Source: Candidatus Parcubacteria bacterium (GTDB taxonomy: Bacteria; Patescibacteriota; Minisyncoccia; Minisyncoccales; JAGLUP01). Taken from it: a DNA stretch of 64,000 bases. Within the stretch, counting starts at the first letter, position 1. Each line of letters opens with the position of its first letter. A program made the translations under genes and the position numbers. This document shows, piece after piece, positions 1-64,000 of the stretch. The notes under the pieces are model-generated. The model ran no database searches. It worked only from the letters and a program-made list of their open reading frames with translations, and was not told where the DNA came from. The stretch is taken from positions 62,001-126,000 of the forward strand of contig JAGLUP010000006.1 in NCBI GenBank assembly GCA_023134715.1. The letters run 5' to 3'.

Positions 1-566
1 TAATCAGATATTGCAACATCCATTTTATCCCCTGCTATTCTTACTGAACTTGAGGTTACAATTCCTCCAAGAGCTATTACGGCTATCTCTGATGTTCCTC
101 CGCCAATATCAATAATCATATTGCCGGAGCAAGAATTTATAGGAATACCAGCTCCAATAGCAGCTAAAATTGGCTCTTTCGCCACATACGCTTCTTTCGC
201 GCCAGCGCTAATCGCCGCTTCAATCACCGCTCTTTTTTCAGTAGATGTAATGCCAGCTGGAATGGCAATCATTAATTCTGGTTTAAAAAAACGAAAACTG
301 CCAATGGTCTTATTAATAAAATATCTAAGCATCGCTTCGGTAATCCGATAGTCAGCGATCACCCCGTCTTTTAAAGGACGGGAAACTTTAATATTGTCAG
401 GCGTTCGGCCAGTCATTTCTTTTGCTTCTTTTCCCACAGCTAAAATTCTATTTTCTAAAAGAGAAACTGCCACCACTGATGGCTCGTCTAAAACCACCCC
501 TTTTCCAGGAAGAAAAACCAAAGAATTACAAGTACCAAGATCTATGCCTATCTTTTTTATGAACAT
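1..566 (-). CDS. mreB: Rod shape-determining protein MreB, N-terminal part
   Basis: Reverse-strand translation from the ATG at 566 begins MFIKKIGIDLGTCNSLVF, the phosphate-1 loop of the MreB/actin fold. It continues with DEPSVVAV, a TGRTPDNIKVSRPLKDGVIADY stretch and the second nucleotide-binding loop IIDIGGGTSEIAVI. MreB polymerises under the membrane and guides cell-wall synthesis in rod-shaped cells, which fits murA directly upstream. About 188 of the usual 330-345 residues are present; the C-terminus lies beyond base 1. No internal stop is seen. Confidence 0.95.
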   Translation of the reverse strand, partial: MFIKKIGIDLGTCNSLVFLPGKGVVLDEPSVVAVSLLENRILAVGKEAKEMTGRTPDNIKVSRPLKDGVIADYRITEAMLRYFINKTIGSFRFFKPELMIAIPAGITSTEKRAVIEAAISAGAKEAYVAKEPILAAIGAGIPINSCSGNMIIDIGGGTSEIAVIALGGIVTSSSVRIAGDKMDVAISD

Positions 567-573
567 AAAGAAA

Positions 574-690
574 AATTTCTAATTTCTAATTTCTAATTTT
601 TATTAAATTTCTAATTTCTAATTTTCAAACTGTTTAGAAATTAATTCATTGAAAATTTAATAGAAATTGAAAATTGAAAATTGAAAATTA
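574..690. repeat. AT-rich imperfect inverted repeat built of 7-8 bp units
   Basis: The left part repeats the unit atttcta several times and the right part repeats gaaaatt. The two halves are largely complementary, so the transcript can fold back. A closely similar arrangement lies at 9648-9738, and a left half alone at 30822-30845. All are intergenic spacers between minus-strand genes. Confidence 0.6.
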
Positions 691-1953
691 TACTTTGACT
701 CTCTTGATGTCCGCTCCCAATTGCTGCAAACGTTCCTCTATTTTTTCATATCCCCTATCTATCTGATAAATATTATTAATCGTACTTTGTCCTTCGGCTA
801 AAAGTCCGGCAATAATCAAAGACGCGCCGGCTCGAATATCCCAACTTTCTATACTGAATCCTTTTAATTCTGTTTTACCAAAAATAAGAGCGCGATGAGG
901 ATCAACTACTTCCACATCTGCTCCCATTTTTCTTAATTCCTGAAGATATCCTTGGCGAGATTCATATAAAGGATCGTGAATCAAGCTTTTTCCCTGTGCC
1001 TGAGTTAAAAGAACAGCAGTAAATGGAAGAAAATCAGTAGGAAAGCCAGGATAAGGAAACGCTTGAGCTCTGGTTGCTTTAAGATTTGGCGAATAAGAGA
1101 CTTTTACAAAATCCACGCCTTTCTCTAAATTAACTCCTATTTCTTCTAATTTATCTAAAAATATATCTAAATGATTTAAGTTCACCTTCCTCACTTCCAC
1201 TGTTCCAGGAGTAATTGCTCCGGCAACAATAAAGGTTGCCGCCTCTATTGGATCGGAAATAATTTTATGTTCAAAGCCATTTAAATTCTCTACTCCTTCA
1301 ATAATAATAGTATGAGTTCCGAGCCCGTCAATTTTAGCTCCCATTTTTTTTAACACTCCCCCTAAATCCTGAACTTGTGGCTCGCAAGCCGCTCCCTTAA
1401 TAATTGTACTGCCTTCAGCTTTTACTGCCGCGAACATTAAATTTTCAGTAGCAGTAACACTAAATTCTTTTAAAATAATTTCTTTTGCTTTAAGATTTTC
1501 TCTTTCAAAATAATAAAAACCATCTCTCCGTGTAATTCTTGCTCCTAATTTTTCTAATGCTTGTAAATGAGTGGAAATTGGCCTTAAGCCAATTTTATCT
1601 CCGCCTGAATCAGGAATTTTAAAATTCTTAAACCGAGCAAGCAAAGGTCCAATTAAAAGAACTGAAATTCTTGTTCTCGGAACTTTTTCTATATCTATTT
1701 TTTGAGGATCTACTTCTTTGCCGGCTTTTACCTTAAGCTTTCTTTCAGACATCCATTCTGCTTCCACGCCCATACTTTTTAAAATTTCAATTAAGCAAAA
1801 AACATCTTCCACCAAAGGAAGATTGTCAATCACACATTCTTCTTCAGTTAAAAGGCAAGCAGCCAAAACCGCGCCAGCCGCATTCTTATATCCTCTAACC
1901 TCAATTGCTCCTTCTAACGGTTTTCCACCTTGAATTACAAATTTCTCTGCCAT
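688..1953 (-). CDS. murA: UDP-N-acetylglucosamine 1-carboxyvinyltransferase MurA (Cys115Asp type)
   Basis: Adds enolpyruvate from PEP to UDP-GlcNAc, the first committed step of peptidoglycan synthesis in the cytosol. The N-terminus MAEKFVIQGGKPLEG and the motif GYKNAAGAVLAA (the Lys22/Asn23 region) are typical, and about 421 residues matches the family. The catalytic loop reads GGDKIGLRP, so the usual active-site Cys (E. coli Cys115) is Asp. The ORF is open 17 codons further upstream, but the family N-terminus supports the ATG at 1953. It lies upstream of mreB in the same direction, which suggests a cell-shape and wall unit. Confidence 0.95.
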   Translation of the reverse strand: MAEKFVIQGGKPLEGAIEVRGYKNAAGAVLAACLLTEEECVIDNLPLVEDVFCLIEILKSMGVEAEWMSERKLKVKAGKEVDPQKIDIEKVPRTRISVLLIGPLLARFKNFKIPDSGGDKIGLRPISTHLQALEKLGARITRRDGFYYFERENLKAKEIILKEFSVTATENLMFAAVKAEGSTIIKGAACEPQVQDLGGVLKKMGAKIDGLGTHTIIIEGVENLNGFEHKIISDPIEAATFIVAGAITPGTVEVRKVNLNHLDIFLDKLEEIGVNLEKGVDFVKVSYSPNLKATRAQAFPYPGFPTDFLPFTAVLLTQAQGKSLIHDPLYESRQGYLQELRKMGADVEVVDPHRALIFGKTELKGFSIESWDIRAGASLIIAGLLAEGQSTINNIYQIDRGYEKIEERLQQLGADIKRVKV

Positions 1954-2020
1954 ATTGCTTTCAATATACCTCAAAATCCCTGTTTTGTCAAAAAAAACAG
2001 CCAAGACATTGTCCTGGCAA

Positions 2021-2557
2021 TCAAATTACCTTAAACGCAGCATTAATGAGAAACCGCATTCTCGGAGATGTAATCTCTATTCTTTCTACTTCTTCTTTAG
2101 AAAAAAATCTTACAAGATTTTTTCCCACTAAATCAAACCCTCTCATCGTCTCTCCTATATGGTCAGAATCATAAGGCACTGGGATCACAAAAGCCAAATC
2201 AATCTTGTCATCTTTCCTAAGCCATGCAGGATACATTTTTATTAACTTCGGCAATCTTTCAAGATTTAATCCAGCTTCTTCCATCAACTCTCTCTTAAGA
2301 GTTAGCACGATTGCGCTTCTATAGCTCTCTCCGAAATCATTCAATTCTACTGCTCCGCCAGGCAATTCCAATTTCCCTGAAAGATCTTTATTATATATAT
2401 CTGACCCCTTTTCTATCCTTGTTCTCAACAAAATTTTTTTCTTGGGTTTATGTAGTGCCACAAATATTCCGATTCCCGTAGCGATAGCTCGTCCTTTTTT
2501 CAAGTTTTCCTCTGCTTTTCTTAAAATTGCTCCCGTGTCATCCATTTTTTCTCCCAT
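2021..2557 (-). CDS. NUDIX hydrolase family protein
   Basis: A 178-residue protein with the motif LELPGGAVE near residue 65 and KRELMEEAGL near residue 95, the two ends of a NUDIX box. NUDIX enzymes hydrolyse nucleoside diphosphates linked to another moiety; the substrate here cannot be told. The spacing between the first Gly-Gly and the REL..EE core is about ten residues longer than the canonical box. An AGGAGGT ribosome site lies 10 nt before the ATG and overlaps the stop codon of the gene at 2573-2809, so the two are translationally close. A second NUDIX gene lies at 4249-4950. Confidence 0.85.
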   Translation of the reverse strand: MGEKMDDTGAILRKAEENLKKGRAIATGIGIFVALHKPKKKILLRTRIEKGSDIYNKDLSGKLELPGGAVELNDFGESYRSAIVLTLKRELMEEAGLNLERLPKLIKMYPAWLRKDDKIDLAFVIPVPYDSDHIGETMRGFDLVGKNLVRFFSKEEVERIEITSPRMRFLINAAFKVI

Positions 2558-2572
2558 TTTTTGTTTTACCTC

Positions 2573-2809
2573 CTATATTTCATTTTCATATTTACTTGCC
2601 AGCGTTACTCCACTTGAGACACTAGCAATCTTTTTATCCATTTCTTTTTTCATACAATCAGGAAGGCCTTCTGTTTTTTCTCTTGCTTCATTAAGACAAA
2701 TTTGAGCCTTATTAAAATCTCTTTCACGACACGAAGTTTTTGCGCCCTCGATCAATCCATCGATCTCTATTGTCCCATCAATTCCTCCCATTCTTTCATT
2801 GTCGTCCAT
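2573..2809 (-). CDS. Small acidic protein, unknown function
   Basis: 78 residues, no signal peptide or membrane segment. It begins MDDNERMGGIDGTIEIDG and contains a helical Cys-containing middle (CRERDFNKAQICLNEARE) that could be one TPR-like helical hairpin. It is the first gene after a strong promoter and a leader hairpin and is followed directly by a NUDIX gene whose ribosome site overlaps its stop. No good Shine-Dalgarno lies directly before its ATG. I do not recognise the family. Confidence 0.65.
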   Translation of the reverse strand: MDDNERMGGIDGTIEIDGLIEGAKTSCRERDFNKAQICLNEAREKTEGLPDCMKKEMDKKIASVSSGVTLASKYENEI

Positions 2810-2848
2810 TTTTTGGTTCAGTATATTTATTTTCCAACGAACAATTTT

Positions 2849-2917
2849 AAAAGCTAAGTTTCTTAGCTTTTTATCCTCCGTTATTTAAATCATATCAAAC
2901 TTTCCCGCCTTTGTCAA
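2849..2917 (-). promoter_or_regulatory. Promoter plus leader hairpin for the 2809-2021 pair
   Basis: On the minus strand TTGACA (2917-2912) and TATGAT (2894-2889) are separated by 17 bp. The start of the transcript carries GGAGGA (2879-2874) and then a perfect 10-bp stem, CTAAG/CTTAG core with a 3-nt loop (2871-2849). The GGAGG lies about 65 nt before the start codon, too far to act as a normal ribosome site. The same promoter-leader module is found at 4993-5059 before the second NUDIX gene. Confidence 0.75.
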
Positions 2918-2929
2918 ATTTTGCTTATG

Positions 2930-2974
2930 AAATTTTTATAAAAGACAGACGGCCGTCAGTGATTTATAAAATTA
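2930..2974. repeat. Palindrome with GACGGCCGTC core and AT arms
   Basis: A GC-rich perfect core, GACGGCCGTC, is flanked by AT arms (AATTTTTATAAA on the left, TTTATAAAATT on the right) that are also mutually complementary. A related palindrome with another core is at 17160-17206. The next bases (2977-3008) carry TGTCATTCTGAGC...GAAGAATCT, a short repeat that also supplies the stop of the MFS gene. Confidence 0.65.
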
Positions 2975-3004
2975 AATGTCATTCTGAGCCAGCGGACGAA
3001 GAAT

Positions 3005-4195
3005 CTAAATTTTGTGGGAATGGATCCCCCACACTATAAGCGCTATTGCTAATACAAAAACTCCGCCGAGAATAAATAAATTGCTAAAACCTAAAAAACC
3101 AATAATTAAACCAGCAATTAAAGAACCAGAAGCAGCTCCCAAAGGAGAAAACATAGTGTCTATCGCGCCTGCTTCTTCAGGATATTGTTTTAATTTTTGA
3201 GAAACTAAACCACTCCTACTTGAATTAGTTAAAAAAGCTCCTGCTGACTTTGCCATCACAATCAAAAGGATTATAAGAGCTGGCGCATAAAACCCAAAAG
3301 CTCCAAGTAAAATTGTAAAAAATCCAAAAATCAAACCACCCTTAATAATGTTTTTCTCGCTCTTTTTGCTTTCTAATTTTTTAATCACTAAAAGAGAGAT
3401 TGGCAAAAATGCCACAGAAAGCAAAGAACCAAAAGCAAGAACCTGATTTTGAGACCAGCCAATGTCTTTTAAAAATAAAATAAAAAACGCGCGGTAAAAT
3501 CCTGCTAAAAATAAAATTGAAAGAGAAATTAAAATAAAAGGTAGAACAGTTTTTTCTTTTATTTTAGAAAAAGCTTTTTGATAATTTAGAAAAGTTTGTT
3601 TTAATTTAAAACCATCATCTACAAGTTTTACTGCCGGCTTTCTTAAATAAATAAGGCAGAAAAAAATGTTTAAAATATGAAAAATTAAACTCAAAACAAA
3701 TACTCCTGTAAAATTAAATTTCCAGATGAATAAAGCGCCGACTACCGGAGCCAAGGCGTCGGCGTAAAATGGAGACGAGTAAAACCAGCCAAAAGACCTG
3801 TCAAAATTTTCCAAAGGATGGCCCATTAAAATCGCTTTCATTGAAACAAAAAACAAAGCAGCTGACATTCCTAAAACTATCTGGCAAAAATAAAAAACAA
3901 GCGTCTCCTGAACTATAATCATTGATAAAGAATAAAAACCATAACCAAAAATTCCCAAACCAGCTAAAATCGCTGGATTTATTTTATGGTTTAAAAATCC
4001 AACAATTGGAGAAAAAACAGCGATTGGCAAATAAATTAAAAGATAAACATAGCCAACTTGAGATAAGGAAAAACCGCGAGCAAGTAAAAACAATGGAAAA
4101 TATAAAGAAAAAAGTTTATATCCAAACATCAACAAAAAATGCGAGATAGTTGCCGCGCCAGTCACCTTTTCAATTTTCAACGATTGAAAATTCAT
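3005..4195 (-). CDS. Major facilitator superfamily transporter
   Basis: 396 residues with about twelve hydrophobic segments, a loop with charged residues near residue 65 (GFLNHKINPA, the position of the MFS loop 2-3 motif) and a longer hydrophilic middle near residues 185-205 dividing the two six-helix halves. It is an inner-membrane secondary transporter or exporter; the substrate cannot be assigned. The stop codon falls in a short repeat shared with other intergenic regions. It is bracketed by the two NUDIX transcription units but has no visible promoter of its own. Confidence 0.85.
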   Translation of the reverse strand: MNFQSLKIEKVTGAATISHFLLMFGYKLFSLYFPLFLLARGFSLSQVGYVYLLIYLPIAVFSPIVGFLNHKINPAILAGLGIFGYGFYSLSMIIVQETLVFYFCQIVLGMSAALFFVSMKAILMGHPLENFDRSFGWFYSSPFYADALAPVVGALFIWKFNFTGVFVLSLIFHILNIFFCLIYLRKPAVKLVDDGFKLKQTFLNYQKAFSKIKEKTVLPFILISLSILFLAGFYRAFFILFLKDIGWSQNQVLAFGSLLSVAFLPISLLVIKKLESKKSEKNIIKGGLIFGFFTILLGAFGFYAPALIILLIVMAKSAGAFLTNSSRSGLVSQKLKQYPEEAGAIDTMFSPLGAASGSLIAGLIIGFLGFSNLFILGGVFVLAIALIVWGIHSHKI

Positions 4196-4248
4196 TACCC
4201 CATTCTACCAAAAAAACAGGCCAAGACAAAATGTCTCGGCTTAATATT

Positions 4249-4950
4249 TTATATTATACTATAGTAGATTCTGTTGCCCATTTCCTTATGGATATCATTC
4301 AATTCTTTTTCTGCTTGTTTTCCGTATTGAAGATTATCACTGAAAGATAATCCCCATTGAGTCATTCTCCACATTCTTTTCCCTCGTCCACTAATTACTT
4401 TATCCTCCAGCCCTCTTAACTCCTCAGGAGAAACCCATATAACATTTTTCCTTGGCGTCCACCGCCATTCAGATGGAAAAACTGGTATCCCTAAAGCAAT
4501 ATCCACCTTATTCAACTTCTGCTGGATAAGAATTGCTGGATATGCTATATCACAGAAACCATCAAAAAAATCAGACAAAGATATCTGAATGGTTAATCCT
4601 GTCTCTTCCTTTACTTCCCTTTTAAGGGTAGCCAGTATTGAGAGATGGCCATTGCTTATAATATCCAAAAACTCTTTTTGTTCTATTTTTTTTCCTGTTT
4701 CTGTCACTTCGTTTATATACCGCACTATTTCCTCCTTGTCTACATTGGCCCAGAATTCCGTATATTCCTGTTTTGACATTCCTCCGCCAGGTAATTCCAA
4801 TTTTCCTTTAAAACTCTTTCCCGGAATTATTGAAAGTAATGTCCCCCTTGCTTTAAGCAATCCTTTGTCATCCTCGTTCAGCAATATTCCAAATACTCCT
4901 ATAGATATTTCCGTTTTTTCATTTAATATTCCTTCCATTTTCTTTTTCAT
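4249..4950 (-). CDS. NUDIX hydrolase family protein with a long insert
   Basis: 233 residues. KLELPGGGMSKQ near residue 52 and LKREVKEETGL near residue 112 are the two ends of a NUDIX box, with about 40 extra residues between them (charged, probably helical). It shares the IGVFGILLNEDDK / ELPGG / REVKEE layout with the NUDIX protein at 2021-2557 and uses the same promoter and leader hairpin, so the two look like paralogues after duplication. An in-frame ATG four codons downstream (MEGILNE) could also be the start. Confidence 0.8.
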   Translation of the reverse strand: MKKKMEGILNEKTEISIGVFGILLNEDDKGLLKARGTLLSIIPGKSFKGKLELPGGGMSKQEYTEFWANVDKEEIVRYINEVTETGKKIEQKEFLDIISNGHLSILATLKREVKEETGLTIQISLSDFFDGFCDIAYPAILIQQKLNKVDIALGIPVFPSEWRWTPRKNVIWVSPEELRGLEDKVISGRGKRMWRMTQWGLSFSDNLQYGKQAEKELNDIHKEMGNRIYYSII

Positions 4951-4992
4951 CCTGTGTGTTTATTCTATTAGTAACGAACTCATTTTAAAAAA

Positions 4993-5059
4993 CTAAGTTT
5001 CTTAGCTTTTTATCCTCCGTTATTATTTCAATAATATCAAACTTTCCCTCTTTTGTCAA
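4993..5059 (-). promoter_or_regulatory. Promoter plus leader hairpin for the NUDIX gene at 4950
   Basis: TTGACA (5059-5054) and TATTAT (5036-5031) with a 17-bp spacer, then GGAGGA (5018-5013) and a CTAAG/CTTAG hairpin. The sequence from -35 to the hairpin is nearly identical to that at 2849-2917. A seven-codon ATG-started reading frame follows the hairpin (MSSLLIE) and could be a leader peptide, but it has no counterpart in the other copy. Confidence 0.7.
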
Positions 5060-5091
5060 ATAAAATTTCAAAAAAATAACGCTCAGCCAAA

Positions 5092-5379
5092 TTAGCCAAG
5101 CGTGCAACAAGAACATTCTTTAGAGAGGTCAATAGTATAGTATTCTTTCCTTATTTTCTCTATTTTTATTTTAATCTCTTCTACGCTAACGCCGCACTCG
5201 TTATACATCTTCTCTGCCTTTTCGTAATTTTCCAAAGCGTCACTCACCACGCCAATTCTTTTGAAAACATTTCCCACCAGTTCGTAATACTTGCCAGCAA
5301 TTTTAAAATCGCCTCTTTCTTCTGCTTTTTTTGCGAGCTGCAAGTATACTTCTGCAACCGTCCAATTATTAGTCATCAT
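5092..5379 (-). CDS. Small TPR-like protein
   Basis: About 95 residues forming two TPR-like helical hairpins: VAEVYLQLAKKAEERGDFK, then AGKYYELVGNVFKRIG and ALENYEKAEKMYNECG. It ends in a Cys-rich tail (ECSCCTLG). The ORF is open to 5406, but a GAGGTGG ribosome site lies just before the ATG at 5379 (MMTNNWTVAE), so I place the start there. It is probably a soluble protein-binding adaptor; the partner is unknown. It has its own promoter and is not in an operon. Confidence 0.7.
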   Translation of the reverse strand: MMTNNWTVAEVYLQLAKKAEERGDFKIAGKYYELVGNVFKRIGVVSDALENYEKAEKMYNECGVSVEEIKIKIEKIRKEYYTIDLSKECSCCTLG

Positions 5380-5436
5380 TTCCACCTCTATATTTTTAAA
5401 CTCCATGTTTTAAAATAACAATAAGTTTATATTAAT

Positions 5437-5465
5437 ATTATAGCAGATTTTTTGATTTTTGGCAA
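5437..5465 (-). promoter_or_regulatory. Promoter of the TPR-like gene
   Basis: TTGCCA (5465-5460), 17-bp spacer, TATAAT (5442-5437) on the minus strand. A weaker plus-strand promoter for the PEGA gene (TAAAAT near 5473) overlaps it, making a divergent promoter region of about 100 bp. Confidence 0.75.
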
Positions 5466-5487
5466 GAAAGAGGTAAAATAAAGGTAT

Positions 5488-6954
5488 ATGACTAAAAAAT
5501 TTCGGACTATTTTATTTTTATTTTTCGCAGGTTTATTTTTTTTAATTGCGCCCTTGCTTATTCTATATTCCCAGGGTTACCGTTTTGACATAGATGAAAA
5601 AAAAATCGTTCAAACAGGAGGATTCTTTTTAAAAGTCCGTCCAACAGGAGTAGAAATTTATATTGATTCTAAACTGCAAAAGAAAACTAATTTTTTATTC
5701 CAATCAGTCCTAATCCAAAATCTTATACCAAAAAAATATAGAATAGAGGTAAAAAAACAAGGATATTTCTCTTGGGAAAAAACTTTAGAAACAAAAGAAA
5801 AACAAGTTACTGAAGCGAAAAATATTATTTTAATTCCTAAAAATCCAAATTTTGAGATTTTGAACAAAACCACGGAAAATTTTTGGTTCTTACCTGCTCA
5901 GAAAAATATAATCCTGAAAGAACTTGATGAGAATGGCTGGTCTTTAAAACTTTTTAATACTGAAAAAGAAATAAAAAGTTATTTAATCAGCGAACAAGAT
6001 ATTTCAACAAAACCAGTCGAACTCTTTACTTTAGAGTTTTCTTTAGATTCTAAAAAAATTCTCTTAAAAACAGGATTAAAAGAACAATTAAAATATTTTA
6101 TTATAGATTTGACAAAAACTCCTGCCCGCAATGCTTCGCCAGCCCGACAGCCTGACGGCAGTCATGGCGGCGGGCATAGCGATGCAGGCGGGCCCATTAA
6201 TTTAATTTCTCTTGATTTTTTAGGGAAAAACGCAGAGCAAATTTCATTTAATTCAAAAGATTCTTCAAAAATATTTTTTTTAAGAAACAATCAGTTTTTT
6301 GAGGGAAATTTTATTGATAAAAAAACATCTTTAGCGCTTTTTAAAAATGTTTTAACTTATTATGTTTCTTCAGAAAATATCTATGTTTTAGAAAAAACCG
6401 GTCTTGTTTTTGAAACAGATTTTTCTTTTAATCTTAAGAAAAAATTAAATCAAACTCCTTTTTCTTTAAAAGCGGAAACCGGATATAAATTAGAAGCTTT
6501 CAATAACTTTGTTTTCTTAAAAGAAGCAAAAAATACATATCTACTTAATCTAAAATCAAAATCTTTTGAAAAACTCTCTGAAACAACAGTGCCATTAAGC
6601 ATATCCCCCGACTCCAAAAAAATCGCTTATTTAAACAATAACGAAATATGGGTTTTATTTTTAACAAATATTTCTGACCAACCAAAAAGAAAAGCTAATG
6701 ATAAAATATTTTTAACTCGTTTTTCTGAAAAAATTAAGCATATTTCTTGGCTTTCTTCTGATTATTTAATTTTTGCCTGTGATAGTAAAATAAAAATCGT
6801 TGAGATTGACGACCGAGATAAAATTAATATTATTGATTTAGCACCCCACACCAAACTTGGTGAAGGGCTAAAAATCTTTTTTAATCAAAACAATAAAAAA
6901 CTATATATTTTGACACAAGACAATTTATATTCTTCCGAAAAACTACTGCCCTGA
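5488..6954 (+). CDS. Membrane-anchored PEGA-domain protein
   Basis: 488 residues. One N-terminal membrane segment (residues 6-27) is followed by a PEGA-type beta domain (about 45-115: VRPTGVEIYIDSK, LIPKKYRIEVKKQGYF). A long extracytoplasmic region with blade-like repeats follows (SPDSKKIAYLNNNEIWVLF), resembling a WD40/TolB-type propeller. PEGA domains are surface domains of unknown binding role. At 6121-6194 a GC-rich palindrome is translated in frame, giving an Ala/Gly/Pro/His-rich stretch that looks foreign to the lysine-rich protein. It is one of few plus-strand genes and its end overlaps the convergent nuclease gene by 12 bp. Confidence 0.8.
   Translation: MTKKFRTILFLFFAGLFFLIAPLLILYSQGYRFDIDEKKIVQTGGFFLKVRPTGVEIYIDSKLQKKTNFLFQSVLIQNLIPKKYRIEVKKQGYFSWEKTLETKEKQVTEAKNIILIPKNPNFEILNKTTENFWFLPAQKNIILKELDENGWSLKLFNTEKEIKSYLISEQDISTKPVELFTLEFSLDSKKILLKTGLKEQLKYFIIDLTKTPARNASPARQPDGSHGGGHSDAGGPINLISLDFLGKNAEQISFNSKDSSKIFFLRNNQFFEGNFIDKKTSLALFKNVLTYYVSSENIYVLEKTGLVFETDFSFNLKKKLNQTPFSLKAETGYKLEAFNNFVFLKEAKNTYLLNLKSKSFEKLSETTVPLSISPDSKKIAYLNNNEIWVLFLTNISDQPKRKANDKIFLTRFSEKIKHISWLSSDYLIFACDSKIKIVEIDDRDKINIIDLAPHTKLGEGLKIFFNQNNKKLYILTQDNLYSSEKLLP
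6121..6194. repeat. GC-rich palindromic insert inside the PEGA gene
   Basis: Compound palindrome starting CCTGCCCGCAATGC and ending GCATAGCGATGCAGGCGGG. GC content is far above the surrounding AT-rich coding sequence and the reading frame is kept. It belongs with the in-frame palindromes of rpsI and rplV. Confidence 0.75.
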
Positions 6955-7632
6955 TTCTTGGGATTGGACTTTTGTTTTAAAATCCTCCCATTTCATTTCG
7001 CCTTCTCCCGCTAAAGAGCAAATTTCTTTAAATGGACAGTAGCGGCACTGCCAATTTTTAGGATAACCAGCTGTTCTCTCTGGAACAACATTTGCGTCAA
7101 TTTTTGTTTTTAAAACATTTAAATCATCAAGAAGAGATTTTGTTAAAGATGAATCATAATCAATTAAAAACTCTTTTAATTCCAAAGTATCTTTGTTTAC
7201 ATAAAGTAATATGCCCTTGGATATCTTAAAAAAATGTAAATAAAGTTGAATTTGATTAATATTGTCTTGCTTTGGATATTCCAACTTTCTAAAAATCATA
7301 CTATTCATACTTTTCACATCAACCACATAAAGTTCATTACTTAAGGTAACGATGGCGTCTGCTCTGCCATTGATCATCTCCTGAGGCGGGATATAAATTT
7401 CAGAAGCGCGAACTATTCCCATGCTGAACAAATTATTTAAAATATGCATTTGAACATAGTCGCCATGCTCAAACAATCTTAAAATAGTTGCGTCCATTGC
7501 TCTTTTTGGAGCATTTTTAAATTTAAAAAAAACCGCCCGGCTGCATCTTCCGGCGTCAGTAACATAAAAATGATCCTGGTCTCTTTCTTTATGCTTGTCT
7601 AAATAAAACTGGTCAAGAAATTCCTTAAGCAT
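6943..7632 (-). CDS. PD-(D/E)XK nuclease, Cas4/RecB-like
   Basis: 229 residues. The nuclease core is visible as GRADAIVTL, YVVDVKS and NQIQLYLHFF (Asp, Asp-x-Lys, Gln). One Cys near residue 30 (AGRCSRAVFF) and a CRYCPFKEIC cluster near residue 197 match the four-Cys Fe-S layout of Cas4 and AddB-type nucleases. Such proteins cut single-stranded DNA ends; no CRISPR genes are in the window, so a repair or DNA-uptake role is more likely. A second protein of the same general class is at 44208-44972. Confidence 0.8.
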   Translation of the reverse strand: MLKEFLDQFYLDKHKERDQDHFYVTDAGRCSRAVFFKFKNAPKRAMDATILRLFEHGDYVQMHILNNLFSMGIVRASEIYIPPQEMINGRADAIVTLSNELYVVDVKSMNSMIFRKLEYPKQDNINQIQLYLHFFKISKGILLYVNKDTLELKEFLIDYDSSLTKSLLDDLNVLKTKIDANVVPERTAGYPKNWQCRYCPFKEICSLAGEGEMKWEDFKTKVQSQESGQ

Positions 7633-7633
7633 A

Positions 7634-8119
7634 TTATCTCTTTGCCCATTGAGGGGCTCTGCGGGCGCGTTTTAAACCAAACTTCTTCCTCTCTCTCATC
7701 CGAGGGTCACGAGTCAAATAACCGGCTTTTCTGAGCCGCTTTTTATAATCAGGATTAAAAACAATAAGAACACGAGAAATTCCATGCCGCACAGCTTCAG
7801 CTTGAGAATGCAAGCCGCCTCCTCTTACTATAATTGAAACTCTAAATCTATCAAGAGATTTCATTCTATCTAAAGCGCCGCTGGCAATTTGCTGAAGCTC
7901 AAGGGTTGAAAAATAATCTTTAAAAGGTTTATCATTTATCAAAAATTCCTTTTCTCCCTTGGTCCATAATCTTACTCTTGCTACAGCTGTTTTTCTCCTG
8001 CCTACTGCTTCAATATAGCGCGTTTCCTTTTTCTCTTCCTTAGTTTCTTCTTTCTTTTTTCCTTTGTCCGCCATAGCTTTAGCGGAGGCGGATTTTTTTT
8101 TAATTGTAGTTTTTTTCAT
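7634..8119 (-). CDS. rpsI: 30S ribosomal protein S9 (uS9)
   Basis: 161 residues ending LKRARRAPQWAKR, the conserved Arg-Lys tail that reaches the P-site tRNA. The core starts near residue 34 (YIEAVGRRKTAVARVRL). The extra N-terminus is Lys/Glu-rich and includes KSASAKAMADKG, encoded by a GC-rich palindrome at about 8065-8092. Its ATG overlaps the rplM stop (8116-8119), indicating coupled translation. Confidence 0.97.
   Translation of the reverse strand: MKKTTIKKKSASAKAMADKGKKKEETKEEKKETRYIEAVGRRKTAVARVRLWTKGEKEFLINDKPFKDYFSTLELQQIASGALDRMKSLDRFRVSIIVRGGGLHSQAEAVRHGISRVLIVFNPDYKKRLRKAGYLTRDPRMRERKKFGLKRARRAPQWAKR
8065..8092. repeat. Palindromic insert in the rpsI N-terminal extension
   Basis: Arms TCCGCC and GGCGGA enclose AGCTTTAGC-like inner sequence. 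It is translated in frame as SASAKAMADK. The same inner sequence is found in the rplV copy at 30328-30353. Confidence 0.75.
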
Positions 8120-8466
8120 TGTTCTATTTTTAATCTTTTTATTTGCTCTGGTCTTAATTTATTTTTAGGCAACATTCCCCAAACCGCCTTTTTAAAAACT
8201 TCGGCTGGATCTTTCTCAAAAAGCTTTTCTAGGGAAATTTCCTTTAAACTGCCCAAATAGCCGCTATGTTGATAATAAATCTTTTGTTTCATCTTTTTCC
8301 CTGTAAATTTAATTTGGGAAGCATTTTTTATAATAACAAAATCGCCGATATCTTTATAAGGCACAAACTCGGGTTTATGCTTGCCGCGCAATAAAACCGC
8401 AACCTCAGTCGCCAACCGGCCAAGAATCTTATCTGTTGCGTCAATTGTATGTGTTTCACGTTTCAT
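8116..8466 (-). CDS. rplM: 50S ribosomal protein L13 (uL13), short form
   Basis: 116 residues beginning MKRETHTIDATDKILGRLA, with the conserved HSGYLGSLK and WGMLPKNKL motifs. The family is usually about 142 residues; the C-terminal segment with the Gly-x-x-His-Pro-His motif is absent here. Directly followed by rpsI with an ATGA overlap, the common L13-S9 pair. Confidence 0.96.
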   Translation of the reverse strand: MKRETHTIDATDKILGRLATEVAVLLRGKHKPEFVPYKDIGDFVIIKNASQIKFTGKKMKQKIYYQHSGYLGSLKEISLEKLFEKDPAEVFKKAVWGMLPKNKLRPEQIKRLKIEQ

Positions 8467-8474
8467 AATTAAAT

Positions 8475-8825
8475 TTATTTCACTAATTCTATTATCGCCA
8501 TTTTTGCTCCATCTGACTTCCGTGGGCCAAGCTTTATTATACGAGTATATCCTCCTTTTCTCCCCTTATATTTTGGCGCGATTTCATCTACTATTTTTTT
8601 CACTGCTCCTTTATTCAAATAGCGAGCTAATAATCTTCTGCAAGCTAAATCTCCTTTCTTTGCTTTAGTTATGTATTTTTCAACAAACCCTGAAACTTCT
8701 TTTGCTTTTATCTCGGTGGTTTTGACTTTTTCTTCTAAAACAACAGCGCATATTAACGCTCTTAATAGCGCTTTTCTCTGAGCTGTTTCTCTATTAAATT
8801 TTCTACCTTTTATTTGTTTTCGCAT
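8475..8825 (-). CDS. rplQ: 50S ribosomal protein L17 (bL17)
   Basis: 116 residues with FNRETAQRKALLRALICAVVLEE and the YTRIIKLGPRKSDGAKMAIIELV end typical of bL17. It follows rpoA with no gap, the standard alpha-operon order. Confidence 0.97.
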   Translation of the reverse strand: MRKQIKGRKFNRETAQRKALLRALICAVVLEEKVKTTEIKAKEVSGFVEKYITKAKKGDLACRRLLARYLNKGAVKKIVDEIAPKYKGRKGGYTRIIKLGPRKSDGAKMAIIELVK

Positions 8826-9641
8826 TTATTTTTTTTTCTTGCTTTTTTCTTTGGTTTTAGCTATTTTTGTTTTCTTTTTACTCTCGGTTTTTTTGGTCTT
8901 CACGATTTTTTTGGGCTTTTTGGGCTTTTCCTTTTCTTCCTTCTTTTCCTTTATCTCCTCTTTTTTCTCATCAACAAATAAAGAAAAATGCTTTATTAAA
9001 ATCTCTAATGCTTGCTGAAACGCTTGTTCCGGCGTTATAGCGCCATCAGTTTCTATTTCTAAAATTAACTTATCAAAATCTGTCCTTTCTCCCACTCTCA
9101 TATTCTCAACCTTATAACTTATTCTTTTAACAGAAGAAAAAATAGCGTCTAAAACAATTACTCCTATTTCTAATTTTTCTTTTTTTCTTCTTTCTGCCGG
9201 TTCATATCCTATTCCCTTTTCGATTTGAATTTCGATTTCCAGTTCTGCTTTTTTAGTGGTCAAAGCAGCTAAATGAATATCTTTATTTACAACCTCCACT
9301 TGAGACGGCAATTCAATATCTTTTCCATTAATCTCTTTCTCTCCCTTGGCTTTAATTATTCCTATTTGGGGTTCATCTCCGTATAATTTAAATCGAACTT
9401 TTTTAAGATTATTTATAATCATTACTATATCTTCTAAAACTCCGGGAATAGTTGAAAATTCATGCTGAACTCCCTTAATTTTCACTTGAGTAATAGCCGC
9501 GCCTTCTAAAGAAGAAAGTAAAACCCTTCTTAGCGAATTCCCGATAGTTGTTCCATAACCAGGATATAAAGCGCTAATTTCAAAACAAGCTTTATTCTCT
9601 CCTGTTTTAGTTACTTTTGGTTTAAGAGGCAAAGGAATCAT
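8826..9641 (-). CDS. rpoA: RNA polymerase alpha subunit lacking the C-terminal domain
   Basis: 271 residues. The N-terminal dimerisation and assembly domain is complete (YPGYGTTIGNSLRRVLLSS near residue 27 through ITPEQAFQQALEILIKHF near 220). After that, instead of the roughly 70-residue DNA- and activator-binding domain, there is only a Lys/Glu-rich tail of about 45 residues. The stop precedes rplQ directly, so no frameshifted CTD can follow. Core enzyme assembly should work, but UP-element contact through the usual CTD is not possible. Confidence 0.96.
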   Translation of the reverse strand: MIPLPLKPKVTKTGENKACFEISALYPGYGTTIGNSLRRVLLSSLEGAAITQVKIKGVQHEFSTIPGVLEDIVMIINNLKKVRFKLYGDEPQIGIIKAKGEKEINGKDIELPSQVEVVNKDIHLAALTTKKAELEIEIQIEKGIGYEPAERRKKEKLEIGVIVLDAIFSSVKRISYKVENMRVGERTDFDKLILEIETDGAITPEQAFQQALEILIKHFSLFVDEKKEEIKEKKEEKEKPKKPKKIVKTKKTESKKKTKIAKTKEKSKKKK

Positions 9642-9647
9642 ATATAA

Positions 9648-9738
9648 TTAAATTTCTAATTTCTAATTTCTAATTTCTAATTAAAAATTTTAAAATTGAA
9701 AATTTAATAGAAATTGAAAATTGAAAATTGAAAATTTT
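9648..9738. repeat. AT-rich imperfect inverted repeat
   Basis: Four atttcta units on the left and three gaaaatt units on the right, in the same arrangement as 574-690. It fills the rpsD-rpoA spacer. Confidence 0.6.
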
Positions 9739-9743
9739 TAGTT

Positions 9744-10361
9744 TTATCTCGAGTAATACTCAAAAATTGCTGAAATTTCAGCAGGTGGAGCTGTTTCCTC
9801 TAAACAAGGGACTCCAATAACTTCTCCTTGTATTTTTTCCTGGCTATAATTAAGTTTAAGCCAAGAAGGAGCTTGATATTTTTTCAAAGCTGAAAAAATA
9901 CTTTGAAGAAATTTGCTTTTTAAAAATTTTTGCCGCGCGGTAATTTTATCTCCTTTTTTTAATTGATAAGACGGAATGTTAACTGGTTTATTATTAATTA
10001 AAAAATGACCATGAGAAACAAGTTGGCGAGCCTGCGCCCTTGAAGAAGCAAAGCCCATTCGATAAATCACATTATCAAATCGCATTTCCAACTTTTTAAT
10101 TAAAAAATCAGAAGTATCTGTTATTCTCCCCTTTTTCTCTAAAACTTCTTTTACATAATTTTTAAATTGTTTCTCGCTTAAATTATATAAATTTCTTAAC
10201 TTCTGCTTTTCCTGCAGCTCTCTTCCATACTCAGAAAGACCTCTTGGCCTTTTTTTTCCTTTTTGTCCTGGCGGATAAGGTTTTTTTGCGAGCACTTTCT
10301 TGCATTTCTCAAATAACACCACGCCTAACCTTCTACAAATTTTACATTTTGGTTTAACCAT
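9744..10361 (-). CDS. rpsD: 30S ribosomal protein S4 (uS4)
   Basis: 205 residues from the ATG at 10361 (MVKPKCKICRRLGVVLF). Four N-terminal Cys (C6, C9, C19 region) give the zinc-binding form. The S4 RNA-binding domain is clear (RMGFASSRAQARQLVSHGHF). The ORF is open 20 codons upstream, but that part overlaps rpsK and lacks the family N-terminus. Confidence 0.96.
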   Translation of the reverse strand: MVKPKCKICRRLGVVLFEKCKKVLAKKPYPPGQKGKKRPRGLSEYGRELQEKQKLRNLYNLSEKQFKNYVKEVLEKKGRITDTSDFLIKKLEMRFDNVIYRMGFASSRAQARQLVSHGHFLINNKPVNIPSYQLKKGDKITARQKFLKSKFLQSIFSALKKYQAPSWLKLNYSQEKIQGEVIGVPCLEETAPPAEISAIFEYYSR

Positions 10362-10365
10362 ATTA

Positions 10366-10827
10366 TTATACTCTTCTAACTTTTGGAGGACGACATCCAT
10401 CATGAGGAATTGGAGTAACATCTTCTATAGAAATAATATCCAACCCTCGCGCGGCTAATGATCTAATTGCTGATTCCCGACCGCTTCCAACTCCTTTCAC
10501 TAATATTTTCACTCTATCTATCCCTATTTTTTTCGCTTTTTGAACTAAAACTTCTGCCACTTTTGAAGCCGCGAAAGGAGTGCCCTTTTTTGTTCCTTTG
10601 AAGCCAATATTGCCGGCGCTAACCCATGCTAAAACATTGCCTTTATCATCTGCCAAGGTTATTATTGTATTATTATAAGAAGAGGCGATATAAGCTTTTC
10701 CTTCTGTAATTCTGATTTTTTTAGAGGGAATTTTCTTGTCTACTCCCTTTTTAAAAGCTTTATCTATTTTCTCTCTTTCTTTAAGTATCTCTTCTTCTGT
10801 TTGTTTAATAATTCGTTTCTTTCCCAT
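10366..10827 (-). CDS. rpsK: 30S ribosomal protein S11 (uS11)
   Basis: About 153 residues from MGKKRIIKQ. The core GKAYIASSYNNTIITLAD, GSGRESAIRSLAARGLDI and the end DGCRPPKVRRV are diagnostic. A Lys/Glu-rich N-terminal extension of about 35 residues precedes the core. Confidence 0.96.
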   Translation of the reverse strand: MGKKRIIKQTEEEILKEREKIDKAFKKGVDKKIPSKKIRITEGKAYIASSYNNTIITLADDKGNVLAWVSAGNIGFKGTKKGTPFAASKVAEVLVQKAKKIGIDRVKILVKGVGSGRESAIRSLAARGLDIISIEDVTPIPHDGCRPPKVRRV

Positions 10828-10828
10828 A

Positions 10829-11218
10829 TTATTTAGCTGTTGCGGCTGACCTTCTTCCGCTTCCCACAGTTCTGCGAACATTTCCCCGAGCAGTCCTGTT
10901 GTTAGTTTTAGTTCTCTGACCTCTTACCGGTAAATTTTTGATATGACGAAGGCCTCGCCAAGAGCTAACATCTTTTAACCGTTTAATGTTGAGCATTATT
11001 TCTCGACGAAGCTCTCCTTCGGTTTTATGTTTTTTTTCAATAATTTCTTTAAGTTTGTTAATCTCTGAAGATGTTAAACCAGAAGTTTTTTTATTAATAT
11101 CTATTTTAACCTCTTTCAAAATCTTTATACTCAAAGAATGGCCTATGCCATAGATATAGGTCAAAGCAATTTCTATTCGTTTATTTTCTGGTATATTAAT
11201 ACCTGCTATTCTGGGCAC
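10829..11218 (-). CDS. rpsM: 30S ribosomal protein S13 (uS13), GTG start
   Basis: About 129 residues from a GTG at 11218 ([25 protein letters not shown]). Contains [19 protein letters not shown] and the ARG..RRT tail. An ORF extension upstream to 11281 is read from a repeat and from non-conserved sequence, so I reject it. The GTG is preceded by GAGCGAAGCGAGGGAAC, and an almost identical sequence precedes the GTG start of rpsL. Confidence 0.94.
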
Positions 11219-11373
11219 GTTCCCTCGCTTCGCTCGGTCAAATGCAAAATTCAGAATGAAAAATGCAAAATGATAAAGCAAAGTGTAAAATTATTATTTT
11301 AAATATTAAAAATTTTAGATTTTAGATTGTGATTTTTCATTTTTAGTTTTTAGTTTTTCATTTAGCGAAGCGC

Positions 11374-11487
11374 TCATCCTTGTCTTTGTTTATGTTTTGG
11401 ATTTTTGCAAATAACATAAATTCGTCCTTTCCGACGAACAATTTTACAATCTTTGCAAATTTTTTTTACTGATGACTTTACTTTCAT
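11374..11487 (-). CDS. rpmJ: 50S ribosomal protein L36 (bL36)
   Basis: 37 residues found by direct translation: [17 protein letters not shown], then [20 protein letters not shown]. Length and the zinc ligands CxxC...C...H fit the bacterial L36 zinc form. It lies between infA and rpsM as usual. Confidence 0.97.
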
Positions 11488-11491
11488 ATTT

Positions 11492-11713
11492 TTATTTTCC
11501 CCGGTATACAATCCTCCCTCTTGTTTCGTCATAAGGACTCATTTCTACTGTTACTTTATCGCCAGGCAAAACTTTAATTCGATACATCCTTAATTTACCA
11601 GCCAAATGAGCTAAAACCTTGGTTCCGTCTTCAAGCTTTACGCGAAAAAGAGTACTTGGCAAAGCCTCTGTCACTATTCCATGTTTTCGTAAAATGTTTT
11701 TATCGCAAGTCAT
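11492..11713 (-). CDS. infA: Translation initiation factor IF-1
   Basis: 73 residues, the normal length, with an S1/OB fold: [36 protein letters not shown] and [16 protein letters not shown]. It binds the A site of the 30S subunit during initiation. The usual partner map is about 10.6 kb away, separated by an inserted housekeeping block. Confidence 0.97.
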
Positions 11714-11757
11714 TAATGTTCTTAAAATAACAAATTAATTCTATTTAGTCAACCCCC

Positions 11758-12978
11758 CTAATCTAAATTCAATTTGATTTTTATTTTTTCAACATCTTGA
11801 GGAACTTTCTTCGCCCAAAAAGGAAAAAAATTGGTTTCCACTTCTCCAACCTCTGGCTTAGCTTTTAATATAAATTCGGCCTCATCAAGCGATTTACCCT
11901 TTATCATATTTTTTAAAACATCAATATCAATTTTCTGATAAATCTCGCTGGAAATTTTTAAATTCAAAATTATCCTGCCTGTTGGTATGTCTATTTCTTC
12001 GGGAGAATAATCAAGGACTAAACTTTCCTCTATTATTTCTTGAGATTTTGAAATTCTGGATAAAACAAACTGCTTAGCCAAATCTTTCAAAGCAGATTCT
12101 TCAAATATTAAAGCTTTAGAAAAAACCTTTACAGAAAAATTAAAAGTTTCTAATTCCGCGCCCGCCTTAACCGAAGAAAAATCTTCTCCAATCTCTTGAA
12201 ATAATGCTTTGTCTAATAAAATAAATTCTGAAGAAATTTTATCTTTTAAAGAAATCTCTCCATCTTTTAAAGCTTTTTGTTCTAATGTCTTTTTGGCATT
12301 ATCTAAATCCTCTTGAGTTACCTGCTCTACTTCTTTTTTAAATCCTCCGCTCATATCTGAAAAAGATTTGCCATAAGTAGTGTAATAATAAGAAGTGCCG
12401 ACCAAACCAGGAACTGAAAAAGTGGCTGGCTTTATGTTGGATTCTTCTCCTGGCTCCATGGCTGCTATTTCTACCTCTACAAACGAAGGAACAACTTTGC
12501 CTTTTTCTATCTTAGCGGCAGGAATATAAATTCTTTCGGGTGAATAAAAATATTTTCCTGAATCAGATAAAAAACGGGTTCCCGCTCTCAAGGTTAATGA
12601 CTCCACAGGATTACAAGCATTATAAACTTGAATTCTGCCTCCGGCCTTTTTTTCTTTTAAAACTTTACCCGTAGAAGAAAATTCCTGCCAAATTTCTTTT
12701 TCTTCTTCAATAATTTCTCCGGAAATAACTCCTTCTTGGCCTATAATAATCTTTTCTTCAAAACTTATGGCTTCTGTCTCAGGCCAAATCTCAAAATTAA
12801 ACTCAATAAAAACAAAATTAGCGAAAATTACAAATAAAAAGACAAAAAGCCCAATTAAAACAAAAACAGCTCTTCTTTTCCCAGATTTTTTTCTTGGTTT
12901 TTTTGTCTTTGTCTTTATGTTTTCCCTCAAAGAAACTTCTTCTTTCGGGGGAATTATATCAAAAATTTTCTTCGCCAT
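11758..12978 (-). CDS. Single-pass membrane protein with baseplate-J-like domain
   Basis: 406 residues. A basic N-terminus (KTKTKKPRKKSGKRR) is followed by one membrane helix (about residues 38-60), then a large extracytoplasmic part. The segment LRAGTRFLSDSGKYFYSP ... VEIAAMEPGEESNIKPATF resembles the beta-rich core that annotation pipelines call baseplate J/gp47-like. In such CPR proteins this likely marks an envelope protein and not a phage tail. Foldback element E1 lies just upstream. Exact role unknown. Confidence 0.65.
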   Translation of the reverse strand: MAKKIFDIIPPKEEVSLRENIKTKTKKPRKKSGKRRAVFVLIGLFVFLFVIFANFVFIEFNFEIWPETEAISFEEKIIIGQEGVISGEIIEEEKEIWQEFSSTGKVLKEKKAGGRIQVYNACNPVESLTLRAGTRFLSDSGKYFYSPERIYIPAAKIEKGKVVPSFVEVEIAAMEPGEESNIKPATFSVPGLVGTSYYYTTYGKSFSDMSGGFKKEVEQVTQEDLDNAKKTLEQKALKDGEISLKDKISSEFILLDKALFQEIGEDFSSVKAGAELETFNFSVKVFSKALIFEESALKDLAKQFVLSRISKSQEIIEESLVLDYSPEEIDIPTGRIILNLKISSEIYQKIDIDVLKNMIKGKSLDEAEFILKAKPEVGEVETNFFPFWAKKVPQDVEKIKIKLNLD

Positions 12979-13014
12979 CTTTGAAATATAGTTTATTAAA
13001 TAATATTAGAAAAA

Positions 13015-13134
13015 GAAAACGCAGGAAACAAATTTTGAAATCGTGGGGCCCCCTCCTTTTCGCGCTTGCGCAAAAGGAGGGGGTAGGGCGCAGTTAGGGG
13101 GAAACGATTTCAAAATTTCGTTTTCGAAGTTTTC
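13015..13134 (-). repeat. Foldback element E1 (subtype A)
   Basis: Outer arms GAAAACGCAGGAAACAAATT and, inverted, GAAAACTTCGAAAACGAAAT continue through TTTTGAAATCGT on both sides. The centre holds GTGGGGCCCC, a variable hairpin (CTCCTTTT...AAAAGGAG) and the conserved GGGTAGGGCGCAGTTAGGGGG. The last eight codons and the stop of alaS lie inside this element. Confidence 0.85.
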
Positions 13135-14894
13135 TTACTAAGCACTGCTTTTATTCTTCTGATGCCTGCGCCGGATGATTGTTCTTTGATTATCTTAAAA
13201 ACTCCAAGTTCGCCAGTTTTCTTAACATGAGGACCGGCGCAAATTTCTTTGGAAAAATCTTGAATTGAATAAACCTTTACTATTTCTGGATATTTTTCTT
13301 TAAAAAAAGATAACGCTCCTGATTTAATCGCCTCATCTAACGGCATTTCCTTTTCTATTATAATCAAATTTTGTTTAATTTTCTGATTAACAATTTCTTC
13401 AACTTTTTTCATTTGTTCAGAAGTCATTTTTTCTGAATGAGAAAAATCAAAACGAAGCCGCTCTGAATTTATATCTGAACCCATTTGTTTTACATTACTG
13501 CCTAAAACATCGCGCAAAGCTTGATGTAAAAGATGAGTGGCTGTATGAAGCTGAGGACTAATTTCCCCGCCCCCTCCAAATTTCTTTTTTACTCCTGCCC
13601 GAGAAATCTCCTGGTGTTTCTTTAACTCTTTCTCAAATCCTTTCTCATCTACTTTAAGTCCTTTCTCTTCTGCCAATTCTTTCGTCATCTCTAAAGGAAA
13701 TCCATAACTCTGATAAAGATTAAAAACAATATTTCCTGGAATAATTTTGAATTTTATAGCTTGAGTTTTAAATTCTTTCAACCCTTTTGCCAACGCTTTG
13801 CTGAATTTTTCGCTTTCATCCTGAATTACTGTTATTATGTCTGTTTCCTTTGTTTTAATTTCTGGATATACTATTCCGTAAATACTTATTATCTCTTTAA
13901 TTAAATCAGCATACCAATTTTTTGACAAATTTAAAAGTTTTGCATGTCTAATCGCTCTTCGTAAAATTCGCCTCAAAATATATCCCCTATCAACATTACT
14001 CGGCAAAACTCCATCAGCAATTAAAAAAACAGAGCCCCTAATATGGTCAGCAATTATTCTGTAGTTTGTAGTTTGTAGTTTGTGGTTTGTAGAAGAACTT
14101 TTTTCTATACTCTCTATTAACGGCAGGAATAAATCGGTTTCATAGCTTGATGATTTTTGTTGTAAAATAGCGACTAATCTCTCAAATCCAATCCCTGTAT
14201 CCACGTTCTTCTGTGGTAATAGAATATATTTATATTTTGGATTTTGGATTTTTTTATGGTATTCCATAAAAACCAAGTTCCAGATCTCTACAAAACGACC
14301 GCAATCGCAATTAGGCCCGCATCCCTTAATACTGCACTTGCCTTTGCTGAATTTTCTGCCTTTATCATAATGTATTTCCGAACAAGGGCCGCATGGACCA
14401 ATCTCGCCTGCGGGTCCCCAAAAATTATCCTCCATTCCAAATTCAAAAATCCGCTTATTGGGAATACCATTATCCTGCCAAATTTTTATAGATTCTTTAT
14501 CTTTTGGAATTTCGTTTTTGCCTTTAAATACTGTTATGTATAATTTTTCTTTGTCTAATTTGCACTCATTTAATAAAAACTCCAGCGCCCATTTCACTGC
14601 TTCCTCCTTAAAATAATCTCCAAATGACCAATTGCCAAGCATTTCAAAAAAAGTATGATGAGTATCATCCCCCACCTCCTCAATGTCTGGAGTGCGAAAA
14701 CATTTTTGAACCGAGCAGACGCGACTATAATGAGATTTTATTTTGCCTGAAAGCTCGGGCGTAAATTGCTGCATTCCAGCAGTAGTTAAAAGAACCGATT
14801 CATCGTCGGGAACAAGAGAGCTTGAGCCAACAATTTTATGCCCTCTCTTTTTAAAAAAATCTAAAAACTTTTGCCTTAGTTCAAACGAAGTCAT
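13110..14894 (-). CDS. alaS: Alanyl-tRNA synthetase without the C-Ala domain
   Basis: 594 residues against about 870 in E. coli. The class II catalytic domain is present (KRGHKIVGSSSLVPDDESVLLTTAGMQQF, GDDTHHTFFEMLGNWSFGDYF) and so is the editing domain (HTATHLLHQAL and the CAGPHVKKTGELG zinc motif). The C-terminal C-Ala/oligomerisation domain is missing. The final residues KKTSKTKF are encoded by foldback element E1. A tandem 7-bp repeat (tagtttg, about 14062-14096) is translated in frame near residue 270. Confidence 0.96.
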   Translation of the reverse strand: MTSFELRQKFLDFFKKRGHKIVGSSSLVPDDESVLLTTAGMQQFTPELSGKIKSHYSRVCSVQKCFRTPDIEEVGDDTHHTFFEMLGNWSFGDYFKEEAVKWALEFLLNECKLDKEKLYITVFKGKNEIPKDKESIKIWQDNGIPNKRIFEFGMEDNFWGPAGEIGPCGPCSEIHYDKGRKFSKGKCSIKGCGPNCDCGRFVEIWNLVFMEYHKKIQNPKYKYILLPQKNVDTGIGFERLVAILQQKSSSYETDLFLPLIESIEKSSSTNHKLQTTNYRIIADHIRGSVFLIADGVLPSNVDRGYILRRILRRAIRHAKLLNLSKNWYADLIKEIISIYGIVYPEIKTKETDIITVIQDESEKFSKALAKGLKEFKTQAIKFKIIPGNIVFNLYQSYGFPLEMTKELAEEKGLKVDEKGFEKELKKHQEISRAGVKKKFGGGGEISPQLHTATHLLHQALRDVLGSNVKQMGSDINSERLRFDFSHSEKMTSEQMKKVEEIVNQKIKQNLIIIEKEMPLDEAIKSGALSFFKEKYPEIVKVYSIQDFSKEICAGPHVKKTGELGVFKIIKEQSSGAGIRRIKAVLSKKTSKTKF

Positions 14895-15085
14895 TTTTCC
14901 ATTGCTTCTCTTTTTAACGCTTCTTCGTATTCTCGAGCGGTTCTTGTAATATCTCTCGCAAGTGACTGCATTTTTTGGTCTATCTCGCGTATTTTTTTCT
15001 CAAATTCTTGTTTTTCTCTTTCTAATTTTTCTATGTCGTCTTGAATTTTTTCTTGTTTATTTTTTATTTCTTGACTTTTTGACAT
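14891..15085 (-). CDS. Small coiled-coil protein
   Basis: 64 residues, almost entirely charged heptads (IQDDIEKLEREKQEFEKKIREIDQ), predicted coiled coil, no membrane segment. Its stop overlaps the alaS start (14891-14894), so it is probably cotranslated with alaS. Function unknown. Confidence 0.65.
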   Translation of the reverse strand: MSKSQEIKNKQEKIQDDIEKLEREKQEFEKKIREIDQKMQSLARDITRTAREYEEALKREAMEK

Positions 15086-15139
15086 AATTTTTGTTAATTA
15101 AATTAATCTTCCTCGACCAATTATATTATAACTTATTAA

Positions 15140-16174
15140 TTATAAACTGACAATCACTCCCCCGCCTAAAAGCTCATCTTTTTGATAAAAAACTGCTGAT
15201 TGGCCGGGAGTAATCGCCATCTGCGGTTTATTAAAAACAACTTTATATCTTTTATTCTTTTTTATTACTGCCAAAACGGCCTTATGCCTATATCTTATCT
15301 TAACTTTAATTTTTAAGGGCAGATTAGTATCTTTACCGGAAATCCAATTTATATTTTTAACTATCAATTCTTTATTATATAAATCTTTTTCATTCTTGGT
15401 AATAATTAAATGATTTCTCCTTATATCTTTGGCTAAAACATAATAGGGACCCCCGCTAAATCCCAAACCCCTTCTCTGTCCAATAGTATAAAATGCCAAA
15501 CCATTGTGTTCGCCCATTATTTTCCCCTTGATATCAATAATTAAGCCTGGTTTTTGTTTAATATAATTTTTTAGAAAATCATTTGTTGTTTTTGGAATAA
15601 AACAAATTTCCTGCGAGCCAGAACTCTTATATGTTGGAAGATTAAATTTCTTTGCCAAACTTTTTACTTGCTTTCTTGTATAATTCCCCAAAGGAAATAA
15701 GACCTTTTTAAGCTGTCTCTGTTTTAAGCCCCACAAAAAATATGTCTGGTCTTTTTCCCTATCTTTCGCTTTCAAAATCTTATAATCGCTTATTCGCGCG
15801 TAATGGCCGGTAGCAAGAAAATCAAATTTGACTTTTGCTTGCCTCAATTTTTTAAACAAAATTCCAAACTTAATTTCCTTGTTGCAAACCACGCAGGGAT
15901 TTGGCGTTGTTCCCGCCTTATATTCTTTTAAAAAATAATCAATTACTTTTTTCTGAAATTCTTTTCTTAAATCTAAGACCAAAAAAGGAATTCCTAAAAC
16001 TTCAGCGATTTTTCTGGCTCTTTTTTCCGCTTGCTCAAACTGCGGCAAATCACAAAGCTTCATAAAAACCCCTTCAACTTCAAAATCCTGTTTCTTCAAC
16101 AGAGCCGCCGCCACAGACGAATCAATCCCGCCAGATAAAGCAATCACCACCTTTTGTTTTTTTAACAAATTCAT
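15140..16174 (-). CDS. mnmA: tRNA-specific 2-thiouridylase MnmA
   Basis: About 344 residues from MNLLKKQKVVIALSGG. The PP-loop SGGIDSS binds ATP, and NPCVVCNKEIKFG and SGSQEICFIP carry the two catalytic cysteines. It thiolates U34 of the Lys, Glu and Gln tRNAs. AITPGQSAVFY near the end is also typical. The start ten codons inside the ORF fits the family. Confidence 0.95.
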   Translation of the reverse strand: MNLLKKQKVVIALSGGIDSSVAAALLKKQDFEVEGVFMKLCDLPQFEQAEKRARKIAEVLGIPFLVLDLRKEFQKKVIDYFLKEYKAGTTPNPCVVCNKEIKFGILFKKLRQAKVKFDFLATGHYARISDYKILKAKDREKDQTYFLWGLKQRQLKKVLFPLGNYTRKQVKSLAKKFNLPTYKSSGSQEICFIPKTTNDFLKNYIKQKPGLIIDIKGKIMGEHNGLAFYTIGQRRGLGFSGGPYYVLAKDIRRNHLIITKNEKDLYNKELIVKNINWISGKDTNLPLKIKVKIRYRHKAVLAVIKKNKRYKVVFNKPQMAITPGQSAVFYQKDELLGGGVIVSL

Positions 16175-16190
16175 TAAATCAATATACCAT

Positions 16191-16221
16191 AAAAAAAGAC
16201 CCAAGAGAATTATCTCCCAGG
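16191..16221 (-). terminator. Rho-independent terminator of the HEAT-repeat gene
   Basis: Minus-strand stem GCCTGGGAGA / TCTCTTGGGTC with several G-U pairs and a short loop, followed by seven T. It lies between the HEAT gene stop and the mnmA start. Confidence 0.7.
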
Positions 16222-16233
16222 CACATTGCTTTA

Positions 16234-17082
16234 TTATAGTCCTAACTCGGCTCTCAATATGTCTTTTCCCTCTTCTTTCCTACGGCTCAAAATCTCTGCA
16301 GCTATTTCAACAATCTTTGGATGCGCGCTGTTAAGCTTGACCTGAAGTTCTTCTACAGATAATTCATACATTCTATGTCTGACAACGTAAAAGGCCTTCT
16401 CGGCAATTACAGAACCACCATCTAATTGAAGCAAAAGCTCTTTGTCTGTCCAGTGTTTCATTCTTGCTTTTATTGCATTTAATGCGTACATACTAACAGG
16501 GTTTTTTCCTTTGGTTGCTTCCTTAATAAGCGCTTTATCAATTTCCCTATTAGACAAAGAATATTTTTCGAACAAACATGTTATCTCTTCTTGAACACTT
16601 TCATCTTTGTCTTTTAGCGCTTTAATAAGCGCTTTACGAACGTTCTTAGTATCTTCTGTAGTTACCTTAACAAGCTTGTTTGCCGCTGTTCTTTTAACAC
16701 CTGCGTCTTTATCCTTCTTTAATACATGAATAAATGCTTTGACAGCATCTTTTCTGTCTATCTTTAATGCTCTTGCCGCCGCTCTTCTAACCCTAAAACA
16801 TTCGCTTTTTTTCAAAATATGGATAATCACTTCTTCTTGTTCAGGATTCAAATCTCTTTGCTCTATTTCTGATAAAACTAATCTTTTTACGCCAGAATCA
16901 CTGTTGGATAACGCCTCCGTTAAAGATATTGTAAACATAGACGATAAAATTTTATCAACATCTTTTACAGATATAGTATTTTTATATTCACCCAAAACTA
17001 TATCTCTATCGCCTCCTGTCATTGTTGCCAACAACTCAATTTTTTTAATTTCCTTTTCAATCTTATCTTTTGATTCATTCAT
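16234..17082 (-). CDS. HEAT-repeat protein
   Basis: About 282 residues, all-helical, with repeated pairs such as FRVRRAAARALKIDRKDAVKAFIHVLKKDKDAGVKRTAANKL and VRKALIKALKDKDESVQEEI, typical of HEAT or PBS-lyase HEAT repeats, so a protein-binding scaffold. Ribosome site AGAGGT lies 7 nt before the ATG at 17082 (MNESKDK), better placed than the ATG at 17088. It has a solo promoter and a terminator, so it is a monocistronic gene. Confidence 0.8.
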   Translation of the reverse strand: MNESKDKIEKEIKKIELLATMTGGDRDIVLGEYKNTISVKDVDKILSSMFTISLTEALSNSDSGVKRLVLSEIEQRDLNPEQEEVIIHILKKSECFRVRRAAARALKIDRKDAVKAFIHVLKKDKDAGVKRTAANKLVKVTTEDTKNVRKALIKALKDKDESVQEEITCLFEKYSLSNREIDKALIKEATKGKNPVSMYALNAIKARMKHWTDKELLLQLDGGSVIAEKAFYVVRHRMYELSVEELQVKLNSAHPKIVEIAAEILSRRKEEGKDILRAELGL

Positions 17083-17130
17083 TTTCATTACCTCTTTAGT
17101 ATATTTATTTTTTAATTTTATTCTAACTAA

Positions 17131-17158
17131 ATTCTACACTAAAAACACAAAATGTCAA
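17131..17158 (-). promoter_or_regulatory. Promoter of the HEAT-repeat gene
   Basis: TTGACA (17158-17153), 16-bp spacer, TAGAAT (17136-17131) on the minus strand. The leader ends in AATAAATATAC...GAGGTAATGAAAATG, closely similar to the leader of the plus-strand cassette at 34088. Confidence 0.65.
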
Positions 17159-17159
17159 T

Positions 17160-17206
17160 AAAATTTTATAAATCATCTGCGGCCGCAGATCGTTTATAAT
17201 AATTTT
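17160..17206. repeat. Palindrome with CTGCGGCCGCAG core and AT arms
   Basis: ATCTGCGGCCGCAGAT is a perfect 16-bp palindrome. It is flanked by AAATTTTATAAA and TTTATAATAATTTT arms, the same plan as 2930-2974 with a different GC core. It lies just 3' of the ykuK-like gene and could act as its transcription end. Confidence 0.65.
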
Positions 17207-17228
17207 GAAAAATGACAACCTGAAAAAT

Positions 17229-17750
17229 CTATGTAAATCTGTCTGCGACTATTGAGGCGACGCAGGCCTCTGGTTTTATTTTTGGCTCAAAACCATTGCC
17301 TCTAATCAAGCCGACCACTTCCTTAATCATATCCTTGGTCCCCCCATTCTCCCCCACATCAGCATGAATATAGCGAAACTGATAATTTAATTTTTCTTTC
17401 TCCCTTTTTTTAATCTCTTGAGCTAAAAACTCTCTCAGACAAAGAGCCAGTTCGCAGGAAAGTAAAACTTCTTCTAAAATTCGCTGATGCCGATTATAAA
17501 ATTTTTTCTCTGGATTATTTTTATAATTTATTCTCTTTAGAAAAAACCTGCCCCCTTCTCCTGTCCTTAAGGCAACTATTACTACTGGAAACTGAGGATT
17601 TTCTTCTGACGATGAATCACAGCCCACAATAATATCATAAAACTTATCTGGTTTTTCTTCCATATATCTAAATATCTCCTGAATAACCTGCTCCAATACT
17701 AAATTTCCTTTACTGGGATTAAAAAAATAACCGTTTAAAAACTTATTCAT
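17229..17750 (-). CDS. RNase H-like YkuK/DUF458 family protein
   Basis: About 173 residues from MNKFLNGYFFNPSKGN. It has the DUF458 pattern: DIIVGCDSSSEENPQFPVVIVAL (first acidic motif), YIHADVGENGGTKDMIKEVVG, and the end GFEPKIKPEACVASIVADRFT. Bacillus subtilis YkuK has the same end motif. The fold is RNase H-like with acidic residues for metal binding; the substrate is not established. Confidence 0.85.
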   Translation of the reverse strand: MNKFLNGYFFNPSKGNLVLEQVIQEIFRYMEEKPDKFYDIIVGCDSSSEENPQFPVVIVALRTGEGGRFFLKRINYKNNPEKKFYNRHQRILEEVLLSCELALCLREFLAQEIKKREKEKLNYQFRYIHADVGENGGTKDMIKEVVGLIRGNGFEPKIKPEACVASIVADRFT

Positions 17751-17805
17751 TATCTTCACACTAACAAAAAACTCAAAAAAATCAAGATTAAAACCCGCAA
17801 TCAAA

Positions 17806-17846
17806 GGAGCTTAGCTCCGGGAGCTAAGCTACAGGAGCTAAGCTCC
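17806..17846. repeat. GGAGCTTAGCTCC repeat cluster
   Basis: Three alternating inverted copies of GGAGCTTAGCT/AGCTAAGCTCC. Related clusters lie at 33951-33989 and 34490-34534 between the small-ORF cassettes. Here it is directly upstream of the ykuK-like gene. Confidence 0.6.
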
Positions 17847-17860
17847 CTCGGTTTAATCTA

Positions 17861-17889
17861 AAATAAAATCCCGCAAAATTCTGCGAGAT
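17861..17889 (-). terminator. Terminator of the DUF92 gene
   Basis: Minus-strand stem ATCTCGCA / TGCGGGAT with a short loop, followed by a T-rich tract (TTTATTTT). Confidence 0.7.
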
Positions 17890-17900
17890 TATTCCATTGC

Positions 17901-18665
17901 TTAAATTAGACAAATATACAACACTATTGCTGAACATCCGGCAATAAAAGTTGTTGTAAAATTTATCCAGTGGGTGGTATTCTTATTCCCCCACTCTCTT
18001 TCTATGGTGCAGCCAAGCAAACTGTCTATCGCAGCTCCTGCAAATCCAGCAAAAGAGCAAATTAAAAATACTGTAAATGAATATCCCCAAAACAATAAAG
18101 GTAAACTCATTATTTCAGAACCGATTAAAGAAGACAAAAATCCCCCTAAGCTTACAGCTCCAGCAGTTCCAATTTCAACTTCCTCAATTCTTAATTTTCT
18201 AAAATCAAACAAAACTGGTAGTTGCTTCAACTTAATCGCTACAGCCATCCCTATCTCTGTAGCTGAAGTATCTGCTAAAGCGCAAGTCATTGCCGCCCAT
18301 AATCCTATAAGCCAAATAGGATCGGGATACGCTATATGAAACAATCCAAATATCATTGCCGCGCCGCCGTTAGCAAAAACATTTTTATAATCCCTCGTCT
18401 CCTGTCCTATGTTCTTTTTTTCTTTTTTCGCTTTTCCAATGCGAGTAACGATATTTCCGAAAACAAAAAACATTAACATTGGCCACACTCCTTTAGCTCC
18501 GAAAGCAATCAAGCAAACAGAACCCTGTGCTCCAGCTGAAAATACCGCTGTTTTATCTATCTTCTTTTTATTATATGCATACAGAAGAATTGCTCCTGTC
18601 GCTATTATCAGCCCAAATACTTGCCAATCAAAAATATTTCCTATAATTTCATCTATTTTTATCAT
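17901..18665 (-). CDS. DUF92 (TMEM19/VTE6-like) integral membrane protein
   Basis: 254 residues, about six to seven membrane segments. The motif CALADTSATEIGMA near residue 135 and GTAGAVSLGGFLSSLIG plus GAAIDSLLGCTIE are the DUF92 signature. The plant member VTE6 is a phytyl-phosphate kinase, so a kinase acting on a prenyl phosphate in the membrane is possible here but not shown. It has a GAGGTGG ribosome site and a probable TTGACA promoter (18741-18736), so it is monocistronic. Confidence 0.8.
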   Translation of the reverse strand: MIKIDEIIGNIFDWQVFGLIIATGAILLYAYNKKKIDKTAVFSAGAQGSVCLIAFGAKGVWPMLMFFVFGNIVTRIGKAKKEKKNIGQETRDYKNVFANGGAAMIFGLFHIAYPDPIWLIGLWAAMTCALADTSATEIGMAVAIKLKQLPVLFDFRKLRIEEVEIGTAGAVSLGGFLSSLIGSEIMSLPLLFWGYSFTVFLICSFAGFAGAAIDSLLGCTIEREWGNKNTTHWINFTTTFIAGCSAIVLYICLI

Positions 18666-18751
18666 CTTTTACCACCTCAATTATATTTAAAATTTAATAT
18701 ACTATAATTCTTAATCCTAACAAATCTTATAAATATGTCAACAAAATTATA

Positions 18752-18853
18752 GAAAACGCAGAAAACAAATTTTGAAATCGTAGGTGTGGGCGAGCGCCCG
18801 AGCGAAGCGAGGGTAGGGATAAACGATTTCAAAATTTAGTTTTCGGAGTTTTC
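18752..18853 (-). repeat. Foldback element E2 (subtype A)
   Basis: Arms GAAAACGCAGAAAACAAATT and, inverted, GAAAACTCCGAAAACTAAAT, extending through TTTTGAAATCGT. The centre is GGGCGAGCGCCCGAGCGAAGCGAGGGTAGGG. It starts five bases after the tpiA stop. Confidence 0.85.
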
Positions 18854-18858
18854 GAAAC

Positions 18859-19620
18859 TCAAAATACTATTTTTACTATCTTAATAAATTCTTGAGAATT
18901 TAAAGAGGCGCCGCCTATCAAAAGCCCATTCATTCCCGCCTCATCAATAAAATCTCTGGCATTCTTGCTTGTCACGCTTCCGCCATAAAGGATAGGAATT
19001 TTTTTTGTTAAAGATTTGCCTAAAAAAGAAATTAAAATCTTCTGAATCAACAACTTTGCGCTCATTGCCTCATCTATTCCACAGGCCTCTCCGCTTCCAA
19101 TTGCCCAAATCGGCTCATAAGCAATACAAAATCCTGATTTGCTAATTTTTGATTTTGCCACGCCTGAAAGCGCTATTTTTATTTGTTTTTTAAAAACAGA
19201 AACAATTTTCTCCTGCTCTTTTTCTTCTCCTGTTTCTCCTATGCATAAAATTGGTTTAAGTCCTGTTTTAATAACCGCCTTTAACTTTTGATTTATCATC
19301 TCATCTGTTTCCTTAAAAATCTCCCTTCTCTCAGAATGACCGATAATAACATATTGACAACCTATTTTTTTAAGCATTACAGCTGAAATTTCTCCTGTAA
19401 AAGCGCCTTTTTCTTCCCAAAAACAATTCTGCGAGCCAAGCTTAATGCCTGCCGCCTGGTTTTTAATATCTGACAGATAGACAGAAGGAGGACAAATTAC
19501 AACCTCTGTTCTTTTAATATTTCTCAACCCTTTTTTCACCGAACCAAAAAGCCGCTTCGCTTCTACTAAACTTTGAGGATTCATTTTCCAATTAGCAATA
19601 ATAAGTGGTTTGTACTGCAT
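18859..19620 (-). CDS. tpiA: Triosephosphate isomerase
   Basis: 253 residues. NWKMN (substrate Asn/Lys), IIGHSERR (catalytic His) and AYEPIWAIGSG (catalytic Glu) are all present, as is YGGSVTSKN at the phosphate site. It interconverts DHAP and glyceraldehyde-3-phosphate in the cytosol. It is flanked on both sides by foldback elements (E2 and E3). Confidence 0.97.
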   Translation of the reverse strand: MQYKPLIIANWKMNPQSLVEAKRLFGSVKKGLRNIKRTEVVICPPSVYLSDIKNQAAGIKLGSQNCFWEEKGAFTGEISAVMLKKIGCQYVIIGHSERREIFKETDEMINQKLKAVIKTGLKPILCIGETGEEKEQEKIVSVFKKQIKIALSGVAKSKISKSGFCIAYEPIWAIGSGEACGIDEAMSAKLLIQKILISFLGKSLTKKIPILYGGSVTSKNARDFIDEAGMNGLLIGGASLNSQEFIKIVKIVF

Positions 19621-19628
19621 ATATAAAA

Positions 19629-19738
19629 GAAAACGAAAGAAATAAATTTTGAAATCGTGGGGCCCCGATAGGTGAAAGCTATCGGGGTAGGGCGCGGTTA
19701 GGGGGAAACGATTTCAAAATTTCGTTTCTGAAGTTTTC
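19629..19738 (-). repeat. Foldback element E3 (subtype A)
   Basis: Same arms and GGGTAGGGCGCGGTTAGGGGG block as E1. The variable hairpin is CCCGATAGGTGAAAGCTATCGGGG, identical in kind to E4. It lies between galT and tpiA with about 6-8 bp on each side. Confidence 0.87.
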
Positions 19739-19743
19739 GATAT

Positions 19744-20787
19744 TTACTGTTTCCGTAAAAATTCTGCTGCTTTTTCTGGTTCAATGGTAGAAATTTCCAT
19801 CCTCGTGCCAATTTCAAACCCTGCCCATGTTGATGTCTTAGGCAAAATAGTCCAGTGCCAATGATAATGAGGATATTTTTTTCCATCGCAGGGCGCGGTA
19901 TGTAAATAAAAATTATAAGCTGGATCATTTAAAGCTTTATAAAGCTTAGATAAAGCCGCCCTAAAAGCTTCGGCAAGCTGTAATTTCTCTTTTTCAGTTA
20001 TTTTTTCAAAATAAGAAAGATGTTTTTTAGGGGAAACAATAACTTGAAAAGCTGATTTTGAAGCAAAAGGGCAAAGAACTAAAAATCCTTTATTTTCAAA
20101 AACAATTCTTTTTTTTGTCTTTTTTTCCCATTTATTCATCTCGCAATAAACGCATTTCCTATACTTTTTATAATATTTTTTAGAATTCAAAAGCGCTTTT
20201 CTCAAATCACTGTCAATAAGAGGAGTGGTAATAATTTGAGAATGAGGATGAGCCACTGTAGCTCCCGCCTCAACTCCGTGATTATGGAAAATAGAAATAT
20301 AATTTACAAATTTTTCTTTACTTAACTCTATATATCTTTGCTGGTATGCGTCAAAAACTTCTTTAACTTTGTCCAATGAAAACTGAGCCATTTGTTTTTC
20401 GTGATCACGGGTCACAAGCACTTCATGAAAACCAACTGCGTTCATTGTTTGATATAATTTATTTTCAGCTCGTTTATTTAATTCTGGATAAGGGCTAACA
20501 GCTGGATATTTATTGGGAACCACTATTGTGCTCCATTTTTTAGGGATTTTTTCTGACAAAACCTCTCTGCTGTTTAAAAGAATAAGTGTTGGTTTTTCTT
20601 GAGTCGAAATATTGCAAAAAGGACAAAGTTTTTTTGGAATTTTTTCTTTTTTCCGCCTCTCTTTCTTAAATGTCTCTGGTCTTCTTGCCCTGCCAGTAGC
20701 AATAACAACCCAGTCCTTAGAAATAAGGTCATAACGAAGTTCTGAGGGAGATTTTACTCCGTGATTTTTTTTTGGTCTCTTAGTCAT
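19744..20787 (-). CDS. galT: Galactose-1-phosphate uridylyltransferase family protein
   Basis: 347 residues of the HIT-like GalT fold. ELRYDLISKDWVVIATGRARRP and the active-site loop GATVAHPHSQIITTP (His-Pro-His, covalent uridylyl-His) are clear, as is HYHWHWTILP near the end. Two Cys pairs (CPFC and CVYC) are likely zinc ligands. It transfers UMP between UDP-glucose and a hexose-1-phosphate. It overlaps the upstream glycosyltransferase by 8 bp, so a nucleotide-sugar supply unit is likely. Confidence 0.9.
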   Translation of the reverse strand: MTKRPKKNHGVKSPSELRYDLISKDWVVIATGRARRPETFKKERRKKEKIPKKLCPFCNISTQEKPTLILLNSREVLSEKIPKKWSTIVVPNKYPAVSPYPELNKRAENKLYQTMNAVGFHEVLVTRDHEKQMAQFSLDKVKEVFDAYQQRYIELSKEKFVNYISIFHNHGVEAGATVAHPHSQIITTPLIDSDLRKALLNSKKYYKKYRKCVYCEMNKWEKKTKKRIVFENKGFLVLCPFASKSAFQVIVSPKKHLSYFEKITEKEKLQLAEAFRAALSKLYKALNDPAYNFYLHTAPCDGKKYPHYHWHWTILPKTSTWAGFEIGTRMEISTIEPEKAAEFLRKQ

Positions 20788-21499
20788 AAACTCTTTTTAT
20801 TAAATTCCATCTTATTTCAAAAACTTCAATTAACATCTTAATCATGCTTTTAAATCCTACTTTACTCTCTGTGTCATTTATCCAGGTTACTGGAATTTCT
20901 TTTATTTTATATCCCATTTTTTTAGCAATTGCTAAAATTTCCACATCAAAAGCAAAACGATTTATTACTGCTTTTGAAAAAATATTTTTAACCGCTTTTG
21001 CTGTAAACCCTTTGAACCCGCATTGAGTGTCCCAAATCCCGAAAAGACCGGAAATTACTTGAACAATTAAATTAAAAACATTGCCAAGCATTATCCGCCA
21101 CCAGGTCTGAGGCACAGCAATCACCGCGCCCTTTATATCCCGAGAGCCGATTACTACTTCCTGTCCTTTTTTAAATTCAGAAAATATTTTTTCTATCTGG
21201 TCAATAGAAGTTGAATTATCAGCATCAGTAAATATTCTATAATCCCCTTTTGCCTCTAGCATTCCCTGTCTAACAACATATCCCTTGCCGTGATTTTCTT
21301 TATTATCAATTAATCGCAAACATTTAATCTCCGGCTCCAGACCTTTAACAACTTCAGCTGTTTTATCTTTTGAACCGTCGCTTACAACCAAAATTTCATA
21401 ATCATAAGATTGCTTTGATAGATATTTATCAATTTCTTTTAAAGTTTTTGTTATTCGCTTTTCCTCGTTATACGCTGGAACAATAATAGACAAGTACAT
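20780..21499 (-). CDS. Family 2 glycosyltransferase, dolichyl-phosphate sugar synthase-like
   Basis: 239 residues with IIVPAYNEEKRI, VVSDGSKDKT, the DxD motif TDADNSTSIDQI and QCGFKGFTAKA. This is the pattern of DPM1/Alg5-like enzymes that move a sugar from a nucleotide donor to a polyprenyl phosphate. No membrane helix is visible. It is coupled to galT by overlap. Confidence 0.85.
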   Translation of the reverse strand: MYLSIIVPAYNEEKRITKTLKEIDKYLSKQSYDYEILVVSDGSKDKTAEVVKGLEPEIKCLRLIDNKENHGKGYVVRQGMLEAKGDYRIFTDADNSTSIDQIEKIFSEFKKGQEVVIGSRDIKGAVIAVPQTWWRIMLGNVFNLIVQVISGLFGIWDTQCGFKGFTAKAVKNIFSKAVINRFAFDVEILAIAKKMGYKIKEIPVTWINDTESKVGFKSMIKMLIEVFEIRWNLIKRVYD

Positions 21500-21639
21500 A
21501 AATAATAAGTGATTATTGATTATTGATAAATGATTATTAATTATTGATAAATGATTATTAATTCATTATAACAAAACAAACAAAAAAACAATAGTGAATA
21601 AGTAGAAAGTAGAAAGTAGAAAGTAAAGAAATAAAAAAC

Positions 21640-21675
21640 ATAACACATATAGCACGATCGTTGTATATGTGTTAT
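21640..21675. repeat. 36-bp palindrome, copy 1 (CGATCG centre)
   Basis: Arms ATAACACATATA and TATATGTGTTAT around CGATCG, near-perfect. Copies at 34938, 54751 and 55425. It sits between the zinc-ribbon gene terminator and the glycosyltransferase gene. Confidence 0.8.
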
Positions 21676-21691
21676 ACAATAAAATAAACAT

Positions 21692-21723
21692 AAAAAAAGA
21701 GACGCTCGGTTTTCCCAAACGCC
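21692..21723 (-). terminator. Terminator of the zinc-ribbon membrane protein gene
   Basis: Minus-strand stem GGCGTTTGG / CCGAGCGTC with a GAAAA loop and then TCTTTTTTT. Confidence 0.75.
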
Positions 21724-21747
21724 CTATTTTAATTCTATCTAAAAAAA

Positions 21748-22227
21748 TCATTTGTCTATTCTCGGAGTATGCCGCATTTCCCATCCAATCAACTCTTCGC
21801 CAAATAATCTCATCACTTTTTTTAATTTTTCCCAATTTTGCTGGATTATCCTATTAACGTCCTCTTGATTTTCCGCTAAAATATCCCAATGATACGTCTC
21901 TCCCGGACTCGCATATAAAGAAGAATTAACATATATACTCCTCACTTTACCAAGAATCTTACTTATTCGATGATTTAATAAGAAGTTATATTTACACGCC
22001 CAAGATTCTTCTATGGGAATATTCTGTTTACCTTGCGGAATAACCTCAAAATTTATTTTTACTATTCCGCATTTGTCACACTGATAATATCTCCGATTAA
22101 GAAATATTAATTCTCCTCCACACTCACATTTTATTTTTGCTTTTTTGAAATACCGGCAAATAATTACTATAATTGCTATTATTGCCAAAAATCCCAATCC
22201 CATCCATAATAATTCTATTTTTCCCAT
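21748..22227 (-). CDS. Membrane-anchored zinc-ribbon protein
   Basis: 159 residues: one N-terminal membrane helix (about 5-24), then a four-Cys ribbon KCECGGELIFLNRRYYQCDKCG (residues about 34-55). A cytoplasmic region of about 100 residues follows with no recognised fold (GETYHWDILAENQEDVNRII). Its ribosome site GAGGTG lies 5-6 nt before ATG. It is monocistronic with its own promoter and terminator. Function unknown. Confidence 0.75.
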   Translation of the reverse strand: MGKIELLWMGLGFLAIIAIIVIICRYFKKAKIKCECGGELIFLNRRYYQCDKCGIVKINFEVIPQGKQNIPIEESWACKYNFLLNHRISKILGKVRSIYVNSSLYASPGETYHWDILAENQEDVNRIIQQNWEKLKKVMRLFGEELIGWEMRHTPRIDK

Positions 22228-22293
22228 TTTATCACCTCAATTTTCAAAGACCATCAGATTAGTTAATTTGACCAATCTTCATTTGATATTAAA

Positions 22294-22322
22294 ATCTTAC
22301 CAAAAGTTCTTATCATTGTCAA
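22294..22322 (-). promoter_or_regulatory. Promoter of the zinc-ribbon gene
   Basis: TTGACA (22322-22317), 17-bp spacer, TAAGAT (22299-22294). The -35 overlaps the last codons of map. Confidence 0.7.
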
Positions 22323-23065
22323 ATTTTTGTCAACACCTTGCTTCCGTCTTTTGTAACAGCTATCATATGTTCAAAATGGGCGGAGAGAGAACCGTCTCTT
22401 GTTTCCCAACCAAAACCGTCTTTTGATTTTTTTATTTGCCAGCTTCCGACTGTCACCATTGGCTCCAAGCAAAAAACCATACCTTCTTTAACTTTCTCGC
22501 CTTTATGCCTTTGCCCATAATTAGGAATTTGCGGGTCTTCGTGCAATTTTTTTCCAATTCCATGCCCGCAAAGATCTCTAACAATTCCAAAACCCTGGGA
22601 CTCAATATGTCTTTGAATTGTATTGCCAATATCTCCAATTGTAACCCCTGGCCGCATTTTTTTTATTCCACGCTTTAGCGCTTTTCTTGTAACTTGAATT
22701 AAACGTAAAATTTCTGGTTCAACTCCGCCCACTGGAACCGTAACCGCCATATCTGCGTAATATCCCTTGTATTTAATTCCTAAATCAAGAGAAAAAATAT
22801 CTCCATTTTTTAATTCATAAGCGTTTGGCGCGCCATGAACAATCACTTGATTGACAGAAGCGCATAAAGCCGCTGGGAAGCCGTCATATCCTTTAAAAGC
22901 TGGTTTTACCCCACACTTAAAAATATGGCTTTCAGCAGCCATATTTATCTCTTTAGTAGTAATTCCCGGTTCAACCATTTTTTGCAATTCTTTCATGATT
23001 TCTGCCAGAATCCTGCCTCCTTGCGCCATTATTTTAATTTCTTCCTCTGATTTTATTGTTATCAT
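22319..23065 (-). CDS. map: Methionine aminopeptidase type I
   Basis: 248 residues. Metal ligands are visible: SLDLGIKYKGYYADMAVT (two Asp), GHGIGKKLHEDP (His), FCLEPM (Glu) and HFEHMIAV (Glu). It removes initiator Met from nascent proteins. Its ATG overlaps the adk stop (23062-23065). Confidence 0.97.
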   Translation of the reverse strand: MITIKSEEEIKIMAQGGRILAEIMKELQKMVEPGITTKEINMAAESHIFKCGVKPAFKGYDGFPAALCASVNQVIVHGAPNAYELKNGDIFSLDLGIKYKGYYADMAVTVPVGGVEPEILRLIQVTRKALKRGIKKMRPGVTIGDIGNTIQRHIESQGFGIVRDLCGHGIGKKLHEDPQIPNYGQRHKGEKVKEGMVFCLEPMVTVGSWQIKKSKDGFGWETRDGSLSAHFEHMIAVTKDGSKVLTKI

Positions 23066-23748
23066 TTTATGGCTTTTAAAATATCTGCAAATACTTCAGC
23101 AACTGTTTGCTCTCCCTTAATTTTTTCTACTGCTAAACCTTGCTCTTTAAAATAGTTAATCAAAGGAAGAGTTCTTTCTTCATATTCTTTCAAACGAGTT
23201 TTAATAACTTCGGGGTCATCTAACCCCTTTCTTTTGAGTAATTTTGAACCATCTAAAGGACAATTTTCAAGATTTTCTGTTTCTGAATTCCAAAGAATAG
23301 GATGGCGCATTAATTCGCAAATTCTCCTGTGAGAATTCCGCCAAATTGATTGTTCGGCTGAAAGCAAAATATTAATAACTTTAATGTTTTCTTTTCCATA
23401 AAGTTCAACTAAAACAGGAATTATTTTTTCGCCTTCGTGCATTGTTCTTGGAGAACCAGAAAAAAGAATGCTCTTTTTTTCTTTTGTCAATTCCTCAATT
23501 TTTTCTTTTACTAAATAAGTAGCAAACGGTGGTGAACATAAAACTCCTTTTAGCCATAAATCTTTTTCTTTATTCAGAAAATATTTTTCGCCATCAGCTT
23601 CTATAAACTCGTCTTTTTCAGCGTTCATAACCCTATTTTCAATCAACTTGCTTGTTTCAAAATAGTAAAGATCAAGCTTTTCAGAAAGCAAAATCCCCTG
23701 AGTTCCTTTTCCTGCGCCTGGCTGGCCAAGTAAAATTATAATTCTCAT
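23062..23748 (-). CDS. adk: Adenylate kinase family nucleotide kinase
   Basis: 228 residues with the P-loop GQPGAGKGTQG, SGSPRTMHEGE and the lid region with RRICELMRHP. Adenylate kinase is the usual gene between secY and map. The NMP-binding half is somewhat divergent (an inserted region near residues 45-70), so the exact nucleotide preference is less sure. Confidence 0.9.
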   Translation of the reverse strand: MRIIILLGQPGAGKGTQGILLSEKLDLYYFETSKLIENRVMNAEKDEFIEADGEKYFLNKEKDLWLKGVLCSPPFATYLVKEKIEELTKEKKSILFSGSPRTMHEGEKIIPVLVELYGKENIKVINILLSAEQSIWRNSHRRICELMRHPILWNSETENLENCPLDGSKLLKRKGLDDPEVIKTRLKEYEERTLPLINYFKEQGLAVEKIKGEQTVAEVFADILKAIK

Positions 23749-23752
23749 AAAT

Positions 23753-25039
23753 TTAAAATGTTTCGTAATCTCGCATTTGAAGCTGAGCGTTAATTTGCTT
23801 AATAGTATCTAAAACCACGCTTACTATAATAAGCAGAGAAGTGCCTCCTATCATAAAAGAAAATGTCTGAATATCAGTTAAAGCGCTGATAATAAACGGC
23901 ATCACGGCGATTGTGCTTAAAAATAAAGCTCCGAAAAATAAAACTCTATTTAAAATATAATGCAGAAAGTGCGAAGTGGATTCGCCGGGTCGAATTCCTG
24001 GCACAAAACCACCCATTTTTTTCAAATTATCAGCAATAGCTTTTGGATCAAAAGTAACTGCTGTATAAAAATAAGTAAAAAGAAACACTAAAGCAAAATA
24101 GAAAATCCCATAACCCAGAAGATTTGCCTGCGGGTCAAAAAAATTTCCAACGCTCTTTGCGATATCGCCTATCACGCCCGGCGTTCCTCCTAAAAAACCG
24201 GCTATCATCCCAGGAAAAAGCATAATAGATAAAGCAAAAATTATGGGAATTACTCCGGCTGGATTAAGATTTAACGGCAGATAAGTAGAAACACCGCCAT
24301 ACATCTTTGAGCCCTTTACTCTTTTAGCGTAAGAAACAGGAATATTTCGCCGCGCCTCGTTAACCAAAACAACTCCGGCAATTATAACTAAAGCCAAACC
24401 AAGAAAAAGAATATAAGAAGGAGCCATGGAAACATCCCAGTTAATTAAACTCTGCCTGATTGACATTGGAAAACCAGAAATAATTCCAGCAAAAATCAAA
24501 AGGGAAACGCCATTGCCAATCCCCTTCTCTGAAATTAATTCTCCTAACCACATTAGAAACAAAGCCCCTGCTGTAATAGTTAAAATTGATGTTATGAATA
24601 AAACTGGAGAAAGAGAACCTATTATATTCTGCCGCTGAAACAGGGTTAGCATCGCAAAACCCTGAAGAATAGCTAACGGCACGGTCAAAATTCTTCCATA
24701 TTGATTAAATTTCTGCCTACCTGCTTCTCCTTCTTCTTTATACATTTTTTCCAGCTGAGGAAAAATCATTGTTAATAACTGTAAAATAATAACTCCTGTG
24801 ATATAAGGTCCCAATCCAAGCATTACAATAGAAAGTCGCTCTAATGCTCCGCCAGTAAAAAGATTCATAAGACCAAGCATTTGATTCCCTGCAAAAAAAT
24901 TCCTTAAATTCTCTATGTCTATACCAGGAATCGGGATATTAGCCATTATTCTAAAAACAACAAAAATCCCCAAGACAAACAGAATCTTATTGCGTAAATC
25001 CTTTATTTTGAAAATTTGAGTAAACTTGTTTAATAACAT
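23753..25039 (-). CDS. secY: Protein translocase subunit SecY
   Basis: 428 residues with ten membrane segments, the plug region PGIDIENLRNFF, GGALERLSIVMLGLGPYI and PGIRPGESTSHFL. It is the protein-conducting channel of the inner membrane. The ATG is preceded by AGCAAAGCGAAT, the motif also found before rplO. Confidence 0.97.
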   Translation of the reverse strand: MLLNKFTQIFKIKDLRNKILFVLGIFVVFRIMANIPIPGIDIENLRNFFAGNQMLGLMNLFTGGALERLSIVMLGLGPYITGVIILQLLTMIFPQLEKMYKEEGEAGRQKFNQYGRILTVPLAILQGFAMLTLFQRQNIIGSLSPVLFITSILTITAGALFLMWLGELISEKGIGNGVSLLIFAGIISGFPMSIRQSLINWDVSMAPSYILFLGLALVIIAGVVLVNEARRNIPVSYAKRVKGSKMYGGVSTYLPLNLNPAGVIPIIFALSIMLFPGMIAGFLGGTPGVIGDIAKSVGNFFDPQANLLGYGIFYFALVFLFTYFYTAVTFDPKAIADNLKKMGGFVPGIRPGESTSHFLHYILNRVLFFGALFLSTIAVMPFIISALTDIQTFSFMIGGTSLLIIVSVVLDTIKQINAQLQMRDYETF

Positions 25040-25049
25040 ATTCGCTTTG

Positions 25050-25502
25050 CTATTTTACTTCGCCGCCTGCTTTCTCCACTTTTTCCTTTGCTGTTTTTGA
25101 CACCTCGCACCTTTCTATTGTAAATTTTTTAGTAAGCTCTCCTTTTCCCAAAATCTTTACTCTTGGCGTCTTTCCTTTTATTTTACTAATTATTTCCCTT
25201 TTAAGCAATACTGCTGGATTTATCTTTTCTCCAGTTTTAAATTTATTCTCCAAAATTTCTATATTTAAAATAGTAATTTTTCCCGCCTTGCGGGATCCGC
25301 CTTTGGTGGAGGATTTTCTTTTATATCCTCTTAATTTATGATATTTTTTAATCAACTCTCTAATAATCGGCTGAAATTTTCTTCCAGCTCGAGATTTCTG
25401 ACCTTTTACTCCACGGCCAGAATAAGTGCCCCGTTTGCCGCCTCTGGCAATCCGTTTCTTTGTCTTTGGTTTATGTTTTGGTTTTACTTCGTGTAGTTGC
25501 AT
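25050..25502 (-). CDS. rplO: 50S ribosomal protein L15 (uL15)
   Basis: About 150 residues from MQLHEVKPKHKPKTKKR. Typical glycine-rich start RIARGGKRGTYSGRGVKGQKSR and C-terminal KAKEKVEKAGGEV. It follows rpsE directly; rpmD (uL30), normally between them, is absent. A GC-rich palindromic stretch at about 25286-25313 encodes SSTKGGSRKAG and may be another in-frame insert. Confidence 0.94.
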   Translation of the reverse strand: MQLHEVKPKHKPKTKKRIARGGKRGTYSGRGVKGQKSRAGRKFQPIIRELIKKYHKLRGYKRKSSTKGGSRKAGKITILNIEILENKFKTGEKINPAVLLKREIISKIKGKTPRVKILGKGELTKKFTIERCEVSKTAKEKVEKAGGEVK

Positions 25503-25557
25503 ATTCGCTTTGCTCAAAATTTAAAATTTTTAATCTTTAATCTTTTTTAATTTTTAT

Positions 25558-26061
25558 TTATGGTTTTTCTTTTTTAGTTTTTAGTCTTTCATTCAATTTT
25601 AGCTTTTCCAATGCTAAAATTGTGGCTTTAGCATTATTCAGTTTATTCCGAGATCTTGATAAAATTTTTGAAGAAATGTTTTTTATTCCGGCTAAAGTGC
25701 AAATTACCCTTACTGTGCCGCCGGCGACTAACCCTCTCCCTTTTTTTTGTGGCTTAAGAAGAACCTTAGCCGCGCCAAACTTTGCTTCTGTTTGATAAGA
25801 TATAGTATCATTAGAAATTGGAACAACCTTTACATTCTTTTTGGCTTTCTTGGTGGCTTTTTCTACTGCCTTGGCAACATCTAATCCTTTGGCAACCCCT
25901 AACCCGACCTTGCCTTTTTTATCTCCAACAACCATTACTGCGCGAAATTTAAAACGCTTTCCTCCCCTAGTAACCCTTGTAACTCTTGTCAAATCTAAAA
26001 GCTTGGATTCAAATCCATCTTTTGGTTCTTCTCTTCTTTTTTGAAATTTTTGTTTAAACAT
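25558..26061 (-). CDS. rpsE: 30S ribosomal protein S5 (uS5)
   Basis: 167 residues with LLDLTRVTRVTRGGKRFKFRA, VGLGVAKGLDVAKAVEKA and GTVRVICTLAGIKNISSKIL, the double-stranded RNA-binding and C-terminal domains of S5. Confidence 0.96.
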   Translation of the reverse strand: MFKQKFQKRREEPKDGFESKLLDLTRVTRVTRGGKRFKFRAVMVVGDKKGKVGLGVAKGLDVAKAVEKATKKAKKNVKVVPISNDTISYQTEAKFGAAKVLLKPQKKGRGLVAGGTVRVICTLAGIKNISSKILSRSRNKLNNAKATILALEKLKLNERLKTKKEKP

Positions 26062-26065
26062 GTTT

Positions 26066-26410
26066 TTAGAATTGTAGTCCTCCTTCTCTTGCCCCCTCAG
26101 CTAATGCCTTTACTCTTCCATGATATTTAAACCCTCCTCTGTCAAAAATAATTTTTTTAATCTTTTTTTCCAACGCTTTTTCTGCAATCAATTTTCCTAT
26201 CTCACGAGCTATTACTGTTTTTTCTGCCTTTTTTTTCACATCATTGTCCTTTGCTGTAATAAGAATTTTGCCTTTTTCATCATCAATTAATTGAGCATAA
26301 ATATGTTTATTTGAACGAAAAACAGAAAGCCGAGGAACCGTTTTAGTGCCTTTTATTCTTGCTCTAATTTTTTTATGACGTTTAACTCTTTTTTGTTGTT
26401 TTTCTAACAT
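26066..26410 (-). CDS. rplR: 50S ribosomal protein L18 (uL18)
   Basis: 114 residues: RHKKIRARIKGTKTVPRLSVFRSNKHIYAQLID and the end FDRGGFKYHGRVKALAEGAREGGL. It binds 5S rRNA. Confidence 0.96.
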   Translation of the reverse strand: MLEKQQKRVKRHKKIRARIKGTKTVPRLSVFRSNKHIYAQLIDDEKGKILITAKDNDVKKKAEKTVIAREIGKLIAEKALEKKIKKIIFDRGGFKYHGRVKALAEGAREGGLQF

Positions 26411-26422
26411 ATTATAAAAATT

Positions 26423-26965
26423 TTATTCTGCTGTTGCCGCTTTTTTCCCTACTTTCCTCCTTACTATTTCTCCTACATATCTAATTCCTTTGCCCTTATA
26501 GGGCTCTGGAGGCCGAATTTTCCTAATATTAGCGGCGACTTGACCTACTAATCCTTTGTCAATTCCTTTAATAGAAATAATATTCTTATTTACTAAAAAT
26601 TCTATTCCCTCTGGACAATCTACTTTTACTGAATGAGAAAAGCCAACTTTCAACACTAAATCACTCCCCTCTAAAGAAGCTTGATAACCTATGCCCTGAA
26701 TTTCCAATTCTTTTTGAAAACCATCAGTTACTCCTATGAGCATATTAGCTATCAGTGCTCTTATTAAGCCCCAAAGAGCTGGCGCTTTCTTAGTCGCTAA
26801 CTGGGTGGCAACAAAAACTTTCCCATCTTTTACATCTACCTTAATCTCATTGGGAATAACTCGAAAAAGCTCGCCTTTTGGGCCCTTCACAATTACCTTT
26901 TGGCTTTCTATTTTAATTTCCACTTTATCTGGTATTTCAATTGGTTTTTTTCCTATTCTTGACAT
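26423..26965 (-). CDS. rplF: 50S ribosomal protein L6 (uL6)
   Basis: About 180 residues from MSRIGKKPIEIPDKV. PEPYKGKGIRYVGEIVRRK near the end is diagnostic. Five upstream codons of the ORF belong to the rpsH overlap and are not conserved. Confidence 0.96.
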   Translation of the reverse strand: MSRIGKKPIEIPDKVEIKIESQKVIVKGPKGELFRVIPNEIKVDVKDGKVFVATQLATKKAPALWGLIRALIANMLIGVTDGFQKELEIQGIGYQASLEGSDLVLKVGFSHSVKVDCPEGIEFLVNKNIISIKGIDKGLVGQVAANIRKIRPPEPYKGKGIRYVGEIVRRKVGKKAATAE

Positions 26966-26966
26966 A

Positions 26967-27368
26967 TTACCAAATTTCACAGATAATTTCTCCTCCTAAT
27001 TTTTTCTTTCTTGCCTCTCCTCCAATCATCAGACCTTTTGGCGTAGAAATTATAATCAGTCCCTCTCCGCCCCTAACCAATCTTATTTCTTTATATCCGA
27101 CATAAATCCTTTGGCCTGGCTTTGAAACTCTTTTTATCTCAGAAATTACCGGTATTTTATTTTTATAATTCAAAGTAATCTCTATTACTGCTTTTGTTCT
27201 TTTTTTAAATCTCTTTTTCTTTTTATCAATTTTTTTAATTAATCCCTGGTTCTCTAAAATTTTAGCGATTTCATATTTTACTTTAGAAAAAGGAACAGTC
27301 ACTGTTGGGTGAGCAACTTTTTGAGCGTTTTTTATTCGATTTAACATATCGCTAATTGGATCTACCAT
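26967..27368 (-). CDS. rpsH: 30S ribosomal protein S8 (uS8)
   Basis: 133 residues from [17 protein letters not shown], with [15 protein letters not shown] and the end GEIICEIW. It overlaps rpsN by 7 bp. Confidence 0.96.
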
Positions 27369-27547
27369 GATGATTTTTTTATTCCTGGAATTAATCCTTT
27401 ATTTGCCATTTCTCGAAAGCATATTCGACATAAACCAAATTTGCGAATATAGCCATTTTTTCTACCGCACTTAAAACAGCGCCGAACAATCCGAGAACTG
27501 AATTTAGGTTTTTTCTTTGCCTTTACTATTAATGATTTCTTAGCCAT
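27362..27547 (-). CDS. rpsN: 30S ribosomal protein S14, zinc type (uS14)
   Basis: 61 residues with two CxxC motifs ([21 protein letters not shown]), the short zinc-binding S14 form. Overlaps rplE upstream and rpsH downstream. Confidence 0.96.
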
Positions 27548-28103
27548 TTTTTTTGATTGGGAATCCCATTAATTTTAATAATTCCAGCCCCTGCTCTTTT
27601 GTTTTGGCTGTTGTCGCGACTATTACTTCAAATCCAAAAATAAATTTGGATTTTTCCGGGGCAATTTCTGGAAAACAAATATGCTCTTTTATTCCAATAG
27701 TTAAATTTCCATTTTTATCAACCGAACTTGATTTAATTCCTTGAAAATCTCGAGACCGAGGAAGGGCAATATCAATAAGCCGCGACAAAAAATCATACAT
27801 TTTTTTTCTTCTTAAGGTTATTTTTATTCCCACGAATACGCCCTGTCTGATTTTAAAACCAGCTATCGATTTCTTAGCTTGCGTTAATACTGATTTTTGT
27901 CCTGTAATTAAAGTTAAATCATCAGAAATGCTTTTCCAAACTTTCTCTTGCTCTTTAGATGTTTTCCCGCTAATCAAGCGACCAAAACTATTATTTACTA
28001 CCACTTTCTCAATTTTAGGAACAGCCATTGGATTAGTATATCCGAGTTTTTCCATCATCGCTGGAATTACTTCTTTTTTGTATTTTTCTTGCAAACTTGT
28101 CAT
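27540..28103 (-). CDS. rplE: 50S ribosomal protein L5 (uL5)
   Basis: About 187 residues from [46 protein letters not shown] and DFQGIKSSS are typical of L5, which bridges 5S rRNA and the P-site tRNA. The ATG overlaps the rplX stop region. Confidence 0.96.
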
Positions 28104-28405
28104 ATTTTTGCTTTGCATTTTTTACAAATTCTATATTTCTTTTTTGCTTCAATTATGTACCCTACGCGAACTGCTTTGCCGCACTTAGGACAAATTAATT
28201 TTATATTAGAAACAGAAATTGGAGCAGGCGCTTCTACTATTTGCCCTTTTTCTCCTTGTTTCTTTGGTCGAGTATGCTTTTTTCTAATATTTACCCCTTC
28301 TATCAAAACTTTTCTTTGTTTAGGAAAAACTCTAAGAATTTTATCTTTTTTTCCTTTATCCTTGCCAGATATTATTAATACTATATCATTTTTATGGATT
28401 TTCAT
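28100..28405 (-). CDS. rplX: 50S ribosomal protein L24 (uL24)
   Basis: 101 residues: [20 protein letters not shown] (KOW motif) and [27 protein letters not shown], with a C-terminal Cys pair. Its ATG overlaps the rplN stop. Confidence 0.95.
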
Positions 28406-28773
28406 AGGACTTCTGGAGCTAATGTTACGATTTTCTCAAATCCTTTTTCTCTTAATTCTCTGGGTACTGGTCCAAAAATTCTTCCTCCTTTCGGATTTTT
28501 TGTTTTCGCGTCTAAAATTACTGCCGCATTCTCATCAAAACGAATATAAGAACCATCAACTCTTTTAAAAGCTCTTTTTTGTCTTACTATTACCGCTCTC
28601 ACTTTATCATGTTTTTTCACCGGTCTTCTTGGCTCAGCTTTTTTAACAGAAACAACAATAATATCGCCAATTTGCGCGTATCTTCTCTTAGAACCGCCTA
28701 AAACCTTAAAACACTGGATAATTTTAGCTCCAGTATTATCAGCAACTTTTAACATTGTTTGCGCTTGAATCAT
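28402..28773 (-). CDS. rplN: 50S ribosomal protein L14 (uL14)
   Basis: About 123 residues from [17 protein letters not shown], with [15 protein letters not shown] and [23 protein letters not shown], the normal length for L14. The preceding ORF codons overlap rpsQ and are rejected. Confidence 0.96.
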
Positions 28774-29003
28774 ATTTTTGACACTACTCTCCACCTTTTA
28801 TCTTTACTTATTGGTCGTGTTTCTTCAATAATAACTTTATCGCCTGTTTTATATTCCTGCTTCTCGTCATGAGCTTTGTATTTCTTATGAACTTTATATC
28901 TTTTCTTATACTTTGGGTGTTCTTTTATACGTTCTACTCTAACTACAGCTGTCTTTGACATTTTAGTTGATGTTACTATTCCTGTTAATTGACGTTTTGG
29001 CAT
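28770..29003 (-). CDS. rpsQ: 30S ribosomal protein S17 (uS17)
   Basis: 77 residues: [41 protein letters not shown], and the end [16 protein letters not shown]. Four-base overlap with rplN. Confidence 0.96.
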
Positions 29004-29007
29004 AAAT

Positions 29008-29184
29008 TTATTTTAAAATAGTTAAAATTCTGGCAATATCTTTTCTGACTTGCCTAATTTCTCTTACATTTTTTATTTTCCCTGAAGCTAAATCAAACCG
29101 CATTTGCCGCAATTCTTCTTGATTATCCATCAAAAGCTTTTGTAATTCTTTTTGAGATTTCTGTTTTAATTCTGTTATTTTCAT
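29008..29184 (-). CDS. rpmC: 50S ribosomal protein L29 (uL29)
   Basis: 58 residues by direct translation: [52 protein letters not shown]. This is the helical hairpin of L29. It lies between rplP (ATG overlap) and rpsQ in the standard order. Confidence 0.95.
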
Positions 29185-29588
29185 GCTCGCGTTATAAATT
29201 TAGTTTTTACTGGTAATTTTATCGCTGCATCTTTAAACGCTTCTTTCGCTTTTTCTTCTTCTACGCCGTCTAATTCAAAAATAATCCTACCTGGCTTTAC
29301 TGGAAAAACATAATGGTCAACGGTTCCTTTCCCTCCGCCCATTGGAACCTCTGTTCCTTTTCTGGTTACTGGTTTGAATGGAAAAATTCTAATCCAAAGC
29401 TTTCCTCCTTTCCTGATATATCTGATTATGACCCTTCTCGCCGCTTCAATCTGGCGGGAATTAATCCATTTCGCCTCTAATATCTTAAGACCGTAATTCC
29501 CAAAAGCTAACTCGCTTCCTCGAGTTTCATTTCCTTTTGAACGACCCTTTCTCCATTTACGATGTTTGACCTTTTTTGGTAATAACAT
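29181..29588 (-). CDS. rplP: 50S ribosomal protein L16 (uL16)
   Basis: 135 residues: [51 protein letters not shown] and the basic loop [20 protein letters not shown]. Normal length. Confidence 0.97.
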
Positions 29589-29598
29589 GTTCAGTTTT

Positions 29599-30240
29599 TC
29601 ATTTAGTAAACTCTTCGCCTTTATATATCCATACTTTTACTCCTATCACTCCATAGGTGCAATGAGCGTTTGCTGTTCCATAATCAATCCTTGCTCTTAT
29701 GGTCTGAAGAGGAAGCCTGCCTTCTTTCAGCCACTCAGTTCTAGCAATCTCTGCGCCATTCAACCGTCCGGACAGTTCAATTTTTGCTCCTTTTGCCTCT
29801 TTATTGGCCATAATTTTTTGCAATGCCTGCTTTAATACTCTTCTATAGGCAAACCTCTTCTCTATTTGTTGAGCAGCCCATTGGCTGGTTAAAACAGCAT
29901 TTGTCCAAAAATCTTTGATTTCTCTAACATCTAATTTTAATTCACGCTTGCCTACTTTAATTTCTTTTTCTAATCTCTTTTTTATTTGTTCAATTCCTTT
30001 TCCTCCCCGCCCAATAATTAAACCAGGTCTGGCAGTATTTATGATAACGCTCAACTTGTTGGGAAAACGTTCAATTTCGATTCTTTCTATCCATGCGTCT
30101 TTTAATGTTTTTTCTAAAAATTCTCTAATCCTAAAATCCTCTTCCAGATATTTAGCAAGATTCGCCTTACTTACCCAGCGAGAATCCCAGTCAGTTATTT
30201 TTTTTATTCTAAAAATTCTTGGATGAACTTTGTGAGTCAT
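29599..30240 (-). CDS. rpsC: 30S ribosomal protein S3 (uS3)
   Basis: 213 residues with [19 protein letters not shown], the KH-domain loop [17 protein letters not shown], and the C-terminal [18 protein letters not shown]. Confidence 0.97.
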
Positions 30241-30278
30241 ATGAATTTAGTGTTTAGTTTAGCTTCGGTTTGGTGTAT

Positions 30279-30809
30279 CTAGAAGGCTTTTCTTCTAAAT
30301 ACTTTTTTTGAACTTTTTTCTACTTCGCCCGCCGTAGCTTTAGCGAAGGCGGGTCTCTTCTCAAATCCAACCTTTGGTTTTCTTTCCTTGCCCGCCTGAA
30401 TGCCCGCAGGGCTTTCGGCGGGTTCTTTCTTAATTTCTTCAGTCTTCTTCTTGACTATTTTTTTCTTTTTTCCTTTTTCTATTTCATCTAATACTAAAGT
30501 GATATGGGATGTCTTTTTTTGTATAGGGGCTGTCTGCCCTCTTGAACGCGGTCTCCATCTCTTAAGCTTTGGTCCTTCGTCTACTGTAATTTTGGAAATA
30601 TAAAGATTCAACTCATCTAATTGAAAATCATTTTTAGCGCTGACCACGGCTGAATTCAAAAGTTTTAATAAGGATATAACAGCTTTTTTTACGGTAAAAT
30701 TTAAAATAGCTTGAGCTTCGTCAATTTTTTTTCCACGAATCAAATCCGCAACTAATCGAACTTTCCTCGGCGCAATTCTTAAATGTTTAAGTTTAACTGT
30801 AATAGACAT
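30279..30809 (-). CDS. rplV: 50S ribosomal protein L22 (uL22) with palindrome-encoded tail
   Basis: 176 residues. The first about 115 are a normal L22 (LKHLRIAPRKVRLVADLIRG, KRWRPRSRGQTAPIQKKTSHITLVLDE). The extra 60-residue Lys-rich tail contains two stretches encoded by GC-rich palindromes: ESPAGIQAG (30391-30422) and RPAFAKATAGEV (30328-30353). Both keep the frame. The tail would reach out from the L22 globular part at the tunnel-exit side. Confidence 0.95.
   Translation of the reverse strand: MSITVKLKHLRIAPRKVRLVADLIRGKKIDEAQAILNFTVKKAVISLLKLLNSAVVSAKNDFQLDELNLYISKITVDEGPKLKRWRPRSRGQTAPIQKKTSHITLVLDEIEKGKKKKIVKKKTEEIKKEPAESPAGIQAGKERKPKVGFEKRPAFAKATAGEVEKSSKKVFRRKAF
30328..30353. repeat. 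Palindromic insert 1 in rplV
   Basis: CCCGCC / GGCGGG arms around GTAGCTTTAGCGAA. Translated in frame on the minus strand as FAKATAG. Confidence 0.8.
30391..30422. repeat. Palindromic insert 2 in rplV
   Basis: CCCGCC / GGCGGG arms around a second inner hairpin GCCCGCAGGGC. Translated in frame as SPAGIQAG. Confidence 0.8.
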
Positions 30810-30853
30810 ATATAATAATAAAATTTCTAATTTCTAATTTCTAAATAAATTAA

Positions 30854-30963
30854 GAAAACGAAGAAAACAAATTTTGAAATCGTGGGGTCCCGATAGGTGA
30901 AAGCTATCGGGATAGGGCGCGGTTAGGGGGAAACGATTTCAAAATTTCGTTTTCAGAGTTTTC
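30854..30963 (-). repeat. Foldback element E4 (subtype A), between rpsS and rplV
   Basis: Arms GAAAACGAAGAAAACAAATT and, inverted, GAAAACTCTGAAAACGAAAT through TTTTGAAATCGT. The centre is nearly identical to E3 (CCCGATAGGTGAAAGCTATCGGG, then ATAGGGCGCGGTTAGGGGG). It interrupts a ribosomal operon that otherwise has minimal spacing. Confidence 0.87.
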
Positions 30964-30974
30964 TTAATTATAGC

Positions 30975-31265
30975 TTACGGTTTGGTTTTTTTCTCCTCCT
31001 CTTTCTGCATTTTTCCGCCATGCCTTACAAACTTTGTTGTTGGAGCAAATTCACCAAGTTTATGTCCAACCATATCTTCGCTCACATAAACCGGCACATG
31101 CTCTTTTCCATTATGCACTCCAAATACAAATCCTACCATTTCCGGAGCAATGGTGCAAGCTCTGGACCATGTCTTGATAATAGTTTTATCTTCTTGTTTT
31201 AAATTCAATATTTTCTTAAGTAATTTCTCGTCCACATAGGGACCCTTTTTAAGTGATCTAGACAT
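30975..31265 (-). CDS. rpsS: 30S ribosomal protein S19 (uS19)
   Basis: 96 residues: [49 protein letters not shown] and [15 protein letters not shown]. Confidence 0.97.
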
Positions 31266-31266
31266 A

Positions 31267-32106
31267 TTATCTTTTTTTCTTTTTACGTGGTTTAATAATA
31301 AGCTTATTTGTCCACTTTTTTTTCTTTCTCGTTTTCACCCCATAAGCCGGCTTGCCCCATGGAGTTTTGGGATGTTTTAATCCAATGCCTGTTCTTCCCT
31401 CTCCGCCGCCATGAGGATGATCGCAGGGATTCATCGCGCTTCCACGCACTTTTGGCCTTCTTCCTTTATAACGGCTTCTTCCGGCTTTTCCCAAATTAAT
31501 AAATCTATGCTCTGGATTGGAAACCATTCCAATTGAAGCAAAACATTCTTCAGAAACTTTTCTAATTTCTTTTGACGGCATTTCTATATTGGTATACTTG
31601 TCTTCGTGAGCTAAAACTCGAGCAGATGAACCGGCGCTTCTAACTATCTTCCCACCTCTTCCTCTCTCAAGTTCAACATTGTAAATCATTGTTCCTACTG
31701 GAATGTTCTTTAATTTCAACCGATTACCGGGAGACAAAGAACCTTTTTCAGAAGTCATTACCGTATCTCCTACTTTTAAATTCTGAGGCGCAAGAATATA
31801 TGCTTTTTGCTTGCTCTCATCTTGATATTGGATAAGAACAATAAAAGCTGTTCTATAAGGATCGTATTCCAAAGCAATAACCTCTGCCGGAATATCTAAT
31901 TTACTTTGCCCAAAATCAATAACGCGATAAAGCCGCTTTGCTCCTCCGCCCCGACGACGAACAGTTATTCTTCCAGACCTTGCCCTGCCTGCTTTTCTCT
32001 TAAGAGAAACCAACAGCCCTTTCTCCGGCTTTTTTTTGGTTAAAACAGAATAATCTATTCCCTTTGTCCCTCTTTGTCCTGATGTTGTTGGTTTATATAG
32101 TTTCAT
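31267..32106 (-). CDS. rplB: 50S ribosomal protein L2 (uL2)
   Basis: 279 residues with [19 protein letters not shown] and the conserved [22 protein letters not shown] loop near the peptidyl transferase centre. One base separates it from rpsS. Confidence 0.97.
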
Positions 32107-32107
32107 T

Positions 32108-32542
32108 TTAACGCGGCATTACTTCTATTTTTTGACCTTGTTTTATTTTTATAATCGCTTTCTTGTATCCCTTTTTCCAGCCAGTTGTCTTTCCTAACCT
32201 TCTTTTCTTAGAAGGAATATTTATTATTCTTACTGATAAAACATCAACTCCGTAAAGGCCTTCAATCGCTTTTTTTATCTCTATCTTATTACTTTTAGGC
32301 AAAACCTTAAAAACATACTGATTATTCTTAGTTAAGTCAGTCGCCTTTTCAGTAATATGAGGAATCTTTAAAACCCTATATGCCTGCCCGCCAGTCGCCT
32401 TCAAAGGTTTAACATCTTTTCTTGCCTTTGAAACTATTTTTTTAGGTTTCTCTATTTTAATCTCTTTCTTGGACTTTTCTGGCTTAGGTTTTTCTGGCTC
32501 TTCAGGTTTTTCTTTTTTTTTGAATATATTGAATATTTTCAT
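32108..32542 (-). CDS. rplW: 50S ribosomal protein L23 (uL23) with N-terminal extension
   Basis: About 144 residues from MKIFNIFKKKEKPEEP. A Lys/Pro/Glu-rich extension of about 50 residues precedes the L23 core (LKIPHITEKATDLTKNNQYVFKV, IEGLYGVDVLSVRIINIPSK). L23 forms the ribosomal docking site for trigger factor and SRP. Confidence 0.94.
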   Translation of the reverse strand: MKIFNIFKKKEKPEEPEKPKPEKSKKEIKIEKPKKIVSKARKDVKPLKATGGQAYRVLKIPHITEKATDLTKNNQYVFKVLPKSNKIEIKKAIEGLYGVDVLSVRIINIPSKKRRLGKTTGWKKGYKKAIIKIKQGQKIEVMPR

Positions 32543-32617
32543 AATTTCAAAATCCAAATTATTCCAAATTATTCCAAATAAAACTCAAAATCCAAAATCC
32601 AAAATAATTTTTGACAT

Positions 32618-33289
32618 TTAGTCATTTGGATTTGATTTGACATTTGGGCTTTGGGTTTTGGGTTTAATAAAAGTTTCTTTTATTGCATCTATCGCCTCTT
32701 TCGGTATCATTAAATATTTATAATTCAGTAAATCCAAACAGTTTAAATCTTTTGCCTGAATTGTTGCTGTTTTGGGAATATTTCTCGCGCCCAAAATTGC
32801 GTTTTTATCTATTTTTGCTAAAGCAATTAAACAAGTTTTTGCCTTACAGGGAAAATTATTTAAAATATTAAACATAACTTTGGTTTTGGCTTTTTCCGGC
32901 TTCAACTCATTCAAAACAATCAACTCTTTATCTCTTGCTTTCTGGCTTAAAACTATAAACAACGCCTTTGTTTTCATTTTTTTAGGAATTCTCTTCTTGA
33001 AATTTCTCTCATTGGTCGGACCAAATGTAATTCCGCCTCCTCGCCAAATTGGAGAACGAGTTGAACCTGCTCTTGCTCTTCCGGTTCCTTTCTGCCGCCA
33101 TGGCTTTCTGCCGCCGCCTCGCACCGCTCCCCTGTCTTTGGTATGCGCGATAACTTTCCTGCGATTTGACATTTGAGAAACAGCTACTTGGTGAACTAAA
33201 TCTGGGTTCATTTTCACATCAAAAATATCTGCCGGTAATTCAGTTTTTCCTGCTTCTTCCCCTTTTTGATTATAAACTGCAACTTTCAT
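32618..33289 (-). CDS. rplD: 50S ribosomal protein L4 (uL4)
   Basis: 223 residues: MKVAVYNQKGEEAGKTELP, DRGAVRGGGRKPWRQKGTGRARAGSTRSPIWRGGG and the end domain with YKYLMIPKEAIDAI. The last residues (KTQSPNVKSNPND) are read from short repeats of the type ccaaatccaaa. It is normally preceded by rplC, but here 1.8 kb of foreign plus-strand cassettes intervenes. Confidence 0.96.
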   Translation of the reverse strand: MKVAVYNQKGEEAGKTELPADIFDVKMNPDLVHQVAVSQMSNRRKVIAHTKDRGAVRGGGRKPWRQKGTGRARAGSTRSPIWRGGGITFGPTNERNFKKRIPKKMKTKALFIVLSQKARDKELIVLNELKPEKAKTKVMFNILNNFPCKAKTCLIALAKIDKNAILGARNIPKTATIQAKDLNCLDLLNYKYLMIPKEAIDAIKETFIKPKTQSPNVKSNPND

Positions 33290-33311
33290 ATAATTATAAA
33301 TTATAAAAATT

Positions 33312-33417
33312 GACTCTTTTCAGAGCCAAAATTACCTTAACGGATTTCACTCTGCGCAATCAATTTAATATAACCATTGATATATTTTTATATTACCCTT
33401 TTCCAAAAAAAAGTCAA
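33312..33417 (-). promoter_or_regulatory. Promoter and leader hairpin of rplD
   Basis: TTGACT (33417-33412), 16-bp spacer, TAATAT (33395-33390) on the minus strand give rplD its own promoter after the cassette island. The leader of about 85 nt contains a hairpin GGCTCT-GAAA-AGAGTC (33327-33312, GNRA loop), followed by AATTTTT, which could be an attenuator. In E. coli L4 regulates the S10 operon through its leader; a similar role here is only an inference. Confidence 0.6.
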
Positions 33418-33445
33418 CCCCGTAGTGAGATGTTTAATCCCATGA

Positions 33446-33468
33446 TGTTTAATCCCGTGGATTAAACA
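33446..33468. repeat. Short perfect hairpin TGTTTAATCC-cgt-GGATTAAACA
   Basis: A second, single TGTTTAATCC lies at 33431-33440. The hairpin sits between the divergent rplD promoter and the first cassette promoter. Confidence 0.6.
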
Positions 33469-33478
33469 CTAACAAACA

Positions 33479-33538
33479 TTGACTTTTAGACCATAATTTG
33501 GTATAATATAATTGTTTCAAATAAATAAATGAAACAAT
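33479..33538 (+). promoter_or_regulatory. Cassette A promoter and 5' hairpin
   Basis: TTGACT (33479-33484), 17-bp spacer, TATAAT (33502-33507). The transcript would begin next to the stem ATTGTTTC / GAAACAAT (33511-33538). The block is repeated at 33999 and 34551. Confidence 0.85.
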
Positions 33539-33573
33539 ATTAAAAAACAAATATACAAAAAGGGTGATAAAAA

Positions 33574-33738
33574 ATGAAGATAAAAGTAATGTATGTAATT
33601 GGTGGAGTACTTTTGGGCTTCGGACTTACTAGGTTTGGCATATATATAGCTAGAGTCACTAATTCTTCAAAGATGATTGGAGCTGTATTCGGACTATTAA
33701 CCGCAATAGGAATTATAATTATCTTGGAGTTGCTCTAA
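33574..33738 (+). CDS. Cassette A small membrane protein (54 aa)
   Basis: MKIKVMYVIGGVLLGFGL at the N-terminus and MIGAVFGLLTAIGIIII near the end give two membrane helices joined by a short polar loop (ARVTNSSK). Ribosome site AGGGTGA lies 6 nt before ATG. Flanked by its own promoter and terminator that are repeated in cassettes B and C, while the reading frame differs. The opening GVLLGFG matches HVLLGFG in cassette C, so A and C may be distant relatives. Unknown family. Confidence 0.75.
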   Translation: MKIKVMYVIGGVLLGFGLTRFGIYIARVTNSSKMIGAVFGLLTAIGIIIILELL

Positions 33739-33740
33739 AA

Positions 33741-33811
33741 TCTTTTCGGGCGGACTATAAAAAAATAAAAGGTATTCAACTTAAGAAAAAGTTGCTCTGC
33801 CGATTTTTTTT
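33741..33811 (+). terminator. Cassette A double-hairpin terminator
   Basis: First a TTCGGGC-loop hairpin closing on GGACT, then CAACTT / AAGTTG within GGTATT...CTCTGCC, then eight T. The same block follows cassettes B and C. Confidence 0.85.
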
Positions 33812-33927
33812 ATGTTATAATCTCTATTGTGGTGGGGATGGCGCAGTGCTATACTTATATCAGTTAATAATCCTGGTTCTTGCATTACGTTAAGACCAGC
33901 AAAAGCTCTGCGAAAGCAGGGTTTTTT
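33792..33927 (+). ncRNA. Candidate small structured RNA between cassettes A and B
   Basis: A promoter TTGCTC (33792-33797), 18-bp spacer, TATAAT (33816-33821) overlaps the cassette A terminator. The likely transcript (from about 33828) starts GTGGTGGGGATGGCGCAG and folds a hairpin CTGGTTCTT / AAGACCAG. It ends with the terminator CTCTGC-gaaa-GCAGGG plus six T (33906-33927). No reading frame or known RNA family consensus was recognised. The equivalent sites after B and C lack the TATAAT. Confidence 0.5.
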
Positions 33928-33950
33928 GTTCGCCTAAAATTTGTAAAAAA

Positions 33951-33989
33951 TTGTAAGGAGCTTTGTAAGGAGCTAAACTCCTTACAATT
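33951..33989. repeat. TGTAAGGAGCT repeat before cassette B
   Basis: Direct copies of TTGTAAGGAGCTTTG and an inverted ...AGCTAAACTCCTTACA form a hairpin directly upstream of the cassette B promoter. Confidence 0.6.
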
Positions 33990-33998
33990 CTACAAACA

Positions 33999-34050
33999 TT
34001 GACTTTTAGGCCATAATTTGATATAATATAATTGTTTCAAGTCAAAAGAA
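33999..34050 (+). promoter_or_regulatory. Cassette B promoter and 5' hairpin
   Basis: TTGACT (33999-34004), 17-bp spacer, TATAAT (34022-34027), then TTGTTTC / GAAACAA. Nearly identical to cassette A upstream of the transcript body. Confidence 0.85.
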
Positions 34051-34087
34051 ACAAATTTAAAAAAATAAATATACCGAGGTGATGAAA

Positions 34088-34393
34088 ATGACATGGAAAC
34101 TAATTCGAAGAAAGGGCACACCTGTCTATATGGTATTGGATGAAAGGGAAGAAGAAGAATTAAAAAAAGAATGCGATCTAACCGACGCAGATATTGACAT
34201 TTTAGGAGAATTCAGAACAAAAGAAGATGGTCTAGATGTAAAGGATAAAATTTTTACAGTGACTACTATAAATTCTTATACGGGCAAAAAAGAAGAAACA
34301 TGGAGTCGCGAAGCTGGTGAAAACTTTGCTGATAGGTTAGATTTTGACGAAAATTTAGCAAAGACTATGCAAGAAATGCATTCTTTGTCTTAA
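34088..34393 (+). CDS. Cassette B small soluble acidic protein
   Basis: About 101 residues (MTWKLIRRKGTPVYMVLDE...). It is acidic, with no membrane segment or signal peptide: EREEEELKKECDLTDADIDI and a C-terminal LDFDENLAKTMQEMHSLS. Upstream GTG (34079) and ATG (34082) codons are in frame, but GAGGTG at 34076-34081 is 6 nt before the ATG at 34088, matching the spacing of cassettes A and C. No similarity to their ORFs despite near-identical flanks. Unknown family. Confidence 0.75.
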   Translation: MTWKLIRRKGTPVYMVLDEREEEELKKECDLTDADIDILGEFRTKEDGLDVKDKIFTVTTINSYTGKKEETWSREAGENFADRLDFDENLAKTMQEMHSLS

Positions 34394-34464
34394 AGTCTTT
34401 CGGGCGGACTATAAAAAAACAAACGGTATTCAACTTAAAAAAAGTTGCTCTGCCGATTTTTTTT
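34394..34464 (+). terminator. Cassette B double-hairpin terminator
   Basis: AGTC-tttcgggcg-GACT hairpin, then CGGTATTCAACTT / AAGTTGCTCTGCCG and eight T (34457-34464). Confidence 0.85.
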
Positions 34465-34489
34465 ATCTAATTTTCCCTGCCTGTAACTT

Positions 34490-34534
34490 AAGGAGCTTAG
34501 CTACAGGAGCTTAGCTACAGGAGCTTAGCTCCTT
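34490..34534. repeat. Tandem AGGAGCTTAGCTAC repeat before cassette C
   Basis: Three direct copies of AGGAGCTTAGCT separated by ACAGG; each copy is itself nearly palindromic. Same motif as 17806-17846. Confidence 0.65.
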
Positions 34535-34550
34535 GAAATTCTACAAAACA

Positions 34551-34615
34551 TTGACTTTCACGCCATAATTTGGTATAATGTAATTGTTTCAAATAAATAA
34601 ATGAAACAATATTAA
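34551..34615 (+). promoter_or_regulatory. Cassette C promoter and 5' hairpin
   Basis: TTGACT (34551-34556), 17-bp spacer, TATAAT (34574-34579), then ATTGTTTC / GAAACAAT, identical to cassette A. Confidence 0.85.
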
Positions 34616-34645
34616 AAAACAAATATACAAAAAGGGTGATAAAAA

Positions 34646-34798
34646 ATGAAGATTTTAAAAGGAATAGGACATGTTTTGCTTGGTTTTGGAATAGTAACAT
34701 TGACTACCGTGATAATAATACCAGGCACCCACATAGTGGAATCTTTCATAGGTGGGATGTTAATAGGCGTTGGTGGAATGTTTTGTGGAACTGAGTAA
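34646..34798 (+). CDS. Cassette C small membrane protein (50 aa)
   Basis: MKILKGIGHVLLGFGIVTL and VESFIGGMLIGVGGMFCG give two membrane segments around TTVIIIPGTH. AGGGTGA ribosome site 6 nt before ATG, as in cassette A. The small size, two helices and strong promoter would fit a holin, type I toxin or membrane-stress peptide, but nothing in the sequence decides among these. Confidence 0.75.
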   Translation: MKILKGIGHVLLGFGIVTLTTVIIIPGTHIVESFIGGMLIGVGGMFCGTE

Positions 34799-34813
34799 AC
34801 TCTCTCAAAAATC

Positions 34814-34886
34814 AGTCCTTTCGGGCGGACTATAAAAAAACAAACGGTATTCAACTTAAAAAAAGTTGCTCTGCCGATTTTTTTTA
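34814..34886 (+). terminator. Cassette C double-hairpin terminator
   Basis: AGTCC-tttcgggc-GGACT is a perfect hairpin here, followed by the CAACTT / AAGTTG terminator with eight T. Confidence 0.85.
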
Positions 34887-34937
34887 TCTAATTTTTCAAC
34901 TTTTTATTTTTTCCACTCAATTTTAACTTTTCAAAAC

Positions 34938-34973
34938 ATAACACATATACCACGATCGTTGTATATGTGTTAT
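34938..34973. repeat. 36-bp palindrome, copy 2 (CGATCG centre)
   Basis: ATAACACATATACCA-CGATCG-TTGTATATGTGTTAT, identical to the copy at 55425-55460. Confidence 0.82.
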
Positions 34974-35022
34974 ACTTTCCAACAAGCTATTTGAGAATAA
35001 AAGCCCATACAACATATAATAA

Positions 35023-35058
35023 AATAACAAATCAGGCCGATCGGCCTGATTTGTTATT
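35023..35058. terminator. Bidirectional terminator between the cassette island and rplC
   Basis: Perfect 18-bp inverted repeat AATAACAAATCAGGCCGA / TCGGCCTGATTTGTTATT. It would stop both plus-strand transcripts and the minus-strand tuf-rpsJ-rplC transcript. Confidence 0.85.
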
Positions 35059-35120
35059 TATTCGCCACTTATTAATTATCAATTATCATTTATTAATTAT
35101 TAATAATCAATAATTATTTA

Positions 35121-35717
35121 TCATTTGCTGATCGTTATTTCTAAAAATGTTCCGCGGCGGCCGGGAATTGCGCCACGAACAGCAAGTAAATTATTTTCTT
35201 TGTCAATTTTTACTATTTTTAAATTCTTTACTGTGATTCTTTCTACCCCCATCCGTCCAGGCATCTTCTTTCCTTTAATTACTCTTTGGGGGAAAGCGCT
35301 TCCAACTGAACCAAGCGTTCTTTGTTCGTGCTTTACTCCATGAGTAGCGTTTCTTCCGGAAAATCCCCATCTTTTTACAGCGCCCTGGAATCCTTTTCCT
35401 TTAGAAATTCCAGAAATTTTAACCTTGCTACCCTCTTCAAAAACTGAAACATCAATCTTGTCCCCTATTTTATGCTCACCACTGCTTTCAAATTCTCTTA
35501 AATATTGAAATTCTTTTCCTTTTTCTGTTTTTTTTATTCTTTTCTGTTTTTCTTTTTTAATAAACCCAACTTGAACTGCTTCATATCCATCTTTGTCTTT
35601 TGTTTTAAGCTGAACAACCTCGCAAGGACCTGCCTCAATTAAAGTAACAGGGACTACTCGTCCCTGTTCGTTAAAAATCTGCGTCATTTCTATTTTCTTA
35701 CCCAATATAAACTTCAT
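35121..35717 (-). CDS. rplC: 50S ribosomal protein L3 (uL3)
   Basis: 198 residues: MTQIFNEQGRVVPVTLIEAGPC, GKGFQGAVKRWGFSGRNATHG and MPGRMGVERITVKNLKI. It is the last gene of the tuf-rpsJ-rplC unit; the normal next gene rplD is 1.8 kb away. Confidence 0.97.
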   Translation of the reverse strand: MKFILGKKIEMTQIFNEQGRVVPVTLIEAGPCEVVQLKTKDKDGYEAVQVGFIKKEKQKRIKKTEKGKEFQYLREFESSGEHKIGDKIDVSVFEEGSKVKISGISKGKGFQGAVKRWGFSGRNATHGVKHEQRTLGSVGSAFPQRVIKGKKMPGRMGVERITVKNLKIVKIDKENNLLAVRGAIPGRRGTFLEITISK

Positions 35718-35719
35718 AT

Positions 35720-36061
35720 TTACATCTTTATCTCAATATCAACTCCTGCCGGCAAATTTAAATTCGTTAAAGCGTCAATCACTCTTGGATTAGGAGTTAA
35801 AATATCAATCAATCGTTTATGGGTTCTCATTTCAAATTGCTCTCTTGAATCTTTATGAACAAAAGTAGACCTATTAACTGTGTATTTGTTAATTTCTGTA
35901 GGCAAAGGAATCGGACCCAAAACTTCTACTCCAAAACGAAGCGCTGTCTCAACAATCTGTCGGGCGCTGTTGTCTATAACCCTATGGTCATAACCCCGAA
36001 GTTTTATTCGAAGCTTGGGTTTTACTTCTTCTTTGACTTCCTTTTCTTTAACTTTCGGCAT
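35720..36061 (-). CDS. rpsJ: 30S ribosomal protein S10 (uS10)
   Basis: 113 residues, with a charged N-terminal extension before [63 protein letters not shown] is typical. Confidence 0.97.
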
Positions 36062-36095
36062 TTTAGTTAAAAGAACAATTAATTATTCTATTTCT

Positions 36096-37289
36096 TTATT
36101 TGATTATCTTTGTTACTACTCCTGCTCCAACGGTCTTACCTCCTTCGCGAATAGCAAACTTCTGTTTTTCTTCTAACGCAATCGGAGAAATAAGCTTAAC
36201 TTTTAAATTGACAGTATCTCCGGGCATAACCATTTCAGTACCTTCTGGAAGAGTTACGTCTCCGGTAACATCAGTAGTTCTAATATAAAGTTGTGGTTTA
36301 TAGCCGGTAAAAAATGGAGTGTGGCGACCACCTTCTTCCTTGCTTAAAATATAAACCTCGCCTTCAAATTCAGTATGAGGAGTAATTGAACCGGGCTTAG
36401 CTAAAACCTGACCCCTTTCTATTTCTTCTTTTTTAATTCCTCTAAGCAAAATTCCAACATTATCTCCAGCCCTTCCCTGGTCAAGAGATTTGTTAAACAT
36501 TTCAACGCTTACAGCGGTTGTTTTTACTGTTGGTTTTAGCCCTACTATTTCTATTTCTTCTCCTGAGTTGACTATTCCTCTTTCAATCCTTCCGGTAGGC
36601 ACTGTTCCCCTTCCTTCAATTGAAAAAACATCTTCAATTGCCATTAAAAACGGCTTTTCAACATCTCTAACCGGTTCTGGAATATGTTCATCCACGGCAT
36701 TCATTAAGTCCAAAATTGGTTTAGCGGCTTCGTCATCAGCAGAGCTTGCTTCTAACGCTTTAAGGGCTGAACCGCGAATAATTGGAATTTCATCTCCGGG
36801 ATAATCATATTTTTTCAAAAGCTCTCTAAGTTCTGATTCAACTAAATCAATAATTTCCGGATCATCTACAGTGTCGCATTTATTTAAAAATACAACGAGC
36901 GCAGGCAATCCTACCTGACGGGCAAGTAAAATATGCTCTCTTGTTTGAGGCATCGCTCCGTCTGCGGCAGAAACAACTAAAATTCCGCCATCCATCTGGG
37001 CCGCGCCAGTAATCATATTTTTAATATAATCAGCATGACCAGGACAATCAATGTGAGCATAGTGCCTTTTTTCTGTTTCATACTCAACATGACAGACATT
37101 AATAGTCATACCACGCGCTTTTTCCTCTGGAGCTGAATCTATCTGGTCAACAGCTTTTTTAGAAGCGCTATAACCTTTTAAATCCAGAACCTTAAGAATA
37201 GCCGCTGTAAGAGTGGTCTTGCCATGGTCAACATGACCAATGGTGCCGATATTAACATGCGGTTTTGTTCTCTCAAATTTCTCTGCCAT
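36096..37289 (-). CDS. tuf: Elongation factor Tu
   Basis: 397 residues. G motifs [18 protein letters not shown] and NKCD are intact. Delivers aminoacyl-tRNA to the ribosome. The switch region reads [14 protein letters not shown] where most bacteria have RGITINTAHVEYE, a small divergence. First gene of its promoter. Confidence 0.98.
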
Positions 37290-37394
37290 AAATTTTGTAT
37301 CTTGTATCTTGTATCAAGTATCTTGTATAATTTTTACTATGGCTATATACAAAATACTAAATACTAAATACTAAATTATATTATATTACTTATT

Positions 37395-37423
37395 ATAATA
37401 CTAAAAACTTTAAAAAAAGTCAA
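37395..37423 (-). promoter_or_regulatory. Promoter of tuf-rpsJ-rplC
   Basis: TTGACT (37423-37418), 17-bp spacer, TATTAT (37400-37395). The leader to tuf is about 100 nt of AT-rich tandem repeats (actaaat and cttgtat units, 37297-37375). Confidence 0.8.
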
Positions 37424-37435
37424 CCCCAAACAATC

Positions 37436-37720
37436 CTAAAACGGTAAATCTTCAATTGTTACCCCTTGCTGAAGCTCTTTTGGCACATCGTCTTGCTTAG
37501 AATTTTTTTCTTCTACTTCTGTTTCTGTTCCCTTATTTAACTCCTCTATTATTTTTTTCTTTTCTAAAACATCCTGCTTAATAGGATTTAAGCCCCTCTT
37601 TTCTAAAATTCTCTTGTACTCATTAAAATTCATTAAAACCAAAACTGGCTTTTCGTCTTCAATGATTATAAACTTGCCTCCATCTGCCTCTATTAAATTT
37701 TTTATTTCATTTAGATTCAT
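37436..37720 (-). CDS. Phd/YefM-like antitoxin-type protein
   Basis: 94 residues. MNLNEIKNLIEADGGKFIII and KPVLVLMNFNEYKRILE follow the N-terminal DNA-binding pattern of Phd/YefM antitoxins. The second half is Lys/Glu-rich and ends IEDLPF. The adjacent DUF2283 and DUF4258 genes may form the toxin side; no gap of more than a few bases separates the three. Confidence 0.6.
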   Translation of the reverse strand: MNLNEIKNLIEADGGKFIIIEDEKPVLVLMNFNEYKRILEKRGLNPIKQDVLEKKKIIEELNKGTETEVEEKNSKQDDVPKELQQGVTIEDLPF

Positions 37721-37723
37721 ATT

Positions 37724-37936
37724 TTAAGCGTTAACAAGCTTTCTCAAAGGAAAAAACCTCTGAATTTTTGCAAATTCATTTATATTTATTTTCATTATTT
37801 CAATATTAACAATCTCTCTATTTTTATCATAGTCAACTACTATGTTTTCTTTTATTTCAGAATCAACACTTTTCTTTTTACTTATTCTAATAGAAAGGAT
37901 ATTTGAATTTTTATCGTATTTTATTTGTGGTTTCAT
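37724..37936 (-). CDS. DUF2283 family protein
   Basis: 70 residues: KYDKNSNILSIRISKKKSVDSEIKENIVVDYDKNREIVNIEI is the DUF2283 pattern (YD..nvLyi.....s.ei...vivdyd..g.ivgieI). DUF2283 genes are often next to DUF4258 genes and are predicted antitoxins. Here DUF4258 is 3 bp upstream. Confidence 0.8.
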   Translation of the reverse strand: MKPQIKYDKNSNILSIRISKKKSVDSEIKENIVVDYDKNREIVNIEIMKININEFAKIQRFFPLRKLVNA

Positions 37937-37938
37937 AA

Positions 37939-38205
37939 TTAAAAATATTTACTAATTTTAGATGTATCAATAATGGTAATAACATTTATTGAATCTTGCT
38001 TTACTTCAAAAATTATTAAAAGTAAATGGTCTTTTTTTAATTTTTCATTAAAGTAAAGTTTTTTAGCAAGAACTCGCGAAAAATCAACTGATGACTTTTC
38101 AATTTTGTCTGCAAACCTGATAGCTTTTTTAACTAATTCTGCAGATATTTCTCTTTCCGCCATTCTTTCTAAAGCATGTGAAGAAAATTTTATCTCTAAA
38201 TCCAT
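37939..38205 (-). CDS. DUF4258 family protein, probable toxin
   Basis: About 88 residues from MDLEIKFSSHALERMAEREIS. The motif SxHALERMAER is the DUF4258 signature, and the fold is related to RelE-type toxins. It is paired with DUF2283 downstream. Upstream ORF codons to 38241 are AT-rich and not conserved. Confidence 0.75.
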   Translation of the reverse strand: MDLEIKFSSHALERMAEREISAELVKKAIRFADKIEKSSVDFSRVLAKKLYFNEKLKKDHLLLIIFEVKQDSINVITIIDTSKISKYF

Positions 38206-38292
38206 TATTTTCAATATAACAAACTTCTTCCCAAAAATCAAATTCTCTATTCCTCCAAAAACCGAAAAGTAAAAAATATTTGGTTGACAATT

Positions 38293-38988
38293 TTATCCTT
38301 TCGGTTGACCTACACGACCCTTCAAGATAATTATTTCTTCAAGAATTTTATCTATTAAACCAGAGTCCACTTTAGTAAAATAAACATTCACTGTATGTCT
38401 TGATGAGTACACTCCTTGCTCCACTCCTTGAAAAAAAACAGCTTCATGGCTAATAAACTCTTCTCCTGTTCCTCCAAGAACAACCGGACGGTCTAAAATA
38501 GTTCTTGTTATAAAATAACCTTGTTTTTGATTTTTGCTTAAAATCGGTTCTATCGAAGAATCCAAAATATTTATCTCAAATCCAGGATTAGAGGCATGTA
38601 TTTCCATGTCTTCTTTAAATGATTGCTGAGTTCCTCTACCTGCTCTACTTTCTATTTTTATATTTGGTCCTTTATAATACCATTCTACATCAGGATTGAG
38701 GGCAAAGGCATCAGAAAAATATGCATCTGCAGTGTCCAGTTGAACTTTTTCCCAATTCTCTGGATATTTTATTTCATATCCAAATTCTTCATTTGTATAA
38801 ACTTTCCAATCTGCGGTTTCGTCTTTGGTGATTAGTGGCGATGTTTCAACTTCTTTCTCTGTTATTTGAAAATGCTGATACGCTAAAATTGCGCCCCCTG
38901 CGATAACTGAAACTAAAAAAACAATCAGAAGCGCTACTGGAGTAGCAATTCCTTTATTTAAAATTGATTGAAATTGATTTTTGTTCAT
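38293..38988 (-). CDS. Membrane-anchored protein with PsbP-like region
   Basis: 231 residues with one N-terminal membrane helix (TPVALLIVFLVSVIAGGAILAY, about 16-37) after a short polar start. The outer part has YTNEEFGYEIKYPENWEKV, a motif found at the start of PsbP/Mog1-like lipoprotein domains, and ends with VDSGLIDKILEEIIIL. An exported envelope protein of unknown role. It sits among toxin-antitoxin genes. Confidence 0.7.
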   Translation of the reverse strand: MNKNQFQSILNKGIATPVALLIVFLVSVIAGGAILAYQHFQITEKEVETSPLITKDETADWKVYTNEEFGYEIKYPENWEKVQLDTADAYFSDAFALNPDVEWYYKGPNIKIESRAGRGTQQSFKEDMEIHASNPGFEINILDSSIEPILSKNQKQGYFITRTILDRPVVLGGTGEEFISHEAVFFQGVEQGVYSSRHTVNVYFTKVDSGLIDKILEEIIILKGRVGQPKG

Positions 38989-39006
38989 ATTTTTTGATTT
39001 TAGTTT

Positions 39007-39279
39007 TTATTTATAAATCTCATGGGTGCCGATATTTAAAAATAAAACTTCATCGCTACTGATGAAAATAAATTTTACACGATAAGAATCATTTATCCAA
39101 AACGCCCAAGAATGTTGCTGCCCTCCTTTAAGTTTATGAGTTTTAAGTTGAAAATTAAAACAATTTTCTTTAAAAATCTTTTCTTTTTGTTCGGTTTGTT
39201 CAACTACCCTTTTGGGCAACTTCTTTAAGGATTTAATAAACTTTTTTGAATATTCAATGTTTTTTATTCTTCCTGTCAT
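39007..39279 (-). CDS. RelE/YafQ-type toxin
   Basis: 90 residues. YSKKFIKSLKKLPKRVVEQTEQK, LKTHKLKGGQQHSWAFWINDSYRVKFIF and the end LNIGTHEIYK follow the RelE superfamily, whose members cleave mRNA on the ribosome. The final His-x-x-Tyr resembles YafQ/YoeB active ends. It overlaps its antitoxin by 26 bp. Confidence 0.85.
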   Translation of the reverse strand: MTGRIKNIEYSKKFIKSLKKLPKRVVEQTEQKEKIFKENCFNFQLKTHKLKGGQQHSWAFWINDSYRVKFIFISSDEVLFLNIGTHEIYK

Positions 39280-39520
39280 AAATCTTTAATGCTTCCTTTA
39301 AAGATGGAGCGCTAATTGTTTCTCCTCTCTTATGTTCCTGCAGCCCTTCCTCAACTAATTTATCTAATTCCTTTGCTTCTTTTCCATGCAAATAGTAGGT
39401 GGGAACCGCTTGTTCTCTTAATTTTTCATATTCTTTCAAAGGCAAAACCACAAAACCGCCTTCTCTCTTTATGCTTTTTTTTGAAATACTTATTAAATTT
39501 TTATCTAAAACTGTCGCCAT
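39254..39520 (-). CDS. Antitoxin of the RelE-type pair
   Basis: About 88 residues from MATVLDKNLISISKKSIKREGG. GGFVVLPLKEYEKLRE resembles a Phd/RelB N-terminal strand-helix, and the C-terminus (LQEHKRGETISAPSLKEALKIYDRKNK) is the likely toxin-wrapping tail. Upstream of the toxin as expected. Confidence 0.75.
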   Translation of the reverse strand: MATVLDKNLISISKKSIKREGGFVVLPLKEYEKLREQAVPTYYLHGKEAKELDKLVEEGLQEHKRGETISAPSLKEALKIYDRKNKKH

Positions 39521-39566
39521 ATTTTTTAATTTTAACAAACTATTCTGCAAAAATCAAATTTCTCAC

Positions 39567-41675
39567 TTACTTTCGCTTACCTTCGATTATTTCTTGGGTA
39601 ATATTTTGAGGAACTTCTTGATAGCTGTCAAATTCCATTGTAAAATTTCCTCTTCCCTCTGTTAAAGATCTTATAGCTGTGGCATAACCAAACATTTCTG
39701 ACAAAGGTATTTTGGCGTCAATCACTTTCATCTTCAATCTATCTTCAGTTTTCTCAATCTTGCCTCTACGAGAAGATAAATCGCCGATAATATCTCCAAA
39801 AAAATCTGACGGAATGACAACTTCTAATTTCATAATCGGCTCTAAAATAATTGGATTTGCGTTTCTTGAGGCCTCTTGAAATGCCTGAGAAGCAGCGATT
39901 TTAAAGGCTATTTCAGATGAGTCAACATCATGAAAAGAACCGTCATATAAAGTTACTTCCATATCTATCATATGATATCCGGCCACAACCCCTTTATCCA
40001 GCGCCTCTTTTACTCCTTTTTCTACCGCGGGAATAAATTCCTTAGGAATATCCCCTCCTTTTATTTTATCAACAAATTCAAAACCCTCGCCTCTTTCTTT
40101 TGGTTTAATTCTTAACCAAACATGGCCATATTGTCCACGGCCGCCTGACTGGCGAATGTATTTCCCTTCTGCTTCAGCCTCTGCTTTAATCGTTTCTTTA
40201 TACGCCACTTGAGGCCTTCCGACATTTGCCTCTACATTAAATTCCCGCTTCATTCTGTCAACAATTATTTCTAAATGCAGTTCTCCCATTCCCGAAATAA
40301 TTGTTTCCCCTGTCTCGATATCACTCTTTATTCTAAAAGTAGGATCTTCTTCTGAAAGCCGTTTCAAAGACATGCCCATTTTCTCCTGGTCAGCTTTTGT
40401 TTTTGGCTCAACCCGAATAGAAATAACTGGCTCTGGAAAAGTAATTTCTTCTAAAATAATCGGCTTGGACTCATCGCAAAGAGTATGTCCGGTGCCCGTG
40501 TCTTTTAATCCTACAGTAGCTCCAATTTCTCCAGCGTAAATTTCTTCTACTTCCTCGCGAGAATCAGCATGCATTCTTAAAATTCTTCCGATTCTTTCTT
40601 TTTTGCCAGTAGTTGAGTTTAAAACATAAGAGCCCTTTATCAAATGACCTGAATAAACACGGAAATAAGTTAAACTGCCGACATAAGGGTCTGTCGCAAT
40701 TTTAAAAGCCAAAGCGGAAAATGGTTCATTATCACCTGCTTTTCGCTCTACCTCTTCCCTGGTATTAGGATTAATCCCTTTTATAGGCGGCAAATCCAAT
40801 GGACTTGGCAGATAGTAAATTACACCGTCCAGCACTGGCTGAGTTCCTTTGTTTTTTAAAGCTGAACCGCAAAATACAGGAATAAGCCTATAATCCAAGG
40901 TCGCTTTTCTTAAAACTGCTTTTAATTCTTCAACTGAAATTTCCTCTTCAGCTAAACATTTTTCTAAAAGCTGTTCATCTTCAGCTGAAATTTTTTCTAC
41001 TAATTTTTTGCGCCATTCTTTTGCTTTGTCGTTTAAATTCTCTGGTATTTCTTTTTCAACAACTTTTTCGCCAAGATCTCCTTCAAAATAAATAGCTTTC
41101 ATTTTAAGCAAATCAATTACTCCCTCAAGATTTGATTCAGAACCAATTGGAATATTTAAAGCAACTGCGTTTGGGGAAAGCTTTTCCCCAATTGAGGCAA
41201 AGCTCTTTTCAAAATCAGCTCCCATTCTATCCAGCTTATTAATAAAACATATTCTTGGAACGTTAAATTTATCTGCCTGACGCCAAACTGTTTCTGACTG
41301 CGGCTCTACTCCAGCCACGCCGTCAAAAACTACTACTGCCCCATCCAAAACACGCAAAGAGCGCTGAACTTCAGCGGTAAAATCAATATGGCCGGGAGTG
41401 TCAATAATATTAAACCTATGCTCGTTGCTTTTTTCTTTTGTTAAATATTCTTCTGCAGACCAAAAACAGGTTGTCGCCGCGGAAGTAATGGTAATCCCCC
41501 GTTCTCTTTCCTGTTCCATCCAGTCCATTACTGCTTCGCCTTCGTGAACTTCTCCGATTTTATGAGAAATTCCAGTGTAAAATAAAACCCGCTCGGTTAC
41601 TGTTGTTTTACCGGCGTCAATGTGCGCGATAATTCCTATATTTCTTGTTTTTTCTAATAAATACTTTCTTGCCAT
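39567..41675 (-). CDS. fusA: Elongation factor G
   Basis: About 702 residues from [25 protein letters not shown]. GTPase motifs ([30 protein letters not shown]) and domain IV ([23 protein letters not shown]) are intact. Catalyses translocation. The 41 codons upstream of this ATG overlap a small toxin-like remnant and are not EF-G. Confidence 0.98.
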
Positions 41676-41682
41676 AAATTTT

Positions 41683-41808
41683 TTATTTATAATGGTTGTT
41701 GACATCAATAATTTCAATTGTGTCTTTTTCTCTAAAAACAAAAATCGCCCTGTATTGGTGGATGTTAAGATATTTTCTAATTTCAGAGTGAAGGGCAATT
41801 ATTTTCAT
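41683..41808 (-). pseudogene. RelE/ParE-type toxin remnant or very short toxin
   Basis: A 41-residue [44 protein letters not shown]. It resembles only the C-terminal half of RelE/ParE toxins (strand with YR, then a hydrophobic strand and a final His-Tyr). Full toxins have 85-95 residues. The start is 2 bp after the stop of the antitoxin-like gene upstream. No missing N-terminal half was seen in another frame. Confidence 0.55.
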
Positions 41809-41810
41809 AC

Positions 41811-42032
41811 TTATTTAAAATATAAAGAACGTTTTAATCCTTTTTCTAAACTCTGGATAAATTTTTGATTATACTTTCCAGTTTTTTTAAAACTCTTAAC
41901 AACTTCTCTCGCGTTTCGAGTCGGCGGAGAAGCAAAAATATTTTCGTTCATTATCTGACGAAGATACTCATACCGAAGCGTGCTTTCAATAAGTTTATTA
42001 TATTCTTTTTTGGGTATAGTAATAGTAGCCAT
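41811..42032 (-). CDS. Small antitoxin-like protein
   Basis: 73 residues, MATITIPKKEYNKLIESTLRYEYL, then a helical basic part ending GLKRSLYFK. The first strand-helix resembles antitoxins of the RelB/Phd type. With the toxin-like ORF it forms a two-gene unit inserted between rpsG and fusA. Confidence 0.65.
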   Translation of the reverse strand: MATITIPKKEYNKLIESTLRYEYLRQIMNENIFASPPTRNAREVVKSFKKTGKYNQKFIQSLEKGLKRSLYFK

Positions 42033-42079
42033 ATATTTTCATATTACCCTAAATTTGAATTTAGTCAATAAATCAAATT

Positions 42080-42550
42080 TTACCAAGAAAAATGAGCAAA
42101 GGCGCGGTTTGCTTCTGCCATTCTATGGGTATCGTTTTTCTTTTTTATCGCCGCTCCTTCATCCTTAGAAGCAGCTAATAATTCTTCGGCTAAGCTATCT
42201 CTCATTGGTCTTCCTTTCTTTGTTTTAGCGGCCTGTATGAGCCAACGTATTGCCAAACCTAATTTTCTTTTTCCCTTAACTTCTTTTGGCACTTGATAAG
42301 TCGCGCCCCCTACTCTTCTTGACTTTACCTCTAAAAGTGGTGAAGTATTTTTAATCGCCAATTCAAAAATCTCCAAGGGTTCTTTCTTGGTTTTTTTCTT
42401 AATAATATCAAAACTTTGATAAACAACTTTTCGGGCAATTGTTTTATTGCCCTTTTCCATAATCTTGTTTATAAACTTAGAAACTAAAACACTGTCATAA
42501 ACAGGATCTGGTAAAATTTCTCTTGTTTTTATTTTTTTTCTTCGAGCCAT
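42080..42550 (-). CDS. rpsG: 30S ribosomal protein S7 (uS7)
   Basis: 156 residues, [31 protein letters not shown] and the end [15 protein letters not shown]. Normal length. It follows rpsL by 6 bp. Confidence 0.97.
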
Positions 42551-42556
42551 AATAAT

Positions 42557-43051
42557 TTATTCTTTGGGAGCGGCTGTTTCTACCGGCTTAGTTTCTTCTA
42601 CTGGCTTACTCTCTTGCTCTTTTGCTTTTGGCGCTCCACCTCCTTTTTCTCGCTTTGTTCCATATTTGCTTCTCTCCTGTTTTCTTCCCTGCACTCCTTC
42701 GGTATCTAATACTCCTCTTACAATATGATATCTTACTCCGGGTAAATCCCTTACTCTTCCTCCTCGAATCAAGACAACCGAATGTTCCTGTAAATTATGC
42801 CCTTCTCCCGGAATATAAGCGGTAACCTCTGCTCCATTGGTCAAGCGAATCCTGGCCACTTTTCTTAAAGCGGAATTCGGCTTCTTAGGGGTAACGGTAA
42901 AAACCTTAACACAAACCCCCCTCTTAAACGGAGACCCATAAAACTTAGGCCTGTTCTTTAAAGTATTAAAGCTAAAAGCAAGACCTCTTGTCTTTTTTTG
43001 CTTTTTTACCTTTTTTCTTGATTTTCTAACTAATTGATTAATCGTAGGCAC
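42557..43051 (-). CDS. rpsL: 30S ribosomal protein S12 (uS12), GTG start
   Basis: 164 residues from a GTG. The [19 protein letters not shown] start, [17 protein letters not shown] (decoding-centre loop) and [32 protein letters not shown] are intact. A Lys/Glu/Pro-rich C-terminal extension of about 35 residues ([17 protein letters not shown]) is added to the usual 124. The GTG is preceded by GAGCAAAGCGAAGGAAC. Confidence 0.96.
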
Positions 43052-43115
43052 GTTCCTTCGCTTTGCTCAGTCAAATTAAAAGTTAAAATTTAAAAATTAA
43101 AAATGACAAAACAAA

Positions 43116-43179
43116 AATATAAAAATAATCAAGCGTTTTATGCTTGATATGATAATAACAAAACTAAAAAATTTGTCAA
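43116..43179 (-). promoter_or_regulatory. Promoter and leader hairpin of rpsL
   Basis: TTGACA (43179-43174), 16-bp spacer, TATTAT (43157-43152). The transcript would begin at or in the stem TCAAGC / GCTTGA (about 43148-43130), which forms a hairpin at the 5' end. Confidence 0.65.
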
Positions 43180-43204
43180 ATTTCGCTACCGAATCAAATA
43201 AAAA

Positions 43205-43246
43205 TTATCTTAAATCGTCCACCACGAATGGACGAGATAAGATAAA
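43205..43246 (-). terminator. Hairpin after the site-2 protease gene
   Basis: Stem TTATCTTA / TAAGATAA with an inner GTCCA / TGGAC hairpin, followed by an AT-rich stretch. It is just after the protease stop and before the rpsL promoter. Confidence 0.65.
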
Positions 43247-43248
43247 AA

Positions 43249-43869
43249 TTAAAATGGCAGCGCCCCTCCTATTATCAAACTGAAAAGAGGTATGCAGACA
43301 AAAGGAATTACAATATAAATCATAAACAAAAGCATTCCCACAAGAACGAAGATAGAATATTTTAAAAAAAGTGATTCAATTTTTCTTGCAAGCTGAGGAA
43401 AAAATGTTGAAAGAATATGAGAGCCGTCAAGAGGAAAAATAGGCATTAAATTAAATACTCCAAGAAGAACATTAATCCAGATAAAAACGCTGAAAAAATC
43501 GATAAAGGCAGTATTTGATGTTCCTAAAAGCTGCAAACCCAATCCAGCTGTGATAGCCATTAAAAAATTAGAGGTCGGTCCGGCTAAAGCAATTAATCCT
43601 GGTCCCCATTTTTGATTTCTTAAATTATAAGGATTAAAAGGAACCGGCTTGCCCCACCCAAATCCTGCAATAAAAAGAAATAATGTCCCCATTGGATCTA
43701 AATGAGCAAGAGGATTTATAGTTAACCGACCCTGAAGCTTAGCAGTATGATCTCCTAAAAAATCAGCGACTAAAGCATGAGAATATTCATGAATACTAAG
43801 CGCAAAAATAATTGCTGTGGCAATCATAAAAAAAGCTAACGGATTTTCAAAAAGAATTAAAAATAACAT
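43249..43869 (-). CDS. Site-2 protease family (M50) membrane metalloprotease
   Basis: About 206 residues with several membrane segments. LSIHEYSHALVADFLGD holds the HExxH zinc motif near residue 33, GRLTINPLAHLDPMG is the family motif, and NLMPIFPLDGSHIL holds the third ligand Asp. This is the compact FwdE-less type common in bacteria; it cleaves membrane-embedded substrates. Two possible starts (43896 and 43869); the second gives the more usual N-terminus. Confidence 0.9.
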   Translation of the reverse strand: MLFLILFENPLAFFMIATAIIFALSIHEYSHALVADFLGDHTAKLQGRLTINPLAHLDPMGTLFLFIAGFGWGKPVPFNPYNLRNQKWGPGLIALAGPTSNFLMAITAGLGLQLLGTSNTAFIDFFSVFIWINVLLGVFNLMPIFPLDGSHILSTFFPQLARKIESLFLKYSIFVLVGMLLFMIYIVIPFVCIPLFSLIIGGALPF

Positions 43870-43890
43870 TAAGTAAATTATAACAGAAAT

Positions 43891-43919
43891 TTGCAAAAAA
43901 ATACAATGTTTGCTAATAT
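43891..43919 (+). promoter_or_regulatory. Promoter of rpmB, short leader
   Basis: TTGCAA, 17-bp spacer, TAATAT (ending about 43919). Only about 8 bases separate the -10 from the ATG, so the mRNA would be nearly leaderless. Confidence 0.55.
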
Positions 43920-43927
43920 ATGGGCAT

Positions 43928-44146
43928 ATGAAAGAATGTTTAGTTTGCGGAAAAAAATCAATGATGATTCAGAAGCTGAAAAAGCTTCGTGGAAAATATA
44001 ATCCCACCATCAAAAAAAGAAAGTATCCCAATCTTCAATGGGTGCGTATTCCGCTTGATATAAAAAAAGAAAAATATAAAAAATTCGCAGGCAAAAGAAT
44101 AAAGGCCTGCGCAAAATGCATCAAAGCGTTATATAAAACTAAATAA
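43928..44146 (+). CDS. rpmB: 50S ribosomal protein L28 (bL28), zinc type
   Basis: About 72 residues from MKECLVCGKKSMMIQKLKKL. RKYPNLQWVRIPLDI and KRIKACAKCIKALYK fit L28. Two CxxC pairs suggest zinc binding. One of few plus-strand genes, alone between a promoter and a terminator. Confidence 0.88.
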   Translation: MKECLVCGKKSMMIQKLKKLRGKYNPTIKKRKYPNLQWVRIPLDIKKEKYKKFAGKRIKACAKCIKALYKTK

Positions 44147-44162
44147 TTACATATACAAAAAA

Positions 44163-44187
44163 CTCCCCACCAATATGGGGAATTTTT
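44163..44187 (+). terminator. Terminator of rpmB
   Basis: CTCCCC-accaatat-GGGGA followed by ATTTTTT. Confidence 0.85.
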
Positions 44188-44207
44188 TAATTGAAAAATA
44201 ATAAAAC

Positions 44208-44972
44208 TTAAGCTCCTAAATCAAATCTTTGTTTTATTGCTTCTCTATAGCGGCAATAATCGCAATCACCTGTTCTCTTTGGTATAATATTGCTCATAAG
44301 ACATTTATGAATATCAGATATTGTCTTTTCCACCCAATCATAATTTCCTTTGTAAGGCAAAATTTTAATGTCAAACTCCAGCTTAGCGTCAAAGGCCTCT
44401 TTATCAGTGTCGCCATTGCAGTAGACAAAATAACCTGTGTCTGAAACCTTAAATCCATTTTTCGCGAACAGCCATTGATAAACTTCCATCTGCCTCTTAT
44501 AGCTAATTTGCCATTCAGCGTCTAAATTCACTTCTCCTGTTTTAGAAGTCGCCTTATAATCAACAATTATTAATTCTTCTTGAGGATCAACCCAAACATC
44601 ATCTATGCCGCCTGTAATAAGTAAATTAGTCGGCTCGTGCAAATATGTAATCCCCGCTCGTAAAGCGTCTCTCCATTCATTCATTTTTTCATGCTGAAAA
44701 GGAACCGCGTCAATTCCATATTCTTTCATTAGGGGATGCGCGGTGTTTTCCGCCCGATGAATATCAAACTCTTTTTTTAAAAGCAAATCAACCGCGTTAT
44801 TCAAAGAAAAAGGATAACCAGGAGGCCGGGCAATTCCAAGACGGCGGTCAAGATAAAAACAACGAGAGCATTCTAAAAATAAATCAATTTTAGAACGGCT
44901 TATTCTAAAAGGCAATTTTGACCCTGGCTCAAAAATATTTGTTGTCCTGTTTGGATTATAATATTTAGACAT
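44208..44972 (-). CDS. PD-(D/E)XK nuclease superfamily protein with Cys cluster
   Basis: 254 residues. The nuclease core is ITGGIDDVWV, ELIIVDYKATS and a Gln helix (YKRQMEVYQWLF). Cys pairs LECSRCF (about 35-38) and DCDYCRY (about 239-242) match a four-Cys Fe-S cluster as in Cas4/RecB-like nucleases. No Shine-Dalgarno is visible and the sequence just upstream is a structured RNA region. Probably DNA repair or processing; no CRISPR nearby. Confidence 0.8.
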   Translation of the reverse strand: MSKYYNPNRTTNIFEPGSKLPFRISRSKIDLFLECSRCFYLDRRLGIARPPGYPFSLNNAVDLLLKKEFDIHRAENTAHPLMKEYGIDAVPFQHEKMNEWRDALRAGITYLHEPTNLLITGGIDDVWVDPQEELIIVDYKATSKTGEVNLDAEWQISYKRQMEVYQWLFAKNGFKVSDTGYFVYCNGDTDKEAFDAKLEFDIKILPYKGNYDWVEKTISDIHKCLMSNIIPKRTGDCDYCRYREAIKQRFDLGA

Positions 44973-44982
44973 TTTACAATTT

Positions 44983-45155
44983 AAAAGTCCTGAGTTCTTT
45001 TTATAGAATCTGTGAAAAAAACTCTAAGTGGGTGTCCGCAAATATAACCCAAGGGTCATATCGATATAGAACTCCCTGCGAAAAAATTTGTTCCAGAATC
45101 TATAATAGAAGCTCAGAACTACCTATAGTATAGCGCTTCCAACACCCCCTGTCAA
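44983..45155 (-). ncRNA. ssrS: Structured RNA, 6S-like candidate
   Basis: A strong promoter TTGACA (45155-45150), 17-bp spacer, TATACT (45132-45127) starts a transcript of about 138 nt (45120-44983). The ends pair: AGTTCTGAG with CTCAGGACT and TATAGA with TCTATA, and the 3' end is followed by TTTT. The middle holds a hairpin closed by CGCA / TGCG. One long closed rod with interior loops and no ORF is the plan of 6S RNA, but no diagnostic sequence was recognised. It could instead be a leader for the downstream nuclease gene. Confidence 0.5.
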
Positions 45156-45161
45156 TATGTG

Positions 45162-45770
45162 TTATTCCTTGATTCCGTCCAGATTCACATCGTATAAAAT
45201 TTTATCCTGAACAAGATTATATCTTAAAATCTCATCTTCAGAAAACCAAATTTTAATTTCTCGCTCAGCTTCTTCCGGCAATCCAGAAGCGTGAATCAAA
45301 TTCCTAACGCTTCTTTGGTCCATGTCAGCCATAGTGTACGAATCAAGCGTAAAATCTCCGCGAATTGTTCCAATGTCTGATGTTAATGGCTCAGTGCCAC
45401 CGGTAATTTTTCTTACCAGCTCTACCGCCTGATTCCCCTGCCAAATCATAGCTATAACAGGTCCGGAGCTTAAATATTTCGCATTTGCTTTTAGCACTGC
45501 TTGACCGTTATCCATATTGGTTTTATACGGAGACTGCAGTCCTTTTTTTTCATAAGCCGCTCTAGCTTTTCTGCCGACCTCTTCAAGCCATGCATCTCCG
45601 CCAATTTCATAATAATGCCTAGTTGCCAACTCTATAGAAGGAACTATCATCTTTAAGCTCATAAGCTTTAGTCCTGTACGCTCATACCTTTTAATAATCT
45701 CGCCAATTAAAGAACGTTGGACTCCGTCCGGCTTTATTAAAACTAATGTTTTTTCTTCTTTAGGATGCAT
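45162..45770 (-). CDS. ndk: Nucleoside diphosphate kinase with insertion and extension
   Basis: 202 residues against about 140-150. EKTLVLIKPDGVQRSLIGEIIKRYE, GPVIAMIWQGNQAVELVRKITGG and the active-site His in SVRNLIHASGLPEEAEREI are clear. About 35 extra residues lie near 55-90 (WLEEVGRKARAAYEKKGL) and the C-terminus has about 25 extra. Balances NTP pools. Start overlaps the ComEC-like gene by 28 bp. Confidence 0.92.
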   Translation of the reverse strand: MHPKEEKTLVLIKPDGVQRSLIGEIIKRYERTGLKLMSLKMIVPSIELATRHYYEIGGDAWLEEVGRKARAAYEKKGLQSPYKTNMDNGQAVLKANAKYLSSGPVIAMIWQGNQAVELVRKITGGTEPLTSDIGTIRGDFTLDSYTMADMDQRSVRNLIHASGLPEEAEREIKIWFSEDEILRYNLVQDKILYDVNLDGIKE

Positions 45771-46615
45771 AAATTATTTCCATCGGAGATAATTTTTATA
45801 TCTCCATTTAAATCTGTTCTTAATATCTTTATACCAAATTTTTCCAGAGTTGCCAAGACCTCTGGGTGTGGATGACCATATCTGTTATCTCTGCCGCATT
45901 GAATAATAGCAATTTCTGGATTAACTTTTTTTAGGAAATTTTCAGCAGACGAGGTCTTTGAACCATGATGCCCAACCTTTAAAATATCTGAAACCAAATT
46001 AATTTGTTTTTTAACAAGCTTGCGCTCTACTGATTTAGAAATATCGCCAATAAGTAAAAAAGAGTTTTGCCCAAAAACCAATCGCGCGACAACCGAGGTA
46101 TTATTAGCGTTTTTAACTTTTTCGCCCTGCAAACTCTCAAACGGATGTAAAACTTCTATGCCTCCGCCAGTAAAAATTATTTTCTGGCCAGCTTGAGCAA
46201 TTGTTATTTTAGCTCCCTCCTGCTCAAGCAAGCCCTGCCATTCTTTATATTCCCCTGTCTCACGAACAACCCCAGTCCACAAAACCTGCTCAACCTTGTA
46301 TCTTTTCAAAACCTCAATTAAACCGGCAATATGGTCATGGTCTGGATGAGTTAAAATTATTAAATCAATAGCTCTATCCCAAAAAGGCATTTCTTTTCCC
46401 AGCTTTTCCAAAACAGCGGAGGATGGGCCTCCGTCAATCAAAATCTGATGTTTTTGCCCTGTCTCAATAAAAATAGCGTCGCCCTGACCAACATCAAAAA
46501 AAACAACTTCTAAAGATTGCGAATTTAAATCAAAAACAACTGCCCACGCTAAAACATTCAAACAAAATAAAAATCCAAAACCGAAAAAAACAATTTTCTT
46601 ATTCCTGAATGACAT
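45743..46615 (-). CDS. ComEC/Rec2-type metallo-beta-lactamase hydrolase
   Basis: About 290 residues from MSFRNKKIVFFGFGFLFCLN, one N-terminal membrane helix, then an MBL fold: FFDVGQGDAIFIETG, LTHPDHDHIAG, LKVGHHGSKTSS. This is the soluble domain found fused to ComEC channels in DNA uptake, here free. The ORF is open to 46633 but that part overlaps the upstream terminator. Confidence 0.88.
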   Translation of the reverse strand: MSFRNKKIVFFGFGFLFCLNVLAWAVVFDLNSQSLEVVFFDVGQGDAIFIETGQKHQILIDGGPSSAVLEKLGKEMPFWDRAIDLIILTHPDHDHIAGLIEVLKRYKVEQVLWTGVVRETGEYKEWQGLLEQEGAKITIAQAGQKIIFTGGGIEVLHPFESLQGEKVKNANNTSVVARLVFGQNSFLLIGDISKSVERKLVKKQINLVSDILKVGHHGSKTSSAENFLKKVNPEIAIIQCGRDNRYGHPHPEVLATLEKFGIKILRTDLNGDIKIISDGNNLCILKKKKH

Positions 46616-46621
46616 TTTAAT

Positions 46622-46655
46622 TAATAGACCCACAGATTATTCTATGGGTCTATTA
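46622..46655 (-). terminator. Hairpin terminator after the 67-aa gene
   Basis: Perfect stem TAATAGACCCA / TGGGTCTATTA between the 67-aa gene and the MBL gene. Confidence 0.7.
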
Positions 46656-46680
46656 TCATCTTTAAGGTAATTCGTTCGGT

Positions 46681-46884
46681 TTATTTCAACTTTGCCGCCT
46701 GATCTCCAGACAAAACTCTCCAGCATTCATGAGGACCAACCTTTGATTTAGCTACCGCAAAATATCTAGTAGTTGTTTTTCCTGTTTTTTTACTTTTTGA
46801 CTTTTTTTCTACTACCTTATAATCGTCTGTTTCAAATTTTTCTTTTGACTTTACGTCGTAAAAACTTAATTTTTCTTTTGCCAT
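46681..46884 (-). CDS. Small conserved basic protein
   Basis: 67 residues: MAKEKLSFYDVKSKEKFETDD then KTTTRYFAVAKS and HECWRVL. Beta-rich with many Lys, no membrane segment. The pattern resembles small proteins annotated as hypothetical in CPR and archaeal genomes; no function known. Confidence 0.7.
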   Translation of the reverse strand: MAKEKLSFYDVKSKEKFETDDYKVVEKKSKSKKTGKTTTRYFAVAKSKVGPHECWRVLSGDQAAKLK

Positions 46885-46930
46885 AATAATATAAATTTAA
46901 TTGATACTTAGAATCTTAAATCGACCTTTT

Positions 46931-47248
46931 TTATTTATTCTTATTATTATAGTATAACGAAGATTTTTTTACAATGATTTTATAAACATTCTCAATAAAA
47001 TCGCCTCCGGCATAACCAATAATAAAAGCCAGGCCCGGACTGATACAACTCAAACCCAAAAAATTGACACCGGTCTCTTCAATAGAAATAGCGCAAAGAA
47101 GACCAACTATCCCGGAAATAAACATCATGCCGAAAAAGTAAGGCAAATTAAATCCAACATTTTTATAGGAATATTGATGCTTAACAAAGCCAACCAATCC
47201 CCTAATCACTCCTCCGCCAAATCCAGCAATTAAAATCAATAAATACAT
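46931..47248 (-). CDS. Small three-helix membrane protein
   Basis: About 105 residues from MYLLILIAGFGGGVIRGLVGF. Three hydrophobic segments (about 1-18, 36-58, 66-90) and a basic C-terminus. The ORF is open to 47338 but that part overlaps egsA. The N-terminus GFGGGVIRGLVGFVKHQ resembles small phage-type membrane proteins; function unknown. Confidence 0.6.
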   Translation of the reverse strand: MYLLILIAGFGGGVIRGLVGFVKHQYSYKNVGFNLPYFFGMMFISGIVGLLCAISIEETGVNFLGLSCISPGLAFIIGYAGGDFIENVYKIIVKKSSLYYNNKNK

Positions 47249-47267
47249 TAATATATTATAAAGGATT

Positions 47268-48290
47268 TTAAAGTAATTTGCTATACCCCTGCGTGATTTC
47301 TTCAATAATTCTTTCCCAATCAATCTCTCTTGAATCAATGTAATTCCAAAGCGTATAACGTTCAGGCCTGATTGAACTTACTTCTTTTAAAAAACTATGT
47401 TGGAATTTTTTATCTTTTAATGGTATAAGCGCAAACTCATAAACTCCAAGATTCTCCATTCTATTTTTTATATCCTCAAACAAATTTCTTGAATTAAATA
47501 TTAAGCCGGATAAACTATCCGCGTATTTTGAATAAACTTTTGCTGAAATCAATGTTCCAGCGCCAGCAAGCTGACCGTGCAAATATTTTCCATTTATCTT
47601 ATCTTCAAATAACCTCTCAAGCTCATGTTCACTGCCGGAACAATAACAAGAATTTTCTTCCATAGCAATCCCTGACAGAATCAATGCCTCTGCGAGCTTC
47701 CTATCATCTTCTGTATTTATTCTATTTATCGCCTCAAAGCTTAATTTTTTATAAAAATCTGAAAACTTCTCGCCCGCCTTCTCTGCTAAGCTTAAATCTT
47801 GAAGCGCAACCATATTAGAAAGCAAATCGCAAATCCCTGACTTTTTTAATTCTTCGGAGTTTTTCCAAAAATTTAAGGGAATAATTAATTTTCTTGGATA
47901 TTTTCCAGGAACGGTCTCCCGCTTTCCCTTATTATTATAAAGTGAAAAATTCTTAGAAACAAGTCCATCGTGCGAAGGAGCGGTAGGAATGGAAATAAAT
48001 TTTAAAGAAAGGTCTGAACTTATTTTCTTGGCAACATCTATGGCTTTTCCCCCGCCAAACCCCACAACTGGTTGTTTTTTAATTTGCTTTTTAATTTCCT
48101 CTGCTGTCTTTATAGACGCTTCTTTAACTAAATGAAATTTTTTAATTCCGGCCTGTAAAAGTAAATTCTTTGTAAAATCATTATCATTAGTAATAATTTC
48201 TTTTCCTTTTAATTCATTAAAAATCAAATCAGAATCACTGATAAACTTTAATTCTATTCCTCTTTGTTTTAATAACTGTTTAATATCCAT
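47268..48290 (-). CDS. egsA: sn-Glycerol-1-phosphate dehydrogenase family protein
   Basis: 340 residues. NAD(P)-binding VVGFGGGKAIDVAKKIS, substrate loop IPTAPSHDGLVSKNFS, and metal ligands Asp in GICDLLSN, His in SGSEHELERLF and His in YLHGQLAGAG. This is the EgsA/AraM family, which reduces DHAP to sn-glycerol-1-phosphate, the stereoisomer of archaeal lipids; B. subtilis AraM is a bacterial example. Distinguishing it from other iron-dependent or glycerol dehydrogenases rests on the SHDG and SEHE motifs. No other lipid genes are adjacent. Confidence 0.85.
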   Translation of the reverse strand: MDIKQLLKQRGIELKFISDSDLIFNELKGKEIITNDNDFTKNLLLQAGIKKFHLVKEASIKTAEEIKKQIKKQPVVGFGGGKAIDVAKKISSDLSLKFISIPTAPSHDGLVSKNFSLYNNKGKRETVPGKYPRKLIIPLNFWKNSEELKKSGICDLLSNMVALQDLSLAEKAGEKFSDFYKKLSFEAINRINTEDDRKLAEALILSGIAMEENSCYCSGSEHELERLFEDKINGKYLHGQLAGAGTLISAKVYSKYADSLSGLIFNSRNLFEDIKNRMENLGVYEFALIPLKDKKFQHSFLKEVSSIRPERYTLWNYIDSREIDWERIIEEITQGYSKLL

Positions 48291-48292
48291 AT

Positions 48293-48685
48293 TCAGACCT
48301 TTAGATATTTTTCAATTACTTTTCTTAATGTTCTTTTAGCTAACTCTGAACAATGAACTTTAACTCCGGGCATATCGCCCAAATGTTTAACTATATCTTC
48401 TGTTTTTATTTTCCCTGCCTTGCTTATCGTTATACCGCTTATCATATCGCAAAGAGCAGAGCCGGAAACAAGAGCGCCGGCGCATCCAGTGGTTTGAAAC
48501 TTTGCCTGTTTTATAATATTATCCTTAATTTTAAGATAAATTTCCATCGTGTCTCCGCACGGTCCGGTATAAGAAGAAAAAACTGAAGCATTTTCAATTT
48601 TCCCTAAATTTTTCTTTTCTACAAAATACTCTTGAGCTTTTTCAGAATATCCTAATTTTTTTAATAATTCAACCGTATTACTCAT
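48293..48685 (-). CDS. iscU: IscU/NifU-like Fe-S cluster scaffold
   Basis: 130 residues. The three cluster cysteines are in SYTGPCGDTMEIYL, TTGCAGALVSGSALCDM and VKVHCSELAKRTL. Scaffold for Fe-S assembly. Only 3 bp from egsA and 3 bp from the thioredoxin gene, so cotranscribed. A cysteine desulfurase is not present nearby. Confidence 0.88.
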   Translation of the reverse strand: MSNTVELLKKLGYSEKAQEYFVEKKNLGKIENASVFSSYTGPCGDTMEIYLKIKDNIIKQAKFQTTGCAGALVSGSALCDMISGITISKAGKIKTEDIVKHLGDMPGVKVHCSELAKRTLRKVIEKYLKV

Positions 48686-48688
48686 TTA

Positions 48689-48955
48689 TTACTTGTCTTT
48701 GTTTTCTAAGATGGCGTCAACGAGAACTTGTTTTTCTGGTTCGCCGGAAAATCTGGTGATTTCCTTGCCTTGTTTATCCAAATAAATAAAAGCGGGTAAA
48801 CCAAAAAGTTGATATTGCTGTTTTACTTCGGGGTTTTCGTCAACCCCAATATATTCGGTCTCTAACCAGGGATATTCTTTTTCAATTTCCTCCCAGCGCG
48901 GTTTCATTATTTTACAGCCCGGACAATTCTTGGCTCCAAATTTTAATACTTTCAT
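48689..48955 (-). CDS. Thioredoxin-like protein
   Basis: About 88 residues from MKVLKFGAKNCPGCKIMKP. Active site CPGC and cis-Pro in FGLPAFIYLDKQGKEI. Small cytosolic thioredoxin/glutaredoxin fold. Foldback element E5 abuts its start. Confidence 0.88.
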   Translation of the reverse strand: MKVLKFGAKNCPGCKIMKPRWEEIEKEYPWLETEYIGVDENPEVKQQYQLFGLPAFIYLDKQGKEITRFSGEPEKQVLVDAILENKDK

Positions 48956-48957
48956 AG

Positions 48958-49117
48958 GAAACAAATTTTTCAATGCAAGAATTCTGGATTTTCTGAGACG
49001 CGTAGGGCTCCCTCCCGTCCCGATAGTTTCCGCCTATCGGGACGGGAAGGGATAAAGCGCGAGGAAAAGACAGAATTCGAGCAAAAAAAATTTTAAAATT
49101 TAGTTTTTAGAGTTTTC
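48958..49117 (-). repeat. Foldback element E5 (subtype B)
   Basis: Arms GGAAACAAATTTTTC and, inverted, GAAAACTCTAAAAACTAAAT. The centre holds AATTCTGGATTTTCTGAG, ACGCGTAGGGCTCCC, a variable hairpin (CCCGTCCCGATAG...CTATCGGGACGGG) and GGGATAAAGCGCGA. Longer than subtype A and shared with E6. Confidence 0.85.
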
Positions 49118-49148
49118 TGAATTCAAAAAATAATTATTATTCAACTTT

Positions 49149-50366
49149 TTATACAAAACCAAAAACCATAGCCAATCCTAATCCAAAAATAATAAGACCG
49201 GCTATTAAATGTAAATATCTTATATTCTTTTCCTTCCACGCGGAAACATCTTCCACTTTTCTTAAACCTAAATAAATCAAACCAATTATTACCAACATCG
49301 GAAAAATAAATATCAAATTATACATTAATAGCCAGGGAAAAATTTCCATTAATTCACAGGCAGATAAAATCCCGCCGCAAATAATATAAGGGCCGATAGT
49401 GCAAGGAAGTAAAAATACAGTAACAAAAGCGCCTACCCCAAACGCTCCTTTAGGCGAAGTAATTCCAGAGATTATTTTTTTAACTTTTGGCCTTAAAAAC
49501 ATCGGCATTTCAGTTAAAAATCCTCCCGGCTTATACTTTAAAAAATCTCTGATATTTAAAATTCCTAATATAGTTGCCGCTCCTCCTAAAAATTTATAAA
49601 TCCAAATTTTAACCGAGGTCAGAACCTGAATGGTCTGAAAAAATTTAATAATTATCAATCCATAGAAAAAATACATCACAAATACAGAGGCAACAAAAGC
49701 TAAGCCAGTTAATAGAACCCTTTTTTTATCTTTAGGATTATAAGTTAAAATAGCGGTAAGCATTAAAATTAGAACTGCCAAGGCGCAGGGATTTACAGCG
49801 TCCACTGCGGCTAAAGATAAAATTTTAGCCAAAGTAAGCTGTGTTTTAATTTTTCCCGAAGATTGTCCTGGGTTGTCTGGTAATGTTTGAAATCCCTGTT
49901 TTAATATTTTCGGCTTGCCGGGTAAAGAATCTATGTCTAAATCTTTAAAATGAACAGAAGAGCCATCTATCAAAGGACATTTATTACTGTCTTTATTTTC
50001 AATCATTTCTCTAACATTATCCAAAATCGGTTTATCTCCTAAAATATGTTCTTGTTTATTAAAAATTATCAAAGGAATGCCTAATCCTGAATCATAAACA
50101 GAATTATATTCGTAAAGCAAGGGGGCGTTCTCTTTCTGCTGATAAATCTCGTATTCTACAATAACTAAATTCGGATATTCTTTTGTCAATTGTTCAAGAA
50201 CCAATGGATCCGCCTGAGCGCAATGAGTACAGCCAATGCCGGTAAAATAAACTATGCAAACATTATCATCCTCCTGCGCTAAAATCCCCTGACCAATCCC
50301 AAAACCAAAAACCGCAATTATTCCCAAAAAAACAAATTTTAATAAAACATTTTTTTGTTTTAACAT
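49149..50366 (-). CDS. Thioredoxin-CcdA/DsbD-like fusion membrane protein
   Basis: 405 residues. A signal-type helix, then a periplasmic-side thioredoxin domain with active site IGCTHCAQADPL (about 45-56). Then six membrane helices of the CcdA/DsbD-beta type with conserved VNPCALAVL and LLPCTIGPY cysteines. It carries reducing equivalents across the membrane to exported thiol proteins. Together with the thioredoxin and IscU-like genes downstream it forms a redox set. Confidence 0.88.
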   Translation of the reverse strand: MLKQKNVLLKFVFLGIIAVFGFGIGQGILAQEDDNVCIVYFTGIGCTHCAQADPLVLEQLTKEYPNLVIVEYEIYQQKENAPLLYEYNSVYDSGLGIPLIIFNKQEHILGDKPILDNVREMIENKDSNKCPLIDGSSVHFKDLDIDSLPGKPKILKQGFQTLPDNPGQSSGKIKTQLTLAKILSLAAVDAVNPCALAVLILMLTAILTYNPKDKKRVLLTGLAFVASVFVMYFFYGLIIIKFFQTIQVLTSVKIWIYKFLGGAATILGILNIRDFLKYKPGGFLTEMPMFLRPKVKKIISGITSPKGAFGVGAFVTVFLLPCTIGPYIICGGILSACELMEIFPWLLMYNLIFIFPMLVIIGLIYLGLRKVEDVSAWKEKNIRYLHLIAGLIIFGLGLAMVFGFV

Positions 50367-50376
50367 TTTAATTTTT

Positions 50377-50715
50377 CTAAATTTTCACCAATGAAGTGAA
50401 TTTGTTAAAATTTAACAATGTTTTAGATATCTTAAAAAATTCGTCTATATTTTTATTCTTTTTCAGATAAAACTCGGCTAAAACATCCCTAAATCTTAAT
50501 AATTCCTTTAAGCCCTTTTGCCAGCGCTGGTCATTGATTGTCAAATCTATAAGCTCAAACGCCCTATTTAAACAATTTAAAATTTCTTGCTCATTATTTT
50601 TTACCAGCCAGCTCTTTGTACGAGAAAATTCAGCCGCAATATTTAGAATCTGCTCTTCTTTAGAAAAATTCTGCCACTTCTGTGATCCTAAATTTTTATG
50701 AAATTTATTCTCCAT
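50377..50715 (-). CDS. Small helical protein, unknown
   Basis: 112 residues, all-helical by composition (SKEEQILNIAAEFSRTKSWL, EILNCLNRAFELIDLTIND). No membrane segment. It overlaps the DUF5674 gene by 11 bp and precedes the CcdA-like gene, so it is probably cotranscribed. Not recognised. Confidence 0.65.
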   Translation of the reverse strand: MENKFHKNLGSQKWQNFSKEEQILNIAAEFSRTKSWLVKNNEQEILNCLNRAFELIDLTINDQRWQKGLKELLRFRDVLAEFYLKKNKNIDEFFKISKTLLNFNKFTSLVKI

Positions 50716-51064
50716 AAATCAACTTTTTAATTATTTGATTAATTTTATTTCTTATCTCCTGATTTTCAACATTCATTGAGTAATTATCTTGAGAAGGCCT
50801 AATATTAATTAAGGAAGAATATTCAATCTGTTCTTCTTTTTTTTGCTTTAGAGAATATAAATTAGCGCCCCATAAATTTTTATTATCAGACCCGTCTTTT
50901 ATAAGCAATTCAGCGGCATCAGAATGAAGCTCTCCGCCCAAAGCAATTATTTCGCGCTCAATATCAACTACAAACTTAATCATTTCTTTAAAAGGATTAT
51001 CTAAGAACTTTTTCAGATATTCTTTATTTATTTTTTCTTTAATAATTTCTATTGGATATTCCAT
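50705..51064 (-). CDS. DUF5674 family protein
   Basis: 119 residues. FVVDIEREIIALGGELHSDAAELLIKDGSDNKNLWGANLY and IEYSSLINIRPSQDN are the family pattern. DUF5674 occurs largely in CPR and is of unknown function. Confidence 0.8.
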   Translation of the reverse strand: MEYPIEIIKEKINKEYLKKFLDNPFKEMIKFVVDIEREIIALGGELHSDAAELLIKDGSDNKNLWGANLYSLKQKKEEQIEYSSLINIRPSQDNYSMNVENQEIRNKINQIIKKLIYGE

Positions 51065-51069
51065 TAATT

Positions 51070-51732
51070 CTAAAGCAGTTTAAAATTATTAATTACCAAG
51101 CCGAAATCATAATTTAAATATTTTGCCGCTTTTCTGCAGTAAACCATTCTGTTTGTAAAAATTTCAAAATACTCCATAATCGGCACAAAATTAGTGTCAA
51201 TTTTAAAAGTTAAAGTAATTCTTTTCTTTGTTTTATCAATTTTTAAACGGCTCATTTTTGTCGCAAAATTAACCCTATCATGAATGTCAGATTTTATCTC
51301 ATCTATAACTTTGCGAATTACTCTTGAGCGATGCACATCTGACTTGTCAGCCAAAACAACAACAGCGGAAATCGGATTGGTAAAATTCATTTCTCCTTTA
51401 TCGTGATTAGAAATCGCTTCCATAATTAAAACCAACTCTTCGGGACTAAAATCATTGCTAAAAACCTGCTGAAAAAGCAAAGCTCCGAAATAATTATGAT
51501 TAGTGCGGCTTAAAAAATTTGCCATATCATGGCAGAACCCGGCAATCGCAGACAATTCCTGCTCTTTTTCACTTAATCCTATTTCTTTAGCAACGCTCCT
51601 CGCGCGATCAGCCACTAGATTAGAATGCCTTAAGCCATGCTCTGTAAAAGAAAGAGCGGCAAGAGAAATTTCTGTTTGTTTAATAAATTCTAAAATATAA
51701 AGATTTTTTTTAACTTGTTTTAAAGTAATCAT
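51070..51732 (-). CDS. HD-domain phosphohydrolase
   Basis: 220 residues. First His in TEHGLRHSNLVADRA, the HD pair in GFCHDMANFL, a third His in AISNHDKGE and the last Asp in VVLADKSDVHRSR give a full HD metal set. Such enzymes hydrolyse phosphomonoesters or phosphodiesters, often nucleotides; the substrate is unknown. Confidence 0.85.
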   Translation of the reverse strand: MITLKQVKKNLYILEFIKQTEISLAALSFTEHGLRHSNLVADRARSVAKEIGLSEKEQELSAIAGFCHDMANFLSRTNHNYFGALLFQQVFSNDFSPEELVLIMEAISNHDKGEMNFTNPISAVVVLADKSDVHRSRVIRKVIDEIKSDIHDRVNFATKMSRLKIDKTKKRITLTFKIDTNFVPIMEYFEIFTNRMVYCRKAAKYLNYDFGLVINNFKLL

Positions 51733-51746
51733 AAATTAAATTAAAA

Positions 51747-52004
51747 TTAAAAATTAAAATCAGGCATCTGCGACATTTTTTGAGCCACAGCCATTTGAAC
51801 TTTTTTTATTGCTTCATTAAAGCAATCCTTTAAAATTTTTTCCTGTTCTTGCTTGCTAAATTCTGAATTAAGCTGAATCTCTTCAATTTCCATCTTTCCG
51901 TTGAAAATAACTTTTATTCCTTGTTTTTCAACCTCCACTCTTTCATCTTTAAGAGAATCCTGCAGCTCCTTAAGTCTTTTTAATTGTGATAATTTATCAA
52001 ACAT
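51747..52004 (-). CDS. ybaB: YbaB/EbfC nucleoid-associated protein
   Basis: 85 residues, slightly shorter than usual. LSQLKRLKELQDSLKDERVEVEKQGIKVIFNGKMEIEEIQLNSE has the family layout of helix, two strands, helix. It binds DNA as a dimer. Confidence 0.85.
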   Translation of the reverse strand: MFDKLSQLKRLKELQDSLKDERVEVEKQGIKVIFNGKMEIEEIQLNSEFSKQEQEKILKDCFNEAIKKVQMAVAQKMSQMPDFNF

Positions 52005-52023
52005 ATTTCGTATTTATTATTTA

Positions 52024-52209
52024 TTATTTATTTTCCTCAATCGCCTCAACTGGACAGGACTGAATTGCCTGCTTTATACATTCTTTATCCTTGTCTAAAT
52101 CTGCCCCTTGCTTTATCTGGGCTTTACCTTCAATAATCTCAAAAACATCAGAACATAAATTTTGGCAAATGCCGCAGCCAACGCATTTTTCTTTGTTTAT
52201 TTTAATCAT
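52024..52209 (-). CDS. 4Fe-4S ferredoxin
   Basis: About 61 residues from MIKINKEKCVGCGICQNLCSDVFEI. Cluster ligands are CxxCxxC..C and a last Cys in IQSCPVEAIEE. The upstream 29 codons overlap mscS and are not ferredoxin. Confidence 0.9.
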   Translation of the reverse strand: MIKINKEKCVGCGICQNLCSDVFEIIEGKAQIKQGADLDKDKECIKQAIQSCPVEAIEENK

Positions 52210-52213
52210 ATTT

Positions 52214-53254
52214 TTATTGTGTTTTATTAAGAAAAATTGTTTGGGTAGGATAAGCCATTTCAATACCCTCCTGTTCAAAACGTTCTTTAATCGCAAAATT
52301 CATCTCCTGTTGAGTGTTCATATAATCAACATAATTACTGGAATTTAAATAATAGACAATTTCAAAATTTAAACTGGAATCCCCGAATTCTTTAAAATGA
52401 ACCCTGTCTATTTCTGCTAACTCAGCTTTTGCTATAATCTCTTTAATAATATTAGGAATTCTCTTTAATTTCTCTGTAGAAATTTCATAAGTCACGCCAA
52501 AACCAAAAATAATCCTTCTCTTCTCCATTTTCTTATAGTTATGTATTCTTGCTTCTGTTAATTCTTTATTTGAAACCACTAATTCTTCTCCCTGAAGGGT
52601 TTGAAGCCGCGTAGATTTTATGCCAATTTTTTTAACTACCCCCATATCGGTTCCCACAATAATAAAATCCCCCACTTGAAAGGGTTTATCAAAATAAATA
52701 GAAACCGAAGAAAAAATATCAACCAAAATATTTTGTAAAGCAAAAGCAATAGCTATGCCTCCGATTCCCAAACCAGCGATTAAAGCGGAAACATCATAAC
52801 CAAAATTTGATAAAATAATCACTACAGCCACACCCCATAAAGCGCCTTTTAAAACCTTGGTTAAAATATCAATAACGCCAGTATCAACCCCTGCTTCTTC
52901 TTTTCGCTTTTCTAAGATAATCTTTTTGGCGCCATAATCAATCAAATCCTGGCATCCTTTTATTACATAGTAAGCAACACTGATAAAAACCGCGTAATAA
53001 AGAACAGCAGCTATAAATTCTGGAACTTGAATAAACTGGGAAGCAATATACAAAGGCAGGAAAAAATAAAAAGACCAGCCAATGTTCTCAATAATCTTTA
53101 TTAATAAATCATCAAGCTCTGTGCTGGTTTTTTCAGCAAGCTTTTTAAGCTTAGCAATTATAAAATGCTTAAAAATCTTCAAAGCAATAACTGTTGCCAC
53201 AAAAACTCCTAAAGCTAAAATATGCTCTTGTGTAAATAAAAATTTAATCTCCAT
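52214..53254 (-). CDS. mscS: MscS-family mechanosensitive channel
   Basis: 346 residues, about four to five membrane helices. The pore helix GIGGIAIAFALQNILVDIFSSVSIYF and the beta domain KPFQVGDFIIVGTDMGVVKKIGIKSTRLQT are diagnostic. Opens under membrane tension to release solutes. Overlaps the ferredoxin ORF region only if the long ferredoxin start is used. Confidence 0.93.
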   Translation of the reverse strand: MEIKFLFTQEHILALGVFVATVIALKIFKHFIIAKLKKLAEKTSTELDDLLIKIIENIGWSFYFFLPLYIASQFIQVPEFIAAVLYYAVFISVAYYVIKGCQDLIDYGAKKIILEKRKEEAGVDTGVIDILTKVLKGALWGVAVVIILSNFGYDVSALIAGLGIGGIAIAFALQNILVDIFSSVSIYFDKPFQVGDFIIVGTDMGVVKKIGIKSTRLQTLQGEELVVSNKELTEARIHNYKKMEKRRIIFGFGVTYEISTEKLKRIPNIIKEIIAKAELAEIDRVHFKEFGDSSLNFEIVYYLNSSNYVDYMNTQQEMNFAIKERFEQEGIEMAYPTQTIFLNKTQ

Positions 53255-53280
53255 ATTTTTTATGTTATATTTTCTAAATA

Positions 53281-53428
53281 GAAAACGCAGAAAACAAATT
53301 TTTCAAGGCGAGAATTCTGGATTTTCTGAGACGCGTAGGGCTCCCATCGCGAAAGCGACGGGATAAAGCGCGAAGAAAATTCAGAGTTTGAGCCAGAAAA
53401 ATTTCAAAATTTAGTTTCCGGAATTTCC
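53281..53428 (-). repeat. Foldback element E6 (subtype B)
   Basis: Arms GAAAACGCAGAAAACAAATT and, inverted, GGAAATTCCGGAAACTAAAT. The centre matches E5 (GAGAATTCTGGATTTTCTGAG, ACGCGTAGGGCTCCC, GGGATAAAGCGCGA) with a short variable hairpin TCGCGAAAGCGA. The last codons of the SGNH hydrolase gene lie inside it. Confidence 0.87.
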
Positions 53429-54085
53429 AAAATTTAAAATTATTATCTTGTTTTTAATTAAAAAATCTTTTACGATTTCAAATATTTTTTCATGACCTTT
53501 TGAATTCGGATGCAAACCATCCTCTAATAAATTTTTGTAATCCAATTCTATCCACTTCTCAAAAATCTCAATAAAATAAATCTTATTTTCCGTGCAAACC
53601 GATTTTATAATTTCATTATATTTCCGGATATATTCGTTCTTGTATGATTTGCCTGTCTTGCTCCATGGAAGAGGTGTAACTTTTATTTCTTCAACCGGCG
53701 TTAATCCAATAAAGACAATCTTTAAGGAATAACTCCTCGCAAGATGAGATAATTCTTGTAAATTTTCTTCAAATTTCTCCAATTCTGTCATAAACTCTTT
53801 TTGACTTTCCACAAAACAAGCATCATTAACGCCAATCTCAAATATTATTATCGTTTCTTCATTCTCCGACATTCGCAACATTCGCAACGGCGCTTCAAAT
53901 TCAAATCGTTTCAGCAAATCTTTAGTCGCATCTCCGTCTATACCGAGATTATAAACTACAAAATAATCTTCTGAATCAATAAATTTTCTATCTAAAAACC
54001 TTCTTAATCTCTGAACCCAACCGCCTTGCTCATAATCCCATGCGCCATAGCTAATTGAATCTCCAAAAACACAAATCCTTGCCAT
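53411..54085 (-). CDS. SGNH/GDSL hydrolase
   Basis: 224 residues. Catalytic Ser in FGDSISYGAW, oxyanion Gly/Asn in LGIDGDAT and EIGVNDA, and DGLHPNSKGHE with the catalytic Asp/His. It cleaves esters, possibly acyl or acetyl groups on lipids or glycans. No signal peptide. Its last residues (ILNFGNSGN) are read from foldback element E6. Confidence 0.88.
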   Translation of the reverse strand: MARICVFGDSISYGAWDYEQGGWVQRLRRFLDRKFIDSEDYFVVYNLGIDGDATKDLLKRFEFEAPLRMLRMSENEETIIIFEIGVNDACFVESQKEFMTELEKFEENLQELSHLARSYSLKIVFIGLTPVEEIKVTPLPWSKTGKSYKNEYIRKYNEIIKSVCTENKIYFIEIFEKWIELDYKNLLEDGLHPNSKGHEKIFEIVKDFLIKNKIIILNFGNSGN

Positions 54086-54101
54086 AATTTTCTAAGCGAC
54101 G

Positions 54102-54145
54102 GAGACTCGTCCTCCCCTACAAACGCAGGAGGTCGGGTCTCCTTT
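54102..54145. repeat. GC-rich nested inverted repeat upstream of the SGNH gene
   Basis: GGAGAC / GTCTCC outer arms and CCTCC / GGAGG inner arms, in the leader of the SGNH gene. Confidence 0.55.
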
Positions 54146-54222
54146 GTTTTACTGATATATTATTTTTATTATAGCAAATATATTTAAAATCGCAACTATC
54201 GCGCGCTCATAAAAACCAAAAG

Positions 54223-54245
54223 AAAAAAGGGACGATTCCCTTTTT
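54223..54245 (-). terminator. Terminator after the zinc-ribbon peptide gene
   Basis: AAAAAGGGA-atcg-TCCCTTTTTT on the minus strand, 20 bp after the stop. Confidence 0.8.
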
Positions 54246-54265
54246 ATTTATTATTTTATCTATAT

Positions 54266-54436
54266 CTATGAATACAACTCTTTCCTTGCTAACTGAAATC
54301 GGTTTTCACTAACAACTACCCCGCACTTATTACAGCAACAATCATTTGTTCCATAAGGATCTTTAATAATCTTTCCCTTACATCCTAACTCATAGCAATC
54401 TCCTATTATTTTCCAATTTTTTGACGTTCCTGACAT
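54266..54436 (-). CDS. 56-aa zinc-ribbon peptide, TFIIB-ribbon-like
   Basis: Found by direct translation: MSGTSKNWKIIGDCYELGCK, GKIIKDPYGTNDCCCNKCGV, VVSENRFQLARKELYS. Cysteines at about 14, 19, 33-35 and 38 can form a zinc ribbon. The segment CNKCGVVVSENR matches the second half of archaeal/eukaryal TFIIB ribbons (CxxCGxVxSE). AGAGG lies 10 nt before the ATG; a TTGACT-type promoter is upstream. A clear terminator follows. The function may be DNA or RNA polymerase binding; only the ribbon is seen. Confidence 0.65.
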   Translation of the reverse strand: MSGTSKNWKIIGDCYELGCKGKIIKDPYGTNDCCCNKCGVVVSENRFQLARKELYS

Positions 54437-54692
54437 TTTTAATGTGCCTCTTTTATTTATATATAATTTTATTTATATAATAAACTATAATGCCACATTA
54501 AAATAAAAAAGTCAAAATAAAAAACAAAGGAGGACGCCGCCCTCAGCGAGGGCGAACCTCGCCAAGAATTTTCTGGACGGGGGCTTCCTTTGTTTTTGAT
54601 AAATAAAAGCAAAATCAAACTATACCTCTATTCGCTTATAAATCGCAATATAACTTTCCCGCAATATAACTTTTCCAAACTTCTCCCATCAA

Positions 54693-54749
54693 AATCCTTT
54701 CCCATTGAAATCCTTTCCCATTGAAATCCTTTCCCATTGAAATCCTTTG
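54693..54749. repeat. Tandem 16-bp repeat
   Basis: About 3.6 copies of AAATCCTTTCCCATTG, near-perfect, without spacers, so not a CRISPR. Confidence 0.8.
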
Positions 54750-54750
54750 T

Positions 54751-54786
54751 ATAACGCATATAGCACGATCGTTGTATATGTGTTAT
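54751..54786. repeat. 36-bp palindrome, copy 3 (CGATCG centre)
   Basis: ATAACGCATATAGCA-CGATCG-TTGTATATGTGTTAT. Downstream of the PaaX/Cas2-like gene. Confidence 0.82.
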
Positions 54787-54857
54787 ACTCTGTAGCCCGC
54801 AATAAAAAGCAAAAAATAAAAAATAAGATAAAAAATCAAATTTTTATTTATTTAAAA

Positions 54858-55412
54858 TTAAATTTCTATCTCTTTAATCAGGAAAATTTTTACAAATTTA
54901 TCCAATAAAAAAGCTCTTATTATTTTTTCTAAATCTTTACTTACCTCATAAGGCGAAATCCAAATGCTTCGTTGAAGTTTCTGAAACCCTAAATTATATA
55001 AAAATTTTCTGAAGTTATCTCTATATTTTCTTTTCTTTTCTGGAATATCAAAAATTACCATAATCCATTTTTTATCTTTTCGCTTTTTTAATTTTGATTT
55101 AAATTTTGGATTTAATTTATATTCTACTGTAAGCGCTTTTTGTTTTCCTTTTACGGTCAATAAAATTCCCCTCCCCTCTTCTAAATTCTTGATTTTAATA
55201 TATCCTTTCTTTTTTAAATAATTAATAAATTGCCCGAACTGCCTCTTGCTTCTTTTCCGTTCATACTCCCGCCAAAATTTAAAACTATCTGGATTGCAAA
55301 CATCTCTCCAGCTTCTTACTGTGAATATCTCGTGTGGTTCGGCAATTTTCCCTAATTCTTCAAAAACAGAATATAAATCCCATAAAAATTTGTCTGTTAA
55401 GGGAATTTTCAT
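54858..55412 (-). CDS. PaaX-like protein with Cas2-fold C-terminal domain
   Basis: About 184 residues from MKIPLTDKFLWDLYSVFEEL. A winged-helix-like N-terminal half (RQFGQFINYLKKKGYIKIKNL ... GRGILLTVKGKQKA) is followed by KKWIMVIFDIPEKKRKYRDNFRKFLYNLGFQKLQRSIWISPYE, the Cas2-like domain of PaaX regulators. The ORF is open to 55433, but that ATG lies inside a 36-bp palindrome. Probably a DNA-binding repressor, possibly of its own gene through that palindrome. It is not next to cas genes. Confidence 0.78.
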   Translation of the reverse strand: MKIPLTDKFLWDLYSVFEELGKIAEPHEIFTVRSWRDVCNPDSFKFWREYERKRSKRQFGQFINYLKKKGYIKIKNLEEGRGILLTVKGKQKALTVEYKLNPKFKSKLKKRKDKKWIMVIFDIPEKKRKYRDNFRKFLYNLGFQKLQRSIWISPYEVSKDLEKIIRAFLLDKFVKIFLIKEIEI

Positions 55413-55424
55413 CTTAAAATTATT

Positions 55425-55460
55425 ATAACACATATACCACGATCGTTGTATATGTGTTAT
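55425..55460. repeat. 36-bp palindrome, copy 4 (CGATCG centre), upstream of the PaaX-like gene
   Basis: ATAACACATATACCA-CGATCG-TTGTATATGTGTTAT, 12 bp before the ATG at 55412 and 8 bp after the SdpI-like gene stop. Position fits an operator. Confidence 0.82.
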
Positions 55461-55468
55461 ACAACCTT

Positions 55469-56107
55469 TTAGCTTTTTAATTCTTTTTGATATTCGAAAT
55501 AAGAATAAGCGATTAAATAAACGCTGATAAAAATTACCGGAACTATAATAAAAATAAAAGCATAGTCCTCTAAAATAATTCCCAATAAAGCAATTATTCC
55601 CGCTATTTTGAATAACCTGCCGCCTAATTTATGTGTCTTATTCCAAACTATTTCACTGCTTAAAGTCCACGGAGTTTTAATTCCAATAAACCAATTTCTT
55701 TTAGCGTTTTCCATTAAAACGCCGCAATAATAAAACAAAGCGCCCAAAGCAGGCATCATCAGCTGAACCATATTAAATCTAAAACCAAGATTCCAAAAAA
55801 TAGTTAAAATATAGACATACAAAAGAAAACCAATAATTAAAACAATAAATCCATCATAATATTTTCTAAACTTTTCAATATTTTGCTTTAAAGGATCTAT
55901 CTTAGGAACTAAAAGGAAAAGCAAGAATAAACCAATAGAAAACATTGGCATTAAAAATAAAGCCCAAAATCTTGGCATATAATCATCTACCTCCCCCCTA
56001 CTGTTCCAATGCGACGCCATTTTTTCCGGCATCTGAGGATACAAATAAACACCAATCAAAAATGATATTAAAATTAGTCCTAATGTAATTACTACGCTTT
56101 TCTTCAT
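55469..56107 (-). CDS. SdpI/DUF1648 family membrane protein
   Basis: 212 residues, six membrane segments. YPQMPEKMASHWNSRGEVDDYMPR is the DUF1648 motif, and NWFIGIKTPWTLSSEIVWNKTHKLGGRLF is the SdpI repeat motif. In B. subtilis SdpI gives immunity to the SdpC toxin. Its ATG overlaps the stop of the cohesin-like gene (56104-56107). No SdpC-like toxin is seen. Confidence 0.85.
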   Translation of the reverse strand: MKKSVVITLGLILISFLIGVYLYPQMPEKMASHWNSRGEVDDYMPRFWALFLMPMFSIGLFLLFLLVPKIDPLKQNIEKFRKYYDGFIVLIIGFLLYVYILTIFWNLGFRFNMVQLMMPALGALFYYCGVLMENAKRNWFIGIKTPWTLSSEIVWNKTHKLGGRLFKIAGIIALLGIILEDYAFIFIIVPVIFISVYLIAYSYFEYQKELKS

Positions 56108-57558
56108 ATTTCTTCAATGTCTTTTAGTTCTTTTTTTATAACTCGTTCAATGTCAGCTAAATTTTTCAAAAGCTCTTTCTCCGCTTGTTTTTCTTCTTCA
56201 GTTAATGCTCGCTGTTGCTTGGCTTTCCTGAAGAGCTTGAGCTGAAGCTCTATATCTTTGCAAAGTTCATTATATTCTTTATAAAATTTATTTTTCAAAT
56301 CTTTGCTTTCTCTTTTAATGGCTCGCTGAGTATTTATAATCCTAAAGAAAAGATAAATAAGAATAATCAGCAAAATAAGCAAAAGAATAAGAAGGAGTAA
56401 GTTGAACAAGGAATAATCTATGAACCAGGGACCAAGAACAAAACCAGAAAGAATAACCTTGACAATATATTCTTTGGAAGGATAACTTATTGCTCCCAGA
56501 GCGTCTTTTGCTTTTGCTGAAATTATATATTTGCCTGATTTAAACAAGCCATCTTCATTGATTAACCAATCTCCTTTTTCATTGCTTTTTGTTTCCCATT
56601 TTTTTATCAACTCTTGAGCTTTCTCAAAGAAAACAATTACTGTGTAACCAGGCGCAGCTGTTCCCTCTATGTGAAACACTTCTTCTCCTGATATAAAGGT
56701 CTCAGGACAGACAGCAACTTCAGGCGCAGGAATTGACTCTACGTTAATCTCTGAAAAAGCAGTAAAGGCATTTCCGGCATTATCTATTGCCTTAACTTCT
56801 AATGTATAAACTCCGGGCTCTTGAAGAGGTATTTTGTAAGGATTTGCTTGCGGCTCCATTAATGTTAAAATATCTTGCTCCCCGATTTTAATTTCGTAAT
56901 GGTTTATTCCTGAATCGTCATCTTTTGCTTCAAAATATAAAAGAGGATGAGGATTAGCAGGATAACCTTCATTATCCACGATTATCTCAAAAGGCTCAGG
57001 CGGTTCGGTATCAATTTTAATTTTTTCAGAAATGTTTATAAAATAACTGCCTCCTTTGCTTAATTTAAAAATATTAGTTCCTCTCCCGTCGTCGGCTAAA
57101 ATTATCTCTTTTCCAAAATATAATTTTGCCTGGCCTGAAAATTTTCCCTGAAAAATTACATTCAACACTTTTCCAGAACTGCCAGTATATCCAGGAGAAG
57201 GCAGTCCTCCTCCAAAAATAATTGTGCCTGCTCCATTAGAATAAACCGGCTCTTTAACCCACATACCAAAAATAGAATTGGTCTTTGAGACCTTTATTAC
57301 TTTTAATTGAGCAGAAGGATAATAAAGCACAGCTTGAGCCGCGTTAACAGCCGCTCCATCTGTATTAAGCATTATATTTACAGAAAAACTCTGCCCAATA
57401 TTATAACTCCCCTGAGATGGAGAAAGACAAAGAGAAGCCCCCTCAGCCCTTACGGGCTGCGCTAAACCAACGCCAAACAACAAGAACACTAAACCGACAC
57501 AAAACCAAAAATTTCGCGTCTGTTTCGTGTATAAGTTTCGTGTTGGTTTAGTGTTCAT
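56104..57558 (-). CDS. Cohesin-like membrane-anchored surface protein 1
   Basis: 484 residues. The polar N-terminus MNTKPTRNLYTKQTRNFW is followed by a signal helix (VGLVFLLFGVGLAQ). Then a cohesin-type beta domain (about 42-175: SQGSYNIGQSFSVNIMLNTDG, VLYYPSAQLKVIKVS), two Ig-like segments (DDDSGINHYEIKI), a membrane helix near residue 380 and a cytoplasmic coiled coil. It is the downstream member of a tandem series with 57548, 58857 and 60287. Its N-terminal codons are built from an 11-bp repeat. Confidence 0.8.
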   Translation of the reverse strand: MNTKPTRNLYTKQTRNFWFCVGLVFLLFGVGLAQPVRAEGASLCLSPSQGSYNIGQSFSVNIMLNTDGAAVNAAQAVLYYPSAQLKVIKVSKTNSIFGMWVKEPVYSNGAGTIIFGGGLPSPGYTGSSGKVLNVIFQGKFSGQAKLYFGKEIILADDGRGTNIFKLSKGGSYFINISEKIKIDTEPPEPFEIIVDNEGYPANPHPLLYFEAKDDDSGINHYEIKIGEQDILTLMEPQANPYKIPLQEPGVYTLEVKAIDNAGNAFTAFSEINVESIPAPEVAVCPETFISGEEVFHIEGTAAPGYTVIVFFEKAQELIKKWETKSNEKGDWLINEDGLFKSGKYIISAKAKDALGAISYPSKEYIVKVILSGFVLGPWFIDYSLFNLLLLILLLILLIILIYLFFRIINTQRAIKRESKDLKNKFYKEYNELCKDIELQLKLFRKAKQQRALTEEEKQAEKELLKNLADIERVIKKELKDIEEI

Positions 57559-58867
57559 AGGTTTCGTGTTCGGTCTCGTGTTTAAATTTTTCTTCCATCT
57601 TCTTGAATTGTTCTTTCCTTCTTCTCATTATTTTCTGATGCCTTGTCCATAAATAATATCCAATTAAAATAATTATAATTATTAAAATTAAAATTAAAAT
57701 CCACCAAGGGAAAGAAACTCCTTTAAACTGAATTCCCTTTTTGTTTAAAGATATTCCGTCTGGAAAAATTTGAAGTTTTACTGTCCCCTCTTTCCAATTT
57801 CCAGCTTTATCATAAGCCCTTACTACAATTAAATATTTTCCTATTTCTAAAGAAGGCAATCTATAAGGAGTGGTTATTTCCACAAAAAAACCAGTTGGTT
57901 TTTCTTTCTTCTCTTTTGTGATGTCAATATATTTAATCTCATAGTGGTCTAATCCAGAAAGCGCGTCAGTGGTTATAAACGAAACTAAGGGTTGTTTTTC
58001 GCTTGTTTTTAAAGACGGTTCCACTGTCGGAGTAAAACCAGCCGGAGAGCCAGCGTCAATTTGAACTAAATAGTGGCTTGTTCCTCCCCAAACATTTTCT
58101 TTTTCCACTTTTACATGAAAATACCAAATTCCGTCTTCCACCTCGCCATAAGAGACCGAAGCGTAATCTCCTTCTGCTCTGTTATCAGGCGTCCCGGTTG
58201 GATCTTGGTCAAAACTGTAACTAAAATTAGCTGCTCCCTCCTCTCTTTCCCAGCCAAAAGTAGGATTATTGTTTTTATACCACCTATTCTTATCAGAATG
58301 AGTTAAAGAAAAGACATTAGGCCCTTCAGGCGGAGGAACTACAAGATTATAAACTCCCCTTCCCATTGAGGTTAAAATATCTGTTCCATCAGGGTCATTT
58401 CTAAGAACCTTGGAAGAATCCAAAAAAACAATTGATGTTTCTCCGGGAGAAAGAACTCTAAAAGTAACAGTAGAAACTAAACCCGAAGAGGTATTAATCC
58501 CTGGAGAAGGAATGCCGCCCATAAAACTCAAAGTTCCTTCAGTGTTGGAATAAGCAGGTTGAGATATCCAGACAGAAATAAAGGACTTGCCTGCTGTTGG
58601 GCTTGCTACTTGAAGTTTTGTTGGATCAAATTTTAAATTTACTTCAACAGCGTTAATATCCTCTCCATTAGTATTAACAAAAATAGAAACATCAAAAGTA
58701 CTGCCGATAAAAAAACTCCCTGAAGAAGGAGAAAGATATAAAGAAGCCCCCTCAGCCCTTACGGGCTGCGCTAAACCGACACTAAACAACAAGAACACTA
58801 AACCGACGCCAAACCAAAAGTTTCGCGTCTGTTTCGTGTATAAATTTTGTGTCTGTTTAGTGTCCAT
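57548..58867 (-). CDS. Cohesin-like membrane-anchored surface protein 2
   Basis: 439 residues. Signal region with VGLVFLLFSVGLAQPVRAEGAS, then a cohesin-type domain (about 43-175: SGSFFIGSTFDVSIFVNTNGE, LKFDPTKLQVASP). Then an Ig-like part (ITTDALSGLDHYEIKYID), a membrane helix near 395 and a short basic tail (KHETEHETYEH). The tail and the next gene's start share an 11-bp repeat. It overlaps both neighbours by about 11 bp. Confidence 0.82.
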   Translation of the reverse strand: MDTKQTQNLYTKQTRNFWFGVGLVFLLFSVGLAQPVRAEGASLYLSPSSGSFFIGSTFDVSIFVNTNGEDINAVEVNLKFDPTKLQVASPTAGKSFISVWISQPAYSNTEGTLSFMGGIPSPGINTSSGLVSTVTFRVLSPGETSIVFLDSSKVLRNDPDGTDILTSMGRGVYNLVVPPPEGPNVFSLTHSDKNRWYKNNNPTFGWEREEGAANFSYSFDQDPTGTPDNRAEGDYASVSYGEVEDGIWYFHVKVEKENVWGGTSHYLVQIDAGSPAGFTPTVEPSLKTSEKQPLVSFITTDALSGLDHYEIKYIDITKEKKEKPTGFFVEITTPYRLPSLEIGKYLIVVRAYDKAGNWKEGTVKLQIFPDGISLNKKGIQFKGVSFPWWILILILIIIIILIGYYLWTRHQKIMRRRKEQFKKMEEKFKHETEHETYEH

Positions 58868-60281
58868 AGGTTTCGTGTTCTGTTTCGTGTTTAAGTTTTT
58901 CTTCTAATTCTTGTTTTTCTTTTTTAAATTCCTGCTTTAATTGTTCGGATTGCATTTCTCTCTGTTCAATTTTTTTAATCTCATCTAACGCTTCCCTTAT
59001 TTCTTTTATTCCTTTCTTAAATCCAAACCTGCCTCTGGTTGAAAAATAAAAAATCAAAGACCCTGTTCCTAAAATTAAAACGGTTATGATAAAATAAATT
59101 ATCCACCATGGGAAAAGAACGCCTTTTACCTGAATTCCTCTTCCCTCTATATAAGAAACAAAAGGAGCAATCAGCTGAAATCGAACTTCTCCTTCCTGCC
59201 AGTTCCCTGCTCTGTCATAAGCTCTAATAATAACACTGTATTTCCCTTGTTTTTTATCCGACATTCTAAGAGGAGAAACAGCTTCTGTAAAAAAGGGCTG
59301 CTGAATCGGTATTTGATTAAGGTCTCTTACGCTTACCTCATAATAATCTATCCCTGAATGCGAATCTTGGGTCTCAAAATAAATAAAACGAGAATAAGTT
59401 TCTGCTTGTGGAACAAATTTTTGAGGAGGAGTTTTATCAATTTTTACTGAAAAATGACTGGTCTTTCCCCAAATTCCCTGCTTTTTAGCTCTCAGATGAA
59501 AATACCAAATTCCATCAGCAACATCGGTATAAGATTTAAAACTAATTTCTCCTTCGGAAACAGTATCTGGAACTTCTTTTGGATTTTGAGAAAAACTAAA
59601 ACTAAAATTAGAAAGCCACTCGGCTTTTTCCCAAAAAAAACTGGGATTAGAATCACTATACCAAAGGTCAGAGTCAGGATGAGTTAACGACATTATTTTT
59701 GGTCCCTCGGGATGAGGAATTAAAATTTCGTAAACACCGTTGATATTTGTGGTAAAAATCGGCGTGCCTTTTCCGTCAGACAAAAGCAACTTTGAAGAAT
59801 CTAAAATTTCAATCTTAGCTTTTCCAGACGACTTTGCCCTAAAAGTAATCGTAGAGACCAAACCTGAAGAAGTCATAATTCCTTCAGGCATTCCCCCTTT
59901 AAAAGAAATAGTTCCTCCGCTATTGGAATAACTCGGAGGAACTATCCACTCTGAAATAAAAGATTTTGTTGCTGTGGGAGATGTTACCTGTAAAATCTCC
60001 GGAGGAAATTTTAAATCAAGCTCTACTGCGTTGATTTTCTGATTCTTGGTATCAACATAAACAGAAACAGAAAACGTGCTCCCTACAAAAAAAGTTCCCT
60101 GCGATGGAGCGAGATAAAGCGAAGCCCCTGCCGCCTTTACGGACTGCGCTAAACCGACGCTAAACAAAAACACTAAACCGACACTAAACCAAAAGTTTCG
60201 CGTCTGTTTCGTGTATAAGTTTTGTGTCTGTTTCGTGTCCATAGGTTTCGTGTATAAGTTTCGTGTCTGTTTCGTGTTCAT
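58857..60281 (-). CDS. Cohesin-like membrane-anchored surface protein 3
   Basis: 474 residues. An N-terminal repeat region (MNTKQTRNLYTKPMDTKQTQ) precedes a signal helix. The cohesin-type domain (QGTFFVGSTFSVSVYVDTKNQ, LKFPPEILQVTSP) is followed by SHPDS...SFSQNP and QDSHSGIDYYEVSVRD segments and a membrane helix near 400. A Lys/Glu coiled tail ends HETEHETYGH. Same architecture as 57548-58867; the pair are clear paralogues. Confidence 0.82.
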   Translation of the reverse strand: MNTKQTRNLYTKPMDTKQTQNLYTKQTRNFWFSVGLVFLFSVGLAQSVKAAGASLYLAPSQGTFFVGSTFSVSVYVDTKNQKINAVELDLKFPPEILQVTSPTATKSFISEWIVPPSYSNSGGTISFKGGMPEGIMTSSGLVSTITFRAKSSGKAKIEILDSSKLLLSDGKGTPIFTTNINGVYEILIPHPEGPKIMSLTHPDSDLWYSDSNPSFFWEKAEWLSNFSFSFSQNPKEVPDTVSEGEISFKSYTDVADGIWYFHLRAKKQGIWGKTSHFSVKIDKTPPQKFVPQAETYSRFIYFETQDSHSGIDYYEVSVRDLNQIPIQQPFFTEAVSPLRMSDKKQGKYSVIIRAYDRAGNWQEGEVRFQLIAPFVSYIEGRGIQVKGVLFPWWIIYFIITVLILGTGSLIFYFSTRGRFGFKKGIKEIREALDEIKKIEQREMQSEQLKQEFKKEKQELEEKLKHETEHETYGH

Positions 60282-60286
60282 AAGTT

Positions 60287-61462
60287 TTATGCCAGTTTAA
60301 CGTTCTGCTGTCGGTTTCGTGATTTAATCACCTGCCAAATTATTGCAAGTCCGATTAAAATCAACAAAAGGATAGCCATATCTTTCCATGTCGCTTTATA
60401 TGGTGGTGTAATTTCCGCTATTCTTTTATTTCCCGCTTTATCAATCGTTTTAACTAATATCTTGCTTCTCAAGCTCTGGTCTTCCAGTAAATAAGGACTC
60501 TCCCCTACTTTCCAACCTTTTTTGGCGATTTTTAGCGTCCATATTCGCGGTATTTCGCGTATCTCATAATGCTCAATTCCCGAGGTCTTGTCATCGGCCG
60601 CGAAAACCAAATAATTCTTTCCTTCAATTTCAGTAATTTTTGGCTCAAATTCCTCTGGAGCCGCAGTATCAATCATTGCCCGAAAACTCACTTTCGGTCC
60701 CCACTCTCTTTCGCGACTTTCACGTAAAAGAAAGTAATAAATTCCATCGCCTTGTTCTTTAAAATCATACTCCATCGCTCCCATCCAAAATGCCACTCCC
60801 TCTTTGGGCTCTGGCTCATCTGAAATTTCATCTGGTTCAGCTTGAGGATCTCGGCTTAAAATCCAACTATATTCTGCTCCTTCAACTAAATCCCAATAAA
60901 GAGAAAGTATATTATTGTTATACCATTTATTTTGGTCTGGATGCGATTCAGAGGAAATCCCGGGCAAGCCCTCTGGCTGTTTTAAAATTTCATATTCTCC
61001 TTGTAAAAAATTTGATTGGGCTAACGAACCCTCTCCGTCATTTAATAAAATCTTAGAATTATTTTCAAAAGCAATTTTTGCTTTGCCAAGAGCTTCTGCT
61101 GAAAAAATAATCTTAGCCAATAAGCCGTCTCCCTTGAATCCATTCGGCGTCCCGCCGGCAAAAGAAATTTTTCCATTTTTAAATTCCGGCTTTTTTACAA
61201 AAAATTTTAAAATTGAATCTCCTTTGCTGAAATCAATCGCTTCTAATAAATTTGAAGGAAATGTTAAATACGCCTCAACCGCGTTTATTTCTTCTCCCTC
61301 AGTGTCTATTCTAAGCTCGGTTAAAAAACTATCTCCTTGATAAATTGTCTGCGATTGCGGCGCCAAATATAAACTCGCCGCCTGGCCTCCAAAAGGCCAC
61401 ACTAAACAGACACTAAACAAAACACTAAACAGAATCGAAACCTTTTTATTTTTTTGAACCAT
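60287..61462 (-). CDS. Cohesin-like membrane-anchored surface protein 4
   Basis: 391 residues. Signal peptide MVQKNKKVSILFSVLFSVCLV, whose hydrophobic core is encoded by the same 11-bp repeat family read in another frame. Then a cohesin-type domain (QTIYQGDSFLTELRIDTEGEE, LTFPSNLLEAIDF), the shared SHPDQNKWYNNN and DDKTSGIEHYEIRE segments and a C-terminal membrane helix near 370 with a short basic end. Confidence 0.82.
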   Translation of the reverse strand: MVQKNKKVSILFSVLFSVCLVWPFGGQAASLYLAPQSQTIYQGDSFLTELRIDTEGEEINAVEAYLTFPSNLLEAIDFSKGDSILKFFVKKPEFKNGKISFAGGTPNGFKGDGLLAKIIFSAEALGKAKIAFENNSKILLNDGEGSLAQSNFLQGEYEILKQPEGLPGISSESHPDQNKWYNNNILSLYWDLVEGAEYSWILSRDPQAEPDEISDEPEPKEGVAFWMGAMEYDFKEQGDGIYYFLLRESREREWGPKVSFRAMIDTAAPEEFEPKITEIEGKNYLVFAADDKTSGIEHYEIREIPRIWTLKIAKKGWKVGESPYLLEDQSLRSKILVKTIDKAGNKRIAEITPPYKATWKDMAILLLILIGLAIIWQVIKSRNRQQNVKLA

Positions 61463-61832
61463 AGATTCTTCTAATTATTTGCACACCATCTGGCATGCCG
61501 AAATTTATAAGATAACCTAATTTATAACCAGAAACTTTCAAATAATACCAAAATTGTTTAATATCTTCCTGTATTAAATTAGGTTTAACTTTTAATTCAA
61601 TAAAAATAATATTATTTACTACTAAATCTGGAATATAAGTACCTACCTTTTTATTATTATATAAAATATCAATTCTTTTTTCTTTCTCTACAGCCAAGCT
61701 CTTGTTTTTCAAACCTAAATAAAATGAGTTTTGATAAACCTTTTCTTTGTGCCTATTTCTAAATTGTTTATAAATATCAAAAGCCACTCCTTGAATAATA
61801 TATGATTCTTGTTTATATAATAATTCTGCCAT
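61446..61832 (-). CDS. GxxExxY family PD-(D/E)XK-like protein
   Basis: 128 residues. QGVAFDIYKQFRNRHKEKVYQNSF, then YIPDLVVNNIIFIELKV (Asp, Glu-x-Lys) and LKVSGYKLGYLINFG follow the GxxExxY family; the Gly-x-Gly of the motif is lost (NRHKEKVY) but Glu and Tyr remain. Likely a small nuclease-fold protein of unknown role. It sits between the cohesin and dockerin genes and overlaps the former by 17 bp. Confidence 0.8.
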   Translation of the reverse strand: MAELLYKQESYIIQGVAFDIYKQFRNRHKEKVYQNSFYLGLKNKSLAVEKEKRIDILYNNKKVGTYIPDLVVNNIIFIELKVKPNLIQEDIKQFWYYLKVSGYKLGYLINFGMPDGVQIIRRIYGSKK

Positions 61833-61904
61833 AAGTTTAGAGTCAGTTTCGTGTAGAGTTTAGTGTCGGTTTAGTGCAGGATAATTTTTAACTTATGTTA
61901 AAAA

Positions 61905-62855
61905 TTATCCTGTCCATTGATACATCATTATTGAAAAATCAATAATGCTTACATTTCCGTCAAAATTAATATCAGCGCATTTATTTGACGGCCTGGCTTG
62001 CTCCCAAAAGTAAAGCAGAATGCTGAAATCTATTATATTCACGCTTCCATCAAAATTTAAATCCGCTCCCTGACAGACTAAGGCGCCTGGCGACACGACC
62101 AAAAAAGAAAGGGTTTGAGAAAATGGGCTCTGCTCGCCCTCGCCGAAAAGAGCTTTGGCCCGGGCTTTATGCTCTGCTTCTTCTAAAAAACCAGTATTTA
62201 ATTTATATGACCATTTTCCATTTTCGCTGGCGCCAGTTGTCTTTACAGTTTCCTTTGAGGAAATAAAAATATTAACCTGGCTCTCTGGAAATGCCTGACC
62301 AAGAATATCAACAATGTTTCCTTTTTCCACATGGGTCGGAGTAAGGGCTATCGTAGGTGAAATGAAAATCCCTGAGATAGTAGTGGTCATCTTAGCTAAA
62401 ACGCTCACTGTAAAACTTAAAGTAACCGATTTTCTTGCATCAGAATCTTCAGCGAAAATTCCAAAAGTGCAAACCCCGCCCGACAGCCCTGTTAATTCTT
62501 TTTCAAACAGACCTGATTTTTCAGCAAAAAAAGTGGCTGCAACTTTCCCGTTTTTTAAAATAGTTAAAAAAGCATTAGGATAAGCTCTGCCTTTTAAAAT
62601 AACCTTTCCCGGCGATACTATTATTGTTCCTCCGCTGCCGCCGCCAGAAGGCGGAGGCTCGGGTTCTTCGCCAAATTCACGCACAGTAGCTGTTGTAGAA
62701 ATATCTACCGTTGAATCACCCTGACAATAATTTAAATTTACAGCTAAAAAAAATGTTAAAGCAAAAATTATTCCGAAAAATAAAACTACGAATCTTGCAT
62801 TTCTTTTCGTGTTCTGTTTCGTGTCTGTTTCGTGTCTGTTTCGTGTCTTCTCCAT
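61905..62855 (-). CDS. Secreted dockerin type I protein
   Basis: About 316 residues. Start at the ATG in METRN-like sequence (MEKTRNRHETDTKQ), built of an 11-bp repeat. A signal helix (FVVLFFGIIFALTFFLAV), a Gly-rich linker, two Ig-like domains (GRAYPNAFLTILKNGK, GQAFPESQVNIFIS) and a C-terminal dockerin pair follow. The dockerin repeats are ADLNFDGSVNIIDFSILLYFW and ADINFDGNVSIIDFSIMMYQW, each with Ca-binding Asp/Asn positions. It could bind the cohesin-like proteins encoded next to it. Confidence 0.88.
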   Translation of the reverse strand: MEKTRNRHETDTKQNTKRNARFVVLFFGIIFALTFFLAVNLNYCQGDSTVDISTTATVREFGEEPEPPPSGGGSGGTIIVSPGKVILKGRAYPNAFLTILKNGKVAATFFAEKSGLFEKELTGLSGGVCTFGIFAEDSDARKSVTLSFTVSVLAKMTTTISGIFISPTIALTPTHVEKGNIVDILGQAFPESQVNIFISSKETVKTTGASENGKWSYKLNTGFLEEAEHKARAKALFGEGEQSPFSQTLSFLVVSPGALVCQGADLNFDGSVNIIDFSILLYFWEQARPSNKCADINFDGNVSIIDFSIMMYQWTG

Positions 62856-62945
62856 TGTTATATTATAACAAAAAATCACCCAATTTAAAACATTGAATGA
62901 TTTTATATTTTTCGTGTCGGTTTAGTGTTTTTGTTTTGTGTCGGT

Positions 62946-63869
62946 TTAGCGCGACTCTCCTCTAATTAAAATCCTGACTGCTGCTGCCCATCTTCTTCGA
63001 GTTAAGATAAGCAATATTATAAATATTAATAATCCTAAAACGACTTTCCATGGAAACGCCCAAAAAGTAATAACTTTTGACTCTAAGGGAATATTGCCTG
63101 CCCCATAAGTTCCACTCAAGGTAGCAATATATTTTCCTCCCCAAAGCCATTTTTGATTCCAAGAGGCCTCAAACTTTCTTACAGAACTCGGCAGAACACT
63201 TTTTTGAACCAAAGGAATTTCCGCTACCTTTTTGCCTTGCAAGTCAGTAATACTTATAGAAGCGCTTGCCCTTGAATGAATTGTTCCTAAATTTTCAAAT
63301 TTGATTTCAAAAGGAATCGGTCCGTATTCAAAATAATTTCGCGGAGCGCTAAACTCTTTTACTATTAAATTCTCTTTCATTTCTCCGGGAACTGTTAATA
63401 AAACCAAAGCGCCAACTCTTGGAATTATTGAAGCTCCGGTTATTCCGGGTCCAGTAACTCCTGTAGAACCAGCTATAACTGTGCCGTAATGCCCGCCCGG
63501 CTCTGCGTTCTCTGGAATTCTTATAGTAAATTTTATTTTTTTCTCTTCTTTTGGCGTTAAAATAAATTTTTCGTGCTCGCATTTTGTCCATCTGGCAAGA
63601 GAATAACTTTCGGTTTCCGCGGGTTCAACAATCACATGTCCTGACTCTCCGGTAGGAACAATATCTTCTATTGTCATTTTCACTGAAATTGTATGTTCTG
63701 AACTTGGATTACCTACTTTAATATAATTTTCAATCACATCTCCCGGATTTCCTGTTATTTCAAAAGTTAAAGGCGAAAGCCCAATACCAGGCGCGTCTGC
63801 AAAAACTGCCTGACTCAAAATCATTCCTCCAATAGCCAAAATTAGAAAAAGAAAGTTTTTTCTTTTCAT
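62946..63869 (-). CDS. DUF916-type (WxL-interacting) surface protein
   Basis: 307 residues. Signal peptide (MKRKNFLFLILAIGGMILSQ), then the DUF916 layout: GIGLSPLTFEITGNPGDVIENYIKVGNPS, FTIRIPENAEPGGHYGTVIAGS. A C-terminal membrane helix (VVLGLLIFIILLILT, about 275-292) and a basic tail follow. In Gram-positives DUF916 proteins bind WxL proteins on peptidoglycan. Ribosome site AAAGG lies before ATG. Confidence 0.8.
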   Translation of the reverse strand: MKRKNFLFLILAIGGMILSQAVFADAPGIGLSPLTFEITGNPGDVIENYIKVGNPSSEHTISVKMTIEDIVPTGESGHVIVEPAETESYSLARWTKCEHEKFILTPKEEKKIKFTIRIPENAEPGGHYGTVIAGSTGVTGPGITGASIIPRVGALVLLTVPGEMKENLIVKEFSAPRNYFEYGPIPFEIKFENLGTIHSRASASISITDLQGKKVAEIPLVQKSVLPSSVRKFEASWNQKWLWGGKYIATLSGTYGAGNIPLESKVITFWAFPWKVVLGLLIFIILLILTRRRWAAAVRILIRGESR

Positions 63870-63910
63870 TAGAAATTTTTCCTTTACCCTTTAATTAATA
63901 AACGCGGGAT

Positions 63911-64000
63911 TTAAGGAGCTGCGGCAACCATGGTTAAAGTAATAGTATCAGTATAGCTTCCATTCTCCTTATTCGCGACACAAGACGCTTTAATTACCAT
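63911..64000 (-). CDS. C-terminal end of a surface protein (partial)
   Basis: Only the last 29 codons are in the window: VIKASCVANKENGSYTDTITL, TMVAAAP, stop. A beta-strand ending in SYTDTITLTM with Ala-Pro is like the end of secreted beta-sandwich proteins, for example WxL or DUF4402-type domains; too short to assign. It precedes the DUF916 gene in the same direction, as WxL partners do. Confidence 0.45.
   Translation of the reverse strand: MVIKASCVANKENGSYTDTITLTMVAAAP

Follow-up and report, generated by a model that had tools for sequence, protein, structure and literature searches.

How three small transcription units with shared ends and unrelated coding parts came to lie antisense inside a ribosomal-protein operon is the question raised by one locus of a Candidatus Parcubacteria bacterium (assembly GCA_023134715.1, contig JAGLUP010000006.1), of which a stretch of 64,000 nt, hereafter the window, was analysed. 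The gene order around the locus is tuf, rpsJ, rplC, the three units, rplD, rplW, rplB, rpsS and on, and the units, complete and on the + strand, occupy 33479-34887 between rplC/L3 and rplD/L4 (Table 1). A preliminary description had placed here three cassettes with the same promoter, 5' hairpin and terminator and with different small ORFs; promoters, flanks, terminators and ORFs were all recovered in the letters, and its coordinates are correct, the end being better set at 34887.

Table 1. Features of the L3-L4 region, in positions of the window
Feature	Position	Strand	Basis or remark
rplD/L4	32618-33289	-
Terminator-like hairpin TTGGCTCTGAAAAGAGTCAA + T5, right before the rplD/L4 start codon	33329-33310	-
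Probable own promoter of rplD and downstream genes, TTGACT-16-TAATAT	33390..33417	-	9/12
Palindrome TGTTTAATCCCGTGGATTAAACA, 10 nt before -35 of unit 1	33446..33468	+	stem of 10
Unit 1 promoter TTGACT-17-TATAAT, TG before -10	33479..33507	+	promoter scan
Unit 1 5'-terminal leader hairpin ATTGTTTCA/TGAAACAAT	33511..33538	+	-6.9 kcal/mol, z -2.8
Unit 1 ribosome-binding site AAGGGTGA	33560..33567	+	sequence
Unit 1 ORF c1, 54 aa, two predicted membrane helices	33574..33738	+
Good - strand promoter, inside unit c1 only	33739-33712	-
Unit 1 terminator TTTTCGGGCGGACT...GCCGATTTTTTTT	33743..33813	+	alignment, folding
Second terminator-like hairpin CTCTGCGAAAGCAGGGTTTTTT, 3' of unit 1	33906..33927	+	read from sequence, no separate folding
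Palindrome TTGTAAGGAGCTAAACTCCTTACAA, 5' of unit 2	33963..33987	+	stem of 10
Unit 2 promoter	33999..34027	+	promoter scan
Unit 2 leader hairpin, shorter	34032..34054	+	-4.8 kcal/mol, z -0.4, alone not above chance
Unit 2 ribosome-binding site GAGGTGAT	34076..34083	+	sequence
Unit 2 ORF c2, 101 aa, acidic, soluble, orphan	34088..34393	+
Unit 2 terminator	34397..34466	+	alignment
Palindrome AGGAGCTTAGCTCCT, 5' of unit 3	34519..34533	+	read from sequence
Unit 3 promoter	34551..34579	+	promoter scan
Unit 3 leader hairpin	34583..34610	+	-6.9 kcal/mol, z -2.1
Unit 3 ORF c3, 50 aa, two predicted membrane helices	34646..34798	+
Unit 3 3'UTR start ACTCTCTCAAAAATCAG	34799..34815	+	boxA-like; aligned by eye with GTTCTTTCAAAAATC, L3-L4 junction of genome G037
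Unit 3 terminator, identical to unit 2 terminator	34818..34887	+	alignment
Perfect 19-bp inverted repeat with T-rich tail, strong terminator of tuf-rpsJ-rplC	35022..35059	-
rplC/L3	35121-35717	-

Every unit consists of a promoter, a leader that opens with a hairpin, a ribosome-binding site, one ORF and a terminator. The common TTGACT-17-TATAAT promoter holds for all three units, whose promoters are the top three matches (11/12, with TG before -10) in 32600-35750. The 5' hairpin described for all of them stands for c1 and c3 and is weaker in c2. The label "double hairpin" is a fair one for the terminators, in which an inner CAACTT/AAGTTG hairpin is nested within an outer CGG../..CCG stem and followed by T8, and the ORFs are of the types reported, two being two-helix membrane peptides and one an acidic protein. 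The palindromes before the three -35 boxes differ in sequence from unit to unit, that of unit 3 being read directly. Neither an Rfam family nor a tRNA was found within the window. The S10 operon itself is split at the site of the units, with a terminator after L3 and a likely separate promoter for L4. Taken with this promoter, the hairpin that precedes the L4 start codon is a possible attenuator, which is of interest since L4 of E. coli regulates the S10 operon through attenuation.

The contrast between flanks and coding DNA is sharp. From promoter to start codon, 91 of 95 columns are identical between c1 and c3, 79 of 97 between c1 and c2, and 77 of 97 between c2 and c3, an overall identity of 79-96%, while the terminators are 96-100% identical (69/69 for c2/c3 and 67/70 for each of the other two pairs). 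Flanks that had been called near-identical are so for the terminators and the c1/c3 leaders, whereas the c2 leader is clearly more diverged, also in its ribosome-binding site (GAGGTGAT versus AAGGGTGAT). Between these flanks, the c1 and c3 coding DNAs align over only their first ~20 nt (157 of 1000 shuffles score as high) and their proteins show a marginal likeness (31 of 5000 shuffles reach their score), and c2 has no similarity to either, in protein or DNA. The third unit joins a c1-like leader to the c2-identical terminator and is preceded by a palindrome (AGGAGCTTAGCTCCTT..ATTCTACAAA) similar to that of c2, so that the units look like mutual recombinants. The terminator occurs in exactly three copies in the whole assembly, those of the window (E 2e-35 to 5e-26), and the unit as such exists there in these three copies only.

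Cassette duplication with replacement of the ORF, as the preliminary description had proposed, is well supported within the window by these near-identical flanks around unrelated coding DNA, and an ORF swapped between conserved flanks would be the simplest reading. The same pattern could in principle arise if a single gene for a small membrane protein was duplicated in tandem and its copies then diverged fast under diversifying selection, in the manner of toxins or surface peptides, c2 being a degenerate or frameshifted copy. Both c1 and c3 begin with MKI.., they are the only alike pair (E 0.007) among 30 cassette ORFs compared, every other pair having E >= 0.02, and several ORFs of other families at the L3-L4 junction are likewise two-helix peptides of ~50 aa. 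Divergence alone is, however, not expected to leave 5' flanks at 96% and terminators at 96-100% identity around coding DNA that cannot be aligned past 20 nt, nor does c2 resemble the other two, and we regard this explanation of the whole set as unlikely, although c1 and c3 may in part be the result of plain divergence. No recombinase, attachment site or direct repeat that would mark an exchange mechanism was found.

What relatives carry at the same place was surveyed by measuring the L3-L4 gap in 133 Patescibacteria genomes of the same order. The gap is mostly 0-110 nt and reaches at least 200 nt in 25 cases, and a unit of promoter, ribosome-binding site, small ORF and terminator is present in 16 of the 133 genomes, from ten other families and always antisense (ORFs of 76 aa in G218, 62 in G159, 64 in G160, 75 in G082, 73 in G017, 87 in G213, 49 in G037, 93 in G033, 47 in G058, 58 by eye in G043, 36 in G223, 28 in G222, 63 in G039, ~50 and apparently frameshifted in G038, 57 in G068 and 55 in G050). 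The two-helix ORF of G038 (L051) needs a one-base shift in ATGAAAAAAACTTGC to be open, which could be an assembly error in an A-run, a pseudogene or a programmed slip. Upstream palindromes with a stem of at least 8 were counted in 7 of 16 cases, against 0.1 in shuffles. One further genome, G112, has a sense HicB-HicA toxin-antitoxin pair at the junction (L160; HicB E 5e-12, HicA E 2e-17), so that 16 of the 17 other genomes with an insertion have it antisense, a ratio of 16 to 1 that is far from even, relatedness being ignored. A likely reason for this bias is that an antisense intrinsic terminator would leave transcription of the operon running.

Occupied and empty junctions occur side by side in single genera. 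A 12-nt spacer in G012 stands against a filled junction in G058 of the same genus, and G005 is empty where G050, again of the same genus, has a unit that fills exactly the space from the L3 stop codon to the L4 start codon. Four members of genus g78 have four different ORFs (28, 36, 62 and 76 aa), and its other members have gaps of 11-42 nt. The junctions of G060 and G083 retain a terminator alone, which looks like loss of the ORF. To judge from these comparisons, units have been gained and lost at L3-L4 recently, and the junction is an accessory-gene hotspot in this order of Patescibacteria. Outside the order, 27 genomes were examined and none had an antisense unit at the junction; in another class, two members of one family (G313 and G298; L267, L269) have there a sense gene of ~220 aa that, by inspection, resembles a glycerophosphodiester phosphodiesterase. 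Right behind the L3 stop codon, several families also carry a nested palindromic element of ~150-200 nt (GCGAGGGAAGTAATTTTTGGGAC...GTACCAAGAATTAGCTTCCCGAGCG) with variable inner hairpins (L037, L038, L061 and L129, in G004, G058, G021 and G060), a candidate for a structured RNA or for something MITE-like.

The window's flanks might have been expected to frame varied ORFs in other genomes too, but at full length they were found in none (terminator searched in 147 relatives, 5' flank in 196) and are private to this genome, whereas the 5' arm of the terminator (TTYGGGCRGACT) and the overall architecture recur. Exchange between genomes would accordingly have to be read from the architecture and the terminator arm. 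The check suggested in the preliminary description, a search for varied ORFs in the window's flanks elsewhere, thus fails in its strict form, but taken broadly its outcome largely favours the cassette reading. Matches to the 5' flank in 87 of the 196 relatives were judged to be chance, being short, AT-rich and 74-100% identical over 18-59 nt, and terminator matches at L005, L007, L011 and others were rejected as lying inside unrelated genes, while the one at L004 stands behind a real small-ORF unit that adjoins the EF-G gene. All three terminators of the window open with TTTCGGGCGGACT, the 5' arm of a terminator type, TTYGGGCRGACTCNAAATGCCCG, which is found at two G017 loci with different ORFs and also in G083 and G037; across families f1, f18 and f38, no fewer than seven different ORFs go with this one type. 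Neither terminator arm nor spacer had a match in IMG/VR.

Units of the same build also occur far from ribosomal genes, and they can form arrays. Contig C20 of G083 has seven of them in a row, each with its own promoter, a strong ribosome-binding site and an unrelated soluble ORF of 78-168 aa, parted by 43-nt spacers TTTTTTTATTTCCGC..CCCGAGAGTTTTTCTCGGGG of the form TTTTTTTATTTCCGC(CGC)CCCGAGAGTTTTTCTCGGGGTTT, and a similar set in G017 likewise combines fixed hairpin spacers with differing ORFs. These arrays, the shared terminator type and a junction that is filled differently or empty in relatives extend the support for ORF replacement beyond the window. Of 243 genomes in the order, 121 match a pattern of strong promoter with AGGTGA within 8-38 nt of the -10 box, and matches are far fewer for a reversed control; about one third of thirty such loci head longer, more ordinary genes, so the build alone is no proof of a cassette. 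Varied ORFs within fixed flanks, in arrays of up to seven, recall integron gene cassettes. Every unit here has its own promoter and terminator, though, no attC-like site was seen (inspection for the core GTTRRRY/RYYYAAC was by eye only), and the integrase model TIGR02249 was above cut-off in none of 12 genomes, among them the window's own assembly (~90% complete); the integron reading was rejected as extremely improbable. Immediately upstream of its rRNA promoter, G039 has another small-ORF unit (L115; ribosome-binding site AAAAGGAGGTAGAG, ORF, terminator), which makes rRNA operons a possible additional docking site. Elsewhere in the window, at 56104-61462 on the - strand, four related secreted proteins (start MNTKQTRNLYTK..) are encoded in tandem; they have cohesin-like SLYLSPSQG.. 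domains and a C-terminal membrane helix and may be a surface-protein expansion.

The region behind the stop codons holds a further recurrent signal. Of 30 units, eight have GYTCTTT no more than 30 nt 3' of the stop codon, where shuffled sequences would give 0.11, and in one of the eight the motif overlaps the terminator arm. The motif resembles boxA, whose consensus GYTCTTTAANA is gamma-proteobacterial (PMC5725501), and the rRNA leaders of the order carry AAAGTTCTTTGAAAATT; units c1-c3 have degenerate forms only. By eye, at least 13 strong-promoter leaders across the order have GYTCTTT between the -10 box and the ribosome-binding site, and in some leaders it touches the Shine-Dalgarno sequence (AGTTCTTTGGAGGTGA in G050 and G064). 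GYTCTTT was also seen upstream of 16S rRNA at L115, L117 and L113. A putative link of the motif to NusB and S10 is a lead, and boxA-based autoregulation of NusE/S10 has been proposed in other bacteria (PMC5725501). The units could on this basis be regulators of the S10 operon, their antisense transcripts feeding back on or insulating ribosomal-protein transcription through boxA-like sites for NusB/S10, with the ORFs secondary, and the antisense orientation of 16 of the 17 other insertions would suit such a role. This is very unlikely, since the junction lacks a unit in most genomes of the order, units of the same build occur far from ribosomal genes, the window's three units preserve the motif in part only, and selection for a readable operon also explains the antisense bias.

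The ORFs of the window's units belong to no known family. Nothing significant was found for c1-c3 in Pfam, PHROGs, PADLOC or NCBIfam, holin-like scores for c1 (E 0.2-0.25, sub-threshold) being taken as an effect of composition. For c2, two matches among 196 relatives (E 0.003, 31% identity, one spanning three stops) were rejected, and no relative was found in IMG/VR or GTDB contigs; a single-sequence AlphaFold model reached pLDDT 73 and pTM 0.53, the remaining four models being poor, and had no PDB fold match at E < 0.1. Homologues of the tiny ORFs were not found, and their coding status is read from ribosome-binding site and context. No family library lends support to the stress, defence or toxin-immunity set that the preliminary description had offered as a possibility, the one hint being the HicBA pair. 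Small hydrophobic peptides encoded in tandem near-identical units, the HicBA pair at the junction of G112 and the control of a ParE-like toxin gene by boxA (PMC5725501) would be in keeping with a toxin-antitoxin, toxin-immunity or defence set, in which the membrane peptides are toxins and the acidic 101-aa protein is the immunity protein or antitoxin. The lack of any match for c1-c3 in the databases named argues against such a set, as do the separate promoter and terminator of each gene, unlike a toxin-antitoxin operon, and a type I layout is not common to the units, only the first of which has a good promoter on the opposite strand; we consider it improbable. The products are better seen as accessory small proteins, which we infer to be constitutively expressed from moron-like units.

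A moron is usually defined by its own promoter and its own terminator. In temperate phages, moron loci are single autonomous genes, often with their own promoter and antisense, that vary at fixed junctions (PMC7067206). The window's units are likewise autonomous and antisense, have their own promoter and intrinsic terminator (hairpin + T8), and belong to a class whose content varies, and which is present or absent, at a fixed junction among relatives (genera g13, g6 and g78). Unlike morons, they are chromosomal and lie inside a ribosomal-protein operon, with tuf, S10, L3, L4 and L23 rather than phage genes as neighbours; the arrays elsewhere are also non-phage, and several units here share one set of promoter, leader and terminator with different ORFs. 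They share with integron cassettes the arrayed, varied small ORFs between recurrent flanks, and with accessory or defence hotspots a core-gene junction that is filled variously, once by HicBA, or empty; they differ from the latter in being mostly a single unit with one ORF of 28-100 aa, nearly always antisense, and no known defence gene is present in the window. BoxA-regulated genes (NusB/NusE; suhB and the ParE-like toxin gene, PMC5725501) offer a parallel in GYTCTTT near small genes, sometimes at the ribosome-binding site in relatives, although in most units here the motif, a putative NusB site, follows the stop codon and precedes the terminator. No description of such cassettes was found in the open-licence PMC literature, and what is new is that moron-like cassettes stand on the chromosome, within a ribosomal operon, and also occur as arrays.

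The explanation that we favour, and hold to be probable, is that the units are moron-like, autonomous cassettes for small genes in a hotspot of accessory genes, and that one of them was duplicated here and had its ORF replaced. Each unit would be a self-contained, insulated cassette of upstream palindrome, strong sigma-70 promoter, short structured leader, ribosome-binding site, small ORF and intrinsic terminator. Its antisense position between L3 and L4 would be explained by the hotspot for accessory units that this junction forms in the order; an antisense unit terminates its own transcript and should leave the ribosomal operon unstopped. Copying one unit twice in tandem would have given the three units of this genome, and the ORF would have been replaced between a leader and a terminator that the copies share, for which recombination within the conserved flanks is the simplest route. 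Like phage moron genes, the units would supply accessory proteins, here two small membrane peptides and one acidic soluble protein, constitutively and in large amounts. More tentatively, and as less likely than not, the units may belong to an undescribed cassette system of Patescibacteria, built of palindrome, promoter, leader, ORF, boxA-like site and terminator. The ORFs of such a system would be swapped between conserved flanks with no integron integrase, and its units would dock by preference antisense in ribosomal-protein operons and form arrays elsewhere.

For most tiny genes in the very small genomes of Patescibacteria, neither a function nor a relative is known. A recognisable cassette build at a findable place, be it the L3-L4 junction or the hairpin-spaced arrays, allows accessory small proteins to be listed systematically and provides candidates for roles in defence, host interaction or toxicity. 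One of the most conserved bacterial operons serves as a landing site, and the cassette architecture lets one ask how streamlined episymbionts acquire and exchange genes.
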